From Jiella avicenniae (GTDB lineage Bacteria > Pseudomonadota > Alphaproteobacteria > Rhizobiales > Rhizobiaceae): DNA of 64,000 nucleotides. A program made the translations under genes and the position numbers. A model generated the notes under the pieces. It saw only the letters and a list, made by a program, of their open reading frames with translations, did no database searches and had not been told where the DNA came from. This document shows positions 1-64,000 of the stretch, one piece after another. The DNA lies in contig NZ_JAJUWU010000003.1 of NCBI RefSeq assembly GCF_021390325.1, positions 124,001-188,000 of the forward strand, in the 5' to 3' direction. How positions within the stretch are numbered: position 1 is the first letter of the stretch; each line of letters starts with the position of its first letter.

Positions 1-317
1 AGTTCCCACGGCACGCCGAGCCGATCGAGACGGCCGCGGAGTTTCTCCTCGGCCTTTTTTCCGACGTCCTCGGCCTGACGGGCAAACTCGGCCGCCAGCA
101 CTTCCGAACCCGGCGCAGTGGCGAGGATCGGCGTCGGGATGTGGTTGAGGAAATGGCAGTCGAGATGGGCGCGGAACTCGCTCGCGAGCGTCTCGCCATA
201 GGCGATCGCCGCCTCGTCGCTCGAGGCGCCGGTCAAGATGACGGCAAGATCGGCGACCGGCATGCCGGCCGAAGCAGCCTCCGTTCCGGCCACGCCGGTC
301 TCATTCCCGATGCTCAT
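1..317 (-). CDS. Universal stress protein family (partial, 3' end outside window)
   Basis: This is the N-terminal 105 residues of a protein that continues past the left edge of the window. The ATG at 317 has a clear Shine-Dalgarno AAGGAG eight bases upstream. After about 20 residues comes a beta strand ending in a small-residue turn (LAVILTGASSDEAAI), followed by an amphipathic helix and a second strand. This matches the start of a UspA-type nucleotide-binding alpha/beta fold. Members are cytoplasmic stress proteins. It is transcribed divergently from the small membrane protein gene at 576. The family call is moderate because only the first part is visible. Confidence 0.55.
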   Translation of the reverse strand, partial: MSIGNETGVAGTEAASAGMPVADLAVILTGASSDEAAIAYGETLASEFRAHLDCHFLNHIPTPILATAPGSEVLAAEFARQAEDVGKKAEEKLRGRLDRLGVPWE

Positions 318-575
318 GGCGACCACTCCTTCGTTCCGACAACGACGACGACGCTAGCATTCGATGGCGGCGGCGGAATTGATCAAGGTCAAGACGGCGG
401 GGCACGAGCGGAAACGAGCCGGGAGAAGCGGCGGGAGCGGCGCCCGCTCTCGCGCCGATCGCGCAGGGGTCGTTCGCAGGCGGGGTTGGCTTCGGCGCCG
501 CGATCCGGCAGTTCTAGCAATCGTCCATGTCATGCGCTGGCGGCGCTGCGGCGAGCCGGCGGGAAGGATTGTCCG

Positions 576-866
576 ATGTATCTCCTCTTCCGGGCCCTCG
601 GCCTCCTGATCCTCGCCGTCGGCGTCGTGTTCGCAGTCGGCGACATCGCCCGCTCGTTGGCCGACGAGACGACGCAGCTCGTCACCATCGACGAGGCCCT
701 GTCGTCGATGGGCTTCGTCCTCGCCAGCAGCGCACCGGAAAGCCGAACCGTCGCCGTGGTCGGCACCTGGTCGATGTCGATCACCTGCGGCGCCATCGGC
801 TTCGTTTTCCTGCTCCTCGGCCATCGCGGCCGGCGCCGCGACCGGAATGTGCGCCGCATCCCGTGA
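576..866 (+). CDS. Small two-TM membrane protein
   Basis: This encodes a 96-residue protein. The ATG at 576 is preceded by GGGAAGGA and begins a hydrophobic segment (about residues 2-22). A polar loop of about 45 residues follows, then a second hydrophobic segment (about 66-84) and an Arg-rich tail. That pattern gives a two-helix inner-membrane protein with both ends probably cytoplasmic. Similar small proteins occur beside msrA in Rhizobiales genomes, but I know no function. A longer reading frame extends upstream to 141, but it lacks a good ribosome binding site and the protein-like composition starts at 576. Confidence 0.6.
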   Translation: MYLLFRALGLLILAVGVVFAVGDIARSLADETTQLVTIDEALSSMGFVLASSAPESRTVAVVGTWSMSITCGAIGFVFLLLGHRGRRRDRNVRRIP

Positions 867-1013
867 TGCGGCCAGAAGGCGAAGGACGCTTGAAGCTCAG
901 CCATCCGCTCCGACATAACCCGGCGCGTGCGGCGACATGGCGGCATCCGCCGTCCGGTCGGCGCCCCCGGATCCGCCTGCTTGGCCCCGGCATCCGCCCC
1001 CGAAGGAGGTTCC

Positions 1014-1685
1014 ATGTTCGTCCTCGACATGTTTTCCAAGAAGATGAAGCTGCCCACGGCCGGCGACGCCCTGCCCGGCCGCAGCGAACCCATCCCGACC
1101 GCGATGGAGCATTTCGTCTCGCACCGCCCGCTGAAGGGGCCGTTTCCGCAAGGTCTCGAACGGGCGATGTTCGGCATGGGCTGCTTCTGGGGCGTCGAGC
1201 GCAGGTTCTGGCGGACCGAGGGCGTCTTCGTCACCGCCGTCGGCTATGCGGCCGGGACCACGCCCAATCCGACCTATCAGGAGGTCTGCACCGGCCAGAC
1301 CGGGCACAACGAGGTGGTCCTCGTGGTCTTCGATCCGGAGGCCGTTTCCTACGAAGCGCTGCTGAAATTGTTCTGGGAGGGTCACGATCCGACGCAGGGC
1401 ATGCGCCAGGGCAACGACATGGGCACCCAGTACCGCTCGGGCATCTATACCTTTTCGGACGAGCAGGCCGAGGCGGCGACGGCCGCGAAGGTGCGCTATC
1501 AGGACGCGCTGAAGAAGGCCGGCCACAAGGGCACGATCAGCACCGAGATCGTGCCGGCGCCGGCATTCTACTATGCCGAGGACTATCATCAGCAGTATCT
1601 CGCCAAGAATCCCCGCGGTTACTGCGGTGGTGGCGGCACCGGCGTCGCCTGCCCGGCCGGGATCGCCGAGGCGCCCGCCGAATAG
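1014..1685 (+). CDS. msrA: Peptide-methionine (S)-S-oxide reductase MsrA
   Basis: This 223-residue cytoplasmic enzyme reduces methionine-S-sulfoxide in proteins back to methionine. The catalytic GCFWG motif is at about residues 56-60, with the nucleophilic Cys at 57. The C-terminal GYCGGGG and VACP segments carry the resolving cysteines recycled by thioredoxin. The N-terminal extension of about 45 residues before the fold is common in the longer alphaproteobacterial MsrA form. The ATG at 1014 was chosen over an in-frame upstream start at 927 because AAGGAGG sits just upstream of it. The gene stands alone, with 147 bp to the upstream membrane protein gene. Confidence 0.95.
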
Positions 1686-1913
1686 GCAGTGCGCGTCGGC
1701 TTTGGGCAGCCGGTCGCTCGGATCGGGGAAGATCGCCGTCCTCTCCGCGCCGGCTTGACCGATCCCTCTGAATTCACTTCATTCTCGCCGCGACCCGTGC
1801 CAATCTCGAAACCGGTGCGGGCATTCGCCCGCCGCGCGTTCACGCGGCGGCCGGGCGACGCCCCGCGAGAAACGAACCCAAAAGCCCATTCGTCAACAGG
1901 GATCCTGACATCG

Positions 1914-2909
1914 ATGAAACACTTCCTGGCCGGAATTCTCGCCACCGTCGCCCTCTCCGCCACGGCCGCATCGGCCGCCGATTTCAAGCCGGCGATCCTC
2001 TACGATCTCGGCGGAAAGTTCGACAAGTCCTTCAACGAGGGCGCCTATAACGGCGCCGAGAAGTTCAAGACGGAGACCGGCACCGAGTATCGCGAGTTCG
2101 AGATCGTCAACGACGCCCAGCGCGAGCAGGCGCTCCGCCGCTTTGCGAGGGACGGGGCGAGCCCGATCGTCTCGGTCGGCTTCTCGCAGGCCGCCGCGCT
2201 CGAAGCCGTCGCCAAGGAATATCCGGACACCCAGTTCGCCATCATCGATTCCGTCGTCGACCTGCCGAACGTCCGCTCGATCCTCTTCAAGGAGGAGGAA
2301 GGCTCGTATCTGGTCGGCATTCTCGCGGCGATGAAGGCCGAGGAGGGCAAGGTCGGCTTCGTCGGCGGCATGGACATTCCGCTGATCTCGAAATTTTCCT
2401 GCGGCTACAAGGGCGGCGTCAAGTCCGTCTCGAAGGATGCGACCGTCTACGAGAACATGACCGGCTCGACGGGCGCGGCCTGGAACGACCCCGTGCGCGG
2501 CGGCGAACTCGCCAAGGCGCAGATCGACAAGGGCGCCGACGTCATCTTCCACGCCGCCGGCGGCACCGGGATCGGCGTCCTGCAGGCGGCGGCCGACGCC
2601 GGCAAATACGGCATCGGCGTCGATTCCAACCAGGACTCCCTGTTCCCGGGCCATGTGCTGACCTCGATGGTCAAGCGCGTCGACACGGCCGTCTACGACG
2701 CCTTCACCGCCGCCAAGGACGGCAAGTGGGAGTCCGGCATCGTCACCCTCGGCCTCAAGGAGGACGGCGTCGGCTACACCATCGACGAGTACAACCAGGA
2801 TCTCATCACCGACGAAATGAAGGCGGCGGCCGAAAAGGCCAAGGAAGACATCGTCGCCGGCAAGATCGAGGTCCACGACTACACGACGGATTCGAGCTGT
2901 CCCTATTGA
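1914..2909 (+). CDS. BMP-family ABC transporter substrate-binding protein
   Basis: This 331-residue periplasmic binding protein belongs to the Bmp/PnrA/Med family, whose members bind nucleosides or related ligands for ABC import. Residues 1-22 form a signal peptide ending ASA-AD. The classic signature follows: YDLGGKFDKSFNEGAY near the mature N-terminus, then VGFSQ, IDSVV and the GKVGFVGGMD strand. There is no lipobox Cys, so it should be soluble rather than a lipoprotein. No ABC ATPase or permease genes are adjacent; upstream is msrA, and a strong terminator closes the unit at about 3035-3065. The partner transporter must be encoded elsewhere, or the protein acts in sensing. Confidence 0.9.
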   Translation: MKHFLAGILATVALSATAASAADFKPAILYDLGGKFDKSFNEGAYNGAEKFKTETGTEYREFEIVNDAQREQALRRFARDGASPIVSVGFSQAAALEAVAKEYPDTQFAIIDSVVDLPNVRSILFKEEEGSYLVGILAAMKAEEGKVGFVGGMDIPLISKFSCGYKGGVKSVSKDATVYENMTGSTGAAWNDPVRGGELAKAQIDKGADVIFHAAGGTGIGVLQAAADAGKYGIGVDSNQDSLFPGHVLTSMVKRVDTAVYDAFTAAKDGKWESGIVTLGLKEDGVGYTIDEYNQDLITDEMKAAAEKAKEDIVAGKIEVHDYTTDSSCPY

Positions 2910-3034
2910 GGTCCCGCCCCTGCTGGCGGCTCCGGGCACGAGCGCCGATCCGCCGGCTTGCGACCGCTTCGTGCGAACTTGAATGAAGGGGGGACGGTTT
3001 CGGACCGCACCTCCGCCGAGATCGGAACGATGCA

Positions 3035-3065
3035 GCGCTGCCGGGCCTCCCGGCGGCGCTTTTTT
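3035..3065 (+). terminator. Rho-independent terminator after the BMP gene
   Basis: An 11-bp stem (3035-3045 with 3049-3059, one G-T wobble) closes a CCT loop and is followed directly by a run of six T. It lies about 125 bp after the BMP stop codon and separates that gene from the TRAP operon. Confidence 0.85.
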
Positions 3066-3351
3066 GTCGACGATGCCGGACCGTGAGGAGCGGCTCTTTC
3101 CCGACGATGCTCCTGTGCCTGTCTGCGCGTCAAAACCAATGACATGCCGCAGCGCAATTAGATTACGCTTGTGCAAAAAAGCGCTCGATAATGCGAGTAT
3201 CCGTCAGTTCGCATTACGGGTCACCGGACTTGCTGCCATGATACCATAGTCGAATTGCGGTTGCCTTGCCGGCTGCTCTGCATCTACTCTCTGACGATCG
3301 GCGTCGAAGCTGGGAGAAAACTGCTCCGGCGCGCGAACAAGGGAGGTGATC

Positions 3352-4464
3352 TTGAGCAATCCACGCATTGATCGCAGAGCGTTTCTCGGGCGCTCGGCGC
3401 TGGCCGGCGGAACCGTTGCGGCAACGCTCGCCGCGCCGCATGTCGCCAGGGCGCAAGGACAGACCACGACGTGGCGGGTGCAGACGTCCTGGCCGGGGGG
3501 CATCGGCCTCACCACCTTCAAGGACTGGTGCGGATCGATCAAGGAAAAGACCGGCGGCGAACTGGAATTCACCCCGTTCGGCGCCAACGACGTCGTCGGC
3601 GACTTCCAGCTCTTCGACGCGGTGAAGAACGGCGTGCTCGAGGCGGTGAACCCGTTCACCATCTACGCCCAGGGGATCATTCCCGCCGCGGTGTTCCTCA
3701 CCTCCTACCCGCTCGGCCTGCGCAATCCGCACGAGTTCGACACCTTCTATTACGGCCTCGGCGGCCTCGAGATCGCGCGAGACCTCTATGCCGCCCAGGG
3801 CATGTATTTCGTCGGCCCGATCCAGCACGACGCCAACATCATCCACTCCAAGGTGCCGATCCGCTCGATCGACGATTTCCGCGACCGCAAGATGCGCCTG
3901 CCGGGCGGCATGGTCGCCGAGGTGTTCCAGGCGCTCGGCGCCAAGACCACCGTCCTGCCGGGATCGGAGATCTTCCCGGCGCTGGAAAAGGGCACGATCG
4001 ACGTCGCCGACTATACCGGCCCGGCGGTGAACTACGCGCTCGGCTTCAGCCAGGTGACGAAATACATCTCCATGGGCCCGCCGGGCTTCATGTCGCTCTA
4101 CCAGCCGGTCGATCTGATGGACCTCACCGTCGGCATGAACGCCTGGAACGCCCTGTCCGACCAGATGAAGCGGTTCGTCGAAATGGAGACGCACGTCTAT
4201 TCCGACATGCACCACGCGGCGATCCAGAAAGCCAACCAGGAAGCCTGGAAGAAGTTCGAGGCCGACGGCACCGAGGTCACCCGCCTCACCCAGGACGACG
4301 TCGCGCTGATGACCGAGGTGGCGGTGCCGATCTGGTTCAACTGGGCGAACAAGGACAAGGACGCCGCGCGGGTGTTCAAGATCCAGCTCGACTACATGCA
4401 ATCCGGCTCGCTCGGCTATGTCGAGCCGGATCTGCTCGAAGGCCTCGAACTGACCAACCTCTGA
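3352..4464 (+). CDS. dctP: TRAP transporter substrate-binding protein (DctP type)
   Basis: This 370-residue solute-binding subunit of a TRAP transporter delivers a ligand, probably a carboxylate, to the DctQM permease. The TTG at 3352 is the likely start: an almost perfect anti-SD match (GGGAGGTGATC, 3341-3351) lies just upstream and would overlap an alternative GTG at 3346. The N-terminus carries a twin-arginine signal (DRRAFLG, then a hydrophobic stretch ending VARAQ), so it is exported folded. The fold includes the DctP Arg-containing ligand segment (DRKMRLPGG). The sequence resembles the TakP-like branch that binds 2-oxo acids, but the ligand is not determined here. dctQ and dctM follow. 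Confidence 0.92.
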   Translation: MSNPRIDRRAFLGRSALAGGTVAATLAAPHVARAQGQTTTWRVQTSWPGGIGLTTFKDWCGSIKEKTGGELEFTPFGANDVVGDFQLFDAVKNGVLEAVNPFTIYAQGIIPAAVFLTSYPLGLRNPHEFDTFYYGLGGLEIARDLYAAQGMYFVGPIQHDANIIHSKVPIRSIDDFRDRKMRLPGGMVAEVFQALGAKTTVLPGSEIFPALEKGTIDVADYTGPAVNYALGFSQVTKYISMGPPGFMSLYQPVDLMDLTVGMNAWNALSDQMKRFVEMETHVYSDMHHAAIQKANQEAWKKFEADGTEVTRLTQDDVALMTEVAVPIWFNWANKDKDAARVFKIQLDYMQSGSLGYVEPDLLEGLELTNL

Positions 4465-4618
4465 GCGCCCGGCCTCTGAGCGCCCGGCGCCCGATCGCCC
4501 TGCCGGTCGGCGCGTCGGATAACTGCCGACCGGGGAGCGCGGACACCGCCCTCCCCGGTCGCGCCGGTGCAGCAGGCCGGCGTCCGTCGATGTCCTTCCC
4601 CTCACCCAGGATCAGCCC

Positions 4619-5860
4619 ATGCCGAGTTTGACCTTCGTACTGCCGCACTGGCTGTACTGGGCGCTGCTCGTCGTCTTCCCCGTCGTCGCGATGATCATGG
4701 CGCGGCGCGGGCGAGGCGACGGACCGCGGCTCTACTCCCTGCCGCTCGCCTATTTCGTCCTGATCACCGGCGGCATGCTGGGGCTTCACCGCTTCTATCT
4801 GAAGAGCATCTGGTGGGGTCTCCTGTTCCTGCCCCTGTTCTTCGTCATCCTCTTCGCCAACGCCCATCAGCGCGACGCCCGAGCCGCCTATTCCGACGCG
4901 GCGAACATCGTGCGGGTGTCGCAGGGGACGATCGAGCGGGAGGAGCCGCGCCTCGCCGAGGCCGACGCGACGCTGGCGGCGCTGAGGGACGAGATCGCGG
5001 CGGCGGAGGAAGGCTCCTTCACCCAGCGCGCCGCCGAGCGGCGGCTGCAGCGCGAGGAGCGGCGGCTCGAAAGCTCGCGCGAGCGGCTGGAAGCCTCCCG
5101 CACCGACCTTCAGGAGCAGCAGGCGATCGCCGACACGGCGGGCGCCGACCGCGCCTTCTGGGAAACCGTCGCCTTCGTCACCTTCCTGGTGATCGCGGTT
5201 CTCGTCGCGATCGATGCGGTGCTCATGCCCTTCCTGGTGCGCCGGGCCAACCGCAAGCTCGGCGAGGCGCGGACAGAGGGCGAAGAGCCGCTGCCGGCCC
5301 TCTCCTCGGAATTCGTCAAGGACCGCGCCAACATCCATGCCGGCTGGACCGGCTGGATCGACCGCTTGTCTTTCTATTCGGGCGAGTTCGTCTCCTACTG
5401 GGCGGTCATCGCCGTCTTCGTCTACTACTACGAAGTCGTCGCCCGCTACGTCTTCAACTCGCCGACCAACTGGGCCCATGAGGGCATGTATCTCATGTTC
5501 GGGATGCAGTACCTGATCATGGGCGCCTATGCGATGCTGTCGGAAAGCCATGTGCGGGTCGACATCTTCTACGCGCCGCTGTCGCCCCGCCGAAAGGCGC
5601 TGGCCGACATCCTGACCTCGGTGTTCTTCTTCATCTTCGCCGGCGTCCTCCTCGTCACCGGCTGGATCTTCGCCGCCGATGCGACGCGGGTGAACGAGGT
5701 TTCGTTCACCGAATGGCAGCTCGCCTACTGGCCGTTCAAATGGGCGATCGTCGTCGGCGCCGTCCTTCTCCTCCTGCAGGGCGTCGCCAAGCTCGCCCAG
5801 GATTTTCGAACGCTCGCGACCGGCTCCCCCGGCCCCGCCGGCACCGCGGAAAGGGCCTGA
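4619..5860 (+). CDS. dctQ: TRAP small permease (DctQ) with TM2-like/coiled-coil N-terminal extension
   Basis: This is the small membrane subunit of the TRAP transporter, 413 residues against about 170 for a usual DctQ. The canonical four-helix DctQ part occupies about residues 245-400 (VARYVFNSPTNWAHEG, then ESHVRVDIFY). Ahead of it are a helix at about 10-30, a glycine and HRFYLK hairpin at about 45-80 that resembles a TM2 domain, a long charged coiled coil (about 95-170), and another helix (about 180-205). It sits 154 bp after dctP and 3 bp before dctM, so it is in the same operon. The extension has no assigned role. Confidence 0.88.
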   Translation: MPSLTFVLPHWLYWALLVVFPVVAMIMARRGRGDGPRLYSLPLAYFVLITGGMLGLHRFYLKSIWWGLLFLPLFFVILFANAHQRDARAAYSDAANIVRVSQGTIEREEPRLAEADATLAALRDEIAAAEEGSFTQRAAERRLQREERRLESSRERLEASRTDLQEQQAIADTAGADRAFWETVAFVTFLVIAVLVAIDAVLMPFLVRRANRKLGEARTEGEEPLPALSSEFVKDRANIHAGWTGWIDRLSFYSGEFVSYWAVIAVFVYYYEVVARYVFNSPTNWAHEGMYLMFGMQYLIMGAYAMLSESHVRVDIFYAPLSPRRKALADILTSVFFFIFAGVLLVTGWIFAADATRVNEVSFTEWQLAYWPFKWAIVVGAVLLLLQGVAKLAQDFRTLATGSPGPAGTAERA

Positions 5861-5863
5861 GCG

Positions 5864-7219
5864 ATGGGTCTCGAAATCGACATCGGCTGGCTGACGCTGA
5901 TCATGTTCGGCAGCCTGTTGCTGCTCTTGATGGCCGGCCTGCCGCTCGCCTTCGTCACCGGCGGCCTCGCCTGCGTCTTCCTCTTCGTCCTCGGCGACTG
6001 GCAGACGCTGAACATCGTGCCCTCGCGCATCTTCCCCTTGATGACGAACTACCAGCTCTCGGCGATCCCGCTGTTCATCTTCATGGCGGCGATGCTCGAG
6101 CGGGCGGGCATCATCAACGACATGTTCGACGTCATCTACAAGGTGCTCGGCGGCGTGAAGGGCGGGCTCGCGGCGGCGACGATCATCGCCTCGACCATCC
6201 TCGCCGCGATGGTCGGCGTCATCGGCGCGGCGGTGGTGACGATGGGCATCATCGCGCTGCCCGCCATGCTGAAGCGGCACTACGATCCCGAGATCGCCAT
6301 GGGCTCGATCATGGCCGGCGGCACGCTCGGCATCCTGATCCCGCCGTCGATCCTCGCCATCATCTATGCCGTCGTCGCCGAACAATCCGTCGGCGAGCTG
6401 TTCATCGGCGCGGTCTTTCCGGGCCTTCTTCTCTCCGGCCTCTATGTCGTCTATGTCGTCGCGCGCTCCTACATCAATCCCGAGCTCGGCCCGCCCGCGC
6501 CGCCGGAAGAGCGCATCTCGTTCTCCGAAAAGGTGCGGGTGATGTCGAAGATGTCGGCGCCGATCGCCCTCATCGTCGTCGTCCTCGGCGTCATCTTCTC
6601 CGGCGTCGCGACGCCGGTCGAGGCGGCCGGCATCGGCACCTTCGGCGCCTTCATCGTCGCGGCGATCCATCGCAAGCTCGACTGGCCGACCGTCCAGGGC
6701 GCGTGCCTCACCACGCTGAAGGCCACCGCCATGGTCATCTGGATCATGTTCGGCGCGACGATCTTCGTCGGCCTCTATGTGCTCGAAGGCGGCCAGCAGT
6801 TCGTCGCCGGCGCGATGCAGGGCATGGGGCTCGGGCCGTGGGGCATCCTGATCTTCATGCAGCTGATCCTGATCTTCCTCGGCATGTTCCTCGACTGGGT
6901 CGGCATCCTGCTCCTCTGCGTGCCGATCTTCGTGCCGATCATCAAGGGCCTCGGCGCGGCGGCCTTCGGCCTCGACAGCGGCGACGACCTCGTTTTGTGG
7001 TTCGGCGTCCTTTATCTCGTCAACATGCAGATGAGCTTCCTGTCGCCGCCCTTCGGCTATGCGCTGTTCTATCTCAGGGGCGTCGCGCCGCCGGAAATCC
7101 CCATGACCCGAATCTTCAAGGCGGCGATCCCGTTCCTGATGATCCAGCTGATCGGGCTCGTCCTCTGCATGGTGTTTCCCGAGATCATCACCTGGCTGCC
7201 GGGGGTGATGTATGGCTAG
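5864..7219 (+). CDS. dctM: TRAP transporter large permease (DctM)
   Basis: This 451-residue inner-membrane protein has about 12 hydrophobic segments and forms the Na+-coupled transport channel of the TRAP system. Family features include the early PLAFVTGGLAC segment, MAAMLERAGI, the GGTLGILIPPSI loop, and the mirrored second-half loop LDWVGILLL. It begins 3 bp after the dctQ stop, so the two are translationally coupled. Length is normal for the family. The operon ends here; a long inverted repeat lies about 170 bp downstream. Confidence 0.95.
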   Translation: MGLEIDIGWLTLIMFGSLLLLLMAGLPLAFVTGGLACVFLFVLGDWQTLNIVPSRIFPLMTNYQLSAIPLFIFMAAMLERAGIINDMFDVIYKVLGGVKGGLAAATIIASTILAAMVGVIGAAVVTMGIIALPAMLKRHYDPEIAMGSIMAGGTLGILIPPSILAIIYAVVAEQSVGELFIGAVFPGLLLSGLYVVYVVARSYINPELGPPAPPEERISFSEKVRVMSKMSAPIALIVVVLGVIFSGVATPVEAAGIGTFGAFIVAAIHRKLDWPTVQGACLTTLKATAMVIWIMFGATIFVGLYVLEGGQQFVAGAMQGMGLGPWGILIFMQLILIFLGMFLDWVGILLLCVPIFVPIIKGLGAAAFGLDSGDDLVLWFGVLYLVNMQMSFLSPPFGYALFYLRGVAPPEIPMTRIFKAAIPFLMIQLIGLVLCMVFPEIITWLPGVMYG

Positions 7220-7902
7220 CGCCCGGCCGGTGCGGCGCGGGAGCGGATCGCCGGCCGGCGCCAGCCGGCCCGCCCGAGGCCGCCCGCCTGCCCGTTGACG
7301 CCGGGGCGCGCGAAAACGGCCTCGCCGGCGAAAGCCGCGAAGGGATGGAGCGTCGTTTCGGCCGCCGCGCTCCACGGGGCGGGCGACGGGATGCCGGAGG
7401 CAGACCCTCCGAACTTTTTGTCTGTACGGTCCGCCTCCGGCATCCCGCGCGGCGCGCTACGGTCGCGATGCATCGCTCCGACCCGCTGCCTTTTCGGCGA
7501 CCCCGACGCTGCCGCGGCGGGGACGGGTCGTCGCGATGGCGGCTGGCGCTTCCCGGATGCCTCCGGTCAAGCGGACCGATCCGCACCCCCCGCATAGTCG
7601 AGGAGGGGCCAGCGGCGCCTCGCAACCGTCCGGGACGGCCACCCTCCGGAAGAGCGCACCGCCGCGGACACCGCCCGCCGGCCCCCGAACGATCCCGGTG
7701 ATCATTCGCGCCCGTTCCGTGGGCCGGCGGTCGGGGGATGATACGGGCGGCGCGAGGGGGTGGGGATATCTTTTTGAGCGGGCGAAATTTGCGGCTATCA
7801 TAGGCGGAATAATGCAGACAGCGTCTGGTCGCCGTGAAAGTGAACTTTCAGAGTATCGAACACCCTCAGGATTATCGTGGGAATCCTAGGGAAATTCCAG
7901 GT
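7220..7902. other. Intergenic region between dctM and the SIR2-STAND gene
   Basis: This stretch of 683 bp has no convincing gene. The reading frames here are Arg/Pro-rich and lack ribosome binding sites. It contains the perfect inverted repeat listed at 7387-7447. From about 7780 the composition shifts to lower G+C, marking the edge of the foreign segment. Small hairpins occur near 7837-7850 and 7880-7900. Confidence 0.6.
7387..7447. repeat. 15-bp perfect inverted repeat with 31-nt loop
   Basis: The arms at 7387-7401 and 7433-7447 are exact reverse complements. It lies downstream of dctM and upstream of the compositional shift. No T-run follows either arm, so it is not a canonical intrinsic terminator. 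It may stabilise the dct transcript end, or be a relic of an element. Confidence 0.6.
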
Positions 7903-10371
7903 TTATGTCGCGTATTCAGGACCATAGGCCTCTTTCCAGATCCCGTTCGTCGCGTAATTGATGACGTTCGTGGCCGCCTCCTCCAAGCGCGGACTGGGAT
8001 GCTTACGTTGCGCCACTAGAAGCTCATTCGCATACTGCTGAGCGACCTGCTTCGGCTTATCTCGTCCCAGGAATTTGTTGAGGACTGATATATGCCCCTC
8101 TGCAAGCGTAACGATTGGATAGGTATCTTCCACGCCCGATTTGCGCTGAAGCTCTCGCAACGTGGTGATCGCCTCTTCCAATAAAGGTTCTGCCTCATCC
8201 CAAGAGCCCTTATCTGCGGCAATGATCAGAAGTTGCTGCGCAAATGCATGTTCAATATGCGGTGACAAATATGCCGATCTCGCTGTTCTGAGCATCTCCA
8301 TAGCTTCTTTATGCCGATTCATCGCTCTTAACGCTAACCCGTATTGAAGCCAATACAAACCGTCGATGTGAAACTGCGTTTCAAAAGCGCTGTATACGGA
8401 AATGATTTTTTCTTCATCTCCACGAAGAATGTCTTTTACAAAGCGATGGTTGATAATGGACTTGAATACCACGCCATCCGCTTTGCCCACGTGCTTGATC
8501 ACAGGCGCATCATAATCTGCGAATGATTTCAACAGCGCGACAATGCAGTCTCGTATCATCGTCGTCGTAGCGATTTTCTCGAACAATTCCCTAATGTAGA
8601 CCGGATGCCGAGCCGCAAGCTTACCTGTATCCGCAATGACGATGCCTTCAGTATCATCCCGAAGAATGTTGATGTCCTCCTCGACACCTAATTCGAGAAG
8701 AGATTTGCCAACCAATGAAAAGCTGAGCGTTGATCGATGATTGCTAGCCAATCCAACGAGTATTAAAAATTTCCTCTGGCTTTCACCAGGCAGGTTTTGG
8801 AAATCATTCTCGATTATTTTAGTGAAACCGAGACCGGTCGTGGCTTCCATTAGCCCAATCAAAAGTTGCCTGTCGGCTTTGCGAAAGATCTCATGCGAAC
8901 GGTCGGCCGGCTTCATCTTCTCAAGGCGGGTCCACGGACCATATTTCTCCAGCCGCTGCAAGATTTTGGGAACGTCATCCTTCGTGATTTTTCTGACGGT
9001 ATATGTCTTGAAGTCCATATCGACGAATGATGCACTCACATGTCGCTTCCAAACGTTGAGCCGTTCGGAGACGACTATACATACGTTCTTAGCTTCGGCA
9101 CCAGAGAGGACTTCAGCGAGGTCTGCATGCATGTCCTGGATCTTATCGATGAAAAGGTAGAATGGCTTTGGGTTCGCGTCCTCGAGCGTTGCGATGACGT
9201 CTTTGATGTCACTGACCGCTTCCCTTAGGAAGTAGACGCTTTTACCGGAAGTTTGGCTCAGGTTGAGAGCTGTCATCATGAGCGCAGTGCTCTTCCCAGA
9301 GCCCGCCGGCCCAGTCAGAGCTATCAGCCTTTTCCCCTTGTATTCGTCCTCCACCATCCTCGAGAATGTCTCTATGAATTCGAGATGGCCCGGGATGTCA
9401 TCGACGATGTCCCGCCAGGTTGGCTTGTACCCCTTGTAAAATTCCCGAATGGCGCCGGCCGACTGCTTTTCTGACGGCTTGGGGAGGCTTTCTGAACCGA
9501 CAAGCGTCACACTATTGAGGGTTCTCTTCTGCGTGTCACTAAGCCGAATGAAACCTCGCATCTCTGGACGTCGATTGCAGGCGATATCCCATCCTGAAGG
9601 CGGCGTCGGAAACTCGCTCGACAGCCAATCTGAGAAGTCCTTCAGCCTCCCTGAGATGTGTCTTATGTTCAGCGTTTCGAGGTGATCGACATCAATCTGC
9701 GTGGCATTTGGGGTTATCGCGTATCCACGCACCGGGTTTCGTTGGTTGGTTTCCCGCATTTCGGCCATGACGTGCTGGAATAACGGTTCGTCGAGTTCGC
9801 TACCAATGAACACGAACGTGTAGTTGCTGTGGTTTTGCCCTAGCTCCTTGTACCAGATCGGCAGATTACTAGCGCCTTCGCCGTACTCACGAGGAGAGAA
9901 CACGAACCCATCCTGAGGTCGATCCGCGGATCCGTTCAATTTGATAAGTTGAACGGTGTCGTAGACAGGGCTGACCTCTTCGAGCGGCTGTTTGCGCGAA
10001 AAAACCTGAAGCTTCTGCGTCTTTGCCGCTCTAAGAGCGTTCTCCATGCTGTCGTCTATATTCAGCGTGTAGATGCGCTGCCACGGAAATTGAGCGATGA
10101 TTGTCTGCGCATCGCTGGGGGTCGTGTTGGTCAGGCGATCTTGGAAGTACCGGTGAAGGCCCGCTGCGTCCGATGCTGCTATGGTTGAGTAGACCTTTCC
10201 TAAAGTTTCGCCCCGGTACGGCTTCGATTTTAGTTCCGCCAATTCCGATGCGAGTGCACTGCCAAGCGGAAGGTTCAACCCTCTGCTATCTCGTGCATCG
10301 CAGGACGCCCCTGCGCCAAGGAGTAGCATCAACCGTCCGTTTTCATATTCCGTCCTGATCTCGGCTAGCAT
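7903..10371 (-). CDS. SIR2-STAND-TPR protein, probable anti-phage defence sensor (Avs5-like)
   Basis: This 822-residue single-gene system has three parts. (1) A SIR2-like NADase domain covers about 1-250: LLLGAGAS at 16-23 for the NAD-binding Rossmann loop and YTLNIDD at 101-107. The catalytic-His position reads KLNGS (144-148), so His is replaced by Asn. (2) A STAND/P-loop NTPase covers about 325-560: GPAGSGKST (354-362) as Walker A, FYLFID (404-409) as Walker B followed by Lys, then an SER sensor-like strand near 435. (3) A helical TPR-like C-terminus covers about 640-810 and would be the ligand sensor. This order matches SIR2-STAND (AVAST type V) defence proteins, where NAD+ is depleted on phage recognition. 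Start ATG has GGGGAG just upstream. G+C is clearly lower than both neighbours, indicating horizontal acquisition. No second defence gene is adjacent. Confidence 0.82.
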   Translation of the reverse strand: MLAEIRTEYENGRLMLLLGAGASCDARDSRGLNLPLGSALASELAELKSKPYRGETLGKVYSTIAASDAAGLHRYFQDRLTNTTPSDAQTIIAQFPWQRIYTLNIDDSMENALRAAKTQKLQVFSRKQPLEEVSPVYDTVQLIKLNGSADRPQDGFVFSPREYGEGASNLPIWYKELGQNHSNYTFVFIGSELDEPLFQHVMAEMRETNQRNPVRGYAITPNATQIDVDHLETLNIRHISGRLKDFSDWLSSEFPTPPSGWDIACNRRPEMRGFIRLSDTQKRTLNSVTLVGSESLPKPSEKQSAGAIREFYKGYKPTWRDIVDDIPGHLEFIETFSRMVEDEYKGKRLIALTGPAGSGKSTALMMTALNLSQTSGKSVYFLREAVSDIKDVIATLEDANPKPFYLFIDKIQDMHADLAEVLSGAEAKNVCIVVSERLNVWKRHVSASFVDMDFKTYTVRKITKDDVPKILQRLEKYGPWTRLEKMKPADRSHEIFRKADRQLLIGLMEATTGLGFTKIIENDFQNLPGESQRKFLILVGLASNHRSTLSFSLVGKSLLELGVEEDINILRDDTEGIVIADTGKLAARHPVYIRELFEKIATTTMIRDCIVALLKSFADYDAPVIKHVGKADGVVFKSIINHRFVKDILRGDEEKIISVYSAFETQFHIDGLYWLQYGLALRAMNRHKEAMEMLRTARSAYLSPHIEHAFAQQLLIIAADKGSWDEAEPLLEEAITTLRELQRKSGVEDTYPIVTLAEGHISVLNKFLGRDKPKQVAQQYANELLVAQRKHPSPRLEEAATNVINYATNGIWKEAYGPEYAT

Positions 10372-10782
10372 TCCGCTCCCCCGCAGCTCGATTTGTGTTC
10401 GTTCAGATTACAACCAAGATTGCATTGAGCAAGCCTGCTGAATCGCTCTGAGATTTCGCGATCTAATTGAAGAATCACACGATGCCCTGCATGGCCACCA
10501 TGTGAGTCTCCTTCGAAAACAAATTTCGACCAACGGACGGAGGTGGCGACAGCAATCGAAAGACTTGGAAAAAAGGCGGTGAGCGCTTCGCTCCCACGAC
10601 TTTGTGTCCCTGCATTAGATCCACCTTTTTGGGCGCAATCCCGCAGACCATCCCGCGCCCTCCTCCTCCCTTTCCTCGCCCCACCACCGTACCCATTCCC
10701 CCAAACTCCCCTACATCCTCTCCCGGCGGCGCCACCTCCGCCCCATCCCCGCCCCACCAGCCCGAGAGACCCGCCGCAGCCG
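10372..10782. other. Promoter region of SIR2-STAND gene plus C-rich tract before the antiporter
   Basis: This 411-bp gap is divergent. The part at 10372-10550 is A/T-richer and should hold the promoter of the minus-strand SIR2-STAND gene. The part from about 10640 to 10780 is an unusually pyrimidine-rich (mostly C) tract on the plus strand. No gene was recognised. Confidence 0.6.
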
Positions 10783-12591
10783 ATGCTGGAATCCCTTTAT
10801 GTCCTGATTCTCGTCGGCACCGTCCTCATCGTCGTCGCCGCATTTTCCAGCCTGCTCGCCTTTCGCTTCGGCGCCCCGCTGCTGCTTCTGTTCCTGTCGA
10901 TCGGGCTCGTCGCGGGGGTGGACGGGATCGGCATCGACTTCGACAATGCGGGGCTCGCCTATTTCGTCGGGACGATCGCGCTGGCCATCATCCTGTTCGA
11001 TTCCGGCTTCGGCACGCGCATCGCCACCTTCCGGCTGGCCGCAGCGCCCGCGCTGACGCTCGCGACCGTCGGGGTGCTCGGCACGGCGATCCTGTTCGGC
11101 CTCGCCGCCACGTGGCTTTTGAACATTCCGCTGGTCGAGGGGCTGCTCCTCGGCGCGATCGTCGGGTCGACGGATGCGGCGGCGGTGTTCTTCCTCCTGC
11201 GCGTCGGCGGCATCACGATCCGGGACCGGGTGCGCTCGCTGCTCGAGATCGAATCCGGCACCAACGATCCGATGGCGATCTTCCTCACCGTCGCGCTGGT
11301 CGAGACGATCGCGGCCGGCGCGGGGATCGATTCCGTCGGCATCGACGTCGCGCTCGGGCTGCTCGGCCAGATGACCATCGGCCTTCTCGGCGGCTTTCTC
11401 GGCGGGATGATGATCGTCGCCTTGATCCGGCGGCTCGCGATCGATCCCGGCCTGTTGCCGATCATCACGCTGGCGCTGGCGCTGTCGGTGTTCGCGGCGG
11501 TCGGCGCCGTCGGCGGCTCGGGTTTCCTCGCCGTCTATGTCGCGGGGCTTTATGCCGGCAACGCCAAGCTCGCCAATGCGACGACGATCAAGCGCTTCCA
11601 GGACGGGCTGACCTGGCTCGCCCAGATCGTCATGTTCCTGATCCTCGGGCTTCTGGCGACGCCCTCGCAGTTCATGGACATCCTGTGGCCGGCGCTGCTT
11701 CTCGCCGCCTTCCTGATCTTCGTCGCGCGGCCCTTCGCCGTCTGGCTCTGCCTCCTGCCCTTCGACTTCCAGCGCCGGGAGATGGCCTTCGTCTCCTGGG
11801 TGGGCCTGCGAGGCGCGGTCTCGATCCTCCTCGCCATCGTGCCCTTGATCGGCGGGCTCGACGATTCGCGGCTGTTCTTCAACGCCGCCTTCATCATCGT
11901 CCTCGTCTCGCTGTTGTTGCAGGGTTGGACCATCTCCAGCGTCGCGAGAAGGCTCGGCCTCGTCGTGCCGCCGCGCACCGGCGCCATCGAGAAATACGAG
12001 CTGGAGCTTCCCGGTTCGCCCGACCACGAGCTCCTCTCCTACCGCGTCGTCGAGGGAAGCCCGGTGGCGCGCGGCGAGCGGATCCCGCGCTGGGCGCGGC
12101 CCTCGCTGGTGATCCGCGAGGGGCGCTCGATGCGCGCGCAATATGCCGGGCGGCTGATGGCCGGCGACTACGTCTTCCTGTTCATCTCGCCGCGCTATCC
12201 GCCGCTGCTCGACCGGCTGTTCGCAAGGCCGGCCGAGCTCAACCCCGACGATGCGGAGTTCTTCGGCGACTTCGCCATCGATCCGTCGGCGCGGGCCGCG
12301 GGCCTCGCGGAGGCCTATGGCGTCCGGCTGCAGCCGGGCGAGGAGGCGATGACGGTGTCGGAGATGATGATTGCCCGGCTCGGCGGCGAGGCGGACTATG
12401 GCGACCGGGTCGCCGCCGCGCCGGTCGAGCTGATCGTCCGGCAGATCGGCCTCGACGGCGCCATCGTCGCGGCCGGACTGTCGCTGGTGCCGGAAAGCGG
12501 GCGCGGCAGCCAGATCCCGCTGTTCTTCGGCCGGCGGGATCTTTTGGCGATGCTGCGGCGGCTGTTCGGGCGGCCGGCGAAGGATTCCTGA
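10783..12591 (+). CDS. nhaP2: Potassium/proton antiporter (NhaP2/CvrA type, CPA1)
   Basis: This 602-residue inner-membrane cation/H+ antiporter is expected to export K+ in exchange for protons and protect against osmotic or pH stress. Residues 1-390 form about 12-13 membrane helices with CPA motifs: GAIVGSTDAAAVFFLL and the acidic ESGTNDPMA segment. A cytoplasmic tail follows with a TrkA-C region (about 405-480) and a CorC/HlyC-type C-terminal domain (about 490-590), the organisation seen in E. coli CvrA. The ATG at 10783 was chosen because the membrane domain starts immediately; the longer upstream frame reads through the C-rich tract and gives a Pro-rich, implausible N-terminus. Confidence 0.92.
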   Translation: MLESLYVLILVGTVLIVVAAFSSLLAFRFGAPLLLLFLSIGLVAGVDGIGIDFDNAGLAYFVGTIALAIILFDSGFGTRIATFRLAAAPALTLATVGVLGTAILFGLAATWLLNIPLVEGLLLGAIVGSTDAAAVFFLLRVGGITIRDRVRSLLEIESGTNDPMAIFLTVALVETIAAGAGIDSVGIDVALGLLGQMTIGLLGGFLGGMMIVALIRRLAIDPGLLPIITLALALSVFAAVGAVGGSGFLAVYVAGLYAGNAKLANATTIKRFQDGLTWLAQIVMFLILGLLATPSQFMDILWPALLLAAFLIFVARPFAVWLCLLPFDFQRREMAFVSWVGLRGAVSILLAIVPLIGGLDDSRLFFNAAFIIVLVSLLLQGWTISSVARRLGLVVPPRTGAIEKYELELPGSPDHELLSYRVVEGSPVARGERIPRWARPSLVIREGRSMRAQYAGRLMAGDYVFLFISPRYPPLLDRLFARPAELNPDDAEFFGDFAIDPSARAAGLAEAYGVRLQPGEEAMTVSEMMIARLGGEADYGDRVAAAPVELIVRQIGLDGAIVAAGLSLVPESGRGSQIPLFFGRRDLLAMLRRLFGRPAKDS

Positions 12592-12750
12592 GGCGGGCGG
12601 TTAAGGCAGCTGATCTGGACGCTGCCGCCCGGCAAGGCTACGAAACCATCGACGCGTGCCGCGCGACGCCGCTTCACCTTCGCCCTGCTTTGCACAGGCG
12701 GCGAAAGGCGGACGGCGTTCGGGACGGCCCTGACAGGAGAGACGCCAGCC

Positions 12751-13944
12751 ATGACGAAGTTCAAGACCCTCGACGATGCGGATGTGACCGGCAAGCGCGT
12801 GCTCCTGCGCGTCGACCTCAACGTGCCGATGAAGGACGGCGCCGTCACCGACAGGACGCGGATCGAGCGGGTTCTGCCGACGATCCGGGAAATCTCGGAA
12901 AAGGGCGGCCGGGTGATCCTGCTCGCCCATTTCGGCCGGCCGAAGGGCAAGCCGAACCCGGAGATGTCGCTCGAGCCGATCGCCCCGGTCCTCTCCGAAA
13001 TGCTCGGGCGGCCGGTGGGCTTTGCCGACGACTGCACCGGCCCGGTCGCGGCCGGCATCGTCGCGGCGCTGACGGACGGCGACGTGGTGCTCCTCGAAAA
13101 CACCCGCTTCCATGCCGGCGAGGAGGCGAACGATGCCGAATTCGTCGACGCCCTCGCCTCGCTCGGCGACGTCTATGTCAACGACGCCTTCTCCGCCGCA
13201 CACCGGGCCCACGCCTCGACGGAAGGGCTCGCCCACCACCTGCCCTCCTATGCCGGGCGGACCATGCAGGCCGAGCTCGAAGCCCTCGAAAAGGGCCTCG
13301 GCAATCCCGAGCGCCCGGTCGTCGCCGTCGTCGGCGGCGCCAAGGTCTCGTCGAAGATCGACCTGTTGCAGAACCTCGTTGCCCGCGTCGACGCGCTGGT
13401 GATCGGCGGCGGCATGGCCAACACCTTCCTCGCCGCGGACGGCATTTCCGTCGGCAAGTCGCTCTGCGAGCACGATCTGGCCGAGACCGCGCGGGCGATC
13501 GTCGAGGCGGCGAAGGCGGCCGGCTGCGAGATCGTGCTGCCGGTGGACGCGGTGGTCGCGCGCGAGTTCAAGGCGGGCGCGGCCAGCGAGACAGTGGATG
13601 TCGGCGCCGTGCCGCAGGATGCGATGATCCTCGACACGGGGCCGAAGAGCGTCGAGGCGGTCAACGCCTGGCTCGACAGGGCGAAGACGCTGGTCTGGAA
13701 CGGCCCGCTCGGCGCCTTCGAGATCGAGCCCTTCGACAGGGCGACGGTGGCCGCGGCCCGCCATGCGGCGGAGCTCACACGGGCGGGCAAGCTCGTCTCG
13801 GTCGCCGGCGGCGGCGACACCGTCGCGGCGCTCAACCAGGCTGGCGCGGCGGCCGACTTCAGCTATGTTTCGACGGCGGGCGGCGCCTTTCTCGAATGGA
13901 TGGAGGGCAAGGCCCTGCCCGGGGTCGAGGTTCTGAAGGCATGA
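12751..13944 (+). CDS. pgk: Phosphoglycerate kinase
   Basis: This 397-residue cytoplasmic glycolytic enzyme converts 1,3-bisphosphoglycerate and ADP to 3-phosphoglycerate and ATP. The N-terminal signature is present ([13 protein letters not shown] at about 13-25), as are the substrate loop [11 protein letters not shown], the [17 protein letters not shown] segment, the nucleotide-binding GGAKVSSKI, and the C-terminal GGGDTVAAL hinge loop. The ATG follows CAGGAGA. Length is normal. Its stop overlaps the start of the SGNH hydrolase gene by four bases (ATGA). The usual gap or tkt neighbours are absent here. Confidence 0.98.
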
Positions 13945-14753
13945 TGACACCGCGCACGGAATTTTCCGGCGGCACACCCGCCGGATTCGGCAATCTCGGC
14001 GGCGATTTCGACCCGGGCGGTCTCGCGGCCTCGTTCAAGACCGGGCTGATCTCCTGGCTGCTCCTGCCCGTCTATGTCTGGCAGGGCGTGCAGACCCGGC
14101 GGCGCGTCCTGCGCATGACGCCGCCGGACGGCGCGACGAGCGGCGTCCTCGGCGCCGACGCACGCAGCGAGACGACCGTGAAGCTTCTGGTGATCGGGGA
14201 CTCTTCTGCAGCCGGCGTCGGCGTCGACCACGTCGACGACGCGCTGGGGCCGAAGCTGGCCGAGCGGATCGTCGCCCTGACCGGCCGCTCGGTGTTCTGG
14301 CGCATGGCGGGCGCGAACTCCGCCGTGTCTGCGGAGATCCGCGATCACGTGGTGCCGAATCTCGCCCGCGAGGCCTTCACCCACATCGTCCTGATGATCG
14401 GCACCAACGACGCCAAGAACTTTCACGGCGGCCGGCGCTTCAAGAAGAGCTTCGGGAGCCTGCTCTATGCGCTGAAGGCCAAATGGCCAGAGGCGCGGAT
14501 CGTCTGGTCGCCGCCGGTCGATCTGAAGCGCGTGCCCGCCCTGCCGAGAGGCCTCGCCCATGTGCTGGAGCTGCGGGCGCGCATCGTGCGGAAGATCGGC
14601 GCAAGGCTCTGCGCCGAGCGCGGCGCAATCGTCGCCACCACCCTGCCCCGGGTCGAACCCGCGGGCTTTTCGCGCGATGGCTTCCACGCTTCGGCCGAAG
14701 GCTACGCCTATTACGCCAATCATCTGGTCAGCTACGTCATCGGCAAACTTTGA
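13941..14753 (+). CDS. SGNH/GDSL-family hydrolase
   Basis: This 270-residue protein has a short hydrophobic helix near residues 35-50, so it is likely anchored to the membrane, followed by an SGNH esterase domain. Block I is [11 protein letters not shown] with the catalytic Ser, block III is MIGTNDAK, and block V is SRDGFHAS with the catalytic Asp-His pair. The family hydrolyses acyl or acetyl esters of lipids, glycans or peptidoglycan; the substrate here is unknown. Start and pgk stop share ATGA, so translation is probably coupled to pgk, an unusual pairing with a glycolytic enzyme. Confidence 0.88.
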
Positions 14754-15111
14754 CGCGGGCCGGAGCGGCTGAAGCGGGCTGGAGCGCGCGCAACCGCCTT
14801 TTTGGGCGAGCATGGCGGCTCAGCCAGAGACGGAGACACGGCGTCGCCCATGCCATGCGCGACGCACGGCCGGCGTTGCCGACGTCGCCAATGGCTCGGC
14901 GAAAGGGAAGGCACTCGTCCGTCCCTTCGCACGCGACGCGTCGCGTCGCCGCGATCACCAGCGCAGATGCGCTCGCATCCGCGAAAGTAACGGGCGAGGC
15001 AAAGTCTCCCGGCGAGACGATCGCTCACCTTTGCCCATCGTCCGGGAGCAAGGCTCACGGCGACAAGACCGGCACCCGAACCGTTGGAGATCCGGGCACC
15101 GGAAGCTTCGT
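14754..15111. other. Intergenic region between SGNH hydrolase and mucR 3' ends
   Basis: This is a 358-bp convergent gap. I see no gene and no strong intrinsic terminator. Short frames on both strands lack start signals and recognisable domains. Confidence 0.5.
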
Positions 15112-15537
15112 TCAGCGACCGCGGCGGCGCTTGTGGCCGAGGCCCATCTGCTTGGCAAGGCGCGAACGCGCAGCCGCATAGTTCGGCGCGACCATCGGAT
15201 AGTCAGCCGCCAAGTCCCACTTCTCGCGGTACTCTTCCGGCGTCAGGTTGTAATGCGTCATCAGATGACGCTTCAACGACTTGAACTTCTTGCCGTCCTC
15301 GAGACAGACGATGTAATCGTCCGTCACGGACTTCTTGACGGGAACCGCCGGCTTCGGCTTTTCGACCTGCGGCGCCGACGGCACCGTCGTCGTCCGGCCC
15401 AACGCGCCGTATACATCCGCGATCAAGCTGGGCAGCTCCGAAACGGGCAGCGAATTGTTGCTGACGTAAGCAGCGACGACCTCGGCCGTAAGCTCCATGA
15501 GCATTTCGTTGTTATCGATTGCCTCGATCTGATCCAA
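15112..15537 (-). CDS. mucR: MucR/Ros family zinc-finger transcriptional regulator
   Basis: This is a global repressor and nucleoid-associated regulator of exopolysaccharide, motility and virulence genes in Rhizobiales. The N-terminal part ([16 protein letters not shown], then [12 protein letters not shown]) is the oligomerisation region. A Pro/Lys linker follows, then the finger [19 protein letters not shown] and the conserved REKWDL and [12 protein letters not shown] tail. In the finger the second Cys of Ros is replaced by Asp, as in MucR proteins. The frame is open to 15627, but a TTG at 15537 gives 141 residues, the usual family length, with the expected short leader before the first helix. 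An ATG nine codons further in is the alternative. Confidence 0.9.
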
Positions 15538-15661
15538 TTTATCACCCGATCGTTCATTTGAGGGCAGTGTCTCAAAATTATTTCGCGCGATCAGCCGGAG
15601 AGCACTGCCGACCTTCAGTGAACGCACGCGAGCACAAAACCATCGTTGTGCCTTGTTGTCC

Positions 15662-15690
15662 TGTATTTATGCCGATTTACTTGCTGTCAA
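15662..15690 (-). promoter_or_regulatory. Candidate mucR promoter
   Basis: On the minus strand a perfect -35 hexamer TTGACA (15690-15685) is followed about 15 bases on by an A/T-rich TAAATA element, within a markedly A/T-rich stretch. It would give a leader of roughly 120 nt before the TTG start of mucR, space for the autoregulation known for this family. Confidence 0.4.
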
Positions 15691-16562
15691 TAGGAGATTT
15701 CTATTTTTTTAGATTTATCCCCCCATCAACCTCGCAATCCGGGCGTAGCAGCAAGCAAATACAATAATGTGAAGGCGCGACGCTTGCAGGTTGCCGGCAA
15801 CGAAACCGTGAAACTTCATCCGAACGCGTACAACCGAAAGAGGTTTTTTTGGTTCTCGGACGAATCGACAAGCAGCACCGCCGCGAACGCGAACAAACGG
15901 CTCCACATTACAAGCCGGCAAGATTCGAAACACGGCTTTGGCTTCGAGCGGATGTCGACCATGACATCGCGACCGGGACTGGGACGAGCCTTACAGAGGC
16001 AGGCCCGAGAATTTCGCAGCGAGCGATTGCGTCCGATTGCGGTCTGAATTTGGAATGACTTTAAGGCAGGATAGTTTCAACCCGATATACAACCGGAAGA
16101 GGACGCCACGAAGGCCTGCCGTAAACCCTTTCCTGGTTTCCGATGCGAGGCCAGAAACTCGCAACCGTTGCGACACGAGGTCGGGCGCTCTGACCGACGC
16201 CTCGCGCTTCCGTGGCGTCTCCTGATCCCTCCCACATCAGGATCGTCGGCGCAGACCCCCGTGACCATCCCTGCGCTGCGACGAAGGCATCATTCGAGCG
16301 ACGCTCGCTCTTTGAGCAACGCGATGGGCCCCACACCGACGAACAGGCCGAAGACGTCCAGGCGCGGCGGCAGGGCGGCGGACTTCTCGGCCAAGGCGTC
16401 GGTCGGTATAGACCGATACAGCGCGATCGAGCGAAGTGCAGGTGCGATACGCCGATACGCCAGACCGGCGTCCTCGCGGAACACCGAGCGCGGGAGCCTG
16501 CGTTTCCCGGGTCTCCCTCGTGACCGGAGGCAAATCATCTTCGCCTCGGCGATGAACGAAGA

Positions 16563-16589
16563 CACCGCCCGGTCGAAAGACGGGCGGTG
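16563..16589 (-). terminator. Hairpin downstream of the DUF882 gene
   Basis: A perfect 9-bp stem (16563-16571 with 16581-16589) and 9-nt loop lie about 100 bp after the stop codon of the minus-strand DUF882 gene. The following bases on that strand are T-rich (TCTTCGTTC) but not a clean run, so terminator activity is probable rather than certain. Confidence 0.45.
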
Positions 16590-16687
16590 CCTCGAATGGA
16601 AATCGATATGGTCTCGCGTCCGGCCGGCGAGCGGCTTTTAGTCCTCGATCCCGCTGTCCTGTCGGCATTGCGGGGCCGAACGCCGGC

Positions 16688-18346
16688 TCAATCCGCGAAG
16701 CGCGCTTCGATCAGGGTCACACCCTTTGCCCGCAGCGCCTGGCCGAGCTCGCCGCTCGGATGCGCGCCGGCACTCTCGGCCGATTTGCGGGGCGCGGAAA
16801 CCAGCGAGGCGAAGGCGATACGCGAGGAGATCGCGTCCTGGCCCGGGACGGCGCCCGCTGCCTCCCCGTTCGCCATGCGAACGACGCGGCCGCCCTTCGC
16901 CGAGAGGATTTCGGCCTCGATCGTCGCCTCTTCGGACGTGGCTTTCGCGGCAGTCTTCGCCGCCTGGCGGGGCGTCTGACGCTCCGAATAGGCGACCGTC
17001 CTGAGGCCGGGCTTGGCATCGGCGGCCTTGGCCTGACCTTCGGGGCGGTTCTGCGGAAGGACGGCGGCGACGCGGTCGCGCTGCTCGTTGGCAAGGACCT
17101 CCAGCGCGGCAACGGCTTCACGCCGTGGCTCGGGCTTCACGCCGCCGTTCAGAACGGCGTCGAAATTCGGACGATTGGTCGGCGTGGGAACGGCGAAGGC
17201 GAGCTGTCCGGCCGCGACGGGTCCGGCGCCACGCTCTTCCTGCTCCAGAGCCGCCACGAGAGCGCCGACCGTCTCGTCGGAGACCTTCCCCTCGGCGGAG
17301 GAGACGGATGCGCGGGCAGCGAAGGTCGGAACCGGAACACGCGAAGCTTCGAGCGCGGCGATCTGCGTTGCAGCGGGGGCCGCTGCAGCGGCCGGAGCAC
17401 CGGTATCGAAGGTGTCGGCGACGGGGACCGAAACACCGGTCGGGAGATCACGGCTCGGCCGCGGCTGCGGCACGACCGCCGCGATCTGGACTTCACGAGC
17501 GGCTGCCGGGGCCGGAGCGGCTCTCGCCGGCGCCTGGGCCGGCGCCGCGACGTCGGCATTGTCCTCGGCCTCTTCCGACGAATCGCCGCCGCCGAACAGC
17601 ATCGCGATCAACGACTTGCCACCGCCCGACGAACGCGATGAGCTGGCGTTGGCGACCTGGATGCCGGCCTGGCCACGGCGCGACTTGTAGGAGGCGAGCG
17701 CCTGCTGATAGCCGGGCAGCGGCTTGCCGTCGGAGGGCACGTGCACCGTCCCGCCGTTCGGGAAGACCGCCAGCAACTCGCGCCGGTTCATGCGCGGCCA
17801 ATGGCGAGCGTTGCCGACGTCGAAATGCACGAAGGGCGAGCCCGAACGGGGATAATAGCCGACGCCGCCGACCTGCATCTTCAGCCCGATCTCGCGCATC
17901 TTCTTGAGCGGCACGTCGGGAATGAAGAAGTCGAGCGCGCGGCCGAGCGTGTGCTGGCTCTGCTTGGCGACGCCCGAGGAGCGGGACCGCAGCATCGCGT
18001 TGGTCGCCGGCGAGCGGTAGCCGCAGATGACGTTGATGTAATCGCGGGAACCGGACTGGCGGTAGGCTTCCCAGATCAGGTCGAGGAGACCCGGATCCAT
18101 GGTCGTCGCCTTCGCCTTGCGCCAGTCGCGCAGGAACCAGTTGATCTTCTTCAGCTCGCCCTGATCGTAGCGGCCGTTGACCTTGTAGGAAAAGGCCGCC
18201 TTTTCCCGCGTATGGAGATTGTAGAACTTCAGGGTCCGCGTCTCTGCCGCGGCGCTGGTTGCGACGGCGCCCGCCATCAGCGTTGCGACGGCCACGGCTG
18301 CGAAACGCAGGGCCGAACGCCCAGCGCCAAGTGTTCGTCCGAACAT
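16688..18346 (-). CDS. DUF882/MepK-like murein endopeptidase with long C-terminal extension
   Basis: This 552-residue exported protein has a signal peptide in about residues 1-36, ending SAAAE. Residues about 38-200 form the DUF882 (YcbK/MepK, peptidase M15-like) domain: SQHTLGRALDFFIPD supplies the first zinc His and Asp, and PFVHFDVG the last His. The family cleaves peptidoglycan cross-links during envelope growth. Residues about 210-552 are Ala/Pro-rich, low in predicted structure, with scattered PxxRP segments; this tail is far longer than in enterobacterial MepK (about 180 residues). The ATG at 18346 was chosen for the GAGGGG upstream and the signal peptide. A 10-bp inverted repeat lies in its leader (18405-18450). 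Confidence 0.85.
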   Translation of the reverse strand: MFGRTLGAGRSALRFAAVAVATLMAGAVATSAAAETRTLKFYNLHTREKAAFSYKVNGRYDQGELKKINWFLRDWRKAKATTMDPGLLDLIWEAYRQSGSRDYINVICGYRSPATNAMLRSRSSGVAKQSQHTLGRALDFFIPDVPLKKMREIGLKMQVGGVGYYPRSGSPFVHFDVGNARHWPRMNRRELLAVFPNGGTVHVPSDGKPLPGYQQALASYKSRRGQAGIQVANASSSRSSGGGKSLIAMLFGGGDSSEEAEDNADVAAPAQAPARAAPAPAAAREVQIAAVVPQPRPSRDLPTGVSVPVADTFDTGAPAAAAAPAATQIAALEASRVPVPTFAARASVSSAEGKVSDETVGALVAALEQEERGAGPVAAGQLAFAVPTPTNRPNFDAVLNGGVKPEPRREAVAALEVLANEQRDRVAAVLPQNRPEGQAKAADAKPGLRTVAYSERQTPRQAAKTAAKATSEEATIEAEILSAKGGRVVRMANGEAAGAVPGQDAISSRIAFASLVSAPRKSAESAGAHPSGELGQALRAKGVTLIEARFAD

Positions 18347-18655
18347 CCGGCATCCCCTCGACTGACGTGTCGCGCCCGACCGTATCCCCCGGCGGGCGCC
18401 CCCTTCTGTCATTTCGAACTTGCTCAGAACTGCGGCACGAAAATGACAGATGGAGAATTTCTCGCTCTCACCTTGGCGAATTTAAGTGAATGATACCTTA
18501 ACGACACGCCGATAGCGAGCACGGGGACCGCCGATTTGCCGCGACATTCAACGGTTTGCACAAATGCCGCACCGCACTGGCGGTGTTTCACCACCGTTCG
18601 GAACGGTCACGGGCGGGCGCATCAAAATTGCTACCCGGCAAAGAAGTGCCCGCGG
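18347..18655. other. Leader and promoter region of the DUF882 gene
   Basis: This 309-bp gap has no gene. It contains the inverted repeat 18405-18414/18441-18450 and a small palindrome ACCGTT-CGG-AACGGT at 18593-18607, downstream of the next minus-strand gene. Confidence 0.6.
18405..18450 (-). repeat. 10-bp inverted repeat upstream of the DUF882 gene
   Basis: TCTGTCATTT (18405-18414) and its exact complement (18441-18450) flank a 26-nt spacer, 59-104 bases upstream of the ATG. The position fits an operator or a leader stem-loop for the murein peptidase gene. Confidence 0.5.
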
Positions 18656-19636
18656 TCACAGCGGAAAATCGATCCGCTCGCGAAGATAAGCTTCCATGCC
18701 CGTCAGCGATCTCTTGCCGGCTTCGGTTCCGAAAGCTTCGAAGACGTGGACGCCGCCATTCGTCAGGTGAAGGTCGACCGCATTGCCCGCGGCGAGCCAG
18801 CGGCTGGCCATGAACAGCGTGTCGTCAACGAGCAGATCCCTGGTGCCGCAGCTGAAGCGCGCCGGCGGCAGGTCGGACAGGTCCGCGTAAAGGGGCGAGA
18901 CGGCCGGATCCTTCAGGGAGTAAGCGTCCGGCACGAAGCGCAGCACGAATTCCTTGACGTCCTCGGCACTCAGCACGAGCCGGTCTTCGCCGGCGGCCCG
19001 CACGCTCGGCGTCAGCGACAGGTCGTAGCAGCCCGCGACGAGAAGCGCCGCGCGGAACGGGCGCAGCTTGTAGTCGTCGCGCAGCCTGATCAGGGTGAGG
19101 ACGGCGAGATGGGCGCCGGCCGACTCCCCGCCGATGGCCAGGAAGCCGCGCGGCGCCGGCAGGTGGCCGTTGGCGAGCGCGACGGCGACGTCGACGCAGT
19201 CGTCCGGCGCCGCCGGAAAGGGATGTTCGGGGGCCAGCCGATATTCGACCGAGACGACCGTCAGCCCCGTCGCGTCGGCAAGCGAGCGCAGCCGCGGATC
19301 GGCCTCCTCAGCCCCGCCGAAGACCCAGCCGCCGCCGTGGATATGCAGAAAGCTGCCGCGCGTGGCGCCGTCCGTCGGCCGGAAGATCCGCATCGCGATC
19401 TCGCGGCCCGCCGAACCGATATGGACATGGGTCTCGGCCTTCTTGTCCTTCGGCGCGAAGGGGAAGATTCCCTTGCCCTCCTTGCGGGCCTTGCGGACCT
19501 TCTCCACCGGCATGGACCAGGGATCGGGGCGCTGGCCGTGCTCCTTGCGCAGCCAGTCCGTCAGCTCGACGAGCTCGGGATCGGTGGCCTCGGGATCGAA
19601 TGCGTCCGAGTCGATCTCCAGTCGCCGCTTTGCCAT
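18656..19636 (-). CDS. Alpha/beta hydrolase, hormone-sensitive-lipase family
   Basis: This 326-residue cytoplasmic esterase-like enzyme carries the oxyanion-hole motif HGGGWVFGG at about residue 100 and the nucleophile elbow GGESAGAH at about 170, both diagnostic of the HSL/bacterial family IV carboxylesterases. A conserved EYRLAPEHPFPAA segment lies between them, and the catalytic Asp and His lie near TRDLLVDD and GGVHVFEAFG in the C-terminal part. The ATG at 19636 has AGGA eight bases upstream; an ATG at 19645 is the alternative. It is a single gene with no pathway context, so the substrate is open. Confidence 0.9.
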   Translation of the reverse strand: MAKRRLEIDSDAFDPEATDPELVELTDWLRKEHGQRPDPWSMPVEKVRKARKEGKGIFPFAPKDKKAETHVHIGSAGREIAMRIFRPTDGATRGSFLHIHGGGWVFGGAEEADPRLRSLADATGLTVVSVEYRLAPEHPFPAAPDDCVDVAVALANGHLPAPRGFLAIGGESAGAHLAVLTLIRLRDDYKLRPFRAALLVAGCYDLSLTPSVRAAGEDRLVLSAEDVKEFVLRFVPDAYSLKDPAVSPLYADLSDLPPARFSCGTRDLLVDDTLFMASRWLAAGNAVDLHLTNGGVHVFEAFGTEAGKRSLTGMEAYLRERIDFPL

Positions 19637-19789
19637 GCTCGTCATCCTGCCTGCCGGTGGTTGCGTTTCCCAGACAAAGCTAGGCGGTCCGGCCCGCCAT
19701 GGTAGGGCCGCGGCCGACGGCATCTCGCGATCGCGCGCGTCGAAGACCGCCCCTGCGCCCGACCCGGTTCGTTTCGGCCGGCTCCGCTC

Positions 19790-22666
19790 TCAGCCGCGCT
19801 GGCCCGCCTTCCGCCATGCATCGATCGCCGACAGCGTCGCCGGGCCGAAAACGCCGTCGCTGCGGCCGCGATAGACGCCCTCGGCGCGCAGATAGTCCTG
19901 GATCGCCTGACGGACCGGCGTCTCGAAGATCTTGCCGCCCCCGGTGACGATCAGTTCCTCGGCGTCGGCATAGCCCTGGGAGAGCCCGGTCATCATGCTC
20001 TTCGCCGCATCGAGCGGCGTCGCACCCGGCGCGCCGATGCCGAAGGCATCCATGAAGCCGACGTAGAAATGCCCGCCCGGCACGTCCTTTTCGGCCGCCT
20101 GACGGTAGAAGTCGAACGCCTTGGCGTAGTCTTCGTCGACGCCCTGGCCGCTATAGGCCATCTTGCCGAGCTCGACGAGCGCTTCCGGGACCCCGAAGGC
20201 CGCCGCGTCCTGAAACAGCGCGTAGGCTTCGGCATAATCCTGCGGGATGGTGGTGCCGTTCACTTTCTCGATGCCGAGGAAATACCTGGCGAAGCCGTTG
20301 CCCTGGCCGGAGGATTTCTCCAGCCAGTCGACCGCCTGGCGCGGGTCGGGCGCGACGCCGCGTCCGTCGTAGAAGGCCAGCGCCAGCTCATACTGGGCGA
20401 CGGCCTGCCCCGCCTCGGCCGCCTCGCGGTAGAGCCTTGCCGCCTCGTCGTCGCGCCCGGCCGCCTGATAGGACCGGCCGAGCTGGAAGGTGACGCGGGC
20501 ATCGCCGGGAGCCAGGCGATGGGCGGCCTCGCAGGCCGGCACCGCCTTCGTCACGTCGATGTCGGCCGGCGCCTTCACCCCGGCGATCTCGGCCGGCTTC
20601 GTCGGATCGTCGGAATCGGCGGCGAGGCGGTCGCATTCGGCAAGGACGCTCGCCGTCGCGGCTCCAGGGCGCGGCGCGGCGGGGTCGCCCGGCGTCGCGA
20701 GCGCCGGCGGGGGCCCGGCGGGAACGCCGTCGGGCGACGGCACCAGCGGCAGCGGATCGACCGGCACCTGCGCATCCGGCCGGTCCTCGGCAGGTGGCGT
20801 CAGATCCTCCGTCCCGCCGGGCGTCACGGGGGACGGGACGGGTTCGGCCGAAGGCGCGGCCGGCGCGGGCCCGAGCAGCGGCACCGGCTCGCCGCCGTTC
20901 ACCGAGACGGTCGGCGAGAGCAGCGCCATTTGCTGCAGCGGATCGGCGGCCCCGGCGAGTGCGAAGGCGGTTCCGACGAGCGGCACCGGCCCGGACGGCT
21001 TGATCGAGAGGCGCAGCGAGCGCGGATCGCTCAAAAACGCGCGCAGAGCATCGGCGGCGTTTTCGGCGAGCGTCGTGTTGCCCGTGGAGCCGAGGATCGC
21101 ATCACGAGCGGCCGTCGGAATGGCCGCGCGGAACAACGGCGGATCGATGTTCTGGCCCTTGGCGGCGATTTCGAGAACCTTGTCGACGAGCGACGTGTTG
21201 ACGAAATTGACCTCGGCTTCTTCGAGGCTCGTCCCGAGACCGACGAGCGCCGCCGGATTGCCGGCGGAGACCAGCGCACGGACGTCGGCGGGCGAAAAGT
21301 TCCCGAGCGCGGTCGAGACCGTCAGGCTCCCCTCCCGGCCGATTTCCACGACTTCCGTCAATTTGAGGTTCTGGGCGGCGGTGTCGCGCTGCATCATGGT
21401 CGTCAGCGTGAAGTCGAAGAAGTCCCGGCCGAGCCCTTCGAAATCGCCGACGCTTGTTTCGGTGATCCTCGCCATCTGTTCGGGCGTGAAGGCGAGGTTC
21501 TTGATGCTGAAGGTCGCCGACTGAGGCAGGCCGTCGGAGACGCCGTTGGTGGTCAGCTGGATGGCGGCGATCGTCAGGAGTTCGCCGGTCGGATCGAAGC
21601 CGGTCACCGAGCGGATGTCGATGCCGCGCAGGTCGGCCGGCCCGAGGCTGTCGCTGGCGGGCGTCGCGCCGACGGCCGTAAGGCGCGGATCGAGGATCGA
21701 GATCGAGGCGATCGTCGCCACCCGGTCGTTCGGTCCGTTCCGCTCGGTCGCCCGGATGCTCGACTTGGTCATGAAGATCGAATTGGCCGTCAGGGTGCCG
21801 TCCGCCTCGAGCTTCGGCTTCAGGACCACGGTCGAGGGCGCGACGAAGCCGCTCCAGTTGGGCTGGCCGTCGTCCTTGGTCAGCCGCAGATTGGTGACGA
21901 AGAGATCGCCCTGGTCGAGAACCGCGGAATCGTAGCGGAACCGCGGCCCGCTCTGGCTCGACGCGCCCTGCAGCGCGTTCAGCCGGTCGACCATCGTGTC
22001 GGCGAGGAGCTTGGCCTCGTCCGTGGGCACCTGCGGCGTGACGGTCGGCGCCTGCGGCGCGGCGACGTCGCCGGCATCGGCCGGAGCAGACGGCGCGGCA
22101 GGCGCGGCGACGTCGGGTGCGGGGATCGGAACCGGTCGGGGATCGGCGTCGCTGCCGGCGGACGTGCCGCCGGCTCCCGAGAAGGGATCCCGTGCGACGG
22201 AGGGCGCCGCCGGTTCCCTCGCCTGCGGCTGCGGCTCCGGGGCCGTTCCGGCCTGCATCGGCGCGGCCGGCAGAGGGGCCTCGGCCGCAGCAGGCGGCGG
22301 CGTTTCCGCGTCGTCCGGGGCCATCGGGGCTGCCGGCTGCTGCGAAAGCTGCGGCGCCGGGCTCTCCGCGCCGGTCCCAACCGCCGAGGCGCCGGCCGCG
22401 CCGTCGCCTGATCGGCCGGCCCTCGCTTCGCTCTGGCCCTGCAGGATGCGGGCGAAGCTCGCATAGGGGCAGGCACCGAAGGCATCGATATGGGCCTGAT
22501 AGGCCTCCGGCGTGTCGATCTGGCGGGCGATCTCGAAGTGGTCCTTCGCCTCCCGGCAATCGGCCGCGGCCTGGGCCAGAAGCTGGTCGGCATCGGCCGG
22601 TGCGGCGACGAGGAAAGCCACGCCGGCGAGAAGCGCGAGGCGGCGGGAGCGGTACGTTACGGTCAT
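19790..22666 (-). CDS. Exported Sel1-repeat protein with C-terminal peptidoglycan-binding-like motif
   Basis: This 958-residue protein has a signal peptide in about residues 1-26, ending ADADQ. A short Cys-containing helical segment follows (DTPEAYQAHIDAFGACPY), then a Pro/Ala-rich linker (about 75-230), a structured middle region (about 230-610) of no family I recognise, a second Pro-rich linker (about 610-690), and at least four Sel1/TPR-type repeats (about 720-900, e.g. LALAFYDGRGVAPD). The last 40 residues (LRAEGVYRGRSDGVFGPAT) resemble a peptidoglycan-binding-1 motif. This suggests a periplasmic scaffold near the cell wall. The ATG at 22666 was chosen because the signal peptide starts there; the upstream extension of the frame is non-protein-like. 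Confidence 0.75.
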   Translation of the reverse strand: MTVTYRSRRLALLAGVAFLVAAPADADQLLAQAAADCREAKDHFEIARQIDTPEAYQAHIDAFGACPYASFARILQGQSEARAGRSGDGAAGASAVGTGAESPAPQLSQQPAAPMAPDDAETPPPAAAEAPLPAAPMQAGTAPEPQPQAREPAAPSVARDPFSGAGGTSAGSDADPRPVPIPAPDVAAPAAPSAPADAGDVAAPQAPTVTPQVPTDEAKLLADTMVDRLNALQGASSQSGPRFRYDSAVLDQGDLFVTNLRLTKDDGQPNWSGFVAPSTVVLKPKLEADGTLTANSIFMTKSSIRATERNGPNDRVATIASISILDPRLTAVGATPASDSLGPADLRGIDIRSVTGFDPTGELLTIAAIQLTTNGVSDGLPQSATFSIKNLAFTPEQMARITETSVGDFEGLGRDFFDFTLTTMMQRDTAAQNLKLTEVVEIGREGSLTVSTALGNFSPADVRALVSAGNPAALVGLGTSLEEAEVNFVNTSLVDKVLEIAAKGQNIDPPLFRAAIPTAARDAILGSTGNTTLAENAADALRAFLSDPRSLRLSIKPSGPVPLVGTAFALAGAADPLQQMALLSPTVSVNGGEPVPLLGPAPAAPSAEPVPSPVTPGGTEDLTPPAEDRPDAQVPVDPLPLVPSPDGVPAGPPPALATPGDPAAPRPGAATASVLAECDRLAADSDDPTKPAEIAGVKAPADIDVTKAVPACEAAHRLAPGDARVTFQLGRSYQAAGRDDEAARLYREAAEAGQAVAQYELALAFYDGRGVAPDPRQAVDWLEKSSGQGNGFARYFLGIEKVNGTTIPQDYAEAYALFQDAAAFGVPEALVELGKMAYSGQGVDEDYAKAFDFYRQAAEKDVPGGHFYVGFMDAFGIGAPGATPLDAAKSMMTGLSQGYADAEELIVTGGGKIFETPVRQAIQDYLRAEGVYRGRSDGVFGPATLSAIDAWRKAGQRG

Positions 22667-23148
22667 CGGTCGAGGCCCATGGGTCGGTGGATGATATGCC
22701 CCTGCCCGGCGCACCGCGACCGCTCCCGACGAAAGAGCGGAGGAGACACCGGACGATTGCGCCGGAGCGGCCCGAGACCGGGGCCGACCTGCCGACGCGG
22801 CTGTGCTCGAGACACAGCGAATGAGACGTCGAAGGCGCTTCTGCGGCGCCCACCGAGGCACGGGGATCGCTCCGGCGGGCCGCAAGGCCGCCCCGCGGCG
22901 GGCCGGACCTCGACGACGCCGAGCGATCGGCACCATCCCGGTGATACCGCGCCGCCGGGGCGGCGACAAGAAATTTCCGTTACGTCAGGAAGCGGAGCCG
23001 GCGGAGCGGCCTCTGCAGCCTGCTGCCTCGAATGCGCACGCGCGTGACTGCATGGGTGTGGTCGTCCAAAGGCATCCCGGCGCGCCTCAGTCAGCCCGAA
23101 GGAGCCGACGGTGTCTGCAGGTGACGCCGGACCCCGCACTGAGATTGT

Positions 23149-23176
23149 TTGAGACCCTGCTCTCACGACGTATAAT
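23149..23176 (+). promoter_or_regulatory. Sigma70-type promoter of the Phd-PIN operon
   Basis: The -35 is TTGAGA (23149-23154), the spacer is 16 bp, and the -10 is a perfect TATAAT (23171-23176). It lies 26 bp upstream of the antitoxin ATG. Confidence 0.75.
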
Positions 23177-23181
23177 ACGTC
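23167..23181 (+). promoter_or_regulatory. Palindromic operator over the -10 of the TA operon
   Basis: GACGTAT-A-ATACGTC is a perfect 7-1-7 palindrome overlapping the -10 box. Phd/YefM antitoxins bind such palindromes to autoregulate, so this is the probable antitoxin operator. Confidence 0.65.
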
Positions 23182-23201
23182 CAACACTCCAGGAGGATTT
23201 C

Positions 23202-23552
23202 ATGCAGGCCTTCACCTCCATCGACCTTCAGAAACAGACCGGCGACGTCCAGAGAGCAGCTTCGCGGGAGGGAGCGGTGATCACCTCGCACGGGAAACCG
23301 AGGAACGTGATGCTGTCCGTGGAAGAATTCTGCAGATTGAAGCGGATCGCCGGGGAAGAGCTGCCCACCGACCTGTTGGCGAGCCGCGGCGTCACAGTTC
23401 GTCATGTCTCGGATCCGCTGGGATACGATATCCAGAATTTCGAGAGTGCTGCCAGGACGATCGCAACCGATGCCCTTGCAAAAACGAATGAAGCGGCCGT
23501 CGAAGCGGAGCTGGATGCCGTGCGCAGGAAATTCGGACGCTCACCTGCGTGA
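23202..23552 (+). CDS. Phd/YefM-family antitoxin
   Basis: This 116-residue protein begins with the Phd/YefM DNA-binding fold: an N-terminal strand and helix (TSIDLQKQTGDVQRAA), then a beta hairpin GAVITSHGKPRNVMLSVEEF. The C-terminal half (about 60-116) would wrap and neutralise the toxin. The ATG has AGGAGG six bases upstream. It overlaps the downstream toxin start by four bases (GTGA), the tight coupling usual in type II toxin-antitoxin operons, and a palindrome covers its promoter. Confidence 0.8.
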   Translation: MQAFTSIDLQKQTGDVQRAASREGAVITSHGKPRNVMLSVEEFCRLKRIAGEELPTDLLASRGVTVRHVSDPLGYDIQNFESAARTIATDALAKTNEAAVEAELDAVRRKFGRSPA

Positions 23553-24175
23553 TCGACGGTCCCGAAGGCCCTGACGTCCGGAAGCCGCGCTTCCTGATCT
23601 TGGACAACACGCCTATTTCCTTGCTGGGATGCATCGAGGCGCTGGATTGGCTGTTCCGACCTGGATGCGAGGTCACGATCACCGACATGGTGGTGGCGGA
23701 AGCCGTCAGAGACCCGGGAAGCGACAGAGACCCAAGACGGGCAACGAGAACGTACGTTGCCGCTTGGCTGGAAAAGAACAGTCACAGGGTCACCATCCTG
23801 GCAACCTCGGAGGGAGAAAAGTACCGGCGGGAGATGCTTCTTTGGGAGCGCGCCGGCAAGCCGAAGGATCTGCGTCCATCCTGGACCGACCGGGGCGAGC
23901 GAAGCCTCCTGTCGGCCGTGCAGGATTTGAAGCGAGCGCTCCAGTTCGATGAAGACATCATCGTCATCGTCGACGACAGGAACGCGCGTGACGCCGTCAG
24001 AGCCATCCGCGCCGACTTGACGATTATGGGGACGAGGACCTTCGTCCGGTGGATGGATGAAGACTTCGGCGTCCCCGGTGCCGATACGGCCTGGCACGCA
24101 TTCCGTATGGCCACGGACGACACCGCCGATCACGGCGAGGGCGAAGACCCGCTCTTCGTCAGAAGCAAGCCGTGA
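23549..24175 (+). CDS. PIN-like domain toxin (partner of Phd antitoxin)
   Basis: This 208-residue protein starts at a GTG overlapping the antitoxin stop. Features of PIN-type ribonucleases are visible: ILDNTPIS with the first acidic residue, VVAEAVRD with the second, GERSLLSAV in the middle helix, and IVIVDDRNARDAV with the last Asp. PIN toxins cleave RNA, often tRNA or mRNA, when the antitoxin is lost. It is longer than usual PIN toxins (130-150 residues), with an insertion between the first two motifs and the core and a C-terminal tail. The function is inferred from fold motifs plus the paired antitoxin. Confidence 0.65.
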   Translation: MIDGPEGPDVRKPRFLILDNTPISLLGCIEALDWLFRPGCEVTITDMVVAEAVRDPGSDRDPRRATRTYVAAWLEKNSHRVTILATSEGEKYRREMLLWERAGKPKDLRPSWTDRGERSLLSAVQDLKRALQFDEDIIVIVDDRNARDAVRAIRADLTIMGTRTFVRWMDEDFGVPGADTAWHAFRMATDDTADHGEGEDPLFVRSKP

Positions 24176-24284
24176 TGCCCTCGCCCGGCCTTCGAACTCG
24201 GCTGGACAGAAGATGATACCGACCCTTCTGCAGTACCCAGTCGCGTGGTTCTGCTTTACCTGAAGCCAAGTTTCCCACGGCGCC

Positions 24285-25442
24285 TCACTCCAGGATGATG
24301 TGCGGCACGAAGCGGGAGAGATTGCGGGTGATCGGCGAGCGGTCCTCGCGCATGCCGAGGCCGCAGGCCCTGTCGCCGACGATCCACGAACCGAGCACGG
24401 CATAGGCGCCGTCCTTCTCGAACAGAGACGTCAATGCCTGAACGACGAAGCCTTCGCTGCCGTAGGAGCCTTCGGTGATCTCGACGCGCTCGCCCCGCTT
24501 CAGCACCTCGACGTTCTCGCCTTCCCGCGAGAACAGCGGCTTGCGCACCGCGTCCTTCAGGGTCTTGGCCTGGCGGTCGTCGTCGAACCAGGCGGGAAGC
24601 AGGTTCGGATGGCCGGCATGGCGGTCCCACAGGAGCGGCAGGATGCCCTTGTTGGAGAGGATCGTCTTCCAGGCCGGCTCGACGATGGTGGCGCCGGCGG
24701 TCTCGAGATGCTTCGCGAAGGGTTCGCGCAGCATGTCTTCCCAGGGATAGAGCTTGAAGAGGAGGTCGATCACCCGGTCTTCGGTGTCGGTGAAGCGCCC
24801 CTGATCGTCGACCCCGACGTCGCGGATGTCGAGAAGGCTGGTGCGATGGCCGGCCTGGACGGCGCAGTCCATCAGATAGGCGGCGGTGCCGCGATCCTCG
24901 TCGCTTTCCGTCCAGGCGGCGAAATGGAAGATCGGCTCCTTCGAAAACGCCCCGAACGCCTCGACCAGCGCCTCCTGGATCGAATTGTACTGGTCGGCGT
25001 CCTCCGGCAGGGCGCCGCGGGCGACGTTGTCGGTCAGCCAGTTGTACTGGAAGTAGGCGGCCTCGAAGATCGAGGTCGGCGTGTCGGCGTTGTATTCGAG
25101 AAGCTTCGCCGGTCCGGTGCCGTCATAGGCGAGATCGAAGCGGCCGTAGAGGTGCCTGTCGCCGCGCTGCCAGGATTCGGCGACGAGGTCACGCATCCCC
25201 TCCGGCACCTGCAGCCGTTCCATCGCCTGCTCGTCGCGCACGACGTCGGCGACGAGATCCATGCACATGTCGTGCAGTTCCTGGGACGGCGCCTCGATCG
25301 CCTCCTCGATCTCGGCGAGCGAAAAGACGTAGGCAGCCCCGTCGACCCAATAGGGCTCCCCATACATTTCATGGAAGCCGAAGCCGACGCTTTCGGCCGC
25401 CTCGCGCCAGTCCTCGCGCTCCGGGATGGCGATCCGCTTCAT
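24285..25442 (-). CDS. yjfC: Glutathionylspermidine synthase-like ATP-grasp ligase (YjfC-like)
   Basis: This 385-residue protein consists only of the ATP-grasp synthetase domain of the glutathionylspermidine synthase family, without the N-terminal amidase of E. coli Gsp. Conserved family segments are seen: LLEYNADTPTSIFEA near 130, ILPLLWDRHAGHP near 275, and KPLFSREGENV near 310. The family forms amide bonds between a carboxylate and an amine; YjfC-type members are proposed acid-amine ligases of unknown substrate. It is the last gene of a minus-strand operon: ion channel, yjfK, yjfL, yjfM, yjfC. The gap to yjfM is 72 bp. Confidence 0.9.
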   Translation of the reverse strand: MKRIAIPEREDWREAAESVGFGFHEMYGEPYWVDGAAYVFSLAEIEEAIEAPSQELHDMCMDLVADVVRDEQAMERLQVPEGMRDLVAESWQRGDRHLYGRFDLAYDGTGPAKLLEYNADTPTSIFEAAYFQYNWLTDNVARGALPEDADQYNSIQEALVEAFGAFSKEPIFHFAAWTESDEDRGTAAYLMDCAVQAGHRTSLLDIRDVGVDDQGRFTDTEDRVIDLLFKLYPWEDMLREPFAKHLETAGATIVEPAWKTILSNKGILPLLWDRHAGHPNLLPAWFDDDRQAKTLKDAVRKPLFSREGENVEVLKRGERVEITEGSYGSEGFVVQALTSLFEKDGAYAVLGSWIVGDRACGLGMREDRSPITRNLSRFVPHIILE

Positions 25443-25514
25443 CGCGGCCGGTCCGTGGCGGCAACGCGGCGCGCCGCATCGCCGGCCCTTACCGCCACCG
25501 GCATGGCCGAGCGG

Positions 25515-26090
25515 CTAACCACCGAAGAAGCCGCGCGAGGAGGAGCGGCCGCCGAAGCCCGACCGCGAGACCGTCCGGGTGTTGACGTTGACCGGCCGGC
25601 TCACCGACTTGCCGCCCTCGATGGTGCTGGTCAGCGAGTCGCCTGCCCGGTTCCGGTAGATCGGCGTCGAGGAGTAGCCCGAGGAGTACCGATAGTCGCG
25701 ATAGGCGCCGTAGCTCGACAGGTTCGACAGGGCCGAGGAGATCAGATAGCCGGTCATGAACGGCACGAAGAAGCCGGAGCCCGAGCCGCTGGTCTGGCCG
25801 GCGGAGTTCTGGCCGCCACCGGCCTGGAAGCACTTGCCCTCGCCGATCGCCGCCTCGCATTCCTGCAGGCTGGCATAATGCGGGGCTTCGGCGAGATGTT
25901 TCTGCAGGGCCTGCTGATATTCGGCCTCGCAGATCTGCGCGTCGATGCCGGCGTCGGCGCATTGTTGCGGCGTCGAGAAGGCGACGTCCTGCGGCGTGTC
26001 GTCGCCGCAGCCGTAGAGGACCATGCCCGTCGCGGCGATCGTGCCGAGGGTGAGGACCGGCGGTGTTCTTCTGGTGAAGCGTCTGCGCAT
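25515..26090 (-). CDS. yjfM: DUF1190 (YgiB/YjfM) family lipoprotein-like protein
   Basis: This 191-residue protein has an N-terminal signal with MVLYGCG, compatible with a lipobox Cys at about residue 26. The conserved DUF1190 core follows: QQCADAG, ICEAEYQQAL and SLQECEAAIGEGKCFQ, with paired cysteines. A Gly/Ser/Tyr-rich C-terminus ends in SSSRGFFGG. AGGAGG precedes the ATG. It lies 11 bp after yjfL and before the ATP-grasp ligase gene. DUF1190 and this ligase family travel together in many proteobacteria; the protein is probably an envelope component, possibly a ligation target. Confidence 0.88.
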   Translation of the reverse strand: MRRRFTRRTPPVLTLGTIAATGMVLYGCGDDTPQDVAFSTPQQCADAGIDAQICEAEYQQALQKHLAEAPHYASLQECEAAIGEGKCFQAGGGQNSAGQTSGSGSGFFVPFMTGYLISSALSNLSSYGAYRDYRYSSGYSSTPIYRNRAGDSLTSTIEGGKSVSRPVNVNTRTVSRSGFGGRSSSRGFFGG

Positions 26091-26101
26091 TGCCGGCCTC
26101 C

Positions 26102-26503
26102 TCAGTAGGTCATGCAGGCGGCGTTGAGGATGCCGACGGCGAGCGCGATGCCGCCGCCCCACAGACCCGCCGCGATCTCGCCGTCGGTGATGCGCTGGTG
26201 AAGGCCGGTCATCGTCCGCGAGGCGATGAAGAAGGCGAGGATCTGGGCCAGAAGGCCGATGATCGACCAGACGATGAAGTCGACGATCGAGACCGAGTTC
26301 GCGGCCGCCGAGGCGAGCGGCAGCGAGAAGCCGAGGATCGCGCCCATGAAGGCGACCACGGCGGCCGTGTTGCCGGCCCGGATCAGGGTGATTTCCTTCT
26401 GCGGCGTCAGCGTCGTGTAGATCCAGCCGAACAGGCCGTAGAGCACCAGTCCGAGGATGAAATACGCAAGGAAGGCCGGCAGGCCCGCGACGATACCGAA
26501 CAT
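26102..26503 (-). CDS. yjfL: DUF350 (UPF0719/YjfL) inner-membrane protein
   Basis: This 133-residue protein has four predicted membrane helices. The DUF350 pattern is visible: the TPQKEITLIRAGNTAAVVAF segment with a charged loop between helices 1 and 2, and IVDFIVWSIIGLLAQ in the third. GAGAGGGA precedes the ATG at 26503; the frame stays open far upstream but only as a shadow of yjfK. It sits between yjfK and yjfM in the operon. The role is unknown; linkage to PspA-type proteins suggests membrane maintenance. Confidence 0.92.
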   Translation of the reverse strand: MFGIVAGLPAFLAYFILGLVLYGLFGWIYTTLTPQKEITLIRAGNTAAVVAFMGAILGFSLPLASAAANSVSIVDFIVWSIIGLLAQILAFFIASRTMTGLHQRITDGEIAAGLWGGGIALAVGILNAACMTY

Positions 26504-26589
26504 TCGATTCCCTCTCTCCGTGCGCAGCGAGCGCTCCGCCTGCGCGTCTTCTCCGGTCTCTCTACCGCCTCGCGGCCTGTGCCGCCACG

Positions 26590-27252
26590 TCAGACCCGCC
26601 TGACGTCGGCCGGCGACAGGCCGTAGCCGAGCAGGAATTCGACCGAGCCGCCCTCGCGGCTCGCGGCGCGCGCGATGTCGCGCTCGATGTTGATCAAGAG
26701 CATCTCCTGCGTCCGGCCGAGCGGACGAGCATAGAGCATGCAGGTCTGATGGATCTGGCGAACCCGGTCCCCGTCGTCGACGTCCTCGACGAATTCGACG
26801 AGTTCGGCCCGGCCCGTCCCCTCGCCCCAGTAGCGATCGAACAGAATGCCGTCGGCGTCGTAGGTCGGCTGGCCGATGAGCCCCGAAGGACCGGTCCAGC
26901 GGTTCCATTCCGCCCGCCCCGCCGGCACGACGCTGTCCCAGGAGGCGTAAAGGCTGATGTCCTGAATGGCGTCACCGGGCTTGCCGGTCGCCGAGAGCGT
27001 CTGCAGCAGCCGGTCGTCCTCGTCGTAGTAGCGCGACAGGATCGTCTCGCCGTCGAGGCGGGCCTCGCCATAGGCGACGACGATGAAGCTGCCGCCCTCC
27101 GGCAGGTCCATGCCGGGCTGGGCGCCGGCCGCGTCGGCCTGAAGCCCCAGCGCGTCGATCTCGATCGCGCCGCCGATGGCGACGCCGAGCGGGCCGCGCT
27201 CCCTCGGCAGATCCTCCGTCTTGCCCTTGCCGCCGAACAGCGAGAAGATCAT
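26590..27252 (-). CDS. yjfK: DUF2491 (YjfK) family protein
   Basis: This 220-residue soluble protein matches the YjfK/DUF2491 family by length and by segments such as GPLGVAIGGAIEIDAL near the N-terminus, YYDEDDRLLQTLS, FDRYWGEG and the C-terminal GRTQEMLLINIE. It has no signal peptide. Its start overlaps the ion channel stop by ATGA, so the two are coupled, and yjfL follows 86 bp later. Biochemical function is not known; it is consistently linked with PspA/IM30-like proteins. Confidence 0.9.
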   Translation of the reverse strand: MIFSLFGGKGKTEDLPRERGPLGVAIGGAIEIDALGLQADAAGAQPGMDLPEGGSFIVVAYGEARLDGETILSRYYDEDDRLLQTLSATGKPGDAIQDISLYASWDSVVPAGRAEWNRWTGPSGLIGQPTYDADGILFDRYWGEGTGRAELVEFVEDVDDGDRVRQIHQTCMLYARPLGRTQEMLLINIERDIARAASREGGSVEFLLGYGLSPADVRRV

Positions 27253-28307
27253 GCGCTCTCCTTTGCAAAAGCGTCCCAGTCGATCCGGCCGGGATCGAGC
27301 CTGCGGTCGGCGATGTAGTAGAGCACGTCGCCGGGGCGAATTTCGATCCCCTCCTCGCAGTTGAGATCGACATTTCCGTGACGGTTGATGCCGACGAGGG
27401 TGACGGCGTGACGCCGCCGCATGTGTCGCAGCGCCGCGTCGTAGGATACCGGCGCCGCGCCGTCCGGCATCTTCACGGAAAAGGCGGTGTCCTCCTTGCC
27501 GGCCGACAGCAGAAGATTGGCGACGACGGAGGTGCCCGGATCGCGGGCGGCGCGAACCATCAGCTCGGAGGAGAGCGAGGTGACGCTCTCGATGCGCGAA
27601 TTCTGCTGGCGCAAGATGTCGGCGCTCGATTCGAAATCGAAATAGGCGACGACATGGGCGCCCCGGCAGGTGGTGGAGGCGACGAGAGCGGCCGCCAGCG
27701 TCTCGTCGTCGGTGGCGCCGCGCACGATGATCGACCTCGCGTTGACGGCTCCCGCCCTCTCAAGCCCCGAGGGATCGGCGAGCCGTTCGACCCGGACGTA
27801 ATCGACCGTCTCGGGCGACGGGTTCTGCTCGAGGTCCTTGGCGATGAGCACCGTCACCGCCTCGCCCTCGAGCCGCTCCCGATGGATCAGCGACAGCAGA
27901 CGCCGGGTCGTCGCCTCGTGCCAGCCCATCACCACGTCGTGATCGGCCCGGTCGCTGAAATTGCCGAGACCCTTCATGCGGCCCCTCCACGTGTTGCTCA
28001 CCGCCGCGAGCAGCTTTCCGAGCACGGCGGTGAAGATGGCGATCGCGCCGGGCAGGACGAAGAACGCCGCGACGAGCCGGCCCGCACCGGTCTGCGGCGA
28101 CAGGTCTCCGTAGCCGACGGTGGTCGCCGTGACGATGTAATAATAGACGAAATCGACCGGCCGGGACACGAAGTCGCTTTCGCCGACGATCGCCAGCAGC
28201 AGCCAGCTCATCGCCAGATGGCCGACGGACAGAGCCGCGATCGCGCCCCAGGTGAGTTCGGCGAGGGCGACGTAAAAGCGACGCAGATAGTGCGAAAAGA
28301 ACGGCAC
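27249..28307 (-). CDS. Potassium-channel-like protein with TrkA-N regulatory domains
   Basis: This 352-residue ion channel has a first helix at about 15-40, then a pore loop with the selectivity filter ATTVGYGDLSP at about 62-72, and a second pore helix (about 78-105). The cytoplasmic part carries a Rossmann-like RCK domain (HDVVMGWHEATTR, VLIAKDLEQ, RSIIVRGATDDET) and a C-terminal TrkA-C-like segment (EEGIEIRPGDVLYYIADR). It heads the minus-strand yjfK-yjfL-yjfM-yjfC operon and is divergent from yjfI. It links ion flux to the membrane-stress locus; I know of no such gene in the E. coli yjf operon. Confidence 0.88.
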   Translation of the reverse strand: MPFFSHYLRRFYVALAELTWGAIAALSVGHLAMSWLLLAIVGESDFVSRPVDFVYYYIVTATTVGYGDLSPQTGAGRLVAAFFVLPGAIAIFTAVLGKLLAAVSNTWRGRMKGLGNFSDRADHDVVMGWHEATTRRLLSLIHRERLEGEAVTVLIAKDLEQNPSPETVDYVRVERLADPSGLERAGAVNARSIIVRGATDDETLAAALVASTTCRGAHVVAYFDFESSADILRQQNSRIESVTSLSSELMVRAARDPGTSVVANLLLSAGKEDTAFSVKMPDGAAPVSYDAALRHMRRRHAVTLVGINRHGNVDLNCEEGIEIRPGDVLYYIADRRLDPGRIDWDAFAKESA

Positions 28308-28456
28308 GCGGGATCCGGTTCGGACTGTTTGGACGGTTATGCGGCCGGATCTTCCCCAAGGTCAATATCGGCCGTCGGAGACGGAAATCGGTTTGGACAG
28401 CGCCCCGCCGGTGATGTAGAACCCGGCGACGAACCTTGGCAACCGAGGGATACCCC
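28308..28456. promoter_or_regulatory. Divergent promoter region of the split yjf locus
   Basis: The 149-bp gap separates the channel-yjfKLMC operon (minus) from yjfI-pspA-like (plus), so both promoters must lie here. I see no clean sigma70 or sigma54 element by eye. Confidence 0.4.
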
Positions 28457-28888
28457 GTGAAAAAGTGGAATCTTGCCAGCCTGACGGAGCTTTTCGCCTC
28501 CGATCCCGAGGCTCTCGGCGACGTCGACGTGACCGTCGTCGAGACCGGTGACGTGATCCGCGTGACCCTCAAGGAGAAGGGCGATCTGGACGTCCTGGTG
28601 GCCGCCGGCGGCGACCAGGTCCTGGCCAGCGTCATCCTGGCGCCGGCCGACACCGTGCCGCGCCGCGAGGCCTTCGAGCGGATGATCCTGTCGACCCACA
28701 AGCTCGTGCCGCTTTCGACCTTCGGGATCGTGACCATCGACGGCAAGGAATATTACGAGCTGTTCGGCTCGCTGTCGGCGAACTCGACCGCCGAATCGAT
28801 GATCGAGGAAGTGGCCGTCCTCGCGACCAATGCGGTCGATGCCGCCGACATGATCGAGGAATGGAAGAACGGGGAGTTCGGATCATGA
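28457..28888 (+). CDS. yjfI: DUF2170 (YjfI) family protein
   Basis: This 143-residue soluble, acidic protein matches YjfI. Conserved segments are WNLASLTELF at the start, DLDVLVAAGGDQVLAS, LPxxDTVPRREAFER-type text near 70 and LVPLSTFGI. The GTG at 28457 was chosen, with GAGGGA upstream, over a TTG seven codons earlier. Its stop overlaps the start of the PspA-family gene (ATGA), so the two products are made together. The family is a predicted partner of PspA/IM30-like YjfJ; mechanism unknown. Confidence 0.9.
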   Translation: MKKWNLASLTELFASDPEALGDVDVTVVETGDVIRVTLKEKGDLDVLVAAGGDQVLASVILAPADTVPRREAFERMILSTHKLVPLSTFGIVTIDGKEYYELFGSLSANSTAESMIEEVAVLATNAVDAADMIEEWKNGEFGS

Positions 28889-29631
28889 GCGTCTGGGGCA
28901 AGCTTTTCACCGCCGTGCGCGGCGGCGTGAACGAGGCGGCGGAATCGGTGGCCGACACCCAGGCCCTGCGCATCCTCGATCAGGAGATCCGCGACGCGGA
29001 AAACGCGCTGCGGCGCGCCCGCTCCGATCTCGCCGGGATCATGGCCTCCAACAAGTCGCTGCAGCGGCGCATCCACGAGGCGCGCGACAAGGAGCGCAAG
29101 GACACCGAGAGCGCCCGCGCCGCGCTGCAGGCCGGCCGCGAGGATCTCGCCCGCGGCCTCGCCGACCGCATCTCGAAGACGCGGACGGAGGCGAGCCGGG
29201 ACGAGGCCGAACTCGAACGGCTCAACCAGCGCCAGCAGCAGATGATCAAGGCGGTCCAGGACACCGAGCAGCGCATCCAGCAGATGCGCCGCGAGGTCGA
29301 GAACGTGAAGGCCAACGAGTCGCTGATCAAGGCGCAGTCGGCCATCGCCACCACCCAGTCGGGCGTCAATTCCAAGCTCGGCAACGCGATGGATTCGCTG
29401 GAGCGCATCCGCAAGAAGCAGGAGGCGACCCAGGGGAGGCTCGAAGCGGGCGAAGAACTCGCGGCGCTGGAGTCCGGCTCCGATCTCGACCGGCAGCTGC
29501 TGGCGGCGGGCATCGGCGGCCAGTCGCAGTCGGCGGACGACGTGCTCGCCCAGATCATGGGCACGAGCCCCTCGCCGCAGATCGGCGCGTCGAAGGATCC
29601 TCTCGGCCTGGACCGGCCGAAGGAAGACTGA
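28885..29631 (+). CDS. yjfJ: PspA/IM30 family protein (YjfJ-like)
   Basis: This 248-residue, almost wholly helical protein is of the PspA/IM30/Vipp1 (bacterial ESCRT-III) superfamily. An amphipathic N-terminal helix (SVWGKLFTAVRGGVNEA) would contact membrane, followed by long coiled-coil helices (about 25-175) with heptads such as LERLNQRQQQMIKAV. The C-terminal region (about 180-248) is less structured. Such proteins polymerise on damaged inner membranes and preserve the proton gradient. It overlaps yjfI by four bases, and a terminator follows 50 bp after its stop. Confidence 0.93.
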   Translation: MSVWGKLFTAVRGGVNEAAESVADTQALRILDQEIRDAENALRRARSDLAGIMASNKSLQRRIHEARDKERKDTESARAALQAGREDLARGLADRISKTRTEASRDEAELERLNQRQQQMIKAVQDTEQRIQQMRREVENVKANESLIKAQSAIATTQSGVNSKLGNAMDSLERIRKKQEATQGRLEAGEELAALESGSDLDRQLLAAGIGGQSQSADDVLAQIMGTSPSPQIGASKDPLGLDRPKED

Positions 29632-29680
29632 TCCGCACCGCTTTCGTCGCTCCGGCCGCCCGCGCGGCCGCCACCTTCCA

Positions 29681-29713
29681 GCCCCGGCCCCAGCGCCGGG
29701 GCCTTCTGTTTTC
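29681..29713 (+). terminator. Terminator after the yjfI-yjfJ operon
   Basis: GCCCCGGC (29681-29688) pairs perfectly with GCCGGGGC (29695-29702), followed by CTTCTGTTTT. It lies about 50 bp after the PspA-family stop and just ahead of the EamA gene start. Confidence 0.7.
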
Positions 29714-29725
29714 CGGTCTCAGCTC

Positions 29726-30583
29726 TTGCCCCGCCTTCCAGCGCTCCTCGCCGGCATCCTGTTCACGCTTGCCGCCGGCTCCACCTTTGCCGTCCAGGAT
29801 TCGCTCGGCAAGCATCTCACCACCCTCGTGCCGCTGATCCAGCTCTTGTGGGGCCGGTATTTCATCCAGACGCTGATCATGGCGGGGATGCTCGGCGCGA
29901 CCCGCGGCCCGTCGTTCCTGAAGACCTCGCACCCCGTCCTGCAGATCCTCAGAGGCGCCTGCCTGTTGACCGCGACGTCGCTGATGTATGCGGCGCTCAC
30001 CTACGTGCCGCTCGCCGACGCGACGTCCGTCCTGTTCTTCGCGCCGATCCTCGTCACGGTCTTCTCCGTCGTCTTCCTCAAGGAGCGGATCGGCATCCAC
30101 CGGATCGCCGCGGTCGTCGCGGGTTTTGTCGGCATGCTGGTGGTGCTGCGTCCGGGGATCGACGCGATCGATCCGGCGCTGCTTCTCGCCGTCGTCGCGG
30201 CGGTGTTCAATGCCGGCTATCTGATGCTGACGCGCCGGCTCGCGGGCCGCGACGACGCCGCCTCAACGATGTTCAACACCACGGCGCCGGGGGCCGTCCT
30301 GCTGACGGTTCTGGTCATTCCGTTCTGGGAAACGCCGAGCCCGTCCACCCTCGCCTTCCTGGTCGCGATCGGCTGCACCGGCTCGATCGGGCACAGCCTT
30401 CTGGTGCGCGGCTTTTCCTTCGCGCCGGCTTCGCTGCTGTCGCCGTTCCTCTACATTCAGGTCTTGGCCGCGAGCATCCTGACGGTGGTGATCTTCGGCG
30501 ATCCGCTGCGCTGGACCACGGCGCTCGGCGCGGCGATCCTGGTCGCCAGCGGCCTCTACATCTGGTGGCGCGAGAACCGGTGA
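29726..30583 (+). CDS. DMT-superfamily transporter (EamA)
   Basis: This 285-residue inner-membrane protein has ten helices in two EamA repeats. It begins LPALLAGILFTLAAGSTFAVQD, with RGACLLTATSLMYAAL and FLKERIG ending repeat one, and FAPASLLSPFLYIQ with FGDPLRW in repeat two. EamA proteins export metabolites or amino acids, or import nucleotide sugars; the substrate cannot be told. The only suitable start is a TTG at 29726, just after the upstream terminator, so the promoter must lie close to or within the end of the PspA-family unit. Confidence 0.85.
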   Translation: MPRLPALLAGILFTLAAGSTFAVQDSLGKHLTTLVPLIQLLWGRYFIQTLIMAGMLGATRGPSFLKTSHPVLQILRGACLLTATSLMYAALTYVPLADATSVLFFAPILVTVFSVVFLKERIGIHRIAAVVAGFVGMLVVLRPGIDAIDPALLLAVVAAVFNAGYLMLTRRLAGRDDAASTMFNTTAPGAVLLTVLVIPFWETPSPSTLAFLVAIGCTGSIGHSLLVRGFSFAPASLLSPFLYIQVLAASILTVVIFGDPLRWTTALGAAILVASGLYIWWRENR

Positions 30584-30687
30584 CCGGCGGCGAAAACGGC
30601 GCGTCCCGGATTGCGCCGAGCCGAGCCGCCGGCTAGGCCTCGCTGGATCAGGCGCCGTGCCGGCGCCGAAACCGACGAGGCGTCGCC

Positions 30688-31371
30688 ATGGCCTATGCCT
30701 TTCCGCCAGCCTGGATCCCCACCCTGCCGATCCGCGGCTCCAGCGACGAATTTCCCGTCCGGCGGATCTATTGCGTCGGCCGGAACTACGCCGAGCACGC
30801 CGTCGAGATGGGGCACGATCCCGACAAGGAACCGCCCTTCTTCTTCCAGAAGAACCCGGACAATCTCGCCCAGACCGGCGAGTTTCCCTATCCGGGCGCG
30901 ACCAAGGACGTGCATCACGAGATCGAACTGGTCGCCGCCCTGTCGAAGGGGGGCACGGACATTGCGCCCGACGCGGCGCTCGACCATGTCTTCGGCTACG
31001 CCGTCGGGCTCGACATGACCCGCCGCGACCTGCAGGCCGGAGTGAAGAAGCTCGGCCGCCCCTGGGAGATCGCCAAGGCGTTCGAAAAGTCGGCGCCGAT
31101 CTCGGAGATCGTTCTAGCTTCGGCCATCGGCCATCCCTCGTCGGGCGCGATCTCGCTCGCCGTCAACGGCAAGACCCGCCAGTCCGGCGACCTCTCGCAG
31201 ATGATCTGGAAAACCGGCGAGATCATCGCCCATCTCTCCGGCCTGTTCGAACTCGCGCCCGGCGACCTGATCATGACCGGGACGCCCGCTGGTGTCGGCG
31301 CCGTGGCGCGCGGCGACAGGCTGGAAGGGACCGTCGAGGGCGTCGGGACCCTGGTGGTGACGGTGGTCTGA
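30688..31371 (+). CDS. Fumarylacetoacetate hydrolase family protein (YcgM-like)
   Basis: This 227-residue cytoplasmic enzyme belongs to the FAH/acylpyruvase branch. It has IYCVGRNYAEHAVEMG near residue 30, the metal-binding E-x-E motif in HHEIELVAAL at about 75, FGYAVGLDMTRRDLQ, and the C-terminal GDLIMTGTPAGVGAV loop. Such proteins hydrolyse C-C bonds in acylpyruvates or decarboxylate oxaloacetate. The ATG has GACGAGG upstream. It is monocistronic and convergent with glgX. Confidence 0.93.
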   Translation: MAYAFPPAWIPTLPIRGSSDEFPVRRIYCVGRNYAEHAVEMGHDPDKEPPFFFQKNPDNLAQTGEFPYPGATKDVHHEIELVAALSKGGTDIAPDAALDHVFGYAVGLDMTRRDLQAGVKKLGRPWEIAKAFEKSAPISEIVLASAIGHPSSGAISLAVNGKTRQSGDLSQMIWKTGEIIAHLSGLFELAPGDLIMTGTPAGVGAVARGDRLEGTVEGVGTLVVTVV

Positions 31372-31401
31372 TCCGCCTGCCCCCGCGGCCCTGACAGAGA
31401 T

Positions 31402-31433
31402 GCGGCCCTCCGCGACAGGTCGCAGAAGGCCGC
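31402..31433. terminator. Long hairpin between convergent FAH and glgX genes
   Basis: A 14-bp stem (31402-31415 with 31420-31433, two wobble pairs on the minus-strand RNA) has a 4-nt loop. It sits midway between two convergent stop codons. No T-run follows on either side, so it probably blocks 3' exonucleases or aids termination in both directions. Confidence 0.5.
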
Positions 31434-31466
31434 CGGTTGCAGTCCGGTCCGTCGTCCGTCCGGTGT

Positions 31467-33722
31467 CTACACGCGCAGCCGGTCGCCGGCAGACCGCGCG
31501 AACGCTTCGGAGACGTGGGCGAATGAACGCCGCGCATCCTCGCTGTCGGCGTCGTCGTCCGGCTCGAGGATGAAAACGAGGAACGACCGCCCCGTCGTCA
31601 TGTAAGCGCTGCCGAACTCGAAGGGCGCGAGTTCCTCGCGGTCCGGCAGGTTCGTGTCGATCACGCAACGCCAGCGCTTGCCGCCCGGCGCTTCCGGCAG
31701 GGTGAAGTTCACCACGTCGAAATGGGCGTTCATCACCATCAGCATGGTGGCGTCGGTGCCCGGCCGGCGTATGCCGGTTTCCTGTGCCCGGCCATCGAGG
31801 AGGACGCCGAAGCACTTCGCCTCGGCGTCGGCCCAGTCGCCGTCGACGAATTCCTCGCCGTCGGGCTTCAGCCAGGCGACGTCCTTGACGCCGAGTTCCT
31901 CGTCGAACGTCCCGTGCAGGAAGGTGCCGCGCCGGAGCATCGCCAGCGACTGGCGCAGGATGATCAGCTTCTGCACGAATTCCGCCAGCTTGCGGCTCTC
32001 GGCCGTGATCTTCCAGTCGACCCAGCCGATCTCGTTGTCCTGGGCGTAGGCGTTGTTGTTGCCGCCCTGCGTGCGGGCGAACTCGTCGCCGGCGAGGATC
32101 ATCGGCGTGCCGCGGGAGAACAGCAGCGTCGCGAAGAAGTTGCGAAGCTGCCGGAACCGCGTCTCGACGATTTCCGCATCGTCGGTCTGCCCCTCGGCAC
32201 CGTAGTTGTAGGAGATGTTGTGCGAGTGGCCGTCGCGGTTGTCCTCGCCATTCGCCTCGTTGTGCTTGTCGTTGTAGGAGACGAGGTCGTGGAGGGTGAA
32301 GCCGTCATGGGCGGTGATGAAGTTCACCGACGCCCAGGGCTTGCGACCGCGCTTGTCGAAGAGGTCGGCAGAGGCCGAGAGCTTGCCGGCCACTGCCGGA
32401 ATCATTCCGTCGTCGCCGCGCCAGAAGCCGCGGATCGTGTCGCGATAGCCGTCGTTCCACTCCGCCCATCCCGGCGGGAAGCGGCCGACCTGATAACCTC
32501 CGGGCCCGACGTCCCAGGGCTCGGCGATCAGCTTCACCTCGGAAAGGAGCGGATCCTGCATGGTGGCGTGGAGAAAGCTCGATTCCTCGGAGAACCCGGT
32601 CGGTTCGCGCGCGAGGATGGTCGCGAGGTCGAAGCGGAACCCGTCGACACGCATCTCGCCCGCCCAATAGCGCAGGGAGTCGGTCACGAGCTGCATCACC
32701 CGCGGATGCGAGGTGTTGAGCGTGTTTCCGGTGCCGGTGTCGTTGATGTAATAGCGCGGCTGGTCCGGCATCAGCCTGTAATAGGCGGCGTTGTCGATGC
32801 CCTTGAATGACAGCGTCGGCCCGAGTTCGTTGCCTTCGGCCGTGTGATTGTAGACGACGTCGAGGATCACCTCGAGCCGGGCGTGGTGGAAGGCCGAGAC
32901 CAACTCCTTGAACTCGGCGATGGAATTGCCTGCGAGATAGCGCGGATCCGGCGCGAAGAAGCCGATCGAATTGTAGCCCCAGTAGTTCCGGAGGCCCTTC
33001 TCGACGAGATAGCTGTCGTCGACGAAGGCGTGGATGGGGAGAAGCTCGACGGAGGTGACGCCGAGGCTGCGAACGTAATCGATCACCTCGGCGGTGGTCA
33101 GACCCGCGAATTTGCCGCGGTCGCGATCGTCCACCTTCGGGTGGCGCATGGTGAAACCCTTGACGTGGGTTTCGTAGAAGATCGTGCGGTCCCACGGCAC
33201 GTTCGGGCGCCGCTCGTCGCCCCAGGTGAAGGCCGGATCGACGACCCGGCACTTCGGCACGAAGGGCGCGGAGTCCCGCTCGTCGAAGGACAGGTCGCCG
33301 TCGTCATGGCCGATCGTGTAGCCGAACAGTGCGTGATCCCACTTCACCTCGCCGATCAGCTGCTTGGCATAGGGATCGATCAGAAGCTTGTTCGGATTGA
33401 AGCGATGGCCGGCCTCGGGCTCGTAGGGGCCGTAGACGCGATATCCGTAGATCTGGCCGGGCCGCACGTCCCGCAGATAGCCGTGATAGATCTCGTTGGT
33501 GTATTCGGGCAGCTCGATCCGTTCGACTTCGGTCTTGCCGTCGGCGTCGAAGAGGCAGAGTTCGACCTTGGTCGCGTTGGCCGAGAAGATCGCGAAATTG
33601 ACGCCGATGCCGTCCCAGGTCGCGCCGAGGGGAAACGGCCGGCCCTCCTGGATCCGGCGGCGGCGCACCGCTGTCGGACCGCGGTGGGTCTGGGTCGTGT
33701 TCGGCCTGATTTGGATCGTCAC
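31467..33722 (-). CDS. glgX: Glycogen debranching enzyme GlgX
   Basis: This 751-residue GH13 enzyme removes alpha-1,6 branches from phosphorylase-limited glycogen. Residues about 25-140 form a CBM48/isoamylase N-domain (FPLGATWDGIGVNFAIFS). The catalytic barrel follows: VILDVVYNHT, then VDGFRFDLA with the nucleophile Asp, LIAEPWD with the acid Glu, and FITAHDGFTLHD with the transition-state Asp. The GTG at 33722 (VTIQIRPN) has GGAG upstream; the open frame further upstream lacks a start signal and protein-like composition. No other glycogen genes are in the window. Confidence 0.95.
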   Translation of the reverse strand: MTIQIRPNTTQTHRGPTAVRRRRIQEGRPFPLGATWDGIGVNFAIFSANATKVELCLFDADGKTEVERIELPEYTNEIYHGYLRDVRPGQIYGYRVYGPYEPEAGHRFNPNKLLIDPYAKQLIGEVKWDHALFGYTIGHDDGDLSFDERDSAPFVPKCRVVDPAFTWGDERRPNVPWDRTIFYETHVKGFTMRHPKVDDRDRGKFAGLTTAEVIDYVRSLGVTSVELLPIHAFVDDSYLVEKGLRNYWGYNSIGFFAPDPRYLAGNSIAEFKELVSAFHHARLEVILDVVYNHTAEGNELGPTLSFKGIDNAAYYRLMPDQPRYYINDTGTGNTLNTSHPRVMQLVTDSLRYWAGEMRVDGFRFDLATILAREPTGFSEESSFLHATMQDPLLSEVKLIAEPWDVGPGGYQVGRFPPGWAEWNDGYRDTIRGFWRGDDGMIPAVAGKLSASADLFDKRGRKPWASVNFITAHDGFTLHDLVSYNDKHNEANGEDNRDGHSHNISYNYGAEGQTDDAEIVETRFRQLRNFFATLLFSRGTPMILAGDEFARTQGGNNNAYAQDNEIGWVDWKITAESRKLAEFVQKLIILRQSLAMLRRGTFLHGTFDEELGVKDVAWLKPDGEEFVDGDWADAEAKCFGVLLDGRAQETGIRRPGTDATMLMVMNAHFDVVNFTLPEAPGGKRWRCVIDTNLPDREELAPFEFGSAYMTTGRSFLVFILEPDDDADSEDARRSFAHVSEAFARSAGDRLRV

Positions 33723-33871
33723 GAAGGCTTCTCCGGGAGAGAGGGGGTAGGACGCACCTAAAGAGCCGGCGAGGCATCTTGGTTCCGTCACCCACCCGAT
33801 CGGCAAAGACGATCGCCATCGCCGCGACGCTCGGCGGCCGCGGCGATGGCGGCCGTCGAGCGGAACCGACC

Positions 33872-34846
33872 CTAGATCGTCAGGATGCTCGCGCCGGTCG
33901 TCTTGCGGCCTTCGAGATCGCGATGGGCCTTCTGCGCCTCGGAGAGCGGATATTTCTGGCCGATGGTGATCTTCACCGCGCCCGAGGCGATGACGTCGAA
34001 CAGCGCCTTGGCCGAGGCTTCCAGTTCCGGCCGGGTCGAGACGTAGTTGAACAGCGTCGGCCGCGTCACGTAGAGCGAGCCCTTCTGGCTGAGGATCGCC
34101 GTGTCGATCGGCTCGTACTTGCCGGACGACTGGCCGAAGGTCGCCCACAGACCGCGCGGGCGCAGGCAGTCGAGGCTGCCCGGATAGGTGTCCTTGCCGA
34201 CGGAATCGTAGACGACGTCGCATTTGCGACCCTCGGTGATCCGGCCGACCTCCTTCACGAAGTCCTGTTCGCGGTAGTTGATGACGTGGTCGTAGCCGTT
34301 CTTCAGCGCGAGATCGCACTTTTCCTTCGACCCCGCCGTGCCGATCACCGTGGCGCCGAGATGCTTCGCCCACTGGCCGGCGATGAGGCCGACCCCGCCG
34401 GCCGCGGCGTGAAACAGAAGAACCGTATCGGAATCCACCGGATAGGTGCGGCGCAGGAGATATTCCGCCGTCATGCCCTTCAGCATCACCGCAGCGGCGG
34501 TTTCGAACTCGATCTCCTTCGGCACGAGCACCGCCTTTTCGGCGGGAAGGACGATCTTCTCCGCATAGGTGCCGTTGATGCCGTTATAGGCGACCCGGTC
34601 GCCCTTCTTGAACAGCGTGACGCCCTCGCCGACGGCGGCGACGATGCCGGCCCCCTCCTTGCCGGCGACGAAGGGCATCTTGTCGGATTTGTAGAGACCG
34701 GTGCGGAAATAGACGTCGATGAAGTTGATTCCCGCCGCCTTCTGCTCGACGAGGATCTCGCCCTTGCCGGGCTGGCCGGGATCGTAGTCCTCGAAGGAAA
34801 GAACCTCCGGCCCACCGGTTTCCTTGACGATGATCGCCTTACTCAT
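33872..34846 (-). CDS. qor: NADPH:quinone oxidoreductase (Qor, zeta-crystallin type)
   Basis: This 324-residue zinc-independent MDR enzyme has the N-terminal GGPEVLSFEDYDPGQPG segment, GINFIDVYFRTGLY, the FVAGKEGAGIVAAVG loop, the cofactor site HAAAGGVGLIAGQWA at about 150, and VVYDSVGKDT. It reduces quinones with NADPH, protecting against redox cycling. Length and motifs are normal for E. coli Qor. It lies 36 bp downstream of pcs in the same direction, so co-transcription is possible though functionally unrelated. Confidence 0.95.
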   Translation of the reverse strand: MSKAIIVKETGGPEVLSFEDYDPGQPGKGEILVEQKAAGINFIDVYFRTGLYKSDKMPFVAGKEGAGIVAAVGEGVTLFKKGDRVAYNGINGTYAEKIVLPAEKAVLVPKEIEFETAAAVMLKGMTAEYLLRRTYPVDSDTVLLFHAAAGGVGLIAGQWAKHLGATVIGTAGSKEKCDLALKNGYDHVINYREQDFVKEVGRITEGRKCDVVYDSVGKDTYPGSLDCLRPRGLWATFGQSSGKYEPIDTAILSQKGSLYVTRPTLFNYVSTRPELEASAKALFDVIASGAVKITIGQKYPLSEAQKAHRDLEGRKTTGASILTI

Positions 34847-34882
34847 GGCGTGGTCTCCCTCTCTGGACCGGCCGTCGGTCTG

Positions 34883-35617
34883 TCAGTTGCGGCGGTGCGG
34901 GCGCAGCCGGTCGAGCGCCTGAAGCGCACCGCCGATGGTGAGGAGATAGAGCCCGGACGCCACAAGTCCCCACCTGACGAGGGCCGAGGCCTCGAAATTG
35001 TCGACGAGAACGAGAAGGCCGAGGACCGACCAGAGCGCCACGACGGCGAGCGTCAGCGGGCGGAGCCGCTTCACCCGCACCGGATGGACGAACTTCACCG
35101 GCAGGAAGGTCGCCGCCGAACACAGGACGACCAGCGCGAAGGCCGCCCATTCCGGCGGCTGGACGGCAAAGAGGGTGAAGACGACGAAGTTCCACGCGAC
35201 CGGGAAGCCGCGGAAAAAGTTGTCCTTGGTCTTCATCCGCGTGTCGGCATAGTAGATCGCGCTGGAGATCACGATCAGCGCCGCGGCGGCGAAGGAGGCG
35301 GGCCGGCCGATCATGCCGGACAGATAGAGCGCGACGGCCGGGATCAGCGAATAGGTCGCATAATCGATGATCGAATCGAGCAGATCTCCGGACCAGTGCG
35401 GCAGGACGCCCTTGACGTCCACCTTTCTCGCCAGCGGGCCGTCGATCGCATCGACGAAGAGCGCCAGGCCGAGCCAGCCGAACATCGCCACCCAGCGCTG
35501 TTCGGCGGCGGCGATCAACGACAGGAACGCCATGAAGGCGCCGCTCGCCGTGAGGAGGTGGATCGCGAAGGCACGCCACCGGTCGGACCTGTCGTATTCT
35601 TCGGTTGCCTCGGACAT
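34883..35617 (-). CDS. pcs: Phosphatidylcholine synthase
   Basis: This 244-residue integral membrane CDP-alcohol phosphatidyltransferase condenses choline with CDP-diacylglycerol, a bacterial one-step route to phosphatidylcholine typical of Rhizobiales. The motif DAIDGPLARK with downstream GDLLDSIIDY supplies the metal-binding aspartates. AIHLLTASGAFMAFLS opens the first helix, and SSAIYYADTRMKT and FVHPVRVKRLRPLT are highly conserved in Pcs. The ATG at 35617 gives the family's usual N-terminus and has GAGGA upstream; an ATG at 35665 with GAAGGGG is the alternative. Confidence 0.95.
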   Translation of the reverse strand: MSEATEEYDRSDRWRAFAIHLLTASGAFMAFLSLIAAAEQRWVAMFGWLGLALFVDAIDGPLARKVDVKGVLPHWSGDLLDSIIDYATYSLIPAVALYLSGMIGRPASFAAAALIVISSAIYYADTRMKTKDNFFRGFPVAWNFVVFTLFAVQPPEWAAFALVVLCSAATFLPVKFVHPVRVKRLRPLTLAVVALWSVLGLLVLVDNFEASALVRWGLVASGLYLLTIGGALQALDRLRPHRRN

Positions 35618-35788
35618 GGGCTGGCTGTCGTTCCTCGCGCCGGTCTTTCGTTGATTGGCGAACATCGCAGTCGCCCCTTCGTTCCGGCCATTGCAATTGG
35701 CTGTAACGGGCGTATCTGCGAAATCCAAGACGAGCCGTGCGTGTTTCGTCACGTCGCGGCGATCCATCGGTGCTGAGGGAGCCTTCGG

Positions 35789-37036
35789 ATGCAACGCAGG
35801 CAGATCATCGTCGTCGGCGGGGGCCTCGCCGGGACGGCCACCGCGCTGGGGCTCGCCTCGGCGGGATTCGACACGCTTCTCGCCGCGCCGGCGGCGCCGA
35901 AAGATACTCGCAGCACGGCGATTCTCGGCCGCTCCCTCGCCTTTCTCGCCGAACTCGGCGTCGTCGACGCGCTCGGCGAGAACGAGGCGCCGCTCGCCGT
36001 GATGCGCATCGTCGACGATCTCGGCCGGCTGTTCCGTGCGCCGACGGTGGAGTTCAGGGCGAGCGAGGTGGGCCTTTCGGCGTTCGGCATCAACGTCCTG
36101 AATGCGGATCTGGCGGGCGCGCTCGAAGCGTGCGTGGCGAAGACCGACAATCTGGAGGTCCGCGACGTTGCCGCACGCGGGCTGACCCTTTCGGACGATC
36201 GCGCCGTCGTGACGCTCGACGACGGTACCGAGATCGGCGCCGATCTGGTCGTCGCGGCGGACGGGCGGCGCTCGCCGATGCGCGAGGCCGCCGGCATCGG
36301 CTCGCGCCAGTGGAGCTATCCGCAGACCGCCCTCGTCCTCAATTTCGGGCACACGCGCGACCACGGCTCGGTCTCGACCGAATTCCACACGAGGACCGGT
36401 CCGTTCACCCAGGTGCCCCTGCCCGGCCGCCGTTCCTCGCTGGTCTGGGTCGAGGATCCGAAGCTCGCGGAGCTCTATGCCGACCTCAAGACCGAAAAAC
36501 TCGAAGCGACGATCGCCGAGAAGATGCACTGGATCCTCGGCGACGTCTCGATCGACGGGCCGATCTCGCGCTATCCGCTCGGCGGCAGCCGGGTCGACCG
36601 GATGACCGACGCCCGCCTCGCCCTCGTCGGCGAAGCCGCCCATGCCTTTCCGCCGATCGGCGCGCAAGGGCTCAATCTCGGCCTGCGCGACGCCGAGGCG
36701 CTGGTGCGGCTCGCCGAGGAAAGTCGCGACGATCCGGGCTCGCGGCTGATGCTGCGGCGCTACGAGGCCGGGAGGCGCGGCGACGTCGCCTCGCGCATCG
36801 CGGGCGTCGACCTGCTCAACCGCTCGCTGCTGATGGACTTCCTGCCGGGCCAGATCGCCCGCAGCGGGACGTTGGCCGCCATGGGGCTCCTGCCTCCGCT
36901 GCGGCAATTCGCGATGCGCGAGGGCCTCGTGCCGGGCGCCGGCTTCGTCGGCCTGCCCCGGTCAGTGCGCAAATGGATCGGTGGGCAGAAGTCCGGTGGT
37001 GATGGCGTAGAGGAGCAGCGTTACCGTCGCGACTGA
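35789..37036 (+). CDS. UbiH/UbiF/COQ6-family FAD monooxygenase
   Basis: This 415-residue flavoprotein hydroxylase probably acts in ubiquinone ring hydroxylation. Seen are the dinucleotide-binding IIVVGGGLAGTATALGLA at the N-terminus, the ADGRRSPMREAAGI segment at about 160, and the second FAD motif ALVGEAAHAFPPIGAQGLNLGL at about 280. Here Glu replaces the more common Asp in GDAAH. Which ring position it hydroxylates cannot be decided from sequence. Its 3' end overlaps the convergent AEC gene by 75 bp. Confidence 0.9.
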   Translation: MQRRQIIVVGGGLAGTATALGLASAGFDTLLAAPAAPKDTRSTAILGRSLAFLAELGVVDALGENEAPLAVMRIVDDLGRLFRAPTVEFRASEVGLSAFGINVLNADLAGALEACVAKTDNLEVRDVAARGLTLSDDRAVVTLDDGTEIGADLVVAADGRRSPMREAAGIGSRQWSYPQTALVLNFGHTRDHGSVSTEFHTRTGPFTQVPLPGRRSSLVWVEDPKLAELYADLKTEKLEATIAEKMHWILGDVSIDGPISRYPLGGSRVDRMTDARLALVGEAAHAFPPIGAQGLNLGLRDAEALVRLAEESRDDPGSRLMLRRYEAGRRGDVASRIAGVDLLNRSLLMDFLPGQIARSGTLAAMGLLPPLRQFAMREGLVPGAGFVGLPRSVRKWIGGQKSGGDGVEEQRYRRD

Positions 37037-37924
37037 CATCACGGTCGTGACCAGCACCACGGTCGAGGCGCGTTCCACCCAGACGTCGTATTGCTGGGCG
37101 ATGACGAAGACGTTTGTGGCCGTCGGCAGGCTGGCGAGGAGCATGGCGCTCTGGACCCACACCGCATCGAACGGCCCGGCGACGCCCAGCACCAGCCAGA
37201 CGACGGCGGGATGCAGGACGAGCTTCATGGGCACGATGGCAAGCAGCTCCGACGGGACGCGCTTCAGCGGGCGCAGGGCCAGCGTGACGCCCATGGCGAA
37301 CAGCGCGCATGGCGCGGCGGCATTCGCGAGAAGCTGCAGGGTCCGGTCGAGCGCACCGGTCGGATGGATCGAGAGGACCGCCGCGCCGACCCCGACGATC
37401 GTCGCGATGATGAAGGGATGGGTGAAGATCCTGACGAGGACCTGCCGCACCATGGCGAGAGGCGGCTGCCTCTCGCCGCCGAGGGCCATCATCAGCGGCG
37501 CCATGACGAAGTGCAGCGCGTTGTCGAAACAGAAGACGAGGGCGACCGGGACGCCGGCCGCCGGCCCGAGGGCGGCGAGCGCGATGCCCGGCCCCATGAA
37601 GCCGATGTTGCCGTAGGCCCCGCCGAGCCCCTGGATGGTGGCGGCCGGAATGTCGCGGCCGCCGCGCAGGAAGGCGACCGCAAAGCCGATGGCGAAGACG
37701 ACGAAGGTCGACAGCGTCGTCGCCACGACGAAACCGACGCTCCCGAGCTTCTCGACCGGCGTCTTCGAAAGAAGCTGGAAAAGCAGGGACGGAAGCGCAA
37801 TGTAGATGACGAAGACGTTCAGCCAGGCCAGACCGGCGATGGGATGCGGGGCGAGCCGGCCGGCCGCGTAGCCGAGCGCGATCAGGCCGAAGAACGGCGA
37901 AATCAGTCCGATGATTTCGATCAC
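36962..37924 (-). CDS. AEC (auxin efflux carrier) family transporter
   Basis: This 320-residue membrane protein has about ten helices in a 5+5 arrangement. It starts IIGLISPFFGLIALGYAAGRL, contains GLGGAYGNIGFMGPGIAL, and in the second half ANAAAPCALFAMGVTLAL. Bacterial AEC members export small organic acids or malonate-like compounds; the substrate is not evident. The start is a GTG at 37924 with a weak ribosome site. Its last 75 bases overlap the 3' end of the UbiH-family gene. Confidence 0.92.
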   Translation of the reverse strand: MIEIIGLISPFFGLIALGYAAGRLAPHPIAGLAWLNVFVIYIALPSLLFQLLSKTPVEKLGSVGFVVATTLSTFVVFAIGFAVAFLRGGRDIPAATIQGLGGAYGNIGFMGPGIALAALGPAAGVPVALVFCFDNALHFVMAPLMMALGGERQPPLAMVRQVLVRIFTHPFIIATIVGVGAAVLSIHPTGALDRTLQLLANAAAPCALFAMGVTLALRPLKRVPSELLAIVPMKLVLHPAVVWLVLGVAGPFDAVWVQSAMLLASLPTATNVFVIAQQYDVWVERASTVVLVTTVMSVATVTLLLYAITTGLLPTDPFAH

Positions 37925-38039
37925 CGGAACGAACCAACGGCGAAAGGTGTCATGCTAAGACTGGCACCGGGGCAGGAAGACGCGCGGCACACGGGTCGCG
38001 GGGCGGCTGGGCCTGTTCGATAACGGAGTCATGAGGTCA

Positions 38040-38363
38040 ATGCAAACCGCCCGCTTCTTCATCGGCCAGATCGTTCGCCACCGGCTGTTTCCGTTTCGCG
38101 GGGTGATCTTCGACGTCGATGCGGAATTCGACAATACCGAGGAGTGGTATCAGTCGATCCCGGCGGGTGTGCGCCCCCGCAAGGACCAGCCTTTCTATCA
38201 CCTGTTCGCCGAGAACGAGGAGACCGAATACATCGCCTACGTCTCCGAACAGAACCTCCTGCCGGACGAGACGGGCTCCCCGGTCCGGCATCCCCAGGTC
38301 GGCGAGATGTTCGTCGGGCCGGTGGACGGTTCCTACCGGCTGAAGATCGAGAACCGCAACTGA
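38040..38363 (+). CDS. hspQ: Heat shock protein HspQ (YccV)
   Basis: This 107-residue YccV-type protein was first described as a hemimethylated-DNA-binding protein and later as a Lon substrate and specificity-enhancing factor. The text is highly conserved: FFIGQIVRHRLFPFRGVIFDV, then PRKDQPFYHLFAE and AYVSEQNLLPDE. The ATG at 38040 gives the family-like start MQTARFFIGQ and has GGAG 11 bases upstream; an ATG three codons earlier lies too close to that site. A strong hairpin terminator follows. Confidence 0.95.
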   Translation: MQTARFFIGQIVRHRLFPFRGVIFDVDAEFDNTEEWYQSIPAGVRPRKDQPFYHLFAENEETEYIAYVSEQNLLPDETGSPVRHPQVGEMFVGPVDGSYRLKIENRN

Positions 38364-38391
38364 CGCGCCTGGTTTTCCCGCCATCGAACCG

Positions 38392-38426
38392 AAACGGCCG
38401 GCCTTCGCGAGAAGACCGGCCGTTTT
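38392..38426. terminator. Bidirectional terminator between hspQ and ialB
   Basis: AAACGGCCGG (38392-38401) pairs perfectly with 38416-38425 around a 14-nt loop, with TTTT on the plus side and AAA on the other. It suits termination of hspQ, and possibly of the convergent ialB transcript. Confidence 0.75.
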
Positions 38427-38564
38427 GTCGATGGATATCCGTGACGGGCGCTCGCCGCGATGGCCCGACCCGAGCGAGGCCGGGACAGGTTTCGGCGCCT
38501 CAGCCTCCCGGACGCCGCCCGGCGGGCGGGCGCGCCGGCGCCAGCACCCGGCGCCGCCCGTTCG

Positions 38565-39236
38565 CTACTGCGCGGCGGTGCCCGACTCGCCACCCTGCTT
38601 GGCGGCGTTCTGCGCGTCCTCGAAGCGCTTGCGCCGCTCCTCGGCCTGCTTCTGCAGCGCGTCGTTCAGTTCCTTCTGCCGCTGGGCGAGGGCCGATTCG
38701 TCCTTCGGCGGGCCGTCGAAGGCGTCGGTGAAGCCCTTCAGCGTCACCGGGATCGGGTTCGCCTGACGCTGGAAGTTGATGGAGGTGACGACCATCTGGC
38801 TTCCCTTCTTCATGCTGGCGATCATGGCGTCGGTCAGCTCCGCCTCGGCGATGCAGCGGTTCGGAAAGCACACCGAATAGTTCAGCGCCTGCGGCTGGTT
38901 GCCGTCGACCTTGATCTGAACGCCCGGCGGAATGACGCGGCCCGTCGGCACCACGGCCTGCATGACCTTCTGATTGACCTTGCCCTTGACCTCGATGAGG
39001 TTGACCGCGGTGATCAACTGGCGAGTCTCGGCGATCAGGGAATACTGCGTGTTGCAGATGTCGTTGTCGCCCTGCTTGGTGCAGACCTTGAACCATTCGG
39101 TCGGCAGCACCTGGGCGTTGGCGTTGGCATTGGCATCCTGGGCGTTGGCCAGGGGCGTACCGGCGAGCAGCGTGGCTGTACCCACGAGCACGCCCGCGAG
39201 CTTCGAAAGCGAAGCGTTCTTCATCCGGTCTTGCAC
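38565..39236 (-). CDS. Invasion-associated locus B (IalB) family protein
   Basis: This 223-residue exported protein has a signal peptide ending near residue 32 (PLANAQ). The IalB domain follows: WFKVCTKQ, NDICNTQYSLI, and NYSVCFPNRCIAEAEL, with the family's disulfide-forming cysteines, then MVVTSINFQRQ and the PVTLKGFTDAFD C-terminal motif. IalB is required for erythrocyte invasion in Bartonella and is widespread in Rhizobiales as a periplasmic protein of unclear function. A charged helix (ALAQRQKELNDALQKQAEE) is added at the C-terminus. The start is a GTG with AAGGA upstream; the ATG at 39224 is the alternative. Confidence 0.92.
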   Translation of the reverse strand: MQDRMKNASLSKLAGVLVGTATLLAGTPLANAQDANANANAQVLPTEWFKVCTKQGDNDICNTQYSLIAETRQLITAVNLIEVKGKVNQKVMQAVVPTGRVIPPGVQIKVDGNQPQALNYSVCFPNRCIAEAELTDAMIASMKKGSQMVVTSINFQRQANPIPVTLKGFTDAFDGPPKDESALAQRQKELNDALQKQAEERRKRFEDAQNAAKQGGESGTAAQ

Positions 39237-39618
39237 GGCCTCATGTCCTTTCGGCGCGTTGATTGCAACTCGACGGGGGTTCCTTAACCACCCCGCACCT
39301 CTTTCGCAAATGCGGCCGTTTCAGGGCTTCGAAATTCCCGAGCGTCGGGGTTGCGCCCCTTCACCCGGGGAGCACACGTCGGAGCGGCAGGGCTCATCCG
39401 CGTCGTGCCGGCACCACGGCGCCATTCGGTCGCCGGCCGTCGTGCCTGCCGAACCCCGGATGTGGAGGGGCGAAACCAGCCTTGCCGGGTTCGACGATTT
39501 TTCCGATCGGTCCGAAATCTCGGGACGGATGCGCCGGGACCGCGATGTCGCGGCAGGAGATCGAGGGCGCGCCTTTTCGGCTCGGGCTTCGATCACCGGC
39601 GATCGCACGTGGCTCCGC
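39237..39618. other. Intergenic region upstream of ialB
   Basis: This 382-bp gap should carry the ialB promoter near 39250-39310, where the sequence is A/T-richer. No gene or clear repeat is seen; the frames on the plus strand are shadows. Confidence 0.5.
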
Positions 39619-40257
39619 TCAATTGCGGCTCGGAAAGTACCCCTGGGTGACGATGCACCAGCGGATGACCAGAGTCGGGCTCTGATGCTGGAAGGGCTGT
39701 CCGGAGCCCGTATCGGCCAGGGAGACGCTGATCGAGTCCGTGTTGAGCGGCTGGGCCGGGGCCGTGGTGTCGTAGATGAGCAGCGGACCTGCAGGCATCG
39801 CCAGGCTGTTGCCGGTGGGCGTGCCGGAAGTTGCGACAGAACCGGAGGCATCGAGAGTCGCCGTCGCCTGATGGGAATGGGCCGGCATGTTCGACGCGGT
39901 CAGCGTGACGGTCGAACTGCCGGCGCGTTGGGCGAGCCCGTATTGCGGCAGCCCCGCCCCCTGCCCGAGATGGATGATCTCCCGGCCGCGCATGTCAGGC
40001 AGAGCGAAGTTCGTCTGGCCGTCTCCGCCGTAGTTCGTGCCCAGCAGAGCGAACAGGGCCTGATTCTGATTGATCGGAAGTAGCTGGCCGCTCGCCTCGA
40101 GGGTGTAACGGGGGCAGAAGCCGTTCGCGATCGGCAGGATCTGAGCGATGTAGAGCTCCTGGCCGACGGCGACCGAGGGGCCGCCGGTCAGCGCCGCGAG
40201 GGTGAGCGCGGCAAGAAAGGTCCGCGCGTATCTGGAAAAGATCGATTTTCTGGCCAT
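39619..40257 (-). CDS. Exported tail-collar-domain protein 1
   Basis: This 212-residue protein has a signal peptide (about 1-32, ending AVGQ) followed by a phage tail collar fold. The expected pattern reads FCPRYTLEASGQLLPINQNQ, then LFALLGTNYGGDGQTNFALPDMRGR and HLGQGAGL. A second half contains MPAHSHQATA and the terminal LVIRWCIVTQG. In phages this domain joins tail to fibres; chromosomal exported versions resemble microcystin-dependent-protein-type proteins of unknown role. It is a paralog of the next gene upstream at 40523, same direction, 265 bp apart. No other phage genes are near. Confidence 0.85.
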   Translation of the reverse strand: MARKSIFSRYARTFLAALTLAALTGGPSVAVGQELYIAQILPIANGFCPRYTLEASGQLLPINQNQALFALLGTNYGGDGQTNFALPDMRGREIIHLGQGAGLPQYGLAQRAGSSTVTLTASNMPAHSHQATATLDASGSVATSGTPTGNSLAMPAGPLLIYDTTAPAQPLNTDSISVSLADTGSGQPFQHQSPTLVIRWCIVTQGYFPSRN

Positions 40258-40522
40258 GACATCTCTCGAAAGTGGATCAAGGATCGGCGTCGCTGCCTGG
40301 TCGGGTCGTCGAGGCAAGCCTGCGGCGGGATCGGCCTGCGGCGACGGCATGGAAGGGCGAAGCATCTTCCGCCCCGGCGGACCGGATCAGGATTTTCCTG
40401 CGTCATCCCTCGGCACCCGGCAGACGTCTACCGGGCTCCCCGGAGCTTCGGCTCGGCACGCCGTGTCCGTCGGCCTTGTCCGGCCCGGGTGCCGTAAGGC
40501 CCCGCATCCGTTCGACGCACCC

Positions 40523-41158
40523 CTAATCGTTGCGAGGCGGATAGATTCCCTCGAGCGCGATGCACCAGCGCAGGGTGAGGTAAGGCGTGCGGTTGTCGAA
40601 GGCGAGGCCGCCTCCGGCGCTGGCGACCGTGACGGCGACCGAGCCGGAATTCAGCGCCTGATCCGGAGCGCCCCGCGCCCGGTAGATGCTTCCACCGCTG
40701 GACGCGGCCAGGCTGTTGCCAGCGGGAGAGGCGGTCGTCGCGGTCTGCCCCGAGGCACTGAGAGTCGCGGTGGCGGAATGCGTGTGGGCCGGCAGGTTCT
40801 GCGTCGTCAGGGTCGTCGAAACCGCGCCGTTCGCTTCGCCCTGGTCATAGTCGGGCAGGCCCGGTCCCTGACCGAGCTGGATCGGCGTGCGTCCGCGCAG
40901 ATCCGGCAGGTCGAAGTTCGACGTGCCGTTTCCGCCGTAAGTCGTGCCCACGAGCGAGAACAGCGCGGTGTTCTGGGAGATGGGCAGCGTCTGTCCATCG
41001 ACCTCGATCGTTCCCCGGGGACAGTAGGTCGCCGCCGTCAGCATCATCTGGCCGATATATTGGTCGACCTGAGCCACGGACGGTCCGGCCTGCAGTCCGA
41101 CGAATGCCGTTACGAAAGCCGCCAGAGCGGCCCCGCGTACAAGAAGTCCTCTGCCCAT
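40523..41158 (-). CDS. Exported tail-collar-domain protein 2
   Basis: This 211-residue paralog of the neighbouring protein has a signal peptide (about 1-29, ending SVAQ), the collar core YCPRGTIEVDGQTLPISQNTA and SLVGTTYGGNGTSNFDLPDLRGR, the LPAHTHSATA segment, and YLTLRWCIALEG at the end. The conserved Cys pair (near the N-terminus and near the C-terminus) is kept in both copies and could form a disulfide. Tandem duplication with clear divergence suggests a kept function, perhaps at the cell surface. Confidence 0.85.
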   Translation of the reverse strand: MGRGLLVRGAALAAFVTAFVGLQAGPSVAQVDQYIGQMMLTAATYCPRGTIEVDGQTLPISQNTALFSLVGTTYGGNGTSNFDLPDLRGRTPIQLGQGPGLPDYDQGEANGAVSTTLTTQNLPAHTHSATATLSASGQTATTASPAGNSLAASSGGSIYRARGAPDQALNSGSVAVTVASAGGGLAFDNRTPYLTLRWCIALEGIYPPRND

Positions 41159-41589
41159 ACCGCTCCTCGCCCGTTGTAATTGTGATTCTGCGGCGATTAT
41201 GTCTCATTCCCTAACGGAATGGAATGATCAAAATTGCGATACATGCGTCCCCTACTATTCGTGAATTTTGTAACGATTAACAACGCCTGTCCTTTCAGTC
41301 CGTCAGATGAAACCGCCGGCCGGGCGCGGGACCACATCCGGTGGCCTCCGCTGCCTCGTCCTCGCTTCGACGGTTCGATCGGCATCTCGAAAAATCCGCT
41401 TTCTTCGCACGCCGGACCGGCCAGAGCCGGATGAAATGAGCTTCGCTCATCCTCCCCCTCCATCTTCCTGTTTGCGCACGGTCATTTCCGAAAACCGGTT
41501 CCCACTTTTCGGGATCATGCGCTAGCGTGGCGCCTCTGCGCGCCGCGGAGACCCGACTGCGGATCCGCGCTGATCGAGGAGGACAGATC
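41159..41589. other. Divergent intergenic region between collar-protein gene and adh
   Basis: This 431-bp gap has no gene. The part at 41165-41290 is A/T-rich and should hold the collar-protein promoter; it contains the small inverted repeat CATTCC-CTAAC-GGAATG (41205-41221). The right part holds the rhizobial intergenic repeat at 41484-41522. Confidence 0.6.
41484..41522. repeat. Rhizobiales-type short intergenic repeat
   Basis: The text CCGAAAACCGG-TTCCCACTTTTCGG, followed by GATCATGCGC, is an inverted repeat (CCGAAAA/TTTTCGG arms). I recognise it as a very common intergenic element in rhizobial and related genomes. Only one copy is seen in this window. Confidence 0.65.
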
Positions 41590-42717
41590 TTGACCACCAT
41601 TCGCGCCGCCGTTCTCAACGCTTCGCCCGTCGCCGCGCCCTATGCCGAGACCCGGCCGCTCGCCATCGAGACGCTGGACCTCGCGGCGCCGGGCCGGGGC
41701 GAAGTCCTGGTGCGCATCAAGGCGGCGGGCCTCTGCCATTCCGATCTGTCGGTCGTCAACGGCGCCCGGCCCCGGCCGGTGCCGATGGCGCTCGGTCACG
41801 AGGCGGCCGGCATCGTCGAGGCGCTCGGCGAGGGCGTCGACGATCTTGCCGTCGGCGATCACGTCGTCATGGTCTTCGTCCCCTCCTGCGGCCATTGCGC
41901 CCCCTGCGCCGAGGGGCGGCCCGCTTTGTGCGAGCCGGGAGCCGCCTCGAACGGCGCCGGAACGCTGCTCGGCGGGGCGATCCGCCTCTCCTATCGGGGC
42001 CAAAAGGTCCATCATCACATCGGCGTCTCGGCCTTTGCCGAGGCAGCGGTCGTCTCGCGCAATTCGCTGGTGAAGATCGACCCGGACCTGCCCTTCGAAC
42101 ACGCCGCCCTGTTCGGCTGCGCCGTCTTGACCGGCGTCGGCGCCGTGGTGAACACCGCCGCGGTCAGGGCCGGCCAGAGCGTCGCAATCGTCGGCCTCGG
42201 CGGCGTCGGCCTCGCCGCGCTGCTCGGCGCGCGGGCGAGCGGCGCCGGCACGATCGTCGCGGTGGACCCGATCGCGGAAAAGCGCGCGCTGGCGCTGGAG
42301 CTCGGCGCGAGCGTCGCCATCGACCCCCGCGCCGATGGCGCGGAGGCCGAGGTGAAGGCGCTGACGCGCGGCGGCGTCGACGCGGCGGTGGAACTGGCGG
42401 GTGCGGTCCCGGCCCTCGACTTCGCCTACAGGATCACCCGGCGCGGCGGCCTGACCGTCACCGGCGGGCTGGCCGCGCCGAACGAGCGCTTCGCTCTCGC
42501 CCCGGTGTCGCTCGTCGCCGAAGAACGCAGCCTGAAGGGCAGCTATATCGGCAGCTGCGTGCCGAGCCGGGACGTTCCGCGCTATGTCGCGATGTTCCGG
42601 GCGGGCCTCTTGCCCGTCGACCGGCTCCTGACCAGCAAGGGCGGGCTCGACGACATCAACGCCGCACTCGACGCCCTCGCCGAGGGGCGCACGGTCCGCC
42701 ACGTCATCACGATGTGA
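41590..42717 (+). CDS. Zinc-dependent alcohol dehydrogenase (MDR family)
   Basis: This 375-residue medium-chain dehydrogenase has the catalytic zinc ligands in GLCHSDL at about 45 and GHEAAG at about 67. The structural-zinc site CGHCAPCAEGRPALC at about 100 has four cysteines, and the Rossmann motif is VGLGGVGLAALLGA at about 200. The subgroup resembles class III/NDMA-type alcohol dehydrogenases; the alcohol substrate is unknown. The start is a TTG at 41590 with a perfect AGGAGG seven bases upstream (41577-41582), better than any ATG in frame. Confidence 0.9.
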   Translation: MTTIRAAVLNASPVAAPYAETRPLAIETLDLAAPGRGEVLVRIKAAGLCHSDLSVVNGARPRPVPMALGHEAAGIVEALGEGVDDLAVGDHVVMVFVPSCGHCAPCAEGRPALCEPGAASNGAGTLLGGAIRLSYRGQKVHHHIGVSAFAEAAVVSRNSLVKIDPDLPFEHAALFGCAVLTGVGAVVNTAAVRAGQSVAIVGLGGVGLAALLGARASGAGTIVAVDPIAEKRALALELGASVAIDPRADGAEAEVKALTRGGVDAAVELAGAVPALDFAYRITRRGGLTVTGGLAAPNERFALAPVSLVAEERSLKGSYIGSCVPSRDVPRYVAMFRAGLLPVDRLLTSKGGLDDINAALDALAEGRTVRHVITM

Positions 42718-42794
42718 CCGCCCGGACAGGCGGATGCTCGGCTCTCCCGTCCGTTGGCGGACGGGCCGGATCGAGCGAGTCAGGCGGCCTCGCC

Positions 42795-44090
42795 TCAGCC
42801 GAACTTGCGGGCGGCGTCGATGCCGAGCCCGAGGCCGACCGAACCGAAGGCGTCCGACTGCGCGATCCTGGCGCCGGGAAAGCGCGAGACTGCAGCCGCT
42901 CGAACGGCCGGCACCTGCGCGCCGCCGCCGGTCAGGATCACCGTCTCGATCGCATCGGCGGTCACCCCCGCCTGACGTAGCGCCTCTTCGATCGCCCCGC
43001 CGATCCGGCGGACGAGGTCGGCGGTCGCGGTCTCGAAGGCGGCGCGCGTCGTCTCCGCCTCGAAGGCGAGGCCCGGCTCGCGCAGGACGACGGACGCTTC
43101 ATCCGCGTCGGTGAGAGCGATCTTCGCCGCCTCCACGGCGCCGGCCAGCCTGTGGCCCGAGCGATGCTCGAGAAGATGGGCGAAACGGGCGAGCTTCTTC
43201 GGCTCGGCCGCTTCGCGCTCCAGCGCCCGGATGTCGCGGGCGATGGCCGGCGTATAGAGCGTGTTGATCCGGTGCCAGGTCGCCATGTCGTTGAAATACC
43301 AGACCGGCAGGCGCCGCTTTCCGTCGGCGGTGGTGCTCCCCGATCCGAAATGCGGCATCACTTCCGCGATCGACAGCTGGCGGTCGAAATCGGTGCCGCC
43401 GACGTGAACGCCGGTGAAGCTCAGAATGTCGTCCAGCCTGTCCTGCGCCCGCGCCCGCTCCGGCGACAGGCGGACGATGGAAAAGTCCGACGTGCCGCCG
43501 CCGATGTCGACGACCAGAGCGAGCTCTTCCGTGGCGATCCGGCTCTCGTAATAGAGCGCCGCCGCGACCGGCTCGAACTGGAAGGCGATGTCGGAAAAGC
43601 CGACCCCCTTCGCCGCCGCCTCGAGCTGATCCTGGGCGGCGCAGTCGGCGGCGTCGTCCTCGTCGACGAAACGCACCGGCCGGCCGAGCACCACCCGGTC
43701 GAGGACGATGCGCCCTTCCCCGGCGGCTTCCGTCCTGGCAGCCTCCGCTTCCAGCTTCGCCCGCAAATGCGCGAGGAATCGTCCGATCAGCTCGACGAAG
43801 CCGAGGCGCTCGCGGCCGACCCGCGTCGTCTCCTCCATGAGGGAGGATCCGAGCACCGACTTCAGCGCCCGCATGAAGCGCCCCTCCGCCCCGTCGACAT
43901 ATTCGAAGACCGCGGCCCTGCCGAAATGGGTCTTGCCGTCCTCGAAGCTGAAGAACAGCGCCGACGGCAAGGTCGGCGCATCGCCTTCGACGGGCAGCAG
44001 GCGCGGCCCGGCATTGGCCCCGCCCGAGGGCGCGAGGCCGAGGGTGGAATTGGTGGTGCCGAAATCGAGGCCGGCATGAATTCTGGACAT
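42795..44090 (-). CDS. yegD: Hsp70-family protein (YegD-like)
   Basis: This 431-residue actin-like ATPase has the Hsp70 phosphate-1 motif GLDFGTTNSTLGL at the N-terminus, phosphate-2 DIGGGTSDFSIV at about 200, and the adenosine motif ILTGGGAQVPAV near 395. It lacks the substrate-binding domain and lid of DnaK, as do YegD chaperone homologues. Its activity and clients are unknown. Single gene; the leader (44091-44374) is shared with the divergent GNAT gene. Confidence 0.92.
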   Translation of the reverse strand: MSRIHAGLDFGTTNSTLGLAPSGGANAGPRLLPVEGDAPTLPSALFFSFEDGKTHFGRAAVFEYVDGAEGRFMRALKSVLGSSLMEETTRVGRERLGFVELIGRFLAHLRAKLEAEAARTEAAGEGRIVLDRVVLGRPVRFVDEDDAADCAAQDQLEAAAKGVGFSDIAFQFEPVAAALYYESRIATEELALVVDIGGGTSDFSIVRLSPERARAQDRLDDILSFTGVHVGGTDFDRQLSIAEVMPHFGSGSTTADGKRRLPVWYFNDMATWHRINTLYTPAIARDIRALEREAAEPKKLARFAHLLEHRSGHRLAGAVEAAKIALTDADEASVVLREPGLAFEAETTRAAFETATADLVRRIGGAIEEALRQAGVTADAIETVILTGGGAQVPAVRAAAVSRFPGARIAQSDAFGSVGLGLGIDAARKFG

Positions 44091-44374
44091 GGTGGAGCCT
44101 CGGCTGGCGCCCGGCCGCCGCGCGGCCTCGCCTCGCCTGCCGGGGCGGCGCGAATGCGGGGACATGGCACGGACGGGTAGTTGGTTCTCGGGGCATCGCC
44201 CCGGCGAGCGGCGTCTCTAGCCGAAGCCCGGCCGGAATTGAACCCGGCCGGCGAAGAATTCCTCGCTCGCTCGCAAACGTCGGCGCGAGGCGACGGCATT
44301 GTCTCCGGCGCCGCCTGCCGTTATCGAATCTGCCGTTTCCCGCTGCCATCAAACGACGAGACGGTCGACCCGCC

Positions 44375-44992
44375 ATGCCCCTTTCCGACGGCTTCACCGA
44401 CATCCCCCCCGGCAAGATCGCCGCCATCGCGACGATCCTCGAGCGGACGGAGCCGCCGCGGCCGGGCGAGTTCGCGGTCGAAGACAGACCGGGCTGGCGC
44501 TTTGCCCGCGTCGAACGGCCGGATCTCGACTGGTACGTCGATCTGCTGCGCCGGGTCGGATCGCACCATCTCTGGTACCAGCGGTTGATCCAGGGGGAAG
44601 AGGCGATCGCCAGGAAGATCGCCGACCCGGCGACCGTCATCCACGCCCTGTTCGTCGACGGCCGTGCCGAAGGGATCGCCGAACTCGACTTTCCGGAGGA
44701 CCGGGTCGCCGAACTCGTCTATTTCGGCGTGACGCCCGGGCTCGTCGGCCAGGGCGCGGCGCGTTTCATGATGGCGCCGCTGCTCGACTTCGCCTTCGCC
44801 GAACCCGTCGATCGGCTCTGGCTGCACACCAACACGATCGACCATCCGCGGGCGATCGCCTTCTACCGCCGCTTCGGCTTCGTGCCGGTGCGCCAGATGC
44901 TGGAGCTTGCCGACGACCCGCGGCTCACCGGCCTGTTCCCGCGCGAGACCGCGCCGCAGGTTCCGCTGTTTCCGCGTCCCGGCGAAGAGTGA
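44375..44992 (+). CDS. GNAT-family N-acetyltransferase
   Basis: This 205-residue cytoplasmic acyltransferase has the acetyl-CoA binding region LVYFGVTPGLVGQGAARFMM (about 110-130), containing the Q/R-x-x-G-x-A loop. LWLHTNTIDHPRAIAFYRRFGFVPV near 150-172 is the typical GNAT C-terminal half. It has an N-terminal extension of about 60 residues with WYVDLLRRVG and WYQRL. The acceptor is unknown. The ATG has GACGAG upstream. Confidence 0.9.
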   Translation: MPLSDGFTDIPPGKIAAIATILERTEPPRPGEFAVEDRPGWRFARVERPDLDWYVDLLRRVGSHHLWYQRLIQGEEAIARKIADPATVIHALFVDGRAEGIAELDFPEDRVAELVYFGVTPGLVGQGAARFMMAPLLDFAFAEPVDRLWLHTNTIDHPRAIAFYRRFGFVPVRQMLELADDPRLTGLFPRETAPQVPLFPRPGEE

Positions 44993-45040
44993 GGCCGTGC
45001 GAGCCGGTCGTCCGGCCTGGGCTGGCCGGCACGCCGACGG

Positions 45041-45808
45041 TCAGAGCGACGCCGTGATTCCGCCGTCGACGAAGATGGTCGTGCCGTTGACGAAGGACGA
45101 GGCGTCCGAGGCGAGGAAGATCGCCGTCCCGACCAGCTCCTCGACCTTGCCCCAGCGACCTGCGGGTGTGCGCTTTGCGAGCCAGGCGGAGAATTCCGGA
45201 TCGTCGACCAGCGCCTGGTTGAGCGGCGTCTCGAAATAGCCCGGCGCGAGGCCGTTGCACTGCAGACCGTATTTCGCCCAATCGGTGGCCATGCCCTTGG
45301 TGAGGTTCGCCACGGCGCCCTTGGTCGCCGTGTAGGGAGCGATGCCCGGCCGGGCCAGCGCCGTCTGGACGGAACAGATGTTGACGATCTTGCCGCGGCC
45401 GCGGCCGATCATGTGCCGCGCCACCGCCTGCCCGACATGGAAGACGCTGGCGATGTTGGTCTGCAGCAGCCGCTCGAAGCCGTCCGCCGGAAACTCTTCC
45501 AGCGGCCCGCGCTGCTGCATGCCGGCATTGTTGACGAGAATGTCGATCGGGCCGGTCTCGGCCTCGAACCGGTCGACCGCCTCGCGCACCGCCTGATGAT
45601 CGGTGACGTCGAAGGCGAGTTCGTGAACCACCGCGCCGCCGCTGCGCAGCTCAGTCGCCGCGGCCGCGAGCTTTGCGGGATCGCGGCCGTTGACGACGAT
45701 TTCGGCGCCGGCGGCAGCCAGCCCCTTCGAAAGCGCGAAGCCGATCCCCTGCGACGAGCCGGTGACGAGGCCGCGGCGGCCGGTGAGATCGAATAGCGAC
45801 AGGCTCAA
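45041..45808 (-). CDS. SDR oxidoreductase, gluconate 5-dehydrogenase-like
   Basis: This 255-residue short-chain dehydrogenase has the TGSSQGIG cofactor motif at about 16, NNAGMQQRG at about 93, and the catalytic Ser then YTATK at about 155. The start MSLSLFDLTGRRGLVTG is typical of gluconate 5-dehydrogenases (Ga5DH/IdnO), which reversibly oxidise gluconate to 5-ketogluconate. The TTG at 45808 was chosen, with GGGAGG seven bases upstream, and fits the family N-terminus exactly. No sugar-acid transporter or kinase is adjacent, so the substrate remains inferred. Confidence 0.88.
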   Translation of the reverse strand: MSLSLFDLTGRRGLVTGSSQGIGFALSKGLAAAGAEIVVNGRDPAKLAAAATELRSGGAVVHELAFDVTDHQAVREAVDRFEAETGPIDILVNNAGMQQRGPLEEFPADGFERLLQTNIASVFHVGQAVARHMIGRGRGKIVNICSVQTALARPGIAPYTATKGAVANLTKGMATDWAKYGLQCNGLAPGYFETPLNQALVDDPEFSAWLAKRTPAGRWGKVEELVGTAIFLASDASSFVNGTTIFVDGGITASL

Positions 45809-46175
45809 GACGTGCCCTCCCGTCCGGTTTTTCGTGCCGCCCACCCGAACCTCCCGGGCGGGGCGAAGCCTCTCCCCACATTTTCGCGGATCTGCGGCGA
45901 GGTCAAACCGTCCGGCGGAAAGCTTCTGCGCCCGATGCGGTCGCGGCTCCACACCCGGCCGACACCCCTGACGCGACGGACATGCCCAGAAAACGCACTT
46001 CGGCCATGACCTCCATGCATATCCAACGTGCAATTTCGTCGGGTTCAGAGCCCCGTTCCCATCTTTGGACGGGACCGACCCCTCGTCGAAGTTGGAATCA
46101 AAACGGCCGGCTACTTGCGCGCCGGCCGTCCGAGATCCCTTGCGGCGATCCGGGCCGGAAGCCCGGACCGGTCCT
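45809..46175. other. Intergenic region between SDR and MFS genes
   Basis: This 367-bp gap holds the SDR promoter region and, near its right end, the terminator of the MFS gene. No coding sequence is seen. Confidence 0.55.
46098..46129 (-). terminator. Rho-independent terminator of the MFS gene
   Basis: ACGGCCGGC (46103-46111) pairs perfectly with 46121-46129 around a 9-nt loop; on the minus strand the stem is followed by TTTT. It lies about 50 bp after the MFS stop codon. Confidence 0.8.
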
Positions 46176-47495
46176 TCATTCGCGGCTGTCGAGCATGTCG
46201 TTGTAGCGCAGGGCGAGCATCGTGCCGGCCGCGCCGGACAGGAGATAAAGGCCCGCAGCGACCAGCCCGAGGTGATAGGACAGGTAGAGCGCGACGAAGG
46301 GCGCGAAACCGGCGCCGAACAGCCAGGCGAGATCGGAGACGATCGCCGAGCCGGTGTAACGGTAGTTGCGGGGGAAGTTCGAGGCGACGGCACCCGAGCA
46401 CTGGCCGAAGGAAACGCCGAGAAGGGCGAAGCCGAAGACCATGTAGATGACCTCGCCCGCGACGCCCTGGGACAGCAGCGACGGCGCAAACCCGGAGAAG
46501 ACGGCGATCAGGAGAGCGCAGATGCCGAGGACGTTGCGCCGGCCGTAGGTGTCCGCCAGGAAGCCGGAGGCGACGATGGCGATCGCTCCGATCACCGCGC
46601 AAAGGGCCTCGATGATCAGGAACCGGGTGACCTCCTGCTCGGTGAACAGATCGACCCAGGACAGCGGAAACACCGTCACCATGTGGAACATGGCAAAGCT
46701 CGCCAGCGGCGCGAAGGCGCCGACGACGATGAAGCGGGTGTTGTTGCGGAACGTCTGGCGCACCCGCGCGGCCTGGAGTTCGCGGCGCTTGAACTGATGG
46801 ACGTATTCAGGCGTCGCGACGATGCGCAGCCGCGCGAACAGCGCCACGACGTTGATGGCGAAGGCGACGAAGAACGGGAAGCGCCACGCCCATTGGTGGA
46901 ACTCCTCGCTCGGCAGGAAGCCGTGAAAGAAGGCGAAGAGACCCGACGCGACGATCAGCCCGAAGGGTGCGCCGAGCTGCGGCACCATCGCCCACAGGCC
47001 GCGGCGGTTTTCCGGCGCGTTCATGGCGAGCAGCGAGGCGAGACCGTCCCACGTGCCGCCGAGCGCCACACCCTGGCCGATCCGCATCAAAGCGAGCAGC
47101 CAGATCGAGGCCGCCCCGACGTCCTCATAGGCGGGCAGAAACGCCACCACGACCGTCGACGTGCCCAGCAGGAAGAGGGAGATGGTGAGTTTCGTCGCCT
47201 TGCCGTGCAGACGGTCGATGGCCATGAACAGCCATGTGCCGAAAGGCCGCGCGATGAAGGCCAGCGCGAAGATCGCGAAGGAGTAGAGGACCCCCGTCAG
47301 CGGATCGACGAAGGGAAACACCCGGGCCGGAAACACGATCACCGAGGCGATGGCGAAGACGAAGAAGTCGAAGAACTCCGACGTCCGCCCGATCACCACG
47401 CCGATCGCGATGTCGCTGGGATTGAGCAGATGCCCTTGGGCGTCACGGGTCCCGGAAGAGCCGTCGAAGTGGGGGGAAGCAACAGTCTCGCTCAT
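46176..47495 (-). CDS. MFS transporter, metabolite:H+ symporter type
   Basis: This 439-residue inner-membrane carrier has 12 helices. Features of the MHS (ProP/ShiA/KgtP-like) branch are GRTSEFFDFFVFAIAS in the first helix, RPFGTWLFMAIDRLHGK in the loop between helices 2 and 3, and ALMRIGQGVALGGTWDGLA. The ATG at 47495 is followed by a polar leader of about 35 residues. It is transcribed divergently from cyoABCD, a pairing found in many Rhizobiales. Its substrate is unknown, and the terminator at 46098-46129 ends the unit. Confidence 0.92.
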   Translation of the reverse strand: MSETVASPHFDGSSGTRDAQGHLLNPSDIAIGVVIGRTSEFFDFFVFAIASVIVFPARVFPFVDPLTGVLYSFAIFALAFIARPFGTWLFMAIDRLHGKATKLTISLFLLGTSTVVVAFLPAYEDVGAASIWLLALMRIGQGVALGGTWDGLASLLAMNAPENRRGLWAMVPQLGAPFGLIVASGLFAFFHGFLPSEEFHQWAWRFPFFVAFAINVVALFARLRIVATPEYVHQFKRRELQAARVRQTFRNNTRFIVVGAFAPLASFAMFHMVTVFPLSWVDLFTEQEVTRFLIIEALCAVIGAIAIVASGFLADTYGRRNVLGICALLIAVFSGFAPSLLSQGVAGEVIYMVFGFALLGVSFGQCSGAVASNFPRNYRYTGSAIVSDLAWLFGAGFAPFVALYLSYHLGLVAAGLYLLSGAAGTMLALRYNDMLDSRE

Positions 47496-47664
47496 TTTGC
47501 GATCCCAAGCACGGATGAGGTCGGGCGGCAAGCGCCCCGAACATTAAGGACTCGTAAGGTGGTGTGCAGTTGCGAAGAAGGGGGTTGAGGCACTGCACAA
47601 ATTGTTCAATACCAGCTTCGCGCGGCAGTCAACGCCCGGTCGGTGACCGCCGGCTGCACGCTTC
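47496..47664. promoter_or_regulatory. Divergent MFS/cyo promoter region with inverted repeat
   Basis: This 169-bp region must contain the cyoABCD promoter. TGTGCAG (47563-47569) and CTGCACA (47593-47599) form a perfect 7-bp inverted repeat with 23-nt spacing. This could bind a redox or oxygen regulator, but no known consensus is matched. Confidence 0.4.
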
Positions 47665-48786
47665 ATGTCAGACCAATACGGGGCCGCTCCATTGCGTCCG
47701 TTTCGTTTCCTTCTCGTCCTCGCGCTGCCGGTCATCCTGAGCGCGTGCTCATCTCCGGTCCTGTTTCCGGGCGGCGACATCGCGGCGCGCCAGCGCGACA
47801 TGCTTTTGATCGCAACGGGGCTGATGCTCATCATCATCCTGCCCGTCATCTTCATGTCGCTGTACTTCCCGTGGCGCTACCGCGCCTCCAACAAGGCGAC
47901 GGACTACGATGCGGACTGGGACCACTCGACGAAGCTCGAGCTGGTGATCTGGACGGTGCCGCTCCTGATCATCATCGTCCTCGGCGCGGTGACCTGGGTC
48001 GGCACCCATCTCCTCGATCCGTTCCGGCCGCTCGACGAGATCACCACCAGCGAGGGCGTCGCGCTCGACGCGGAGCCGCTGGACGTCGAGGTGGTGGCGC
48101 TGAACTGGAAATGGCTGTTCGTCTATCCGCAATACGGCGTCGCCAGCGTCAACGAGCTCGCCGCCCCGGTCGATCGACCGATCCGCTTCCATCTGACGGC
48201 CGAGTCGGTGATGAACGCCTTCTACGTCCCGACGCTCGCCGGCATGATCTATTCGATGCCGGGCATGGAGACGAAGCTTCACGCGGTGATGAACGAGCCG
48301 GGGGTTTTCGACGGCTTCGCCAGCCACTACAACGGCGCCGGCTTCTCGGACATGAATTTCAAGTTCTACAGCCAGAACGACGGCGACTTCGACGCGTGGA
48401 TCCAGAACCTCAAGGCTTCGAACCAGACGCTCGACACGCAGTCCTATCTCGACCTCGCCAAGCCGACCGAGGGCTCTCCCGTCGCCTATTATTCGTCGGT
48501 CGAGGACGACCTCTACAAGCGCATTCTCGGCATGTGCGTGCGCCCGGGCAAGCTGTGCATGCAGGAGATCATGATGATCGACGCCGGCAAGGCCGAGCCC
48601 GGCCGCGACGTCACCATCGATCAGTTGAAATACGAGACCTACGACCTCGACCAGTTCGGCCATGGCGGCGATGCCCAGGGCGCCACCGCTCCGGCCTCGA
48701 ACCGCGAGCCGCACAGCGACGAGAGGACGTTGGAGGAGCCCGCCGGCGAAGGCACGATCGCCCCGCCGCAGCTCCACGAAAATTGA
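47665..48786 (+). CDS. cyoA: Cytochrome bo3 ubiquinol oxidase subunit II
   Basis: This 373-residue lipoprotein subunit has a signal peptide with lipobox LSAC at about 25-28, two transmembrane helices (about 45-70 and 90-115), and a periplasmic cupredoxin domain (NWKWLFVYPQYGVASVNEL, then ADSFYVPxLAGMIYSM-like text). The copper-A ligands of cytochrome c oxidases are absent, as expected for a quinol oxidase. A C-terminal tail of about 60 residues is rich in acidic and Pro residues. First gene of cyoABCD. Confidence 0.96.
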   Translation: MSDQYGAAPLRPFRFLLVLALPVILSACSSPVLFPGGDIAARQRDMLLIATGLMLIIILPVIFMSLYFPWRYRASNKATDYDADWDHSTKLELVIWTVPLLIIIVLGAVTWVGTHLLDPFRPLDEITTSEGVALDAEPLDVEVVALNWKWLFVYPQYGVASVNELAAPVDRPIRFHLTAESVMNAFYVPTLAGMIYSMPGMETKLHAVMNEPGVFDGFASHYNGAGFSDMNFKFYSQNDGDFDAWIQNLKASNQTLDTQSYLDLAKPTEGSPVAYYSSVEDDLYKRILGMCVRPGKLCMQEIMMIDAGKAEPGRDVTIDQLKYETYDLDQFGHGGDAQGATAPASNREPHSDERTLEEPAGEGTIAPPQLHEN

Positions 48787-48791
48787 TGAAC

Positions 48792-48813
48792 GGCTCCGGC
48801 ATCAGCCGGAGCC
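48792..48813 (+). repeat. Stem-loop between cyoA and cyoB
   Basis: GGCTCCGG (48792-48799) pairs perfectly with CCGGAGCC (48806-48813) around six bases, inside the 56-bp cyoA-cyoB spacer. With no T-run it is more likely an RNA-stability or translation element than a terminator. Confidence 0.55.
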
Positions 48814-48842
48814 CATGAGCAATCAGCAAGAGACAAAAATCC

Positions 48843-50846
48843 ATGCTGGGCAATACGGACCTCACGCGGCTGATATTCGGACGTCTGACGCTCGACTCCA
48901 TCCCGTATCACGAGCCGATCCTGGTCGGGACGTTCGCCGTCGTCGTACTCGGCGGCCTCGCGCTCCTCGGCGCTCTCACCTACTTCAAGCTCTGGGGCTA
49001 TCTCTGGAACGAGTGGCTCACCAGCGTCGACCACAAGCGCATCGGCATCATGTACATCGTGCTGGCGATCGTCATGCTGCTGCGCGGCTTCGCCGACGCC
49101 CTGATGATGCGTGCCCAGCAGGCGATGGCGTTCAACGGCTCGGAAGGCTTCCTGCCCGCCCACCATTACGATCAGGTCTTCACCGCCCACGGCACGATCA
49201 TGATCTTCTTCGTGGCGATGCCGCTGATCGTCGGGATCATGAACATCGTCGTTCCGCTGCAGATCGGCGCGCGGGACGTCGCGTTCCCCTTCCTCAACAA
49301 CTTCTCCTTCTGGATGACCGCCGGCGGCGTCATCCTCGTCATGCTGTCGCTCTTCCTCGGCGAATTCGCCCGCACCGGCTGGCTGGCCTTCCCGCCGCTG
49401 TCCGACGCGGCGAACAGTCCGGGCGTCGGCGTCGACTATTATATCTGGGGCCTGCAGATCGCCGGCGTCGGCACGCTGTTGTCGGGCGTCAACTTCCTGG
49501 CGACCATCGTGAAGATGCGCGCGCCGGGCATGACGATGATGCGCATGCCGATCTTCACCTGGACGGCGCTCTGCACCAACGTCCTGATCGTCGCCTCCTT
49601 CCCGGTTCTGACGGCCGTCCTCGCCCTCCTGTCGCTCGATCGCTACGTCGGAACGCACTTCTTCACGAACGATCTCGGCGGCAATTCGATGATGTATTTC
49701 AACCTCATCTGGATCTGGGGGCATCCGGAGGTCTACATCCTCATCCTGCCGTGCTTCGGCGTCTATTCCGAAGTCACCTCGACCTTCTCGGGCAAGCGCC
49801 TGTTCGGCTACACCTCGATGGTCTACGCCACCGTGGTCATCACCATCCTCGCCTATCTCGTCTGGCTCCATCACTTCTTCACCATGGGCAACGGGGCGAG
49901 CGTCAACTCGTTCTTCGGCATCACCACGATGATCATCTCGATCCCGACGGGAGCGAAGATCTTCAACTGGCTGTTCACGATGTATCGGGGGCGCGTGCGC
50001 TTCGAAGTGCCGATGCTTTGGACGATCGCCTTCCTCGTCACCTTCACCATCGGCGGCATGACCGGCGTCCTCCTCGCCGTCCCGCCGGTCGACTTCGTCA
50101 CCCACAACTCGCTGTTCCTCGTCGCCCACTTCCACAACGTGATCATCGGCGGCGTCCTGTTCGGCATGTTCGCGGCGATCAACTACTGGTTCCCCAAGGC
50201 GTTCGGCTTCAAGCTCGATCCGTTCTGGGGCAAGGTCAGCTTCTGGTTCTGGGTGGTCGGCTTCTACTTCGCCTTCATGCCGCTCTACGTACTCGGCCTG
50301 ATGGGCGTCACCCGGCGGCTGCGCGAGTTCGACGATCCGTCGCTGCAGATCTGGTTCATCGTCGCCGCCTTCGGCGCGGTGCTGATCGCCGCCGGAATCG
50401 CCGCCTTCCTGGTGCAGATCTTCGTCTCGGTGCGCCGTCGCGACGAACTCGCCGACACGACCGGCGACCCATGGGACGGCCGGACGCTGGAATGGGCGAC
50501 GTCCTCGCCGCCGCCGCACTACAATTTCGCCTTCACTCCGGTGGTGCATGGCCTCGACGCCTATACCGACATGAAGCGGCGGGGGTTCGCCCGCCCGATG
50601 GAAGGCTTCAAGCCGATCCACATGCCGAAGAACACCGGCGCCGGCATCTTCATCGCGGGGCTGGCGACGGTCTGCGGCTTCGCGATGATCTGGTACATCT
50701 GGTGGCTGGCGGCGCTCTCCTTCGTCGCGCTCGTCGCCATGACGATCGCCCACACCTTCAACTACGACCGGGACTATTACATCCCGGCCGACGAGGTCGC
50801 CGAGACGGAACACGCCTTCGCCGGCACCCTGACGGCGCGGAGCTGA
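48843..50846 (+). CDS. cyoB: Cytochrome bo3 ubiquinol oxidase subunit I
   Basis: This 667-residue catalytic subunit has about 15 membrane helices and carries low-spin heme b, heme o3 and CuB. Seen are [30 protein letters not shown] with a heme-b His, [15 protein letters not shown] with the CuB His and cross-linked Tyr, [11 protein letters not shown] with two CuB His, and [11 protein letters not shown] with the heme His pair. It reduces O2 to water using ubiquinol and pumps protons. Length matches E. coli CyoB. cyoC begins 4 bp after its stop. Confidence 0.98.
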
Positions 50847-50850
50847 CCTG

Positions 50851-51477
50851 ATGCACAACGTCGCCACGACGACCGGCAGCGACAAGCCGGTCTTCTTCGA
50901 AGTCGAGGAACACGAGCACGAGCCGGGCGGCAGCACCATGCTCGGCTTCTGGATCTATCTGATGAGCGACTGTCTCATCTTTGCGGTCCTGTTCGCCACC
51001 TATGGCGTGCTCGCCGGCGCCTACGCCGCGGGGCCGCGGCCGGACGAGATCTTCGAGCTGCCGCTGCTCGCCGCGAACACGGCGATGCTGCTGTTCTCCT
51101 CGATCACCTACGGCTTCGCCATGATCGCCATGCAGAACCGCAACAAGCAGGCGGTGCTCCTGTGGCTGGTGGTGACGGCCGTCTTCGGCGCGCTGTTCGT
51201 CGGGATCGAGCTCTACGAGTTCGCCTCGCTGATCCACGAGGGCGCGACGCCGCAGCGCAGCGCCTTCCTCTCGGCGTTCTTCACCCTCGTCGCGACCCAC
51301 GGGCTGCACGTCTCGTTCGGCATCCTCTGGATGATCGTTCTGATGGTGCAGGTTCAGAAGCGCGGGCTTTTGGCCGACAATCGTCGCCGGCTGATGTGCC
51401 TGTCGATGTTCTGGCACTTTCTCGACGTCATCTGGATCGGCGTCTTCACCTTCGTCTATCTCATCCGGGTGATTTGA
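50851..51477 (+). CDS. cyoC: Cytochrome bo3 ubiquinol oxidase subunit III
   Basis: This 208-residue, five-helix membrane subunit has [20 protein letters not shown] in the first helix, then [16 protein letters not shown], and [17 protein letters not shown] at the end. It stabilises the oxidase core and shapes the proton path. It starts 4 bp after cyoB and overlaps the cyoD start (TGATGA). Confidence 0.97.
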
Positions 51478-52052
51478 TGAGCACCGCCTCTCACGCTTCC
51501 GACCCCAACCGCGGCACGGCCAGCGGCCATCACGAGACCGGCGAAGCCCATTCGACGATCGGGGGTTATCTCACCGGCTTCGGTCTTTCCGTCGTCCTCA
51601 CCGTCATTCCGTTCTGGCTGGTGATGGCGCGGCCGATCGAGGACGGGATCGTCACGTCGGTCCTGGTGATCCTTCTCGCCGTCGCGCAGATCATCGTCCA
51701 CATGATCTACTTCCTGCACATGGACGCGAAGTCCGAAGGTGGCTGGACGGTGATGGCGCTGATCTTCACGGTCGTTTTGCTCGTCATCACCATCTCGGGC
51801 TCGCTCTGGGTCATGTATCATCTCAACAGCAACATGATGCCGATGGAGAATGGCACCATGGACGGGATGGAGATGAACGGCGGCCAGATGGGCGGCATGT
51901 CGATGGGCGGGGCGAGCGAGAACGCGACGCCCCAGGGCGCCGGCGAGGCGGGCACCGACGGCGCCGGTCACTCCGGCATGGACCACAGCAACATGGATCA
52001 AGGCGGCATGGCGCCGATGACCATGGAACCCGGCGCCACGACGTCCGAGTAG
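51477..52052 (+). CDS. cyoD: Cytochrome bo3 subunit IV with Met/His-rich C-terminal extension
   Basis: This 191-residue subunit has three helices in the CyoD core (about 25-120): GGYLTGFGLSVVLTVIPFWLV, then VLVILLAVAQIIVHMIYFLHM and LIFTVVLLVITISGSLWVMYHL. Usual CyoD is about 110-125 residues. Here about 70 extra residues follow, rich in Met, His, Gly and Asn (NNMMPMENGTMDGMEMNG-like text and GMDHSNMDQGGM). The pattern recalls methionine-rich copper-binding proteins and would lie on one face of the oxidase. The start overlaps the cyoC stop. Confidence 0.95.
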   Translation: MSTASHASDPNRGTASGHHETGEAHSTIGGYLTGFGLSVVLTVIPFWLVMARPIEDGIVTSVLVILLAVAQIIVHMIYFLHMDAKSEGGWTVMALIFTVVLLVITISGSLWVMYHLNSNMMPMENGTMDGMEMNGGQMGGMSMGGASENATPQGAGEAGTDGAGHSGMDHSNMDQGGMAPMTMEPGATTSE

Positions 52053-52085
52053 CGCACGCTGCGCAGGTCGGCAGAGGTTTCGTCC

Positions 52086-52892
52086 GTGGCCGAGAACGAC
52101 AGACATCACGGGGAGATGGCGCGCGAGCGCCCTCCCCGTCTTCGTTTGAAGCTTGCGCTTGCCGCCGTAGCCGGCGTGATCCTCTTTGCCGGATTCGTCG
52201 CTCTGGGCATCTGGCAGATCGAACGGCGAAGCTGGAAGCTCGGCCTCATCGCCGCCGTGAACGAGCGTGTCGCCGCCGCGCCGGTCGCGGCGCCCGGTCC
52301 CGACGCCTGGGCATCGATCGACTTCGACGACGACGAATACCGCCACGCCACGGCGACCGGCCGGTTCCTGCCGGGCAAATCCGTCTTCGCCCAGGCGACG
52401 ACGGACTATGGCGGCGGCTTCTGGCTGATGACGCCGCTGAGGGACGCCCGCGGCTTCACCGTCCTCGTCAATCGCGGCTTCGTTCCGTCGAAGGACTTCG
52501 CCGCCGATGACGATCTCTCCGGCGAGCCGAAGACCGTCACCGGCCTCCTGCGCATGAGCCAGCCGGGCGGCGGCTTCCTGCGCGCCAACGTTCCGGCGGA
52601 AGGGCGGTGGTACTCCCGCGACGTTGCGGCGATCGCCGCGTCGCAGCAGCTCGGCGGCCCGGTTGCGCCCTATTTCATCGACGCGGGCTCGCCCCTCGAC
52701 CACACGCCGCCGCCGAATGCCGAAATGGGCGCGCCGCCTCCCGGCAGCGTCGCCTATCCGGTGACGGGCCTGACGCGGATCGCCTTCCGCAACCAGCATC
52801 TGCAATATGCGCTGACCTGGTTCGCGCTGGCCGGCCTCGTCCTCGTGGCGGCCTTCGTCGTCATCCGCCACGGGAGACGGCACTCCGCTTGA
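52086..52892 (+). CDS. SURF1 family protein
   Basis: This 268-residue membrane protein has an N-terminal helix (about 20-42), a periplasmic domain and a C-terminal helix (about 240-262). The SURF1 signature is present: FVALGIWQIERRSWK, the VLVNRGFVPxxxF-type segment, and FRNQHLQYALTWFALAG near the end. SURF1 proteins help assemble heme-copper oxidases by handling heme. The GTG start lies 33 bp after cyoD, so it belongs to the cyo operon and probably matures this oxidase. Confidence 0.95.
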   Translation: MAENDRHHGEMARERPPRLRLKLALAAVAGVILFAGFVALGIWQIERRSWKLGLIAAVNERVAAAPVAAPGPDAWASIDFDDDEYRHATATGRFLPGKSVFAQATTDYGGGFWLMTPLRDARGFTVLVNRGFVPSKDFAADDDLSGEPKTVTGLLRMSQPGGGFLRANVPAEGRWYSRDVAAIAASQQLGGPVAPYFIDAGSPLDHTPPPNAEMGAPPPGSVAYPVTGLTRIAFRNQHLQYALTWFALAGLVLVAAFVVIRHGRRHSA

Positions 52893-52960
52893 GCCGCTGC
52901 TGGCGGGTTCGCAGGGCGCTCCGGCGATCTTGCAGTTTCTCCCCTGCCCGTGCCGGAGCT

Positions 52961-55900
52961 TCATTCCCACCCGTCGCCGACCAACGAGAACGGCCCCCAA
53001 TAGGCCGGATGCGACCATTGCGGGTTCTCGGCGACCATCGCCGCCATGGAGCGGCGCAGCGCCTCGGCTTTCGGGACCCCGTCGCGCGCCGCCAGCGCCA
53101 CGGTCCGGGTGGTCAGGCCGACGGTCGCCTCGGAGGCGATCGGCCAGTGGGAGACGAGCAGCGAGCGCGCCCCGGCATGGAAGAACGCCTGCGCCAGGCC
53201 CGACAACCCCTCCGCGTTGGGCTCGCCGTTGGAGGCGGCGGTGTCGCAGGCGGACAGGACGACGAATTCGGCGTCGAGATCGAGGGCGGCGATGCGGCTG
53301 GCGGTGAGAATGCCGTCGTCCTTCGGCCCGCCCCCGCCAGCAGCGAGGAGGATGGCGGGCTCGTCGACGCCGGGGATCGTGCCGGCGGTCACGGCATGGG
53401 TCGCAAAGGCGAGGATCCGGTAGTTCGAAAGCTTTGCTCTCTGCACCGAGGCGAGGGTCGCCTCGTTCCCGAGGAACAGCGTCCCGCCGTCGAGGACGGA
53501 CTGCATGGTCTTCAGTTCGATTTGCGTCTCCGGCAAGGGCGGAGCGGCGGCGAGGATCGCCCGCACGCGCCGCTCCTGCGGCGTGGCTGCGCCGGACGCG
53601 GTTGCCTCGGCGCCCGCGAACAGCGGATCGCCGAAGCCCGCGAAGAGCCGGTTCGCCCTGGAGGGACGGCGTGTCTCTCGCGCCGAAACGAAGGAGTCGA
53701 CGCCCGGGACGATCGATATCGCATGCGACAGGCCCAGCCAGTCGACGGTGCGGTAGTCCGCCCCCGGTGCCGCCGGCGTCTGCGGCAGAATGCCGGGAGG
53801 AAGGCTCTGCATCGCTCCGTCCGGCACGACGATCAGATGGCGATAGCGACCGAGCTCGGCGCCGAACGGGCCGAAGGTCGCGGCATAGAGGGCGTTGGCA
53901 GCGTCGAGGTCGAACGCCGGCAGTTCGCCCCATTGCGGAAAGGCGACGGAACGGCGGATCCGGGTCACCAGGGCGGCGACGTCGCGCCGGCCGAGCGGGC
54001 CGGTCTTCAGCGCGGCGCCGTTTCGGGAAATCAGGAAGAGATGGGTTCGGTCGGCGGCGACGACCTCCACGATCAGCGCCTCGTCCGGCCGCAGCGCCGA
54101 TTGCAGGGCTGCGAGACCGACGGGTTCGAGCGCCCGGCGATAGGCGGGATATTGCGACGCGATGGCCGCGTCGAGGTCGCCGACTTCGGCGCGCAGGCGT
54201 CTCGCCTCTTTCGCCAACCCCTCGCCCGACCCCTCGTCGCCGAGACCCGCCAGCGCGTCGCTCTCGCGGCGCTCGACGCTCGCGAGCTGCCGGGCGGCAT
54301 CCTGGCGCTGGCGGACCAGGGCTTCGACTTTCGGGCCGGCGCCGGAAAAGCGGGCTGAGAGATCGGCCGCGACGCGGCCCGTCACCGATGCGATCGCCCG
54401 CTGCGCCAGGCCGAAGGCCTCGTCGAGGTCCGAGCCCGTCTGCTTCGGGCGCTCGGCGAGAAGCGCCAGATGGGTCTCGAAGGTCGGTCGGGCAATCCGC
54501 TGTTCGGCTGCCGCGATCGTCGTCTCCTCGCCGCTGAAAAGCCCGGCGCCGGCAAGGTTGGCCGTGGCCGCGCGCGCGGCGGCGAGAGCATCCGCCGTCC
54601 GCCCCATCGCGGCGAGGATCTGTGCCTTGACGGTCAGGGCCCGCGTATCCGCCGCCATGCCGTGGCGGCCGGAAAGGTCGATCGCCGCGTCGATTGCCGT
54701 AAGGGCGGCCTCGTCCTCGGCGAGCGCATGATGCAGCTCGGCACTGGTGATCAGCGGAAGCGTCAGGGCGGTCCCCTTGCGGTCCGCCTCGCGTTTCAGG
54801 ATCGCGACGGCGCGCTCCGTTTCCGTCAACGCTTCGCGCAGGCGGTCGCCGGCCTGCAGCGCCAGAGCAAGGGCGAAATGGCCGAGCGCCAGGAGTCGGC
54901 TGTCGCCGATCTCGGCCTTTTCCAGAGCGGCGAGGCCTTCCCGCGCGACGCGCTCGCCGGTCTGCGGGTCGCCGAGCCGCAGATGCAGCCGCACGGTCTC
55001 AAGCTTGGTGGTGGCGACGTCGAGCGCATTCGGCCCGTAGGCTTCGCTCAGGATCGTCAGCGCGCGCTGATAGTGGGCCAGCGCGGTTCGCGGCTCGCCG
55101 AGCTCCTGGTGCGCGAGGGCGAGGCTGAGGCTGCTGCGCGCCACCATCGGATCGTCCGGGCCGGACAGCCGCTCGTAAAGCAGCAGCGCGTCGTTCAGAT
55201 CGGCGACGGCATCGCGGAAGTGCGAGCGCACCAGGGAGACGTAGCCGGCGTCGTAGAGGCTGTGGGCATAGTCGAGCGTCTCGGTCTGCCTGCTGGCTTC
55301 GAGATCTTGCCGCAGCCCCGCGACGGCGGCGGCGGCATCCTCCCAGCGCTCCTCCAGGAAGGCGAGCTTCAGCTCGGCGAAGACCAGCGGTTCGGGACCG
55401 ACCGGCGCGTCGGTGGCCTCGACGTCGGCCTTCAAGGCAGCGACCTCGGCAGCGAGGCCGGCATGGTCCCTGCGGTTGAAGAAGCCTTCGATGCGGATGG
55501 CGTGAAGCGCCAGGCTCAGCCGCGGGTCCTTAGCGCCGGCGGCGGCGATCAGCCGCGCGATCTCCTCCGTGCGGGCCAGCGCCGCGATCCAGGAGCCACG
55601 TTCGCCCTCCAGCCGGGCGCGCTGGAGCGCGACCTTGATCCGGCGAGCGGCATTCGGGGCGCGTCTGGCATAGAGGTCGTCGGATTTCGCGGCATAGGCG
55701 AGCGCCCCGACCCGGTCGCCGGCCGCCTCCCAGGCGACGGCCATGTCGGCCGCCAACTGCGCAACCTCCTCGCCGTCGGGGCCGAAGACCTTCGGCAGCG
55801 TCGTTTCGAGACCCAAGTAGAGTTCGCGGGCATCGGCAAGCCGTCCGCCGAGATAGAGCGCCGCCGCCAGCCGGTAGCCCTCGATCACCGCCGCCGCGTC

Positions 55901-56080
55901 GGTGGCCGTACCTGCCGCGACGCCGGCACGATAGGCGTCGAGCCGCACCGAAAGGCCGTCTTCGGCGGAGGGGGCGGCGGAGCTTTGCTGCGCGTCGGCG
56001 AGAGGCGCCGCCGCGACCAGAAAGACCAGCGCGAGGGCGGCGCGGAGAATGGCGGACAGTTTGCCGTCGCTCGGAACCAT
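52961..56080 (-). CDS. Exported TPR-CHAT domain protein
   Basis: This 1039-residue protein has a signal peptide in about residues 1-31 (ending ADAQ). About 600 residues of tetratricopeptide-like helical repeats follow (e.g. LSLALAHQELGEPRTALAHYQRAL), then a coiled-coil segment, then a CHAT domain (about 690-1039). The caspase-like dyad is visible as His in FATHAV (about 895) and Cys in LSACDTA (about 945), so protease activity is plausible. CHAT proteins can be separase-like peptidases. The ATG at 56080 was chosen because it opens the signal peptide. It is third in a minus-strand series after the Slam-like and FecR/TbpB-like genes, with a 102-bp gap containing an 11-bp inverted repeat. Confidence 0.85.
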   Translation of the reverse strand: MVPSDGKLSAILRAALALVFLVAAAPLADAQQSSAAPSAEDGLSVRLDAYRAGVAAGTATDAAAVIEGYRLAAALYLGGRLADARELYLGLETTLPKVFGPDGEEVAQLAADMAVAWEAAGDRVGALAYAAKSDDLYARRAPNAARRIKVALQRARLEGERGSWIAALARTEEIARLIAAAGAKDPRLSLALHAIRIEGFFNRRDHAGLAAEVAALKADVEATDAPVGPEPLVFAELKLAFLEERWEDAAAAVAGLRQDLEASRQTETLDYAHSLYDAGYVSLVRSHFRDAVADLNDALLLYERLSGPDDPMVARSSLSLALAHQELGEPRTALAHYQRALTILSEAYGPNALDVATTKLETVRLHLRLGDPQTGERVAREGLAALEKAEIGDSRLLALGHFALALALQAGDRLREALTETERAVAILKREADRKGTALTLPLITSAELHHALAEDEAALTAIDAAIDLSGRHGMAADTRALTVKAQILAAMGRTADALAAARAATANLAGAGLFSGEETTIAAAEQRIARPTFETHLALLAERPKQTGSDLDEAFGLAQRAIASVTGRVAADLSARFSGAGPKVEALVRQRQDAARQLASVERRESDALAGLGDEGSGEGLAKEARRLRAEVGDLDAAIASQYPAYRRALEPVGLAALQSALRPDEALIVEVVAADRTHLFLISRNGAALKTGPLGRRDVAALVTRIRRSVAFPQWGELPAFDLDAANALYAATFGPFGAELGRYRHLIVVPDGAMQSLPPGILPQTPAAPGADYRTVDWLGLSHAISIVPGVDSFVSARETRRPSRANRLFAGFGDPLFAGAEATASGAATPQERRVRAILAAAPPLPETQIELKTMQSVLDGGTLFLGNEATLASVQRAKLSNYRILAFATHAVTAGTIPGVDEPAILLAAGGGGPKDDGILTASRIAALDLDAEFVVLSACDTAASNGEPNAEGLSGLAQAFFHAGARSLLVSHWPIASEATVGLTTRTVALAARDGVPKAEALRRSMAAMVAENPQWSHPAYWGPFSLVGDGWE

Positions 56081-56111
56081 GGCGGCCGTCGGACCCAGCA
56101 ACAATTGACCC

Positions 56112-56140
56112 TGCGTCATGGCTTGTATCGCCATGACGCA
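56112..56140 (-). repeat. 11-bp perfect inverted repeat upstream of the CHAT gene
   Basis: TGCGTCATGGC (56112-56122) and GCCATGACGCA (56130-56140) flank a 7-nt loop, 32 bases upstream of the CHAT gene ATG. It lies between two genes of the presumed operon, with no T-run. It may be an operator for an internal promoter or an RNA element. Confidence 0.6.
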
Positions 56141-56182
56141 AGGTCATCAAGCTCCGTAGGCCCGGCGCCGGGGATCCGCCCG

Positions 56183-59100
56183 TTATTGCACCTTGCCGAT
56201 GAAGACGCCCTGGCCGAAATAGTTGGCGTTGCCCACCGGCGAGATGGAGACGGTGCCGGCCGTTTCCGGCGGCCGGCCGAGGTTGCCTGGATCGGCTGTG
56301 ACCGGGCCGAAGAAGCCGCCGTTCATCGTCATGGTCGACTGGCCGCCGGTGTGGGCGAGCGTGCCGTTGAAGCGGCTGGCGACGGTCTGCTTGTTGAGGG
56401 CGCCGGTATATTGACGCCCGTCGAGCGCTGCCTGCGCCGCACCGGTGCCGCTGCCGAAGTTCCAGTCGAAGGAGAACGTTCCGGTGGTGTCCCGGATCGA
56501 GGTCGCGTCGGCGATCGTACCGATGATCTGACCGGCATAGGCCGCCTGGACGTTGGTGGTGATCGTCGAATCGACGGTCGGCCGGCCGGCGACCATGTGG
56601 CCGAGATTGACCCGCGTCTGGCCGTTCGCGCCGGTGCCGAGGGCATCGCCGAAGAAGAAACCCCACTGGGCGTAATCGTACTGGCCGGGCTTGGTCATTC
56701 CCGCGGCAAAACCATCGGCGAGTTCGCCGGGCGAGACGATGACGCCGTTCTTGTTCCCGACGGCGGCATACTGTTTCTCGCTGACATACGCGCCCTTGCC
56801 CGGGTTCTGCGCGTCGCCCATCGTCATCTGCAGCGCCTCCGGTGTCTCGGTCGTGCCGAGCGCCTTGCCCTGCAACTCGATGGAGACGGCGACGAGGTTG
56901 TTGTCGCCCGGATTGGCGTCGACCGCGACGTTCGGATCGTCGGTCGCCCCCGTCAGCGAGACGAGACTGATCGTGCCGTCGGCATTCTTGCGCTCGCCGA
57001 TGCCGGCGGCATAGCCCACCGTCGGCGCACGGCTCGTGCGATTTGCCAGCGACGGGTCGTTTCCGGCCGTCACGGACTCGCCGATGGCGAGGCGGGTGAA
57101 GCCGTAGCTCGCCGTCGTGCCGTCCGAGGCCACCTCGGTGATCTGGCCGAGCGAGGTCTCGCTGCCGACTCCGCCGGAATTGTCGGCCGGACCGAGCGCG
57201 AAATAGCCGATGGCGTCGCCCATCTGGGCGTTGCCGAAGAAGAAGTGGGAATCGGTCGCGTCGTAGCCGGTGCCGAGCGAGCCGATCGGCCCGTCGATGG
57301 CGATCGAGGTCCGGGTGACGTCCTTGCGCGTCGATCCGACGAGCGTCCCGGCGAGCGAAATCGTCTGGTCCGTCGGGCCCTGGACGGCAATGTCGCCGAC
57401 CATGACGGAGATGTTGCTGAGGCCGTTGGCACTCATCTCGAAATCCCCGCGCATGGCGGTGTTGTAGCTGGTGACGCCGTTGCCGGAAACGACGACGAGA
57501 TCGGTATCCGCCCGCGTCTGGACGCCGCCGAGGAAGGTCGGCTCCCGCCGGAACGCGTCGTTGGCGTTGAAGCCGGCGACGCCGTCGGCCTGCCCCTCGA
57601 GGCTGGTGCCGGTGGCAAAGCCCCGCAGCCCGTCGGAAATGCGATAGGTCGAAACGGTGAAGCCGTTGTTGGTGCCCGGCAGCGTCGGCCCGTTGGTCGC
57701 GGCCCCGGACGGCGGCCCGCCGAAGGCCAGGAAGCGGCCGCCGTTCTGCAATGCCATGTCGTAGACCGAGAAGGTCGCGAGGCTGGTATTGTCGAACTGC
57801 AACTGGCCGACGCTCACCTCGTTGTTGGACGGAGGCTGGTAGAACGCCGACATGCCCACGGTCACGAATCGGCTCTGATCGAAATCATAGACGCTGGTGT
57901 CGAGCGTGCGCACGAAGGCGTTCGGATCCAGAGAGTTGCCGGCCTGATCCACGTCATTGTTCAGATTGCCCGATGCCGTCGCCGGCTTGTGCACGACGTT
58001 CCAGACGGTCGACGATTGGGCGCCATTGATATCGACCTGACCGTTCGTGACGTTCGCCTCCGTGGCGAAGGCCCATAGGTCGAAGAGGGCGGTGCCATAC
58101 GCGTACTGAAAGCCCGTCGCATTGCCGTTCTGATCGACCTGGTTGTCGGAGTTGCGGAAGTTCGACAGGCCGAAGAAGATGCCTTCGGACTGGCCATGGA
58201 TGAATTCGTAGACGCTCGTGTCGGCGACGCTCGTATTGAGCGGCGGCACGCTCTGGTTGGTGCCGCCGTTGGCGAGAACGACGGAACGAGAATTGTCGAT
58301 GAACAGCTCCGGCCGTTGATCCTCATATGCGGCAAGGCCCACGGCGCCGCCGTTGAGCGCGGGATCCTGCCTGACGCGGACGGGATTCCCGACGCGAACG
58401 CTCTGCGCGTCAGGATTGGTCGTCGCCGACGCGGTCTGGGTGTTGAGGGCGACCTGGATCGGCGCGGCGTCTCCGAGGCCGGAGCCGAGGTCGAGAGAAG
58501 GAGGCTGCGGCGCCGCCGGCGTGGGCGTGAGGGTCGCCGCCTGCTTCGTCGGCCCGCACTCGGCCGCGTCGTACTTTCCGGCATTGGCATCGCAGCGATC
58601 GGCGCCGGGGCGCGGCGAGGGCGTCGGAACGTTGCCGGGCGCGGCTGCCTGTCCGGCCGACTGGCCCGCTGCGGCCGGAGCCGGCGCGGCCGGTGGCGTC
58701 GCCGATGCCAGTCGCGCCGGCGCTGCGGCCGCCGAGGGAGCCGGGGCGCCGGACGGCGCGGCGACCGGTGCCGGCGCCGGCTGCCGCGCGGCCTGCGGCG
58801 CCTGCTGCGGGGGCACCGCCCGGCTGGCCGCGGCCATCTGCCGCCGTGGCTGCGCCGTGGTTCCCGCGGCCCTGCGAGCCGTGGCCATCGTCTCGATGCC
58901 GGGACCGCTGTCGACCGTCGTGCCCCCTGTGCCGATGGTCGCGAAACGCGGTCTGGCGCTGGAGCGGAACGTCTCCATCTGGTCGCCGATCGTCGTCCGG
59001 TCGAGCCTGTAGGGCTGCGCCGGCGTTCCGCCGCGGCGGAGCACCGTCCCGAATCCCGGCCGCGAAATGGTGCGCGACGCACCGGCGCCTTCGGCGACGA

Positions 59101-59539
59101 GCCTGTCGCCGACGACGAGCGTCGCGAAACCTTCGTCGGCGCTGATCAGCGCGGTGGAAGCGACGAGGCGGACCGTGCCGCCGGGTGTCGAGACCTCGAC
59201 CGGGCTGGTGCCGCCGCGCGCGCCGACGGCGATCCTGGCGCTGCCCCGGACGAGTTCGAGCCGCAACCGGCGCGCCCCGCTGCGGCCGTCATAGGAGAAC
59301 TGGCGGACCGCGATCTGGGAGCGCGGGGCGAGCGTGATCGACGTGCCGTCCGCCAGAAGCAGCTCGAGACTGCTCGCGCCACTTTCATGCAGCGTCAGGG
59401 CGAGGGCCGGGCCGGCGCCCGCCATGCCCGGGACGAAAGGCGCGGCGAACTGGATCGCGACGGCCGCGACACTTGCCGCAAGCACGCTGCCAGCCGAAGA
59501 GGACCGGTGGAAAGGGCGGAAGGGACGACGAGACGTCAT
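56183..59539 (-). CDS. Giant FecR-domain protein with TbpB-like C-terminal barrel
   Basis: This 1118-residue exported protein has a long signal-like N-terminus (about 1-48). A FecR domain follows (about 60-165: LLLADGTSITLAPRSQIAVR, SYDGRSGARRLRLELVRG, VEVSTPGGTVRLVAS). Next come an Ala/Pro-rich linker (about 220-350) with a Cys pair near its end, and a long beta-rich passenger. The last 130 residues (SFDWNFGSGTGAAQ, then MNGGFFGP and a Gly-ending strand) resemble the transferrin-binding-protein B-type barrel found in Slam cargo. No lipobox Cys was seen. The ATG at 59539 has GGAG eight bases upstream. It lies 95 bp after the Slam-like gene, suggesting a cargo-translocator pair. This FecR is not next to a sigma factor, so it is not a classical anti-sigma regulator. 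Confidence 0.75.
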   Translation of the reverse strand: MTSRRPFRPFHRSSSAGSVLAASVAAVAIQFAAPFVPGMAGAGPALALTLHESGASSLELLLADGTSITLAPRSQIAVRQFSYDGRSGARRLRLELVRGSARIAVGARGGTSPVEVSTPGGTVRLVASTALISADEGFATLVVGDRLVAEGAGASRTISRPGFGTVLRRGGTPAQPYRLDRTTIGDQMETFRSSARPRFATIGTGGTTVDSGPGIETMATARRAAGTTAQPRRQMAAASRAVPPQQAPQAARQPAPAPVAAPSGAPAPSAAAAPARLASATPPAAPAPAAAGQSAGQAAAPGNVPTPSPRPGADRCDANAGKYDAAECGPTKQAATLTPTPAAPQPPSLDLGSGLGDAAPIQVALNTQTASATTNPDAQSVRVGNPVRVRQDPALNGGAVGLAAYEDQRPELFIDNSRSVVLANGGTNQSVPPLNTSVADTSVYEFIHGQSEGIFFGLSNFRNSDNQVDQNGNATGFQYAYGTALFDLWAFATEANVTNGQVDINGAQSSTVWNVVHKPATASGNLNNDVDQAGNSLDPNAFVRTLDTSVYDFDQSRFVTVGMSAFYQPPSNNEVSVGQLQFDNTSLATFSVYDMALQNGGRFLAFGGPPSGAATNGPTLPGTNNGFTVSTYRISDGLRGFATGTSLEGQADGVAGFNANDAFRREPTFLGGVQTRADTDLVVVSGNGVTSYNTAMRGDFEMSANGLSNISVMVGDIAVQGPTDQTISLAGTLVGSTRKDVTRTSIAIDGPIGSLGTGYDATDSHFFFGNAQMGDAIGYFALGPADNSGGVGSETSLGQITEVASDGTTASYGFTRLAIGESVTAGNDPSLANRTSRAPTVGYAAGIGERKNADGTISLVSLTGATDDPNVAVDANPGDNNLVAVSIELQGKALGTTETPEALQMTMGDAQNPGKGAYVSEKQYAAVGNKNGVIVSPGELADGFAAGMTKPGQYDYAQWGFFFGDALGTGANGQTRVNLGHMVAGRPTVDSTITTNVQAAYAGQIIGTIADATSIRDTTGTFSFDWNFGSGTGAAQAALDGRQYTGALNKQTVASRFNGTLAHTGGQSTMTMNGGFFGPVTADPGNLGRPPETAGTVSISPVGNANYFGQGVFIGKVQ

Positions 59540-59634
59540 GGTCATCTCCGGCAGTCGGGCGAAAAGAACGGATGCAAGGTCTGCGGCGAGAATGGAGGCG
59601 GGACCGCGTCCCGGCGTGAACGACGAGCGGCGCA

Positions 59635-60981
59635 TCAGAACCGCACCGCCAGGCCGAGGCTCGTCGACAGGTTGTCGTAGTCGAACAGCGCGATGTTCGA
59701 ATCGTTGTTCTGGTAGCCGACCTCCAGGACGACGTCGACGCTGTCGTTGATCGGCACGGTCTGCGTGAACCCGACCTCGAAGAGAAAATCGCTGCGGGCT
59801 TCGGTCGCGATCAGCCGGGGATTGCCCGCGTCGTACTCGATGGCCTGCAGACCCGCCGAAAAGCTGCTCGTCCAGACGAGATTCGTGGCGGCGACCGGGT
59901 CGAGATACCGGATGGCGTAGCTCGCCCCGCCGAAGACGACCGTGCGGTCTTCCCAATGGACGCGGGCATCTCTGAGGGCGACGCCGGCGCTGACGCCGAA
60001 AGTCTGGTTCTGCGTCAGCGCATAGGCGAGTTCCGCCGAGAAACTGTATTGCCCGCCGGTCTGCTCGCTGGCCAGCGGCCGGAAGTCGCTGTGGTTGTAA
60101 TCCTGGTAGACCGCCTCGCCGGTGACGACGAGCTGCAGCTCCGGCGCCAGCAGATGGCGGACGGACAGGCCGCCGCCGATCTGGTTGAGATAGTCCTTGT
60201 CGTCGAGGCCGAAGATCGTGCCGGTGACGTATGGGCGGATTTCGGTGGCGCCGAGCGCTCCTTCGAAACCGAGCCATGGCCCGGCATTGGCCGAAACATA
60301 GAGCGTGTCGTAACGCTTCTGTTCGAAATGCCGCTTGGTGCCGACCACCGCGTCGACGACGAAGCGGCTGGCGTCCTGATAGCCGAGATCGTGGGTGTAG
60401 GTCGCCTGCCCGGTCGCGACGAAACTTCCGTCGGCCTTCGACATCGCCGAGGGATCGAGCACCAGCGGTATGCCGCCCAGCGTGATGTCGGCGCCGCTCG
60501 GGCCGAGATTGACGTTGGAATCATAGCGCAGCCCCGTATAGAGCCGAGCGACGAGGCTATAGGGCCTGGAGCCGTCGATCGCCTGGTCGAGCGTCGCCGC
60601 CCCGCGCTCGCGCACCGGAGCCGGCATCGCCGGATTTTCCAGTGCGGTGTCGAGATAAGTCTCGGCGAGAGCCTCGTTGCCGAGCTTCTGGTAGAGCAGA
60701 CCGAGTTCCAGGCGGATGTTGTCGAGGCTCGGATCGGCGAGCAGCAACCGCTCGAGCGAGGCGATCGCATCGTTCACCGCGCCGAGGCGAACCGCGACCG
60801 CCGCATAGCGCACGGAACGCGACGGATCGGCCGGGTTTTCCAGAAGATCGGCATAGGCGGCCTGAAGCTGAGCCGCCGCCGGATTTTCCGCGGCAAGCAT
60901 CTCGCCGACCACGACGAAATTGATGAAGATGACAGCGATGGACCGGACAAAAATGGTCTTGATCGTTCTTGTCGGTCTCAT
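59635..60981 (-). CDS. TPR/outer-membrane beta-barrel protein, Slam-like (DUF560)
   Basis: This 448-residue protein has a signal peptide (about 1-38). Helical TPR-type repeats cover about 40-130 (AIASLERLLLADPSLDNIRLELGLLYQKLG), then a beta-barrel region (about 145-448) of alternating polar and hydrophobic strands ends in a terminal Phe (LGLAVRF), the outer-membrane protein signature. This is the layout of Slam (surface lipoprotein assembly modulator), which moves TbpB-like cargo to the cell surface. The ATG at 60981 has GGGAGA upstream. First gene of the cassette that continues with the FecR/TbpB-like protein and the CHAT protein. Confidence 0.8.
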   Translation of the reverse strand: MRPTRTIKTIFVRSIAVIFINFVVVGEMLAAENPAAAQLQAAYADLLENPADPSRSVRYAAVAVRLGAVNDAIASLERLLLADPSLDNIRLELGLLYQKLGNEALAETYLDTALENPAMPAPVRERGAATLDQAIDGSRPYSLVARLYTGLRYDSNVNLGPSGADITLGGIPLVLDPSAMSKADGSFVATGQATYTHDLGYQDASRFVVDAVVGTKRHFEQKRYDTLYVSANAGPWLGFEGALGATEIRPYVTGTIFGLDDKDYLNQIGGGLSVRHLLAPELQLVVTGEAVYQDYNHSDFRPLASEQTGGQYSFSAELAYALTQNQTFGVSAGVALRDARVHWEDRTVVFGGASYAIRYLDPVAATNLVWTSSFSAGLQAIEYDAGNPRLIATEARSDFLFEVGFTQTVPINDSVDVVLEVGYQNNDSNIALFDYDNLSTSLGLAVRF

Positions 60982-61787
60982 GGCAAATCTCTCCCGACCC
61001 CGCATAAATCAGCGTACAGCGACCCGACGGGCCACGAGACCGCCGAGGTCCCGCCCGATGTATGACGCAGACATTTCAATGCTTTCGCTGCATACTTGCA
61101 GTTATTTCCGCAAAACTTGCGCGGAGAGGACCAAAACGCTCAAAACGATCCCCACAATCCAGGCGATCGATATGATCCGGTGTCGCTTGCGCAAGCCTGA
61201 CGCTAAGTCAGATGCACGTCCCACCCTTACCCCCGGCGGCATCCCCGCTCGCCGTCACCCAATGGTCTCAAGACGATACGCAAACAATCCGAGACCGCCT
61301 GCCGAGAAGGCAATCTATTCGCGCCACTCGATCTTACTCTATTCGTGACGAGAAACTCCGATCCACGCTCTACGACTCGCGCACGAGTCCCAGAACTTCG
61401 GTTCGAATCACCTAAACTTCTACGCGGCGTGAGAAACGCTAGCGAAATCTCGTCATCCCGTACACCTTGGATTCGACACCAAGCTGCCGATCGGGAAACC
61501 GTGGAAGTCGATGTTGCCGCTGCGACACATTTTTCGCCAGCCACGGGTGGCTCATCGCACTTTTAAGTCTATGATTGAACGACTCTCGGACCGTCGCTGA
61601 CGGTGTCCGGCGTGTCCGCGGCGCGTGGCGCTCGCTGCCGATCCTCCGCATGCGTGGGGAGGTGGCCGGCGCCGAGATGAAACGAGAAACCAGTCCGTCA
61701 TGCCCGGCGCCTCGAGAAGCGTCGGACATGGCCGTATGTGCCGCTAAATCTTCGGGCCGCCGGGGCGGCCCGGAAATTTGCCGCCGA
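60982..61787. other. Upstream region of the Slam-like cassette
   Basis: This 806-bp gap has no convincing gene. It includes several small palindromes: CTGCA-TACT-TGCAG (61088-61101), a perfect GCTTGCGCAAGC (61185-61196), TGAC-GCTAA-GTCA (61198-61210), and AGCCAC-GG-GTGGCT (61539-61552). The first three lie 107-230 bases upstream of the Slam-like start and may be regulator sites. Confidence 0.5.
61185..61196. promoter_or_regulatory. 12-bp perfect palindrome upstream of the Slam-like cassette
   Basis: GCTTGCGCAAGC is self-complementary and lies about 205 bases upstream of the Slam-like ATG, next to a second short inverted repeat at 61198-61210. It could be an operator; no known consensus is matched. 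Confidence 0.3.
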
Positions 61788-63767
61788 TCAGGCGCCGATC
61801 TTGCCGCCGCCCTGCCGGGTGATCGCCAGGACCGAGGGACGGACCGGCATGTCGTCGCGGAAATCCGGCCAGCGGGTCGACAGGTCCTCATAATAGGACG
61901 GCCGGCCGAAGCCTTCCCAGTCGTCGCCGCCGTCACCCGGATGCTGGACCGCGACGAAGAAGGTCGCAAGGTCCGGCGTCGGCAGCGGACCGCACATCTC
62001 CGCGCCGACCGGAACGCGGAAGAAGAGTTTCGACGTCGCCTGGTCGCCCGAGGTATCGACCGCGAAGAGGCCGTCGGTGCGACCGTGTTCGGGCGACAGT
62101 CCGTCGGTCGCCACCCACAGGCGGCCGTCGGCGTCGACGGCGCAGTTGTCCGGCATGCCGAACCAGCCGTTCTTCGTGGTTTCCGTCGAGAAAGTCGCCC
62201 CGACTTCGGCCACGGAAGGGTCGCCACACTTCACCAGGATCTCCCAGCGCCCGCTCGTCGCGGCGAAGTCGCCGCCCTCCTCGGCGATCTCGACGATGTG
62301 GCCGAAGGCGTTGTCGACGCGCGGATTGGCGGCGTTCGCTTCCTTGCGCTTGGTGTTGTTGGTGAGCATGACGTAGACGCGGCCGGTCTCGCCGTCGGGA
62401 CCGATGTCCTCCGGCCGGTCCATCGGCGTCGCGCCGAGGAGATCGGCGGCCTTGCGGGTCTCGATCAGCACGTCGGCCTGGCTCTCGAATCCGTTTTCGG
62501 CGGTCAGCGGGCCCTCCCCGAAGGTCAGCGACAGCCAGCTCATCGTGCCGTCCTCCTCGAACCTGGCGACATGGAGCGTGCCGTCGTCGAGAAGGGCCAT
62601 GTTGGCGGCGCGATCGTCTGGGTCGTAACGGCCGGCGGTCACGAACTTGTAGACGTAGTCGAAGCGCTCGTCGTCGCCGAGATAGAAGACGACGCGGCCG
62701 TCCCTCGCGACGACGTTGTCGGCACCCTCGTGCTTGAAGCGGCCGAGCGCGGTGCGCTTCTTCGGGACCGAGTTCGGGTCGTCGACGTCGACCTCGACGA
62801 CCCAGCCGAAGCGGTTCGGCTCGTTCGGCTCTTTGGAGACGTCGAACCGTTCGTGGAAATTGCCCCATTCGTAGGAGCCTTCCGGAACGCCGTAGCGCTC
62901 GTAGTTGGCGGCCTCGCGGTGGCCCTCCGGCAGTTCGCCCATGAAGTAGCCGTGGAAGTTCTCTTCCGCCATGATGTAGGTGCCCCACGGCGTGACGCCC
63001 CCGGCACAGTTGTTGACGGTTCCGATCACCTTCTTGCCGGTCGCATCCGCCGAGGTCTTCAGGCGGTCGTGGCCGGCGGCGGGGCCGGTCAATTCCATCT
63101 CGGTGTCGGAGGTGATGCGGCGGTTCCTGGCGCCGTCGCGCACCACCCGCCACTTGCCGCCGTCCTTACGGATCTCGACGATCGTGCCGCCATGGGCAGC
63201 CATCTCGACGTCGACGCGGTTGCGATCGGCCGGAGCGACCTCGACCTTGCCGTCGGCGACCGTCACGATCCCCGGGAACATCAGATGCTCGTTGGTGTAT
63301 TCGTGGTTGACCACGAGCATCCCGTGCTCCGAGGAGCCGTCGATCGGGATGTAGCCGACATAGTCGTTGTTGTAGCCGAACTGTCGGGCCTGCGCCTCGG
63401 GCGTTTGCTTCGTCGGATCGAATTCCGGCGAATCGGCGAACAGCGGATCGCCCCAACGCAGCAGCACGTCGGCGTCATAGCCCTCGGCGACGTGATGGGT
63501 CTCGTCGACGCCTGCCTCGACCTCGGTGAAGGAGAATTGCGGCCCGCTCTGCGCCTTGGCCTTTTCGGCGGTCATCAGCGCCATCGGGCTGACCGTCGCG
63601 GCGATCGCCGTCGCCGCCAGCGAACCGCGCAGGAAGCCGCGGCGGGAGAACCGCGCCGCGATGATCTCGCCCATCGTGCGGTTGCCTGTCGGATTGAGGC
63701 CGTCGCCGTCCGCCTCCTCCAGCCGGCTCGTGCGGAAAACCGAACGGTTCGATGTCTGGTCGTTCAT
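61788..63767 (-). CDS. phoX: PhoX family alkaline phosphatase (DUF839), Tat-exported
   Basis: This 659-residue secreted phosphatase hydrolyses phosphomonoesters and scavenges phosphate. PhoX enzymes carry calcium and iron at the active site. After a polar leader, a twin-arginine signal (SRRGFLRG, about 43-50, then a hydrophobic stretch ending KAKAQ) directs folded export. Family motifs are MLVVNHEYTNEHLM near 180, NNCAGGVTPWGTYIMAEENF near 255 (with the Cys iron ligand and Glu residues), and VEVDVDDPNSVPKKRTALGRF. The ATG at 63767 was chosen; a start at 63803 is possible. A Pho-box-like site lies about 95 bases upstream. Confidence 0.93.
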   Translation of the reverse strand: MNDQTSNRSVFRTSRLEEADGDGLNPTGNRTMGEIIAARFSRRGFLRGSLAATAIAATVSPMALMTAEKAKAQSGPQFSFTEVEAGVDETHHVAEGYDADVLLRWGDPLFADSPEFDPTKQTPEAQARQFGYNNDYVGYIPIDGSSEHGMLVVNHEYTNEHLMFPGIVTVADGKVEVAPADRNRVDVEMAAHGGTIVEIRKDGGKWRVVRDGARNRRITSDTEMELTGPAAGHDRLKTSADATGKKVIGTVNNCAGGVTPWGTYIMAEENFHGYFMGELPEGHREAANYERYGVPEGSYEWGNFHERFDVSKEPNEPNRFGWVVEVDVDDPNSVPKKRTALGRFKHEGADNVVARDGRVVFYLGDDERFDYVYKFVTAGRYDPDDRAANMALLDDGTLHVARFEEDGTMSWLSLTFGEGPLTAENGFESQADVLIETRKAADLLGATPMDRPEDIGPDGETGRVYVMLTNNTKRKEANAANPRVDNAFGHIVEIAEEGGDFAATSGRWEILVKCGDPSVAEVGATFSTETTKNGWFGMPDNCAVDADGRLWVATDGLSPEHGRTDGLFAVDTSGDQATSKLFFRVPVGAEMCGPLPTPDLATFFVAVQHPGDGGDDWEGFGRPSYYEDLSTRWPDFRDDMPVRPSVLAITRQGGGKIGA

Positions 63768-63860
63768 CTCAGATACCCCGTTGTCGAAATGCGTCCGCCG
63801 CAACCGGTCGATCGCCGACCTCGCGAGTTTCGAACGCTTCCAGAGTGGTATGGATTCGAC

Positions 63861-63878
63861 GTAACAGGATCGTGACGC
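63861..63878 (-). promoter_or_regulatory. Candidate Pho box of phoX
   Basis: On the plus strand GTAACAG-GATC-GTGACGC, the complement of a Pho box, has two half sites with exact 4-bp spacing; five and four of seven positions match the ATGACAG consensus. It lies about 95 bases upstream of the phoX ATG, where PhoB would activate it. Confidence 0.4.
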
Positions 63879-64000
63879 AGGCGGCCGGGACGGGGCGGAC
63901 GAGGGCTGCGACGGGCCGAAACGGACGCGGCTGCGATGCCGCCGGAGGGCGGCGGAGATCGCGATGTCGGCCCGATGATCGGAGCTGTCAGCTGCCGCCG

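What the first reader, a model, noticed from the sequence alone, without database searches (positions are those of the whole stretch)
7903..10371. Compositionally foreign SIR2-STAND-TPR gene: candidate single-gene anti-phage system
The 822-residue product joins a SIR2-like domain (GAGAS at 19-23), a P-loop NTPase (Walker A GPAGSGKST at 354-362) and a TPR-like C-terminus. It sits alone in a lower-G+C island between a TRAP operon and an antiporter gene. Known SIR2-STAND proteins (Avs5/AVAST type V) trigger NAD+ depletion on phage protein recognition. The domain order is seen; the defence role is inference from that family. The TPR sensor end is where a new phage trigger would be read.
Basis: partly seen in the sequence, partly recalled or inferred. 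Interest (0 to 1): 0.8.

Follow-up and report, generated by a model that had tools for sequence, protein, structure and literature searches.

The report
Avs5-type single-gene phage-defence protein
This lone, horizontally acquired gene most likely encodes a bacterial immune protein of the known Avs5 family, which senses a phage protein and destroys the cell's NAD+; the kind is known, but this branch falls below the standard family models and sits in an insertion hotspot.

Summary
An 822-aa ORF (7903-10371, minus strand) joins SIR2_2, nSTAND_NTPase5 and a TPR-like C-terminus, with GC3 0.59 against 0.90-0.94 in four neighbours. It is a horizontally acquired single gene. In the 9 genus genomes with both flanks readable, the TRAP-antiporter interval is 211 bp (two genomes) or holds different cargo; only this genome has a SIR2-STAND gene there. 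It scores far below the NCBIfam Avs5 cut-off and weakly with PADLOC Avs5, but the best Foldseek matches are EfAvs5 (9jap) and the AVAST5 filament (9nc9). I assembled a clade of 29 proteins, this one included (the others 29-60% identical to it). All 29 have Asn (N146) where most SIR2 domains have catalytic His. A 2026 Mol Cell paper reports this NG motif in PaAvs5-1 and shows that immunity needs it. Of twelve published PaAvs5-1 positions, 11 are identical here (the other is Asp for Glu), with similar spacing. Best reading: a PaAvs5-1-like (NG) Avs5, whose NAD+ hydrolase switches on when its C-terminal part recognises a phage protein. Activity, trigger and protection are inferred. New member of a known kind; the hotspot, with poorly described cassettes in sister genomes, is the more open lead.

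The parts
7903..10371 (-). SIR2-nSTAND5-TPR-like gene, 822 aa, Avs5-type (PaAvs5-1-like NG branch)
9607..10371 (-). SIR2 effector domain, residues 1-255; G19, G21, N104, D106, N146-G147 (NG in place of HG) and E195 invariant in 29 of 29 clade members
9934..9936 (-). codon of N146, at the place of the catalytic His of ThsA/DSR2/KomC-type SIR2 domains
9043..9447 (-). nSTAND_NTPase5 core, residues 309-443; Walker A 354-361 (K360), Walker B-like FYLFID ending at D409, R437
8572..9042 (-). C-terminal part of the STAND module, residues 444-600 (mostly helical in the model; boundaries set by eye)
7906..8571 (-). helical / TPR-like C-terminus, residues 601-822, inferred sensor; Y660, W674, Q676 match the conserved pivot residues published for PaAvs5-1
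   Evidence: PMC12931631 section 13
10376..10381 (-). Shine-Dalgarno-like GGGGAG, 4 nt before the ATG
   Evidence: sequence printed, read by eye
7304..7775 (.). copy of a dispersed repeat of this genus (no gene assigned), at the left edge of the insert; also at this site in three sister genomes
7810..10667 (.). approximate insert: no match to the sister intervals between these points (left edge 7773-7809, right edge 10667-10690 depending on the genome compared)

Best explanation
The gene encodes an Avs5 (AVAST type V) protein of the PaAvs5-1-like branch. The C-terminal helical repeats recognise a protein made by an infecting phage. NTP-bound STAND modules then assemble, as in the solved EfAvs5 helix. 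The clustered SIR2 domains hydrolyse NAD+ through N104, with N146 taking the place of the usual His, and infection aborts. Shown here: domain order, fold match, residue fingerprint, purifying selection in close pairs of relatives, and mobility largely as a single gene. Inferred from characterised homologues: NAD+ hydrolysis, filament assembly, phage trigger and protection.
For: Foldseek best hits are 9jap (EfAvs5 SIR2-STAND helix, E 1.2e-26), 9nc9 (AVAST5 filament, 1e-18) and human SAMD9 (9zjs), a similarity also reported for PaAvs5 in PMC12931631. The profile of nine relatives finds 9jap over both the SIR2 and the STAND parts. A passage of PMC12700824 says filament formation is a prerequisite of activity in ThsA and Avs5. 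Twelve published PaAvs5-1 positions were compared in 65 proteins: the window protein matches 11 of 12 residues (D409 for Glu410) with a summed spacing difference of 8; clade median 11 (5-14), 36 other family members median 33 (10-65). Only clade members combine Asn at this site with a difference of 14 or less; the closest other Asn-bearing sequence is at 18. Asn is present in 29 of 29 clade members and the clade is monophyletic (support 0.95). dN/dS is about 0.08-0.11 in the three pairs with dS about 1 or less (computed). It has foreign composition and an occupied hotspot. No partner gene recurs beside relatives. Related pairs share DNA over little more than the gene itself in three of four comparisons.
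Against: PADLOC Avs5 reaches only E 0.035, behind ThsA, mad8, mad3 and Dsr2, and NCBIfam Avs5 only 18.1 bits against a cut-off of 1000. TM-scores to the Avs5 filaments are low (0.28-0.29, rmsd 27-33 A), so the match rests on 3Di/sequence alignment of domains, not on one rigid superposition; SAMD9 superposes better (0.45-0.46). PaAvs5-1 itself could not be fetched, so its place in the clade is by published positions only; two His-bearing non-members (L047, L124) have equally small spacing differences (10 and 11), and R437 is not Arg in 11 of 29 clade members. The paper assigns nSTAND3 to PaAvs5, whereas this protein passes the cut-off for nSTAND5 and not nSTAND3. I saw no other defence gene beside it in the window, though most of the window was not scanned with defence models, and no phage test exists.
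Confidence: 0.85

Rival explanations
1. It is an NTP-gated SIR2 defence protein of the same build, but its main target is plasmids or other mobile DNA rather than phages, or its trigger is a host damage signal.
For: No trigger is known for this protein; integrases are the commonest family near relatives (Phage_integrase in 7 of 91 near neighbours), so competition between mobile elements is possible.
Against: Characterised Avs5 proteins from three clades act against phages, and PaAvs5-1 to -3 respond to a phage-encoded protein (PMC12931631, passages and sections).
Confidence: 0.08
2. The SIR2 domain is a pseudo-enzyme or has changed chemistry because the catalytic His is Asn, so the protein works by NAD+ binding, ADP-ribosyl transfer or sequestration rather than hydrolysis.
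For: Asn at 146 is fixed in 29 of 29 clade members. The PDB molecule name of 9xvc, 'KomC(H146N), a SIR2-domain NADase', shows that others made the same change in a related SIR2 (its purpose was not read).
Against: In PaAvs5-1 the NG motif goes with phage-triggered NAD+ loss and ADP-ribose gain, and Ala or Gln at that Asn abolishes immunity (PMC12931631 passages). N104, D106, E195 and the GxG of the NAD site are invariant here.
Confidence: 0.05
3. A decayed or non-functional passenger gene.
For: Frames look interrupted in some relatives (L096, L098, L100, L142; G563).
Against: The window ORF is intact, keeps the invariant clade residues, has a Shine-Dalgarno-like site, and close pairs of relatives are under purifying selection.
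Confidence: 0.02

Closest known systems
PaAvs5-1 (Avs5 clade 1, P. aeruginosa; Muralidharan et al. 2026, PMC12931631)
   Same: SIR2-STAND-repeat order; NG in place of HG; N, D, E of the SIR2 site, Walker A, Walker B-like acid, R437/R438 and the Y-W-Q pivot at similar spacing; 822 aa against about 828 (the highest residue named in the paper's deletions).
EfAvs5 (PDB 9jap, SIR2-STAND helix; its paper is not held, title seen only in a reference list)
   Same: Best fold and profile match over SIR2 and STAND; also has an NG ('HING') motif in the printed alignment.
   Different: 16% identity in the structural alignment; belongs to another Avs5 clade (clade 3 in PMC12931631).
AVAST5 filament (PDB 9nc9/9nah) and the NCBIfam/PADLOC Avs5 models
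   Same: Second-best fold match.
   Different: 13-14% identity; family models score far below threshold or weakly on this protein.
ThsA, DSR2, KomC
   Same: SIR2 domain of the same superfamily.
   Different: Sequence matches to these cover the SIR2 part only. ThsA and the KomBC SIR2 protein keep His in the printed alignments, and DSR2 has H171 by its entry titles.
Human SAMD9
   Same: Foldseek rank 3, TM 0.46; the same similarity is reported for PaAvs5.
   Different: A longer vertebrate protein, 12-14% identity.

Membership tests
Avs5 (AVAST type V) | N-terminal SIR2-like effector domain | tested here: met
   PF13289 44.9 bits over cut-off 24.5; 29 of 29 clade members match at E<=1e-4
Avs5 (AVAST type V) | central STAND P-loop NTPase | tested here: met
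   PF25199 90.3 bits over cut-off 34; nSTAND3 22.5 bits, below its 27.2 cut-off; 29 of 29 match PF25199, 11 of 29 match nSTAND3 at E<=1e-4
Avs5 (AVAST type V) | C-terminal helical repeats (TPR/Sel1/PPR) | tested here: met
   AF2 model helical through 809; Pfam TPR hits are sub-threshold
Avs5 (AVAST type V) | fold most similar to solved Avs5 proteins | tested here: met
   9jap EfAvs5 rank 1, 9nc9 AVAST5 rank 2 by E-value; TM-scores low at 0.29 and below that of SAMD9 (0.46)
Avs5 (AVAST type V) | curated Avs5 family models (NCBIfam NF041814, PADLOC PDLC02170) | tested here: not met
   18.1 bits against 1000; PADLOC E 0.035. Of 29 clade members 18 match NF041814 at E<=0.001, best 5.7e-15, and 7 match PADLOC Avs5 at E<=0.001. 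That the models are built round EcAvs5-like sequences is my inference; the wider family of PMC12931631 has clades at about 20% identity, so failure does not exclude it
PaAvs5-1-like branch | NG motif plus the 12 published functional positions and spacing | tested here: met
   11 of 12 residues, spacing difference 8; Asn in 29 of 29
PaAvs5-1-like branch | PaAvs5-1 itself groups with this clade in a tree | not testable with these tools
   its sequence was not found in what I searched; 1 of 398 genomes of the P. flavescens genus showed a clade member (a lower bound)
Avs5 (AVAST type V) | NAD+ hydrolysis on recognition of a phage protein | not testable with these tools
   needs experiment
DSR1/DSR2 | SIR2 fused to a long helical region without P-loop NTPase (recalled); DSR model hit | tested here: not met
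   strong STAND hit; Dsr2 E 0.022 PADLOC, 11.2 bits against 1400 NCBIfam
Thoeris ThsA | SIR2 plus SLOG/STALD sensor domain with a ThsB partner (recalled) | tested here: not met
   PADLOC ThsA match covers residues 72-240 only; no second gene recognised in the insert

The most novel reading that the evidence does not exclude
The TRAP-antiporter interval is a defence hotspot of this genus, next to a dispersed repeat. It trades single immune cassettes between strains, and two of its other cargoes are undescribed defence systems: dNK-Ham1-SIR2 in G492, and carbamoyltransferase-ASCH plus a 384-aa orphan in G493. The NG-type SIR2 clade found here would be a widespread, separately evolving class of NAD+-cleaving immune STAND proteins that current models overlook.
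Probability: 0.25. Interest if true: 0.6.

Novelty: new member of a known kind. Interest (0 to 1): 0.35.

Why it matters
It shows that the NG form of the SIR2 site, reported as surprising in PaAvs5-1, is fixed in a 29-member clade whose record titles (classes recalled) name alpha-, beta- and gammaproteobacteria and, for two assembled genomes, Desulfovibrio and Verrucomicrobia; Asn also appears elsewhere in the tree. It shows that the standard Avs5 models do not call this clade's window member. The locus gives a ready comparison: nine genomes of one genus with the same site empty or filled with different cargo.

Tried and rejected
Thoeris and DSR membership: rejected, sequence matches are limited to the SIR2 domain. 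A conserved partner gene: rejected. Among 207 neighbouring ORFs (up to 4 each side) of 28 loci the groups shared between loci were one of 5, one of 3 and three of 2. Of the 207, 91 (positions +-1 and +-2, at least 110 aa) were scanned: Pfam gave Phage_integrase in 7, the commonest of 103 families, of which 25 are shown. PADLOC at E<=1e-15 gave 90 models; each of the 25 shown is matched by one neighbour, among them type II restriction and methylase, Hhe, PDC-S05, PDC-S37 and PDC-M65B models. These ORFs were picked by length, not by a gene caller, and no control set of random loci was run. Structured RNA at the junction: only mir-373, E 0.023, 28.1 bits against a gathering score of 69. The left element as a unique attachment site: rejected, it is a dispersed repeat. 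Promoter and terminator scans gave no more than shuffles. Phage carriage: no hit in the phage collection for the window protein or for L107; L162-L164 lie on IMG/VR contigs, and only L162's neighbours were scanned (two integrases). E. coli genomes: none with the Citrobacter relative as DNA query. Two scans with the single window protein found nothing. The viral fold library gave only weak matches, mostly AAA-type ATPases (best E 2.6e-6). Paper searches for the 9jap code and for carbamoyltransferase+ASCH+anti-phage gave none; this is one search each in an open-licence library.

Rows dropped: L128, L142, L145 and L146 were left out of the tree. Of 71 loci, five without a hit (L134, L140, L159, L160, L161) and five with an open frame under 700 aa (L096, L098, L100, L152, L154) were left out of the 62-row alignment. 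Thirteen plasmid records not fetched or not used in the tree (15 found; L040-L044 used, L045 dropped). Relatives were found through two peptide patterns, so the H/N counts are not a random sample. In the large genome searches only part of the first-look candidates was scored (5, 2), so those prevalence counts are lower bounds. Nine pairs were given to the dN/dS script; five had saturated dS and L113/L129 had dS 2.36, so only three are quoted.

Full report
Observation. The ORF at 7903-10371 on the minus strand encodes 822 residues. Pfam finds SIR2_2 at 99-238 and nSTAND_NTPase5 at 309-443, both over cut-off; TPR models hit within 673-740 below cut-off. GC is 0.513 and GC3 0.593 against GC3 0.898-0.942 in four neighbours. 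The neighbours are DctP, DctQ and DctM on one side and a Na_H_Exchanger-family gene and Pgk on the other. The AF2 model built from 42 sequences has mean pLDDT 88.5 and pTM 0.86 and is helical to about residue 809.

What it resembles. PADLOC gives ThsA matches to the SIR2 domain first, then mad8 and mad3 matches to the P-loop, and Avs5 only at E 0.035. NCBIfam Avs5 scores 18.1 bits against a cut-off of 1000. Sequence search of the PDB with a profile of nine relatives puts 9jap first, aligned over both the SIR2 and the STAND parts. Foldseek names 9jap as the EfAvs5 (SIR2-STAND) helix (E 1.2e-26), then come the AVAST5 filament 9nc9, human SAMD9, DSR2 and ThsA. The TM-scores to the filaments are low (0.28-0.29), probably because the predicted monomer and the filament differ in domain arrangement (inference).

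The family. A first scan of genomes with the single protein found nothing. A two-sequence alignment with a 30% identical relative found 66 loci in the species-genome collection and five in viral contigs. The closest intact relatives are Chelativorans salis (60%) and Chelativorans alearense (49%); a 62% match, L098, lies in a broken frame. Twenty-nine proteins including the window's form a clade of 815-868 aa at 29% identity or more to it, monophyletic in a 65-sequence tree with support 0.95. All 29 match both Pfam domains. One protein at 29% identity, L119, has His and is the sister of the clade in that tree.

The Asn. ThsA, the KomBC SIR2 protein and many relatives have a His in a motif like KLHG, and DSR2 has H171 by its entry titles. 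At this place all 29 clade members have Asn, while N104, D106, E195, two Gly of GAGxS and the Walker lysine are also invariant. Over 65 family members there are 35 Asn and 30 His, with 4 Fitch changes against a mean of 21.7 (minimum 15) in 500 label shuffles. So the exchange is old in this clade and appears again in L044, L125 and the L126/L130/L136/L137 group. I first took this as a sign of a dead or altered enzyme. PMC12931631 says otherwise (sections 9, 12, 13, 17 and 33 read, other parts as passages). PaAvs5-1 carries NG instead of HG; Ala or Gln there abolishes immunity and His keeps part of it. NG and HG are about equally frequent among Avs5 homologues, and infected cells lose NAD+ and gain ADP-ribose.

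Fingerprint test. PaAvs5-1 was not available as sequence. I compared 12 published positions (Gly24, Asn110, Asp112, Asn153, Glu202, Gly357, Lys363, Glu410, Arg438, Tyr661, Trp675, Gln677) with aligned positions in 65 proteins. The window protein has 11 of 12 residues (Asp409 for Glu410) and a summed spacing difference of 8. The clade has median 11 (5-14); 36 others have median 33 (10-65). Two His-bearing others (L047, L124) are as close in spacing, so spacing alone is not decisive; Asn plus a difference of 14 or less is met only by clade members. In the 29 clade members Arg at 437 is kept in 18, Trp at 674 in 19, Tyr at 660 in 28 and Gln at 676 in 29.

Inheritance. The genus search covered 10 genomes; both flanks lie in the stretch taken for 9 (for G122 the contig ends). 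The DctM-antiporter interval measures 211 bp in G494 and G495, 1265 in G490, 2040 in G192, 3234 in G020, 3611 here, 4038 in G491, 4418 in G493 and 10047 in G492. A profile search of all 10 genomes at E<=1e-8 finds one other family member, a distant His-type gene elsewhere in G192. DNA comparison puts the insert at about 7773-7809 to 10667-10690. In 28 of 28 clade relatives outside the window the gene has lower GC than the rest of its locus. In L120/L129, L109/L110 and L113/L129 the DNA match covers the gene and little else; L133/L102, from Pseudomonas and an Alcaligenaceae bacterium, match at 88.5% over 3.6 kb. dN/dS in L133/L102, L109/L110 and L120/L129 is about 0.11, 0.09 and 0.08. The gene therefore travels mostly alone and is under purifying selection. 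It is sparse. In the class, 3 of 385 genomes gave a match at E<=1e-30: this one, a split match in G563 and a partial match in G532. In the genus of P. flavescens 1 of 398 did. These are lower bounds.

Mechanism. Best reading: C-terminal recognition of a phage protein, NTP-dependent STAND assembly, NAD+ hydrolysis by SIR2, abortive infection. Domain order, fold and residues are shown; activity, assembly, trigger and protection are inferred from Avs5 homologues. Within the clade, residues 661-720 are among the most conserved (mean entropy 1.32 and 1.49 per 30-residue block), and the linker 271-300 (2.48) and residues 781-822 (2.38 and 2.92) are the most variable. A new trigger specificity, if any, would more likely lie in those variable parts than in the TPR-like stretch as a whole (inference).

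Surroundings. Other cargoes at the site include DUF5131 plus a partner, both matching PADLOC candidates PDC-M30/M41 (G491); dNK, Ham1 and SIR2 genes with transposase genes (G492); and a low-GC3 carbamoyltransferase-ASCH gene with a 384-aa orphan (G493), neither matching PADLOC. In G490, G020 and G192 the ORFs tested are a sulfotransferase, a Rieske oxygenase and a cytochrome b561; six ORFs of these three sites gave one weak partial PADLOC match (CARF3, 29.1 bits, L091). So three of seven filled sites hold genes with clear matches to defence models, counting this one. The defence-hotspot reading is suggestive only.

Verdict. A real, intact, horizontally acquired Avs5-type gene of the PaAvs5-1-like NG branch: a new member of a known kind.

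Noticed in passing
window 7304-7775; G000:C46:589-1060: Dispersed repeat of about 470 bp with no gene assigned; 2 to 19 matching pieces per genome in 9 of 10 genus genomes, a second own copy 96% identical. It borders the variable insert here and at the same site in G491, G492 and G493.
   Followed up: partly
L093 5013-6759 (minus): dNK, Ham1-family and short SIR2_2 genes in a row within the same hotspot in G492, with transposase genes (Transposase_mut, IS1595-type, rve) around; possible nucleotide-pool or NAD-linked defence cassette.
   Followed up: partly
L090 2393-5652 (plus): Carbamoyltransferase with a C-terminal ASCH domain plus a 384-aa protein with no Pfam or PADLOC hit at the thresholds used, GC3 0.48 and 0.41, in the same hotspot in G493.
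   Followed up: partly
L089 3187-5263 (minus): DUF5131 protein and a 422-aa partner matching PADLOC candidate systems PDC-M30/M41 in the hotspot of G491.
   Followed up: no
L047 7509-9959 (minus): A distant His-type SIR2-STAND gene elsewhere in congener G192, the only other family member found in the genus.
   Followed up: no
L096, L098, L100, L142; G563:C108: Relatives whose reading frames look interrupted, so the gene may be lost repeatedly; assembly errors were not excluded.
   Followed up: no
L162, L163, L164: Full-length clade members (34-38%) on IMG/VR viral contigs; L162 has two phage-integrase genes upstream. The other two contexts were not examined.
   Followed up: partly
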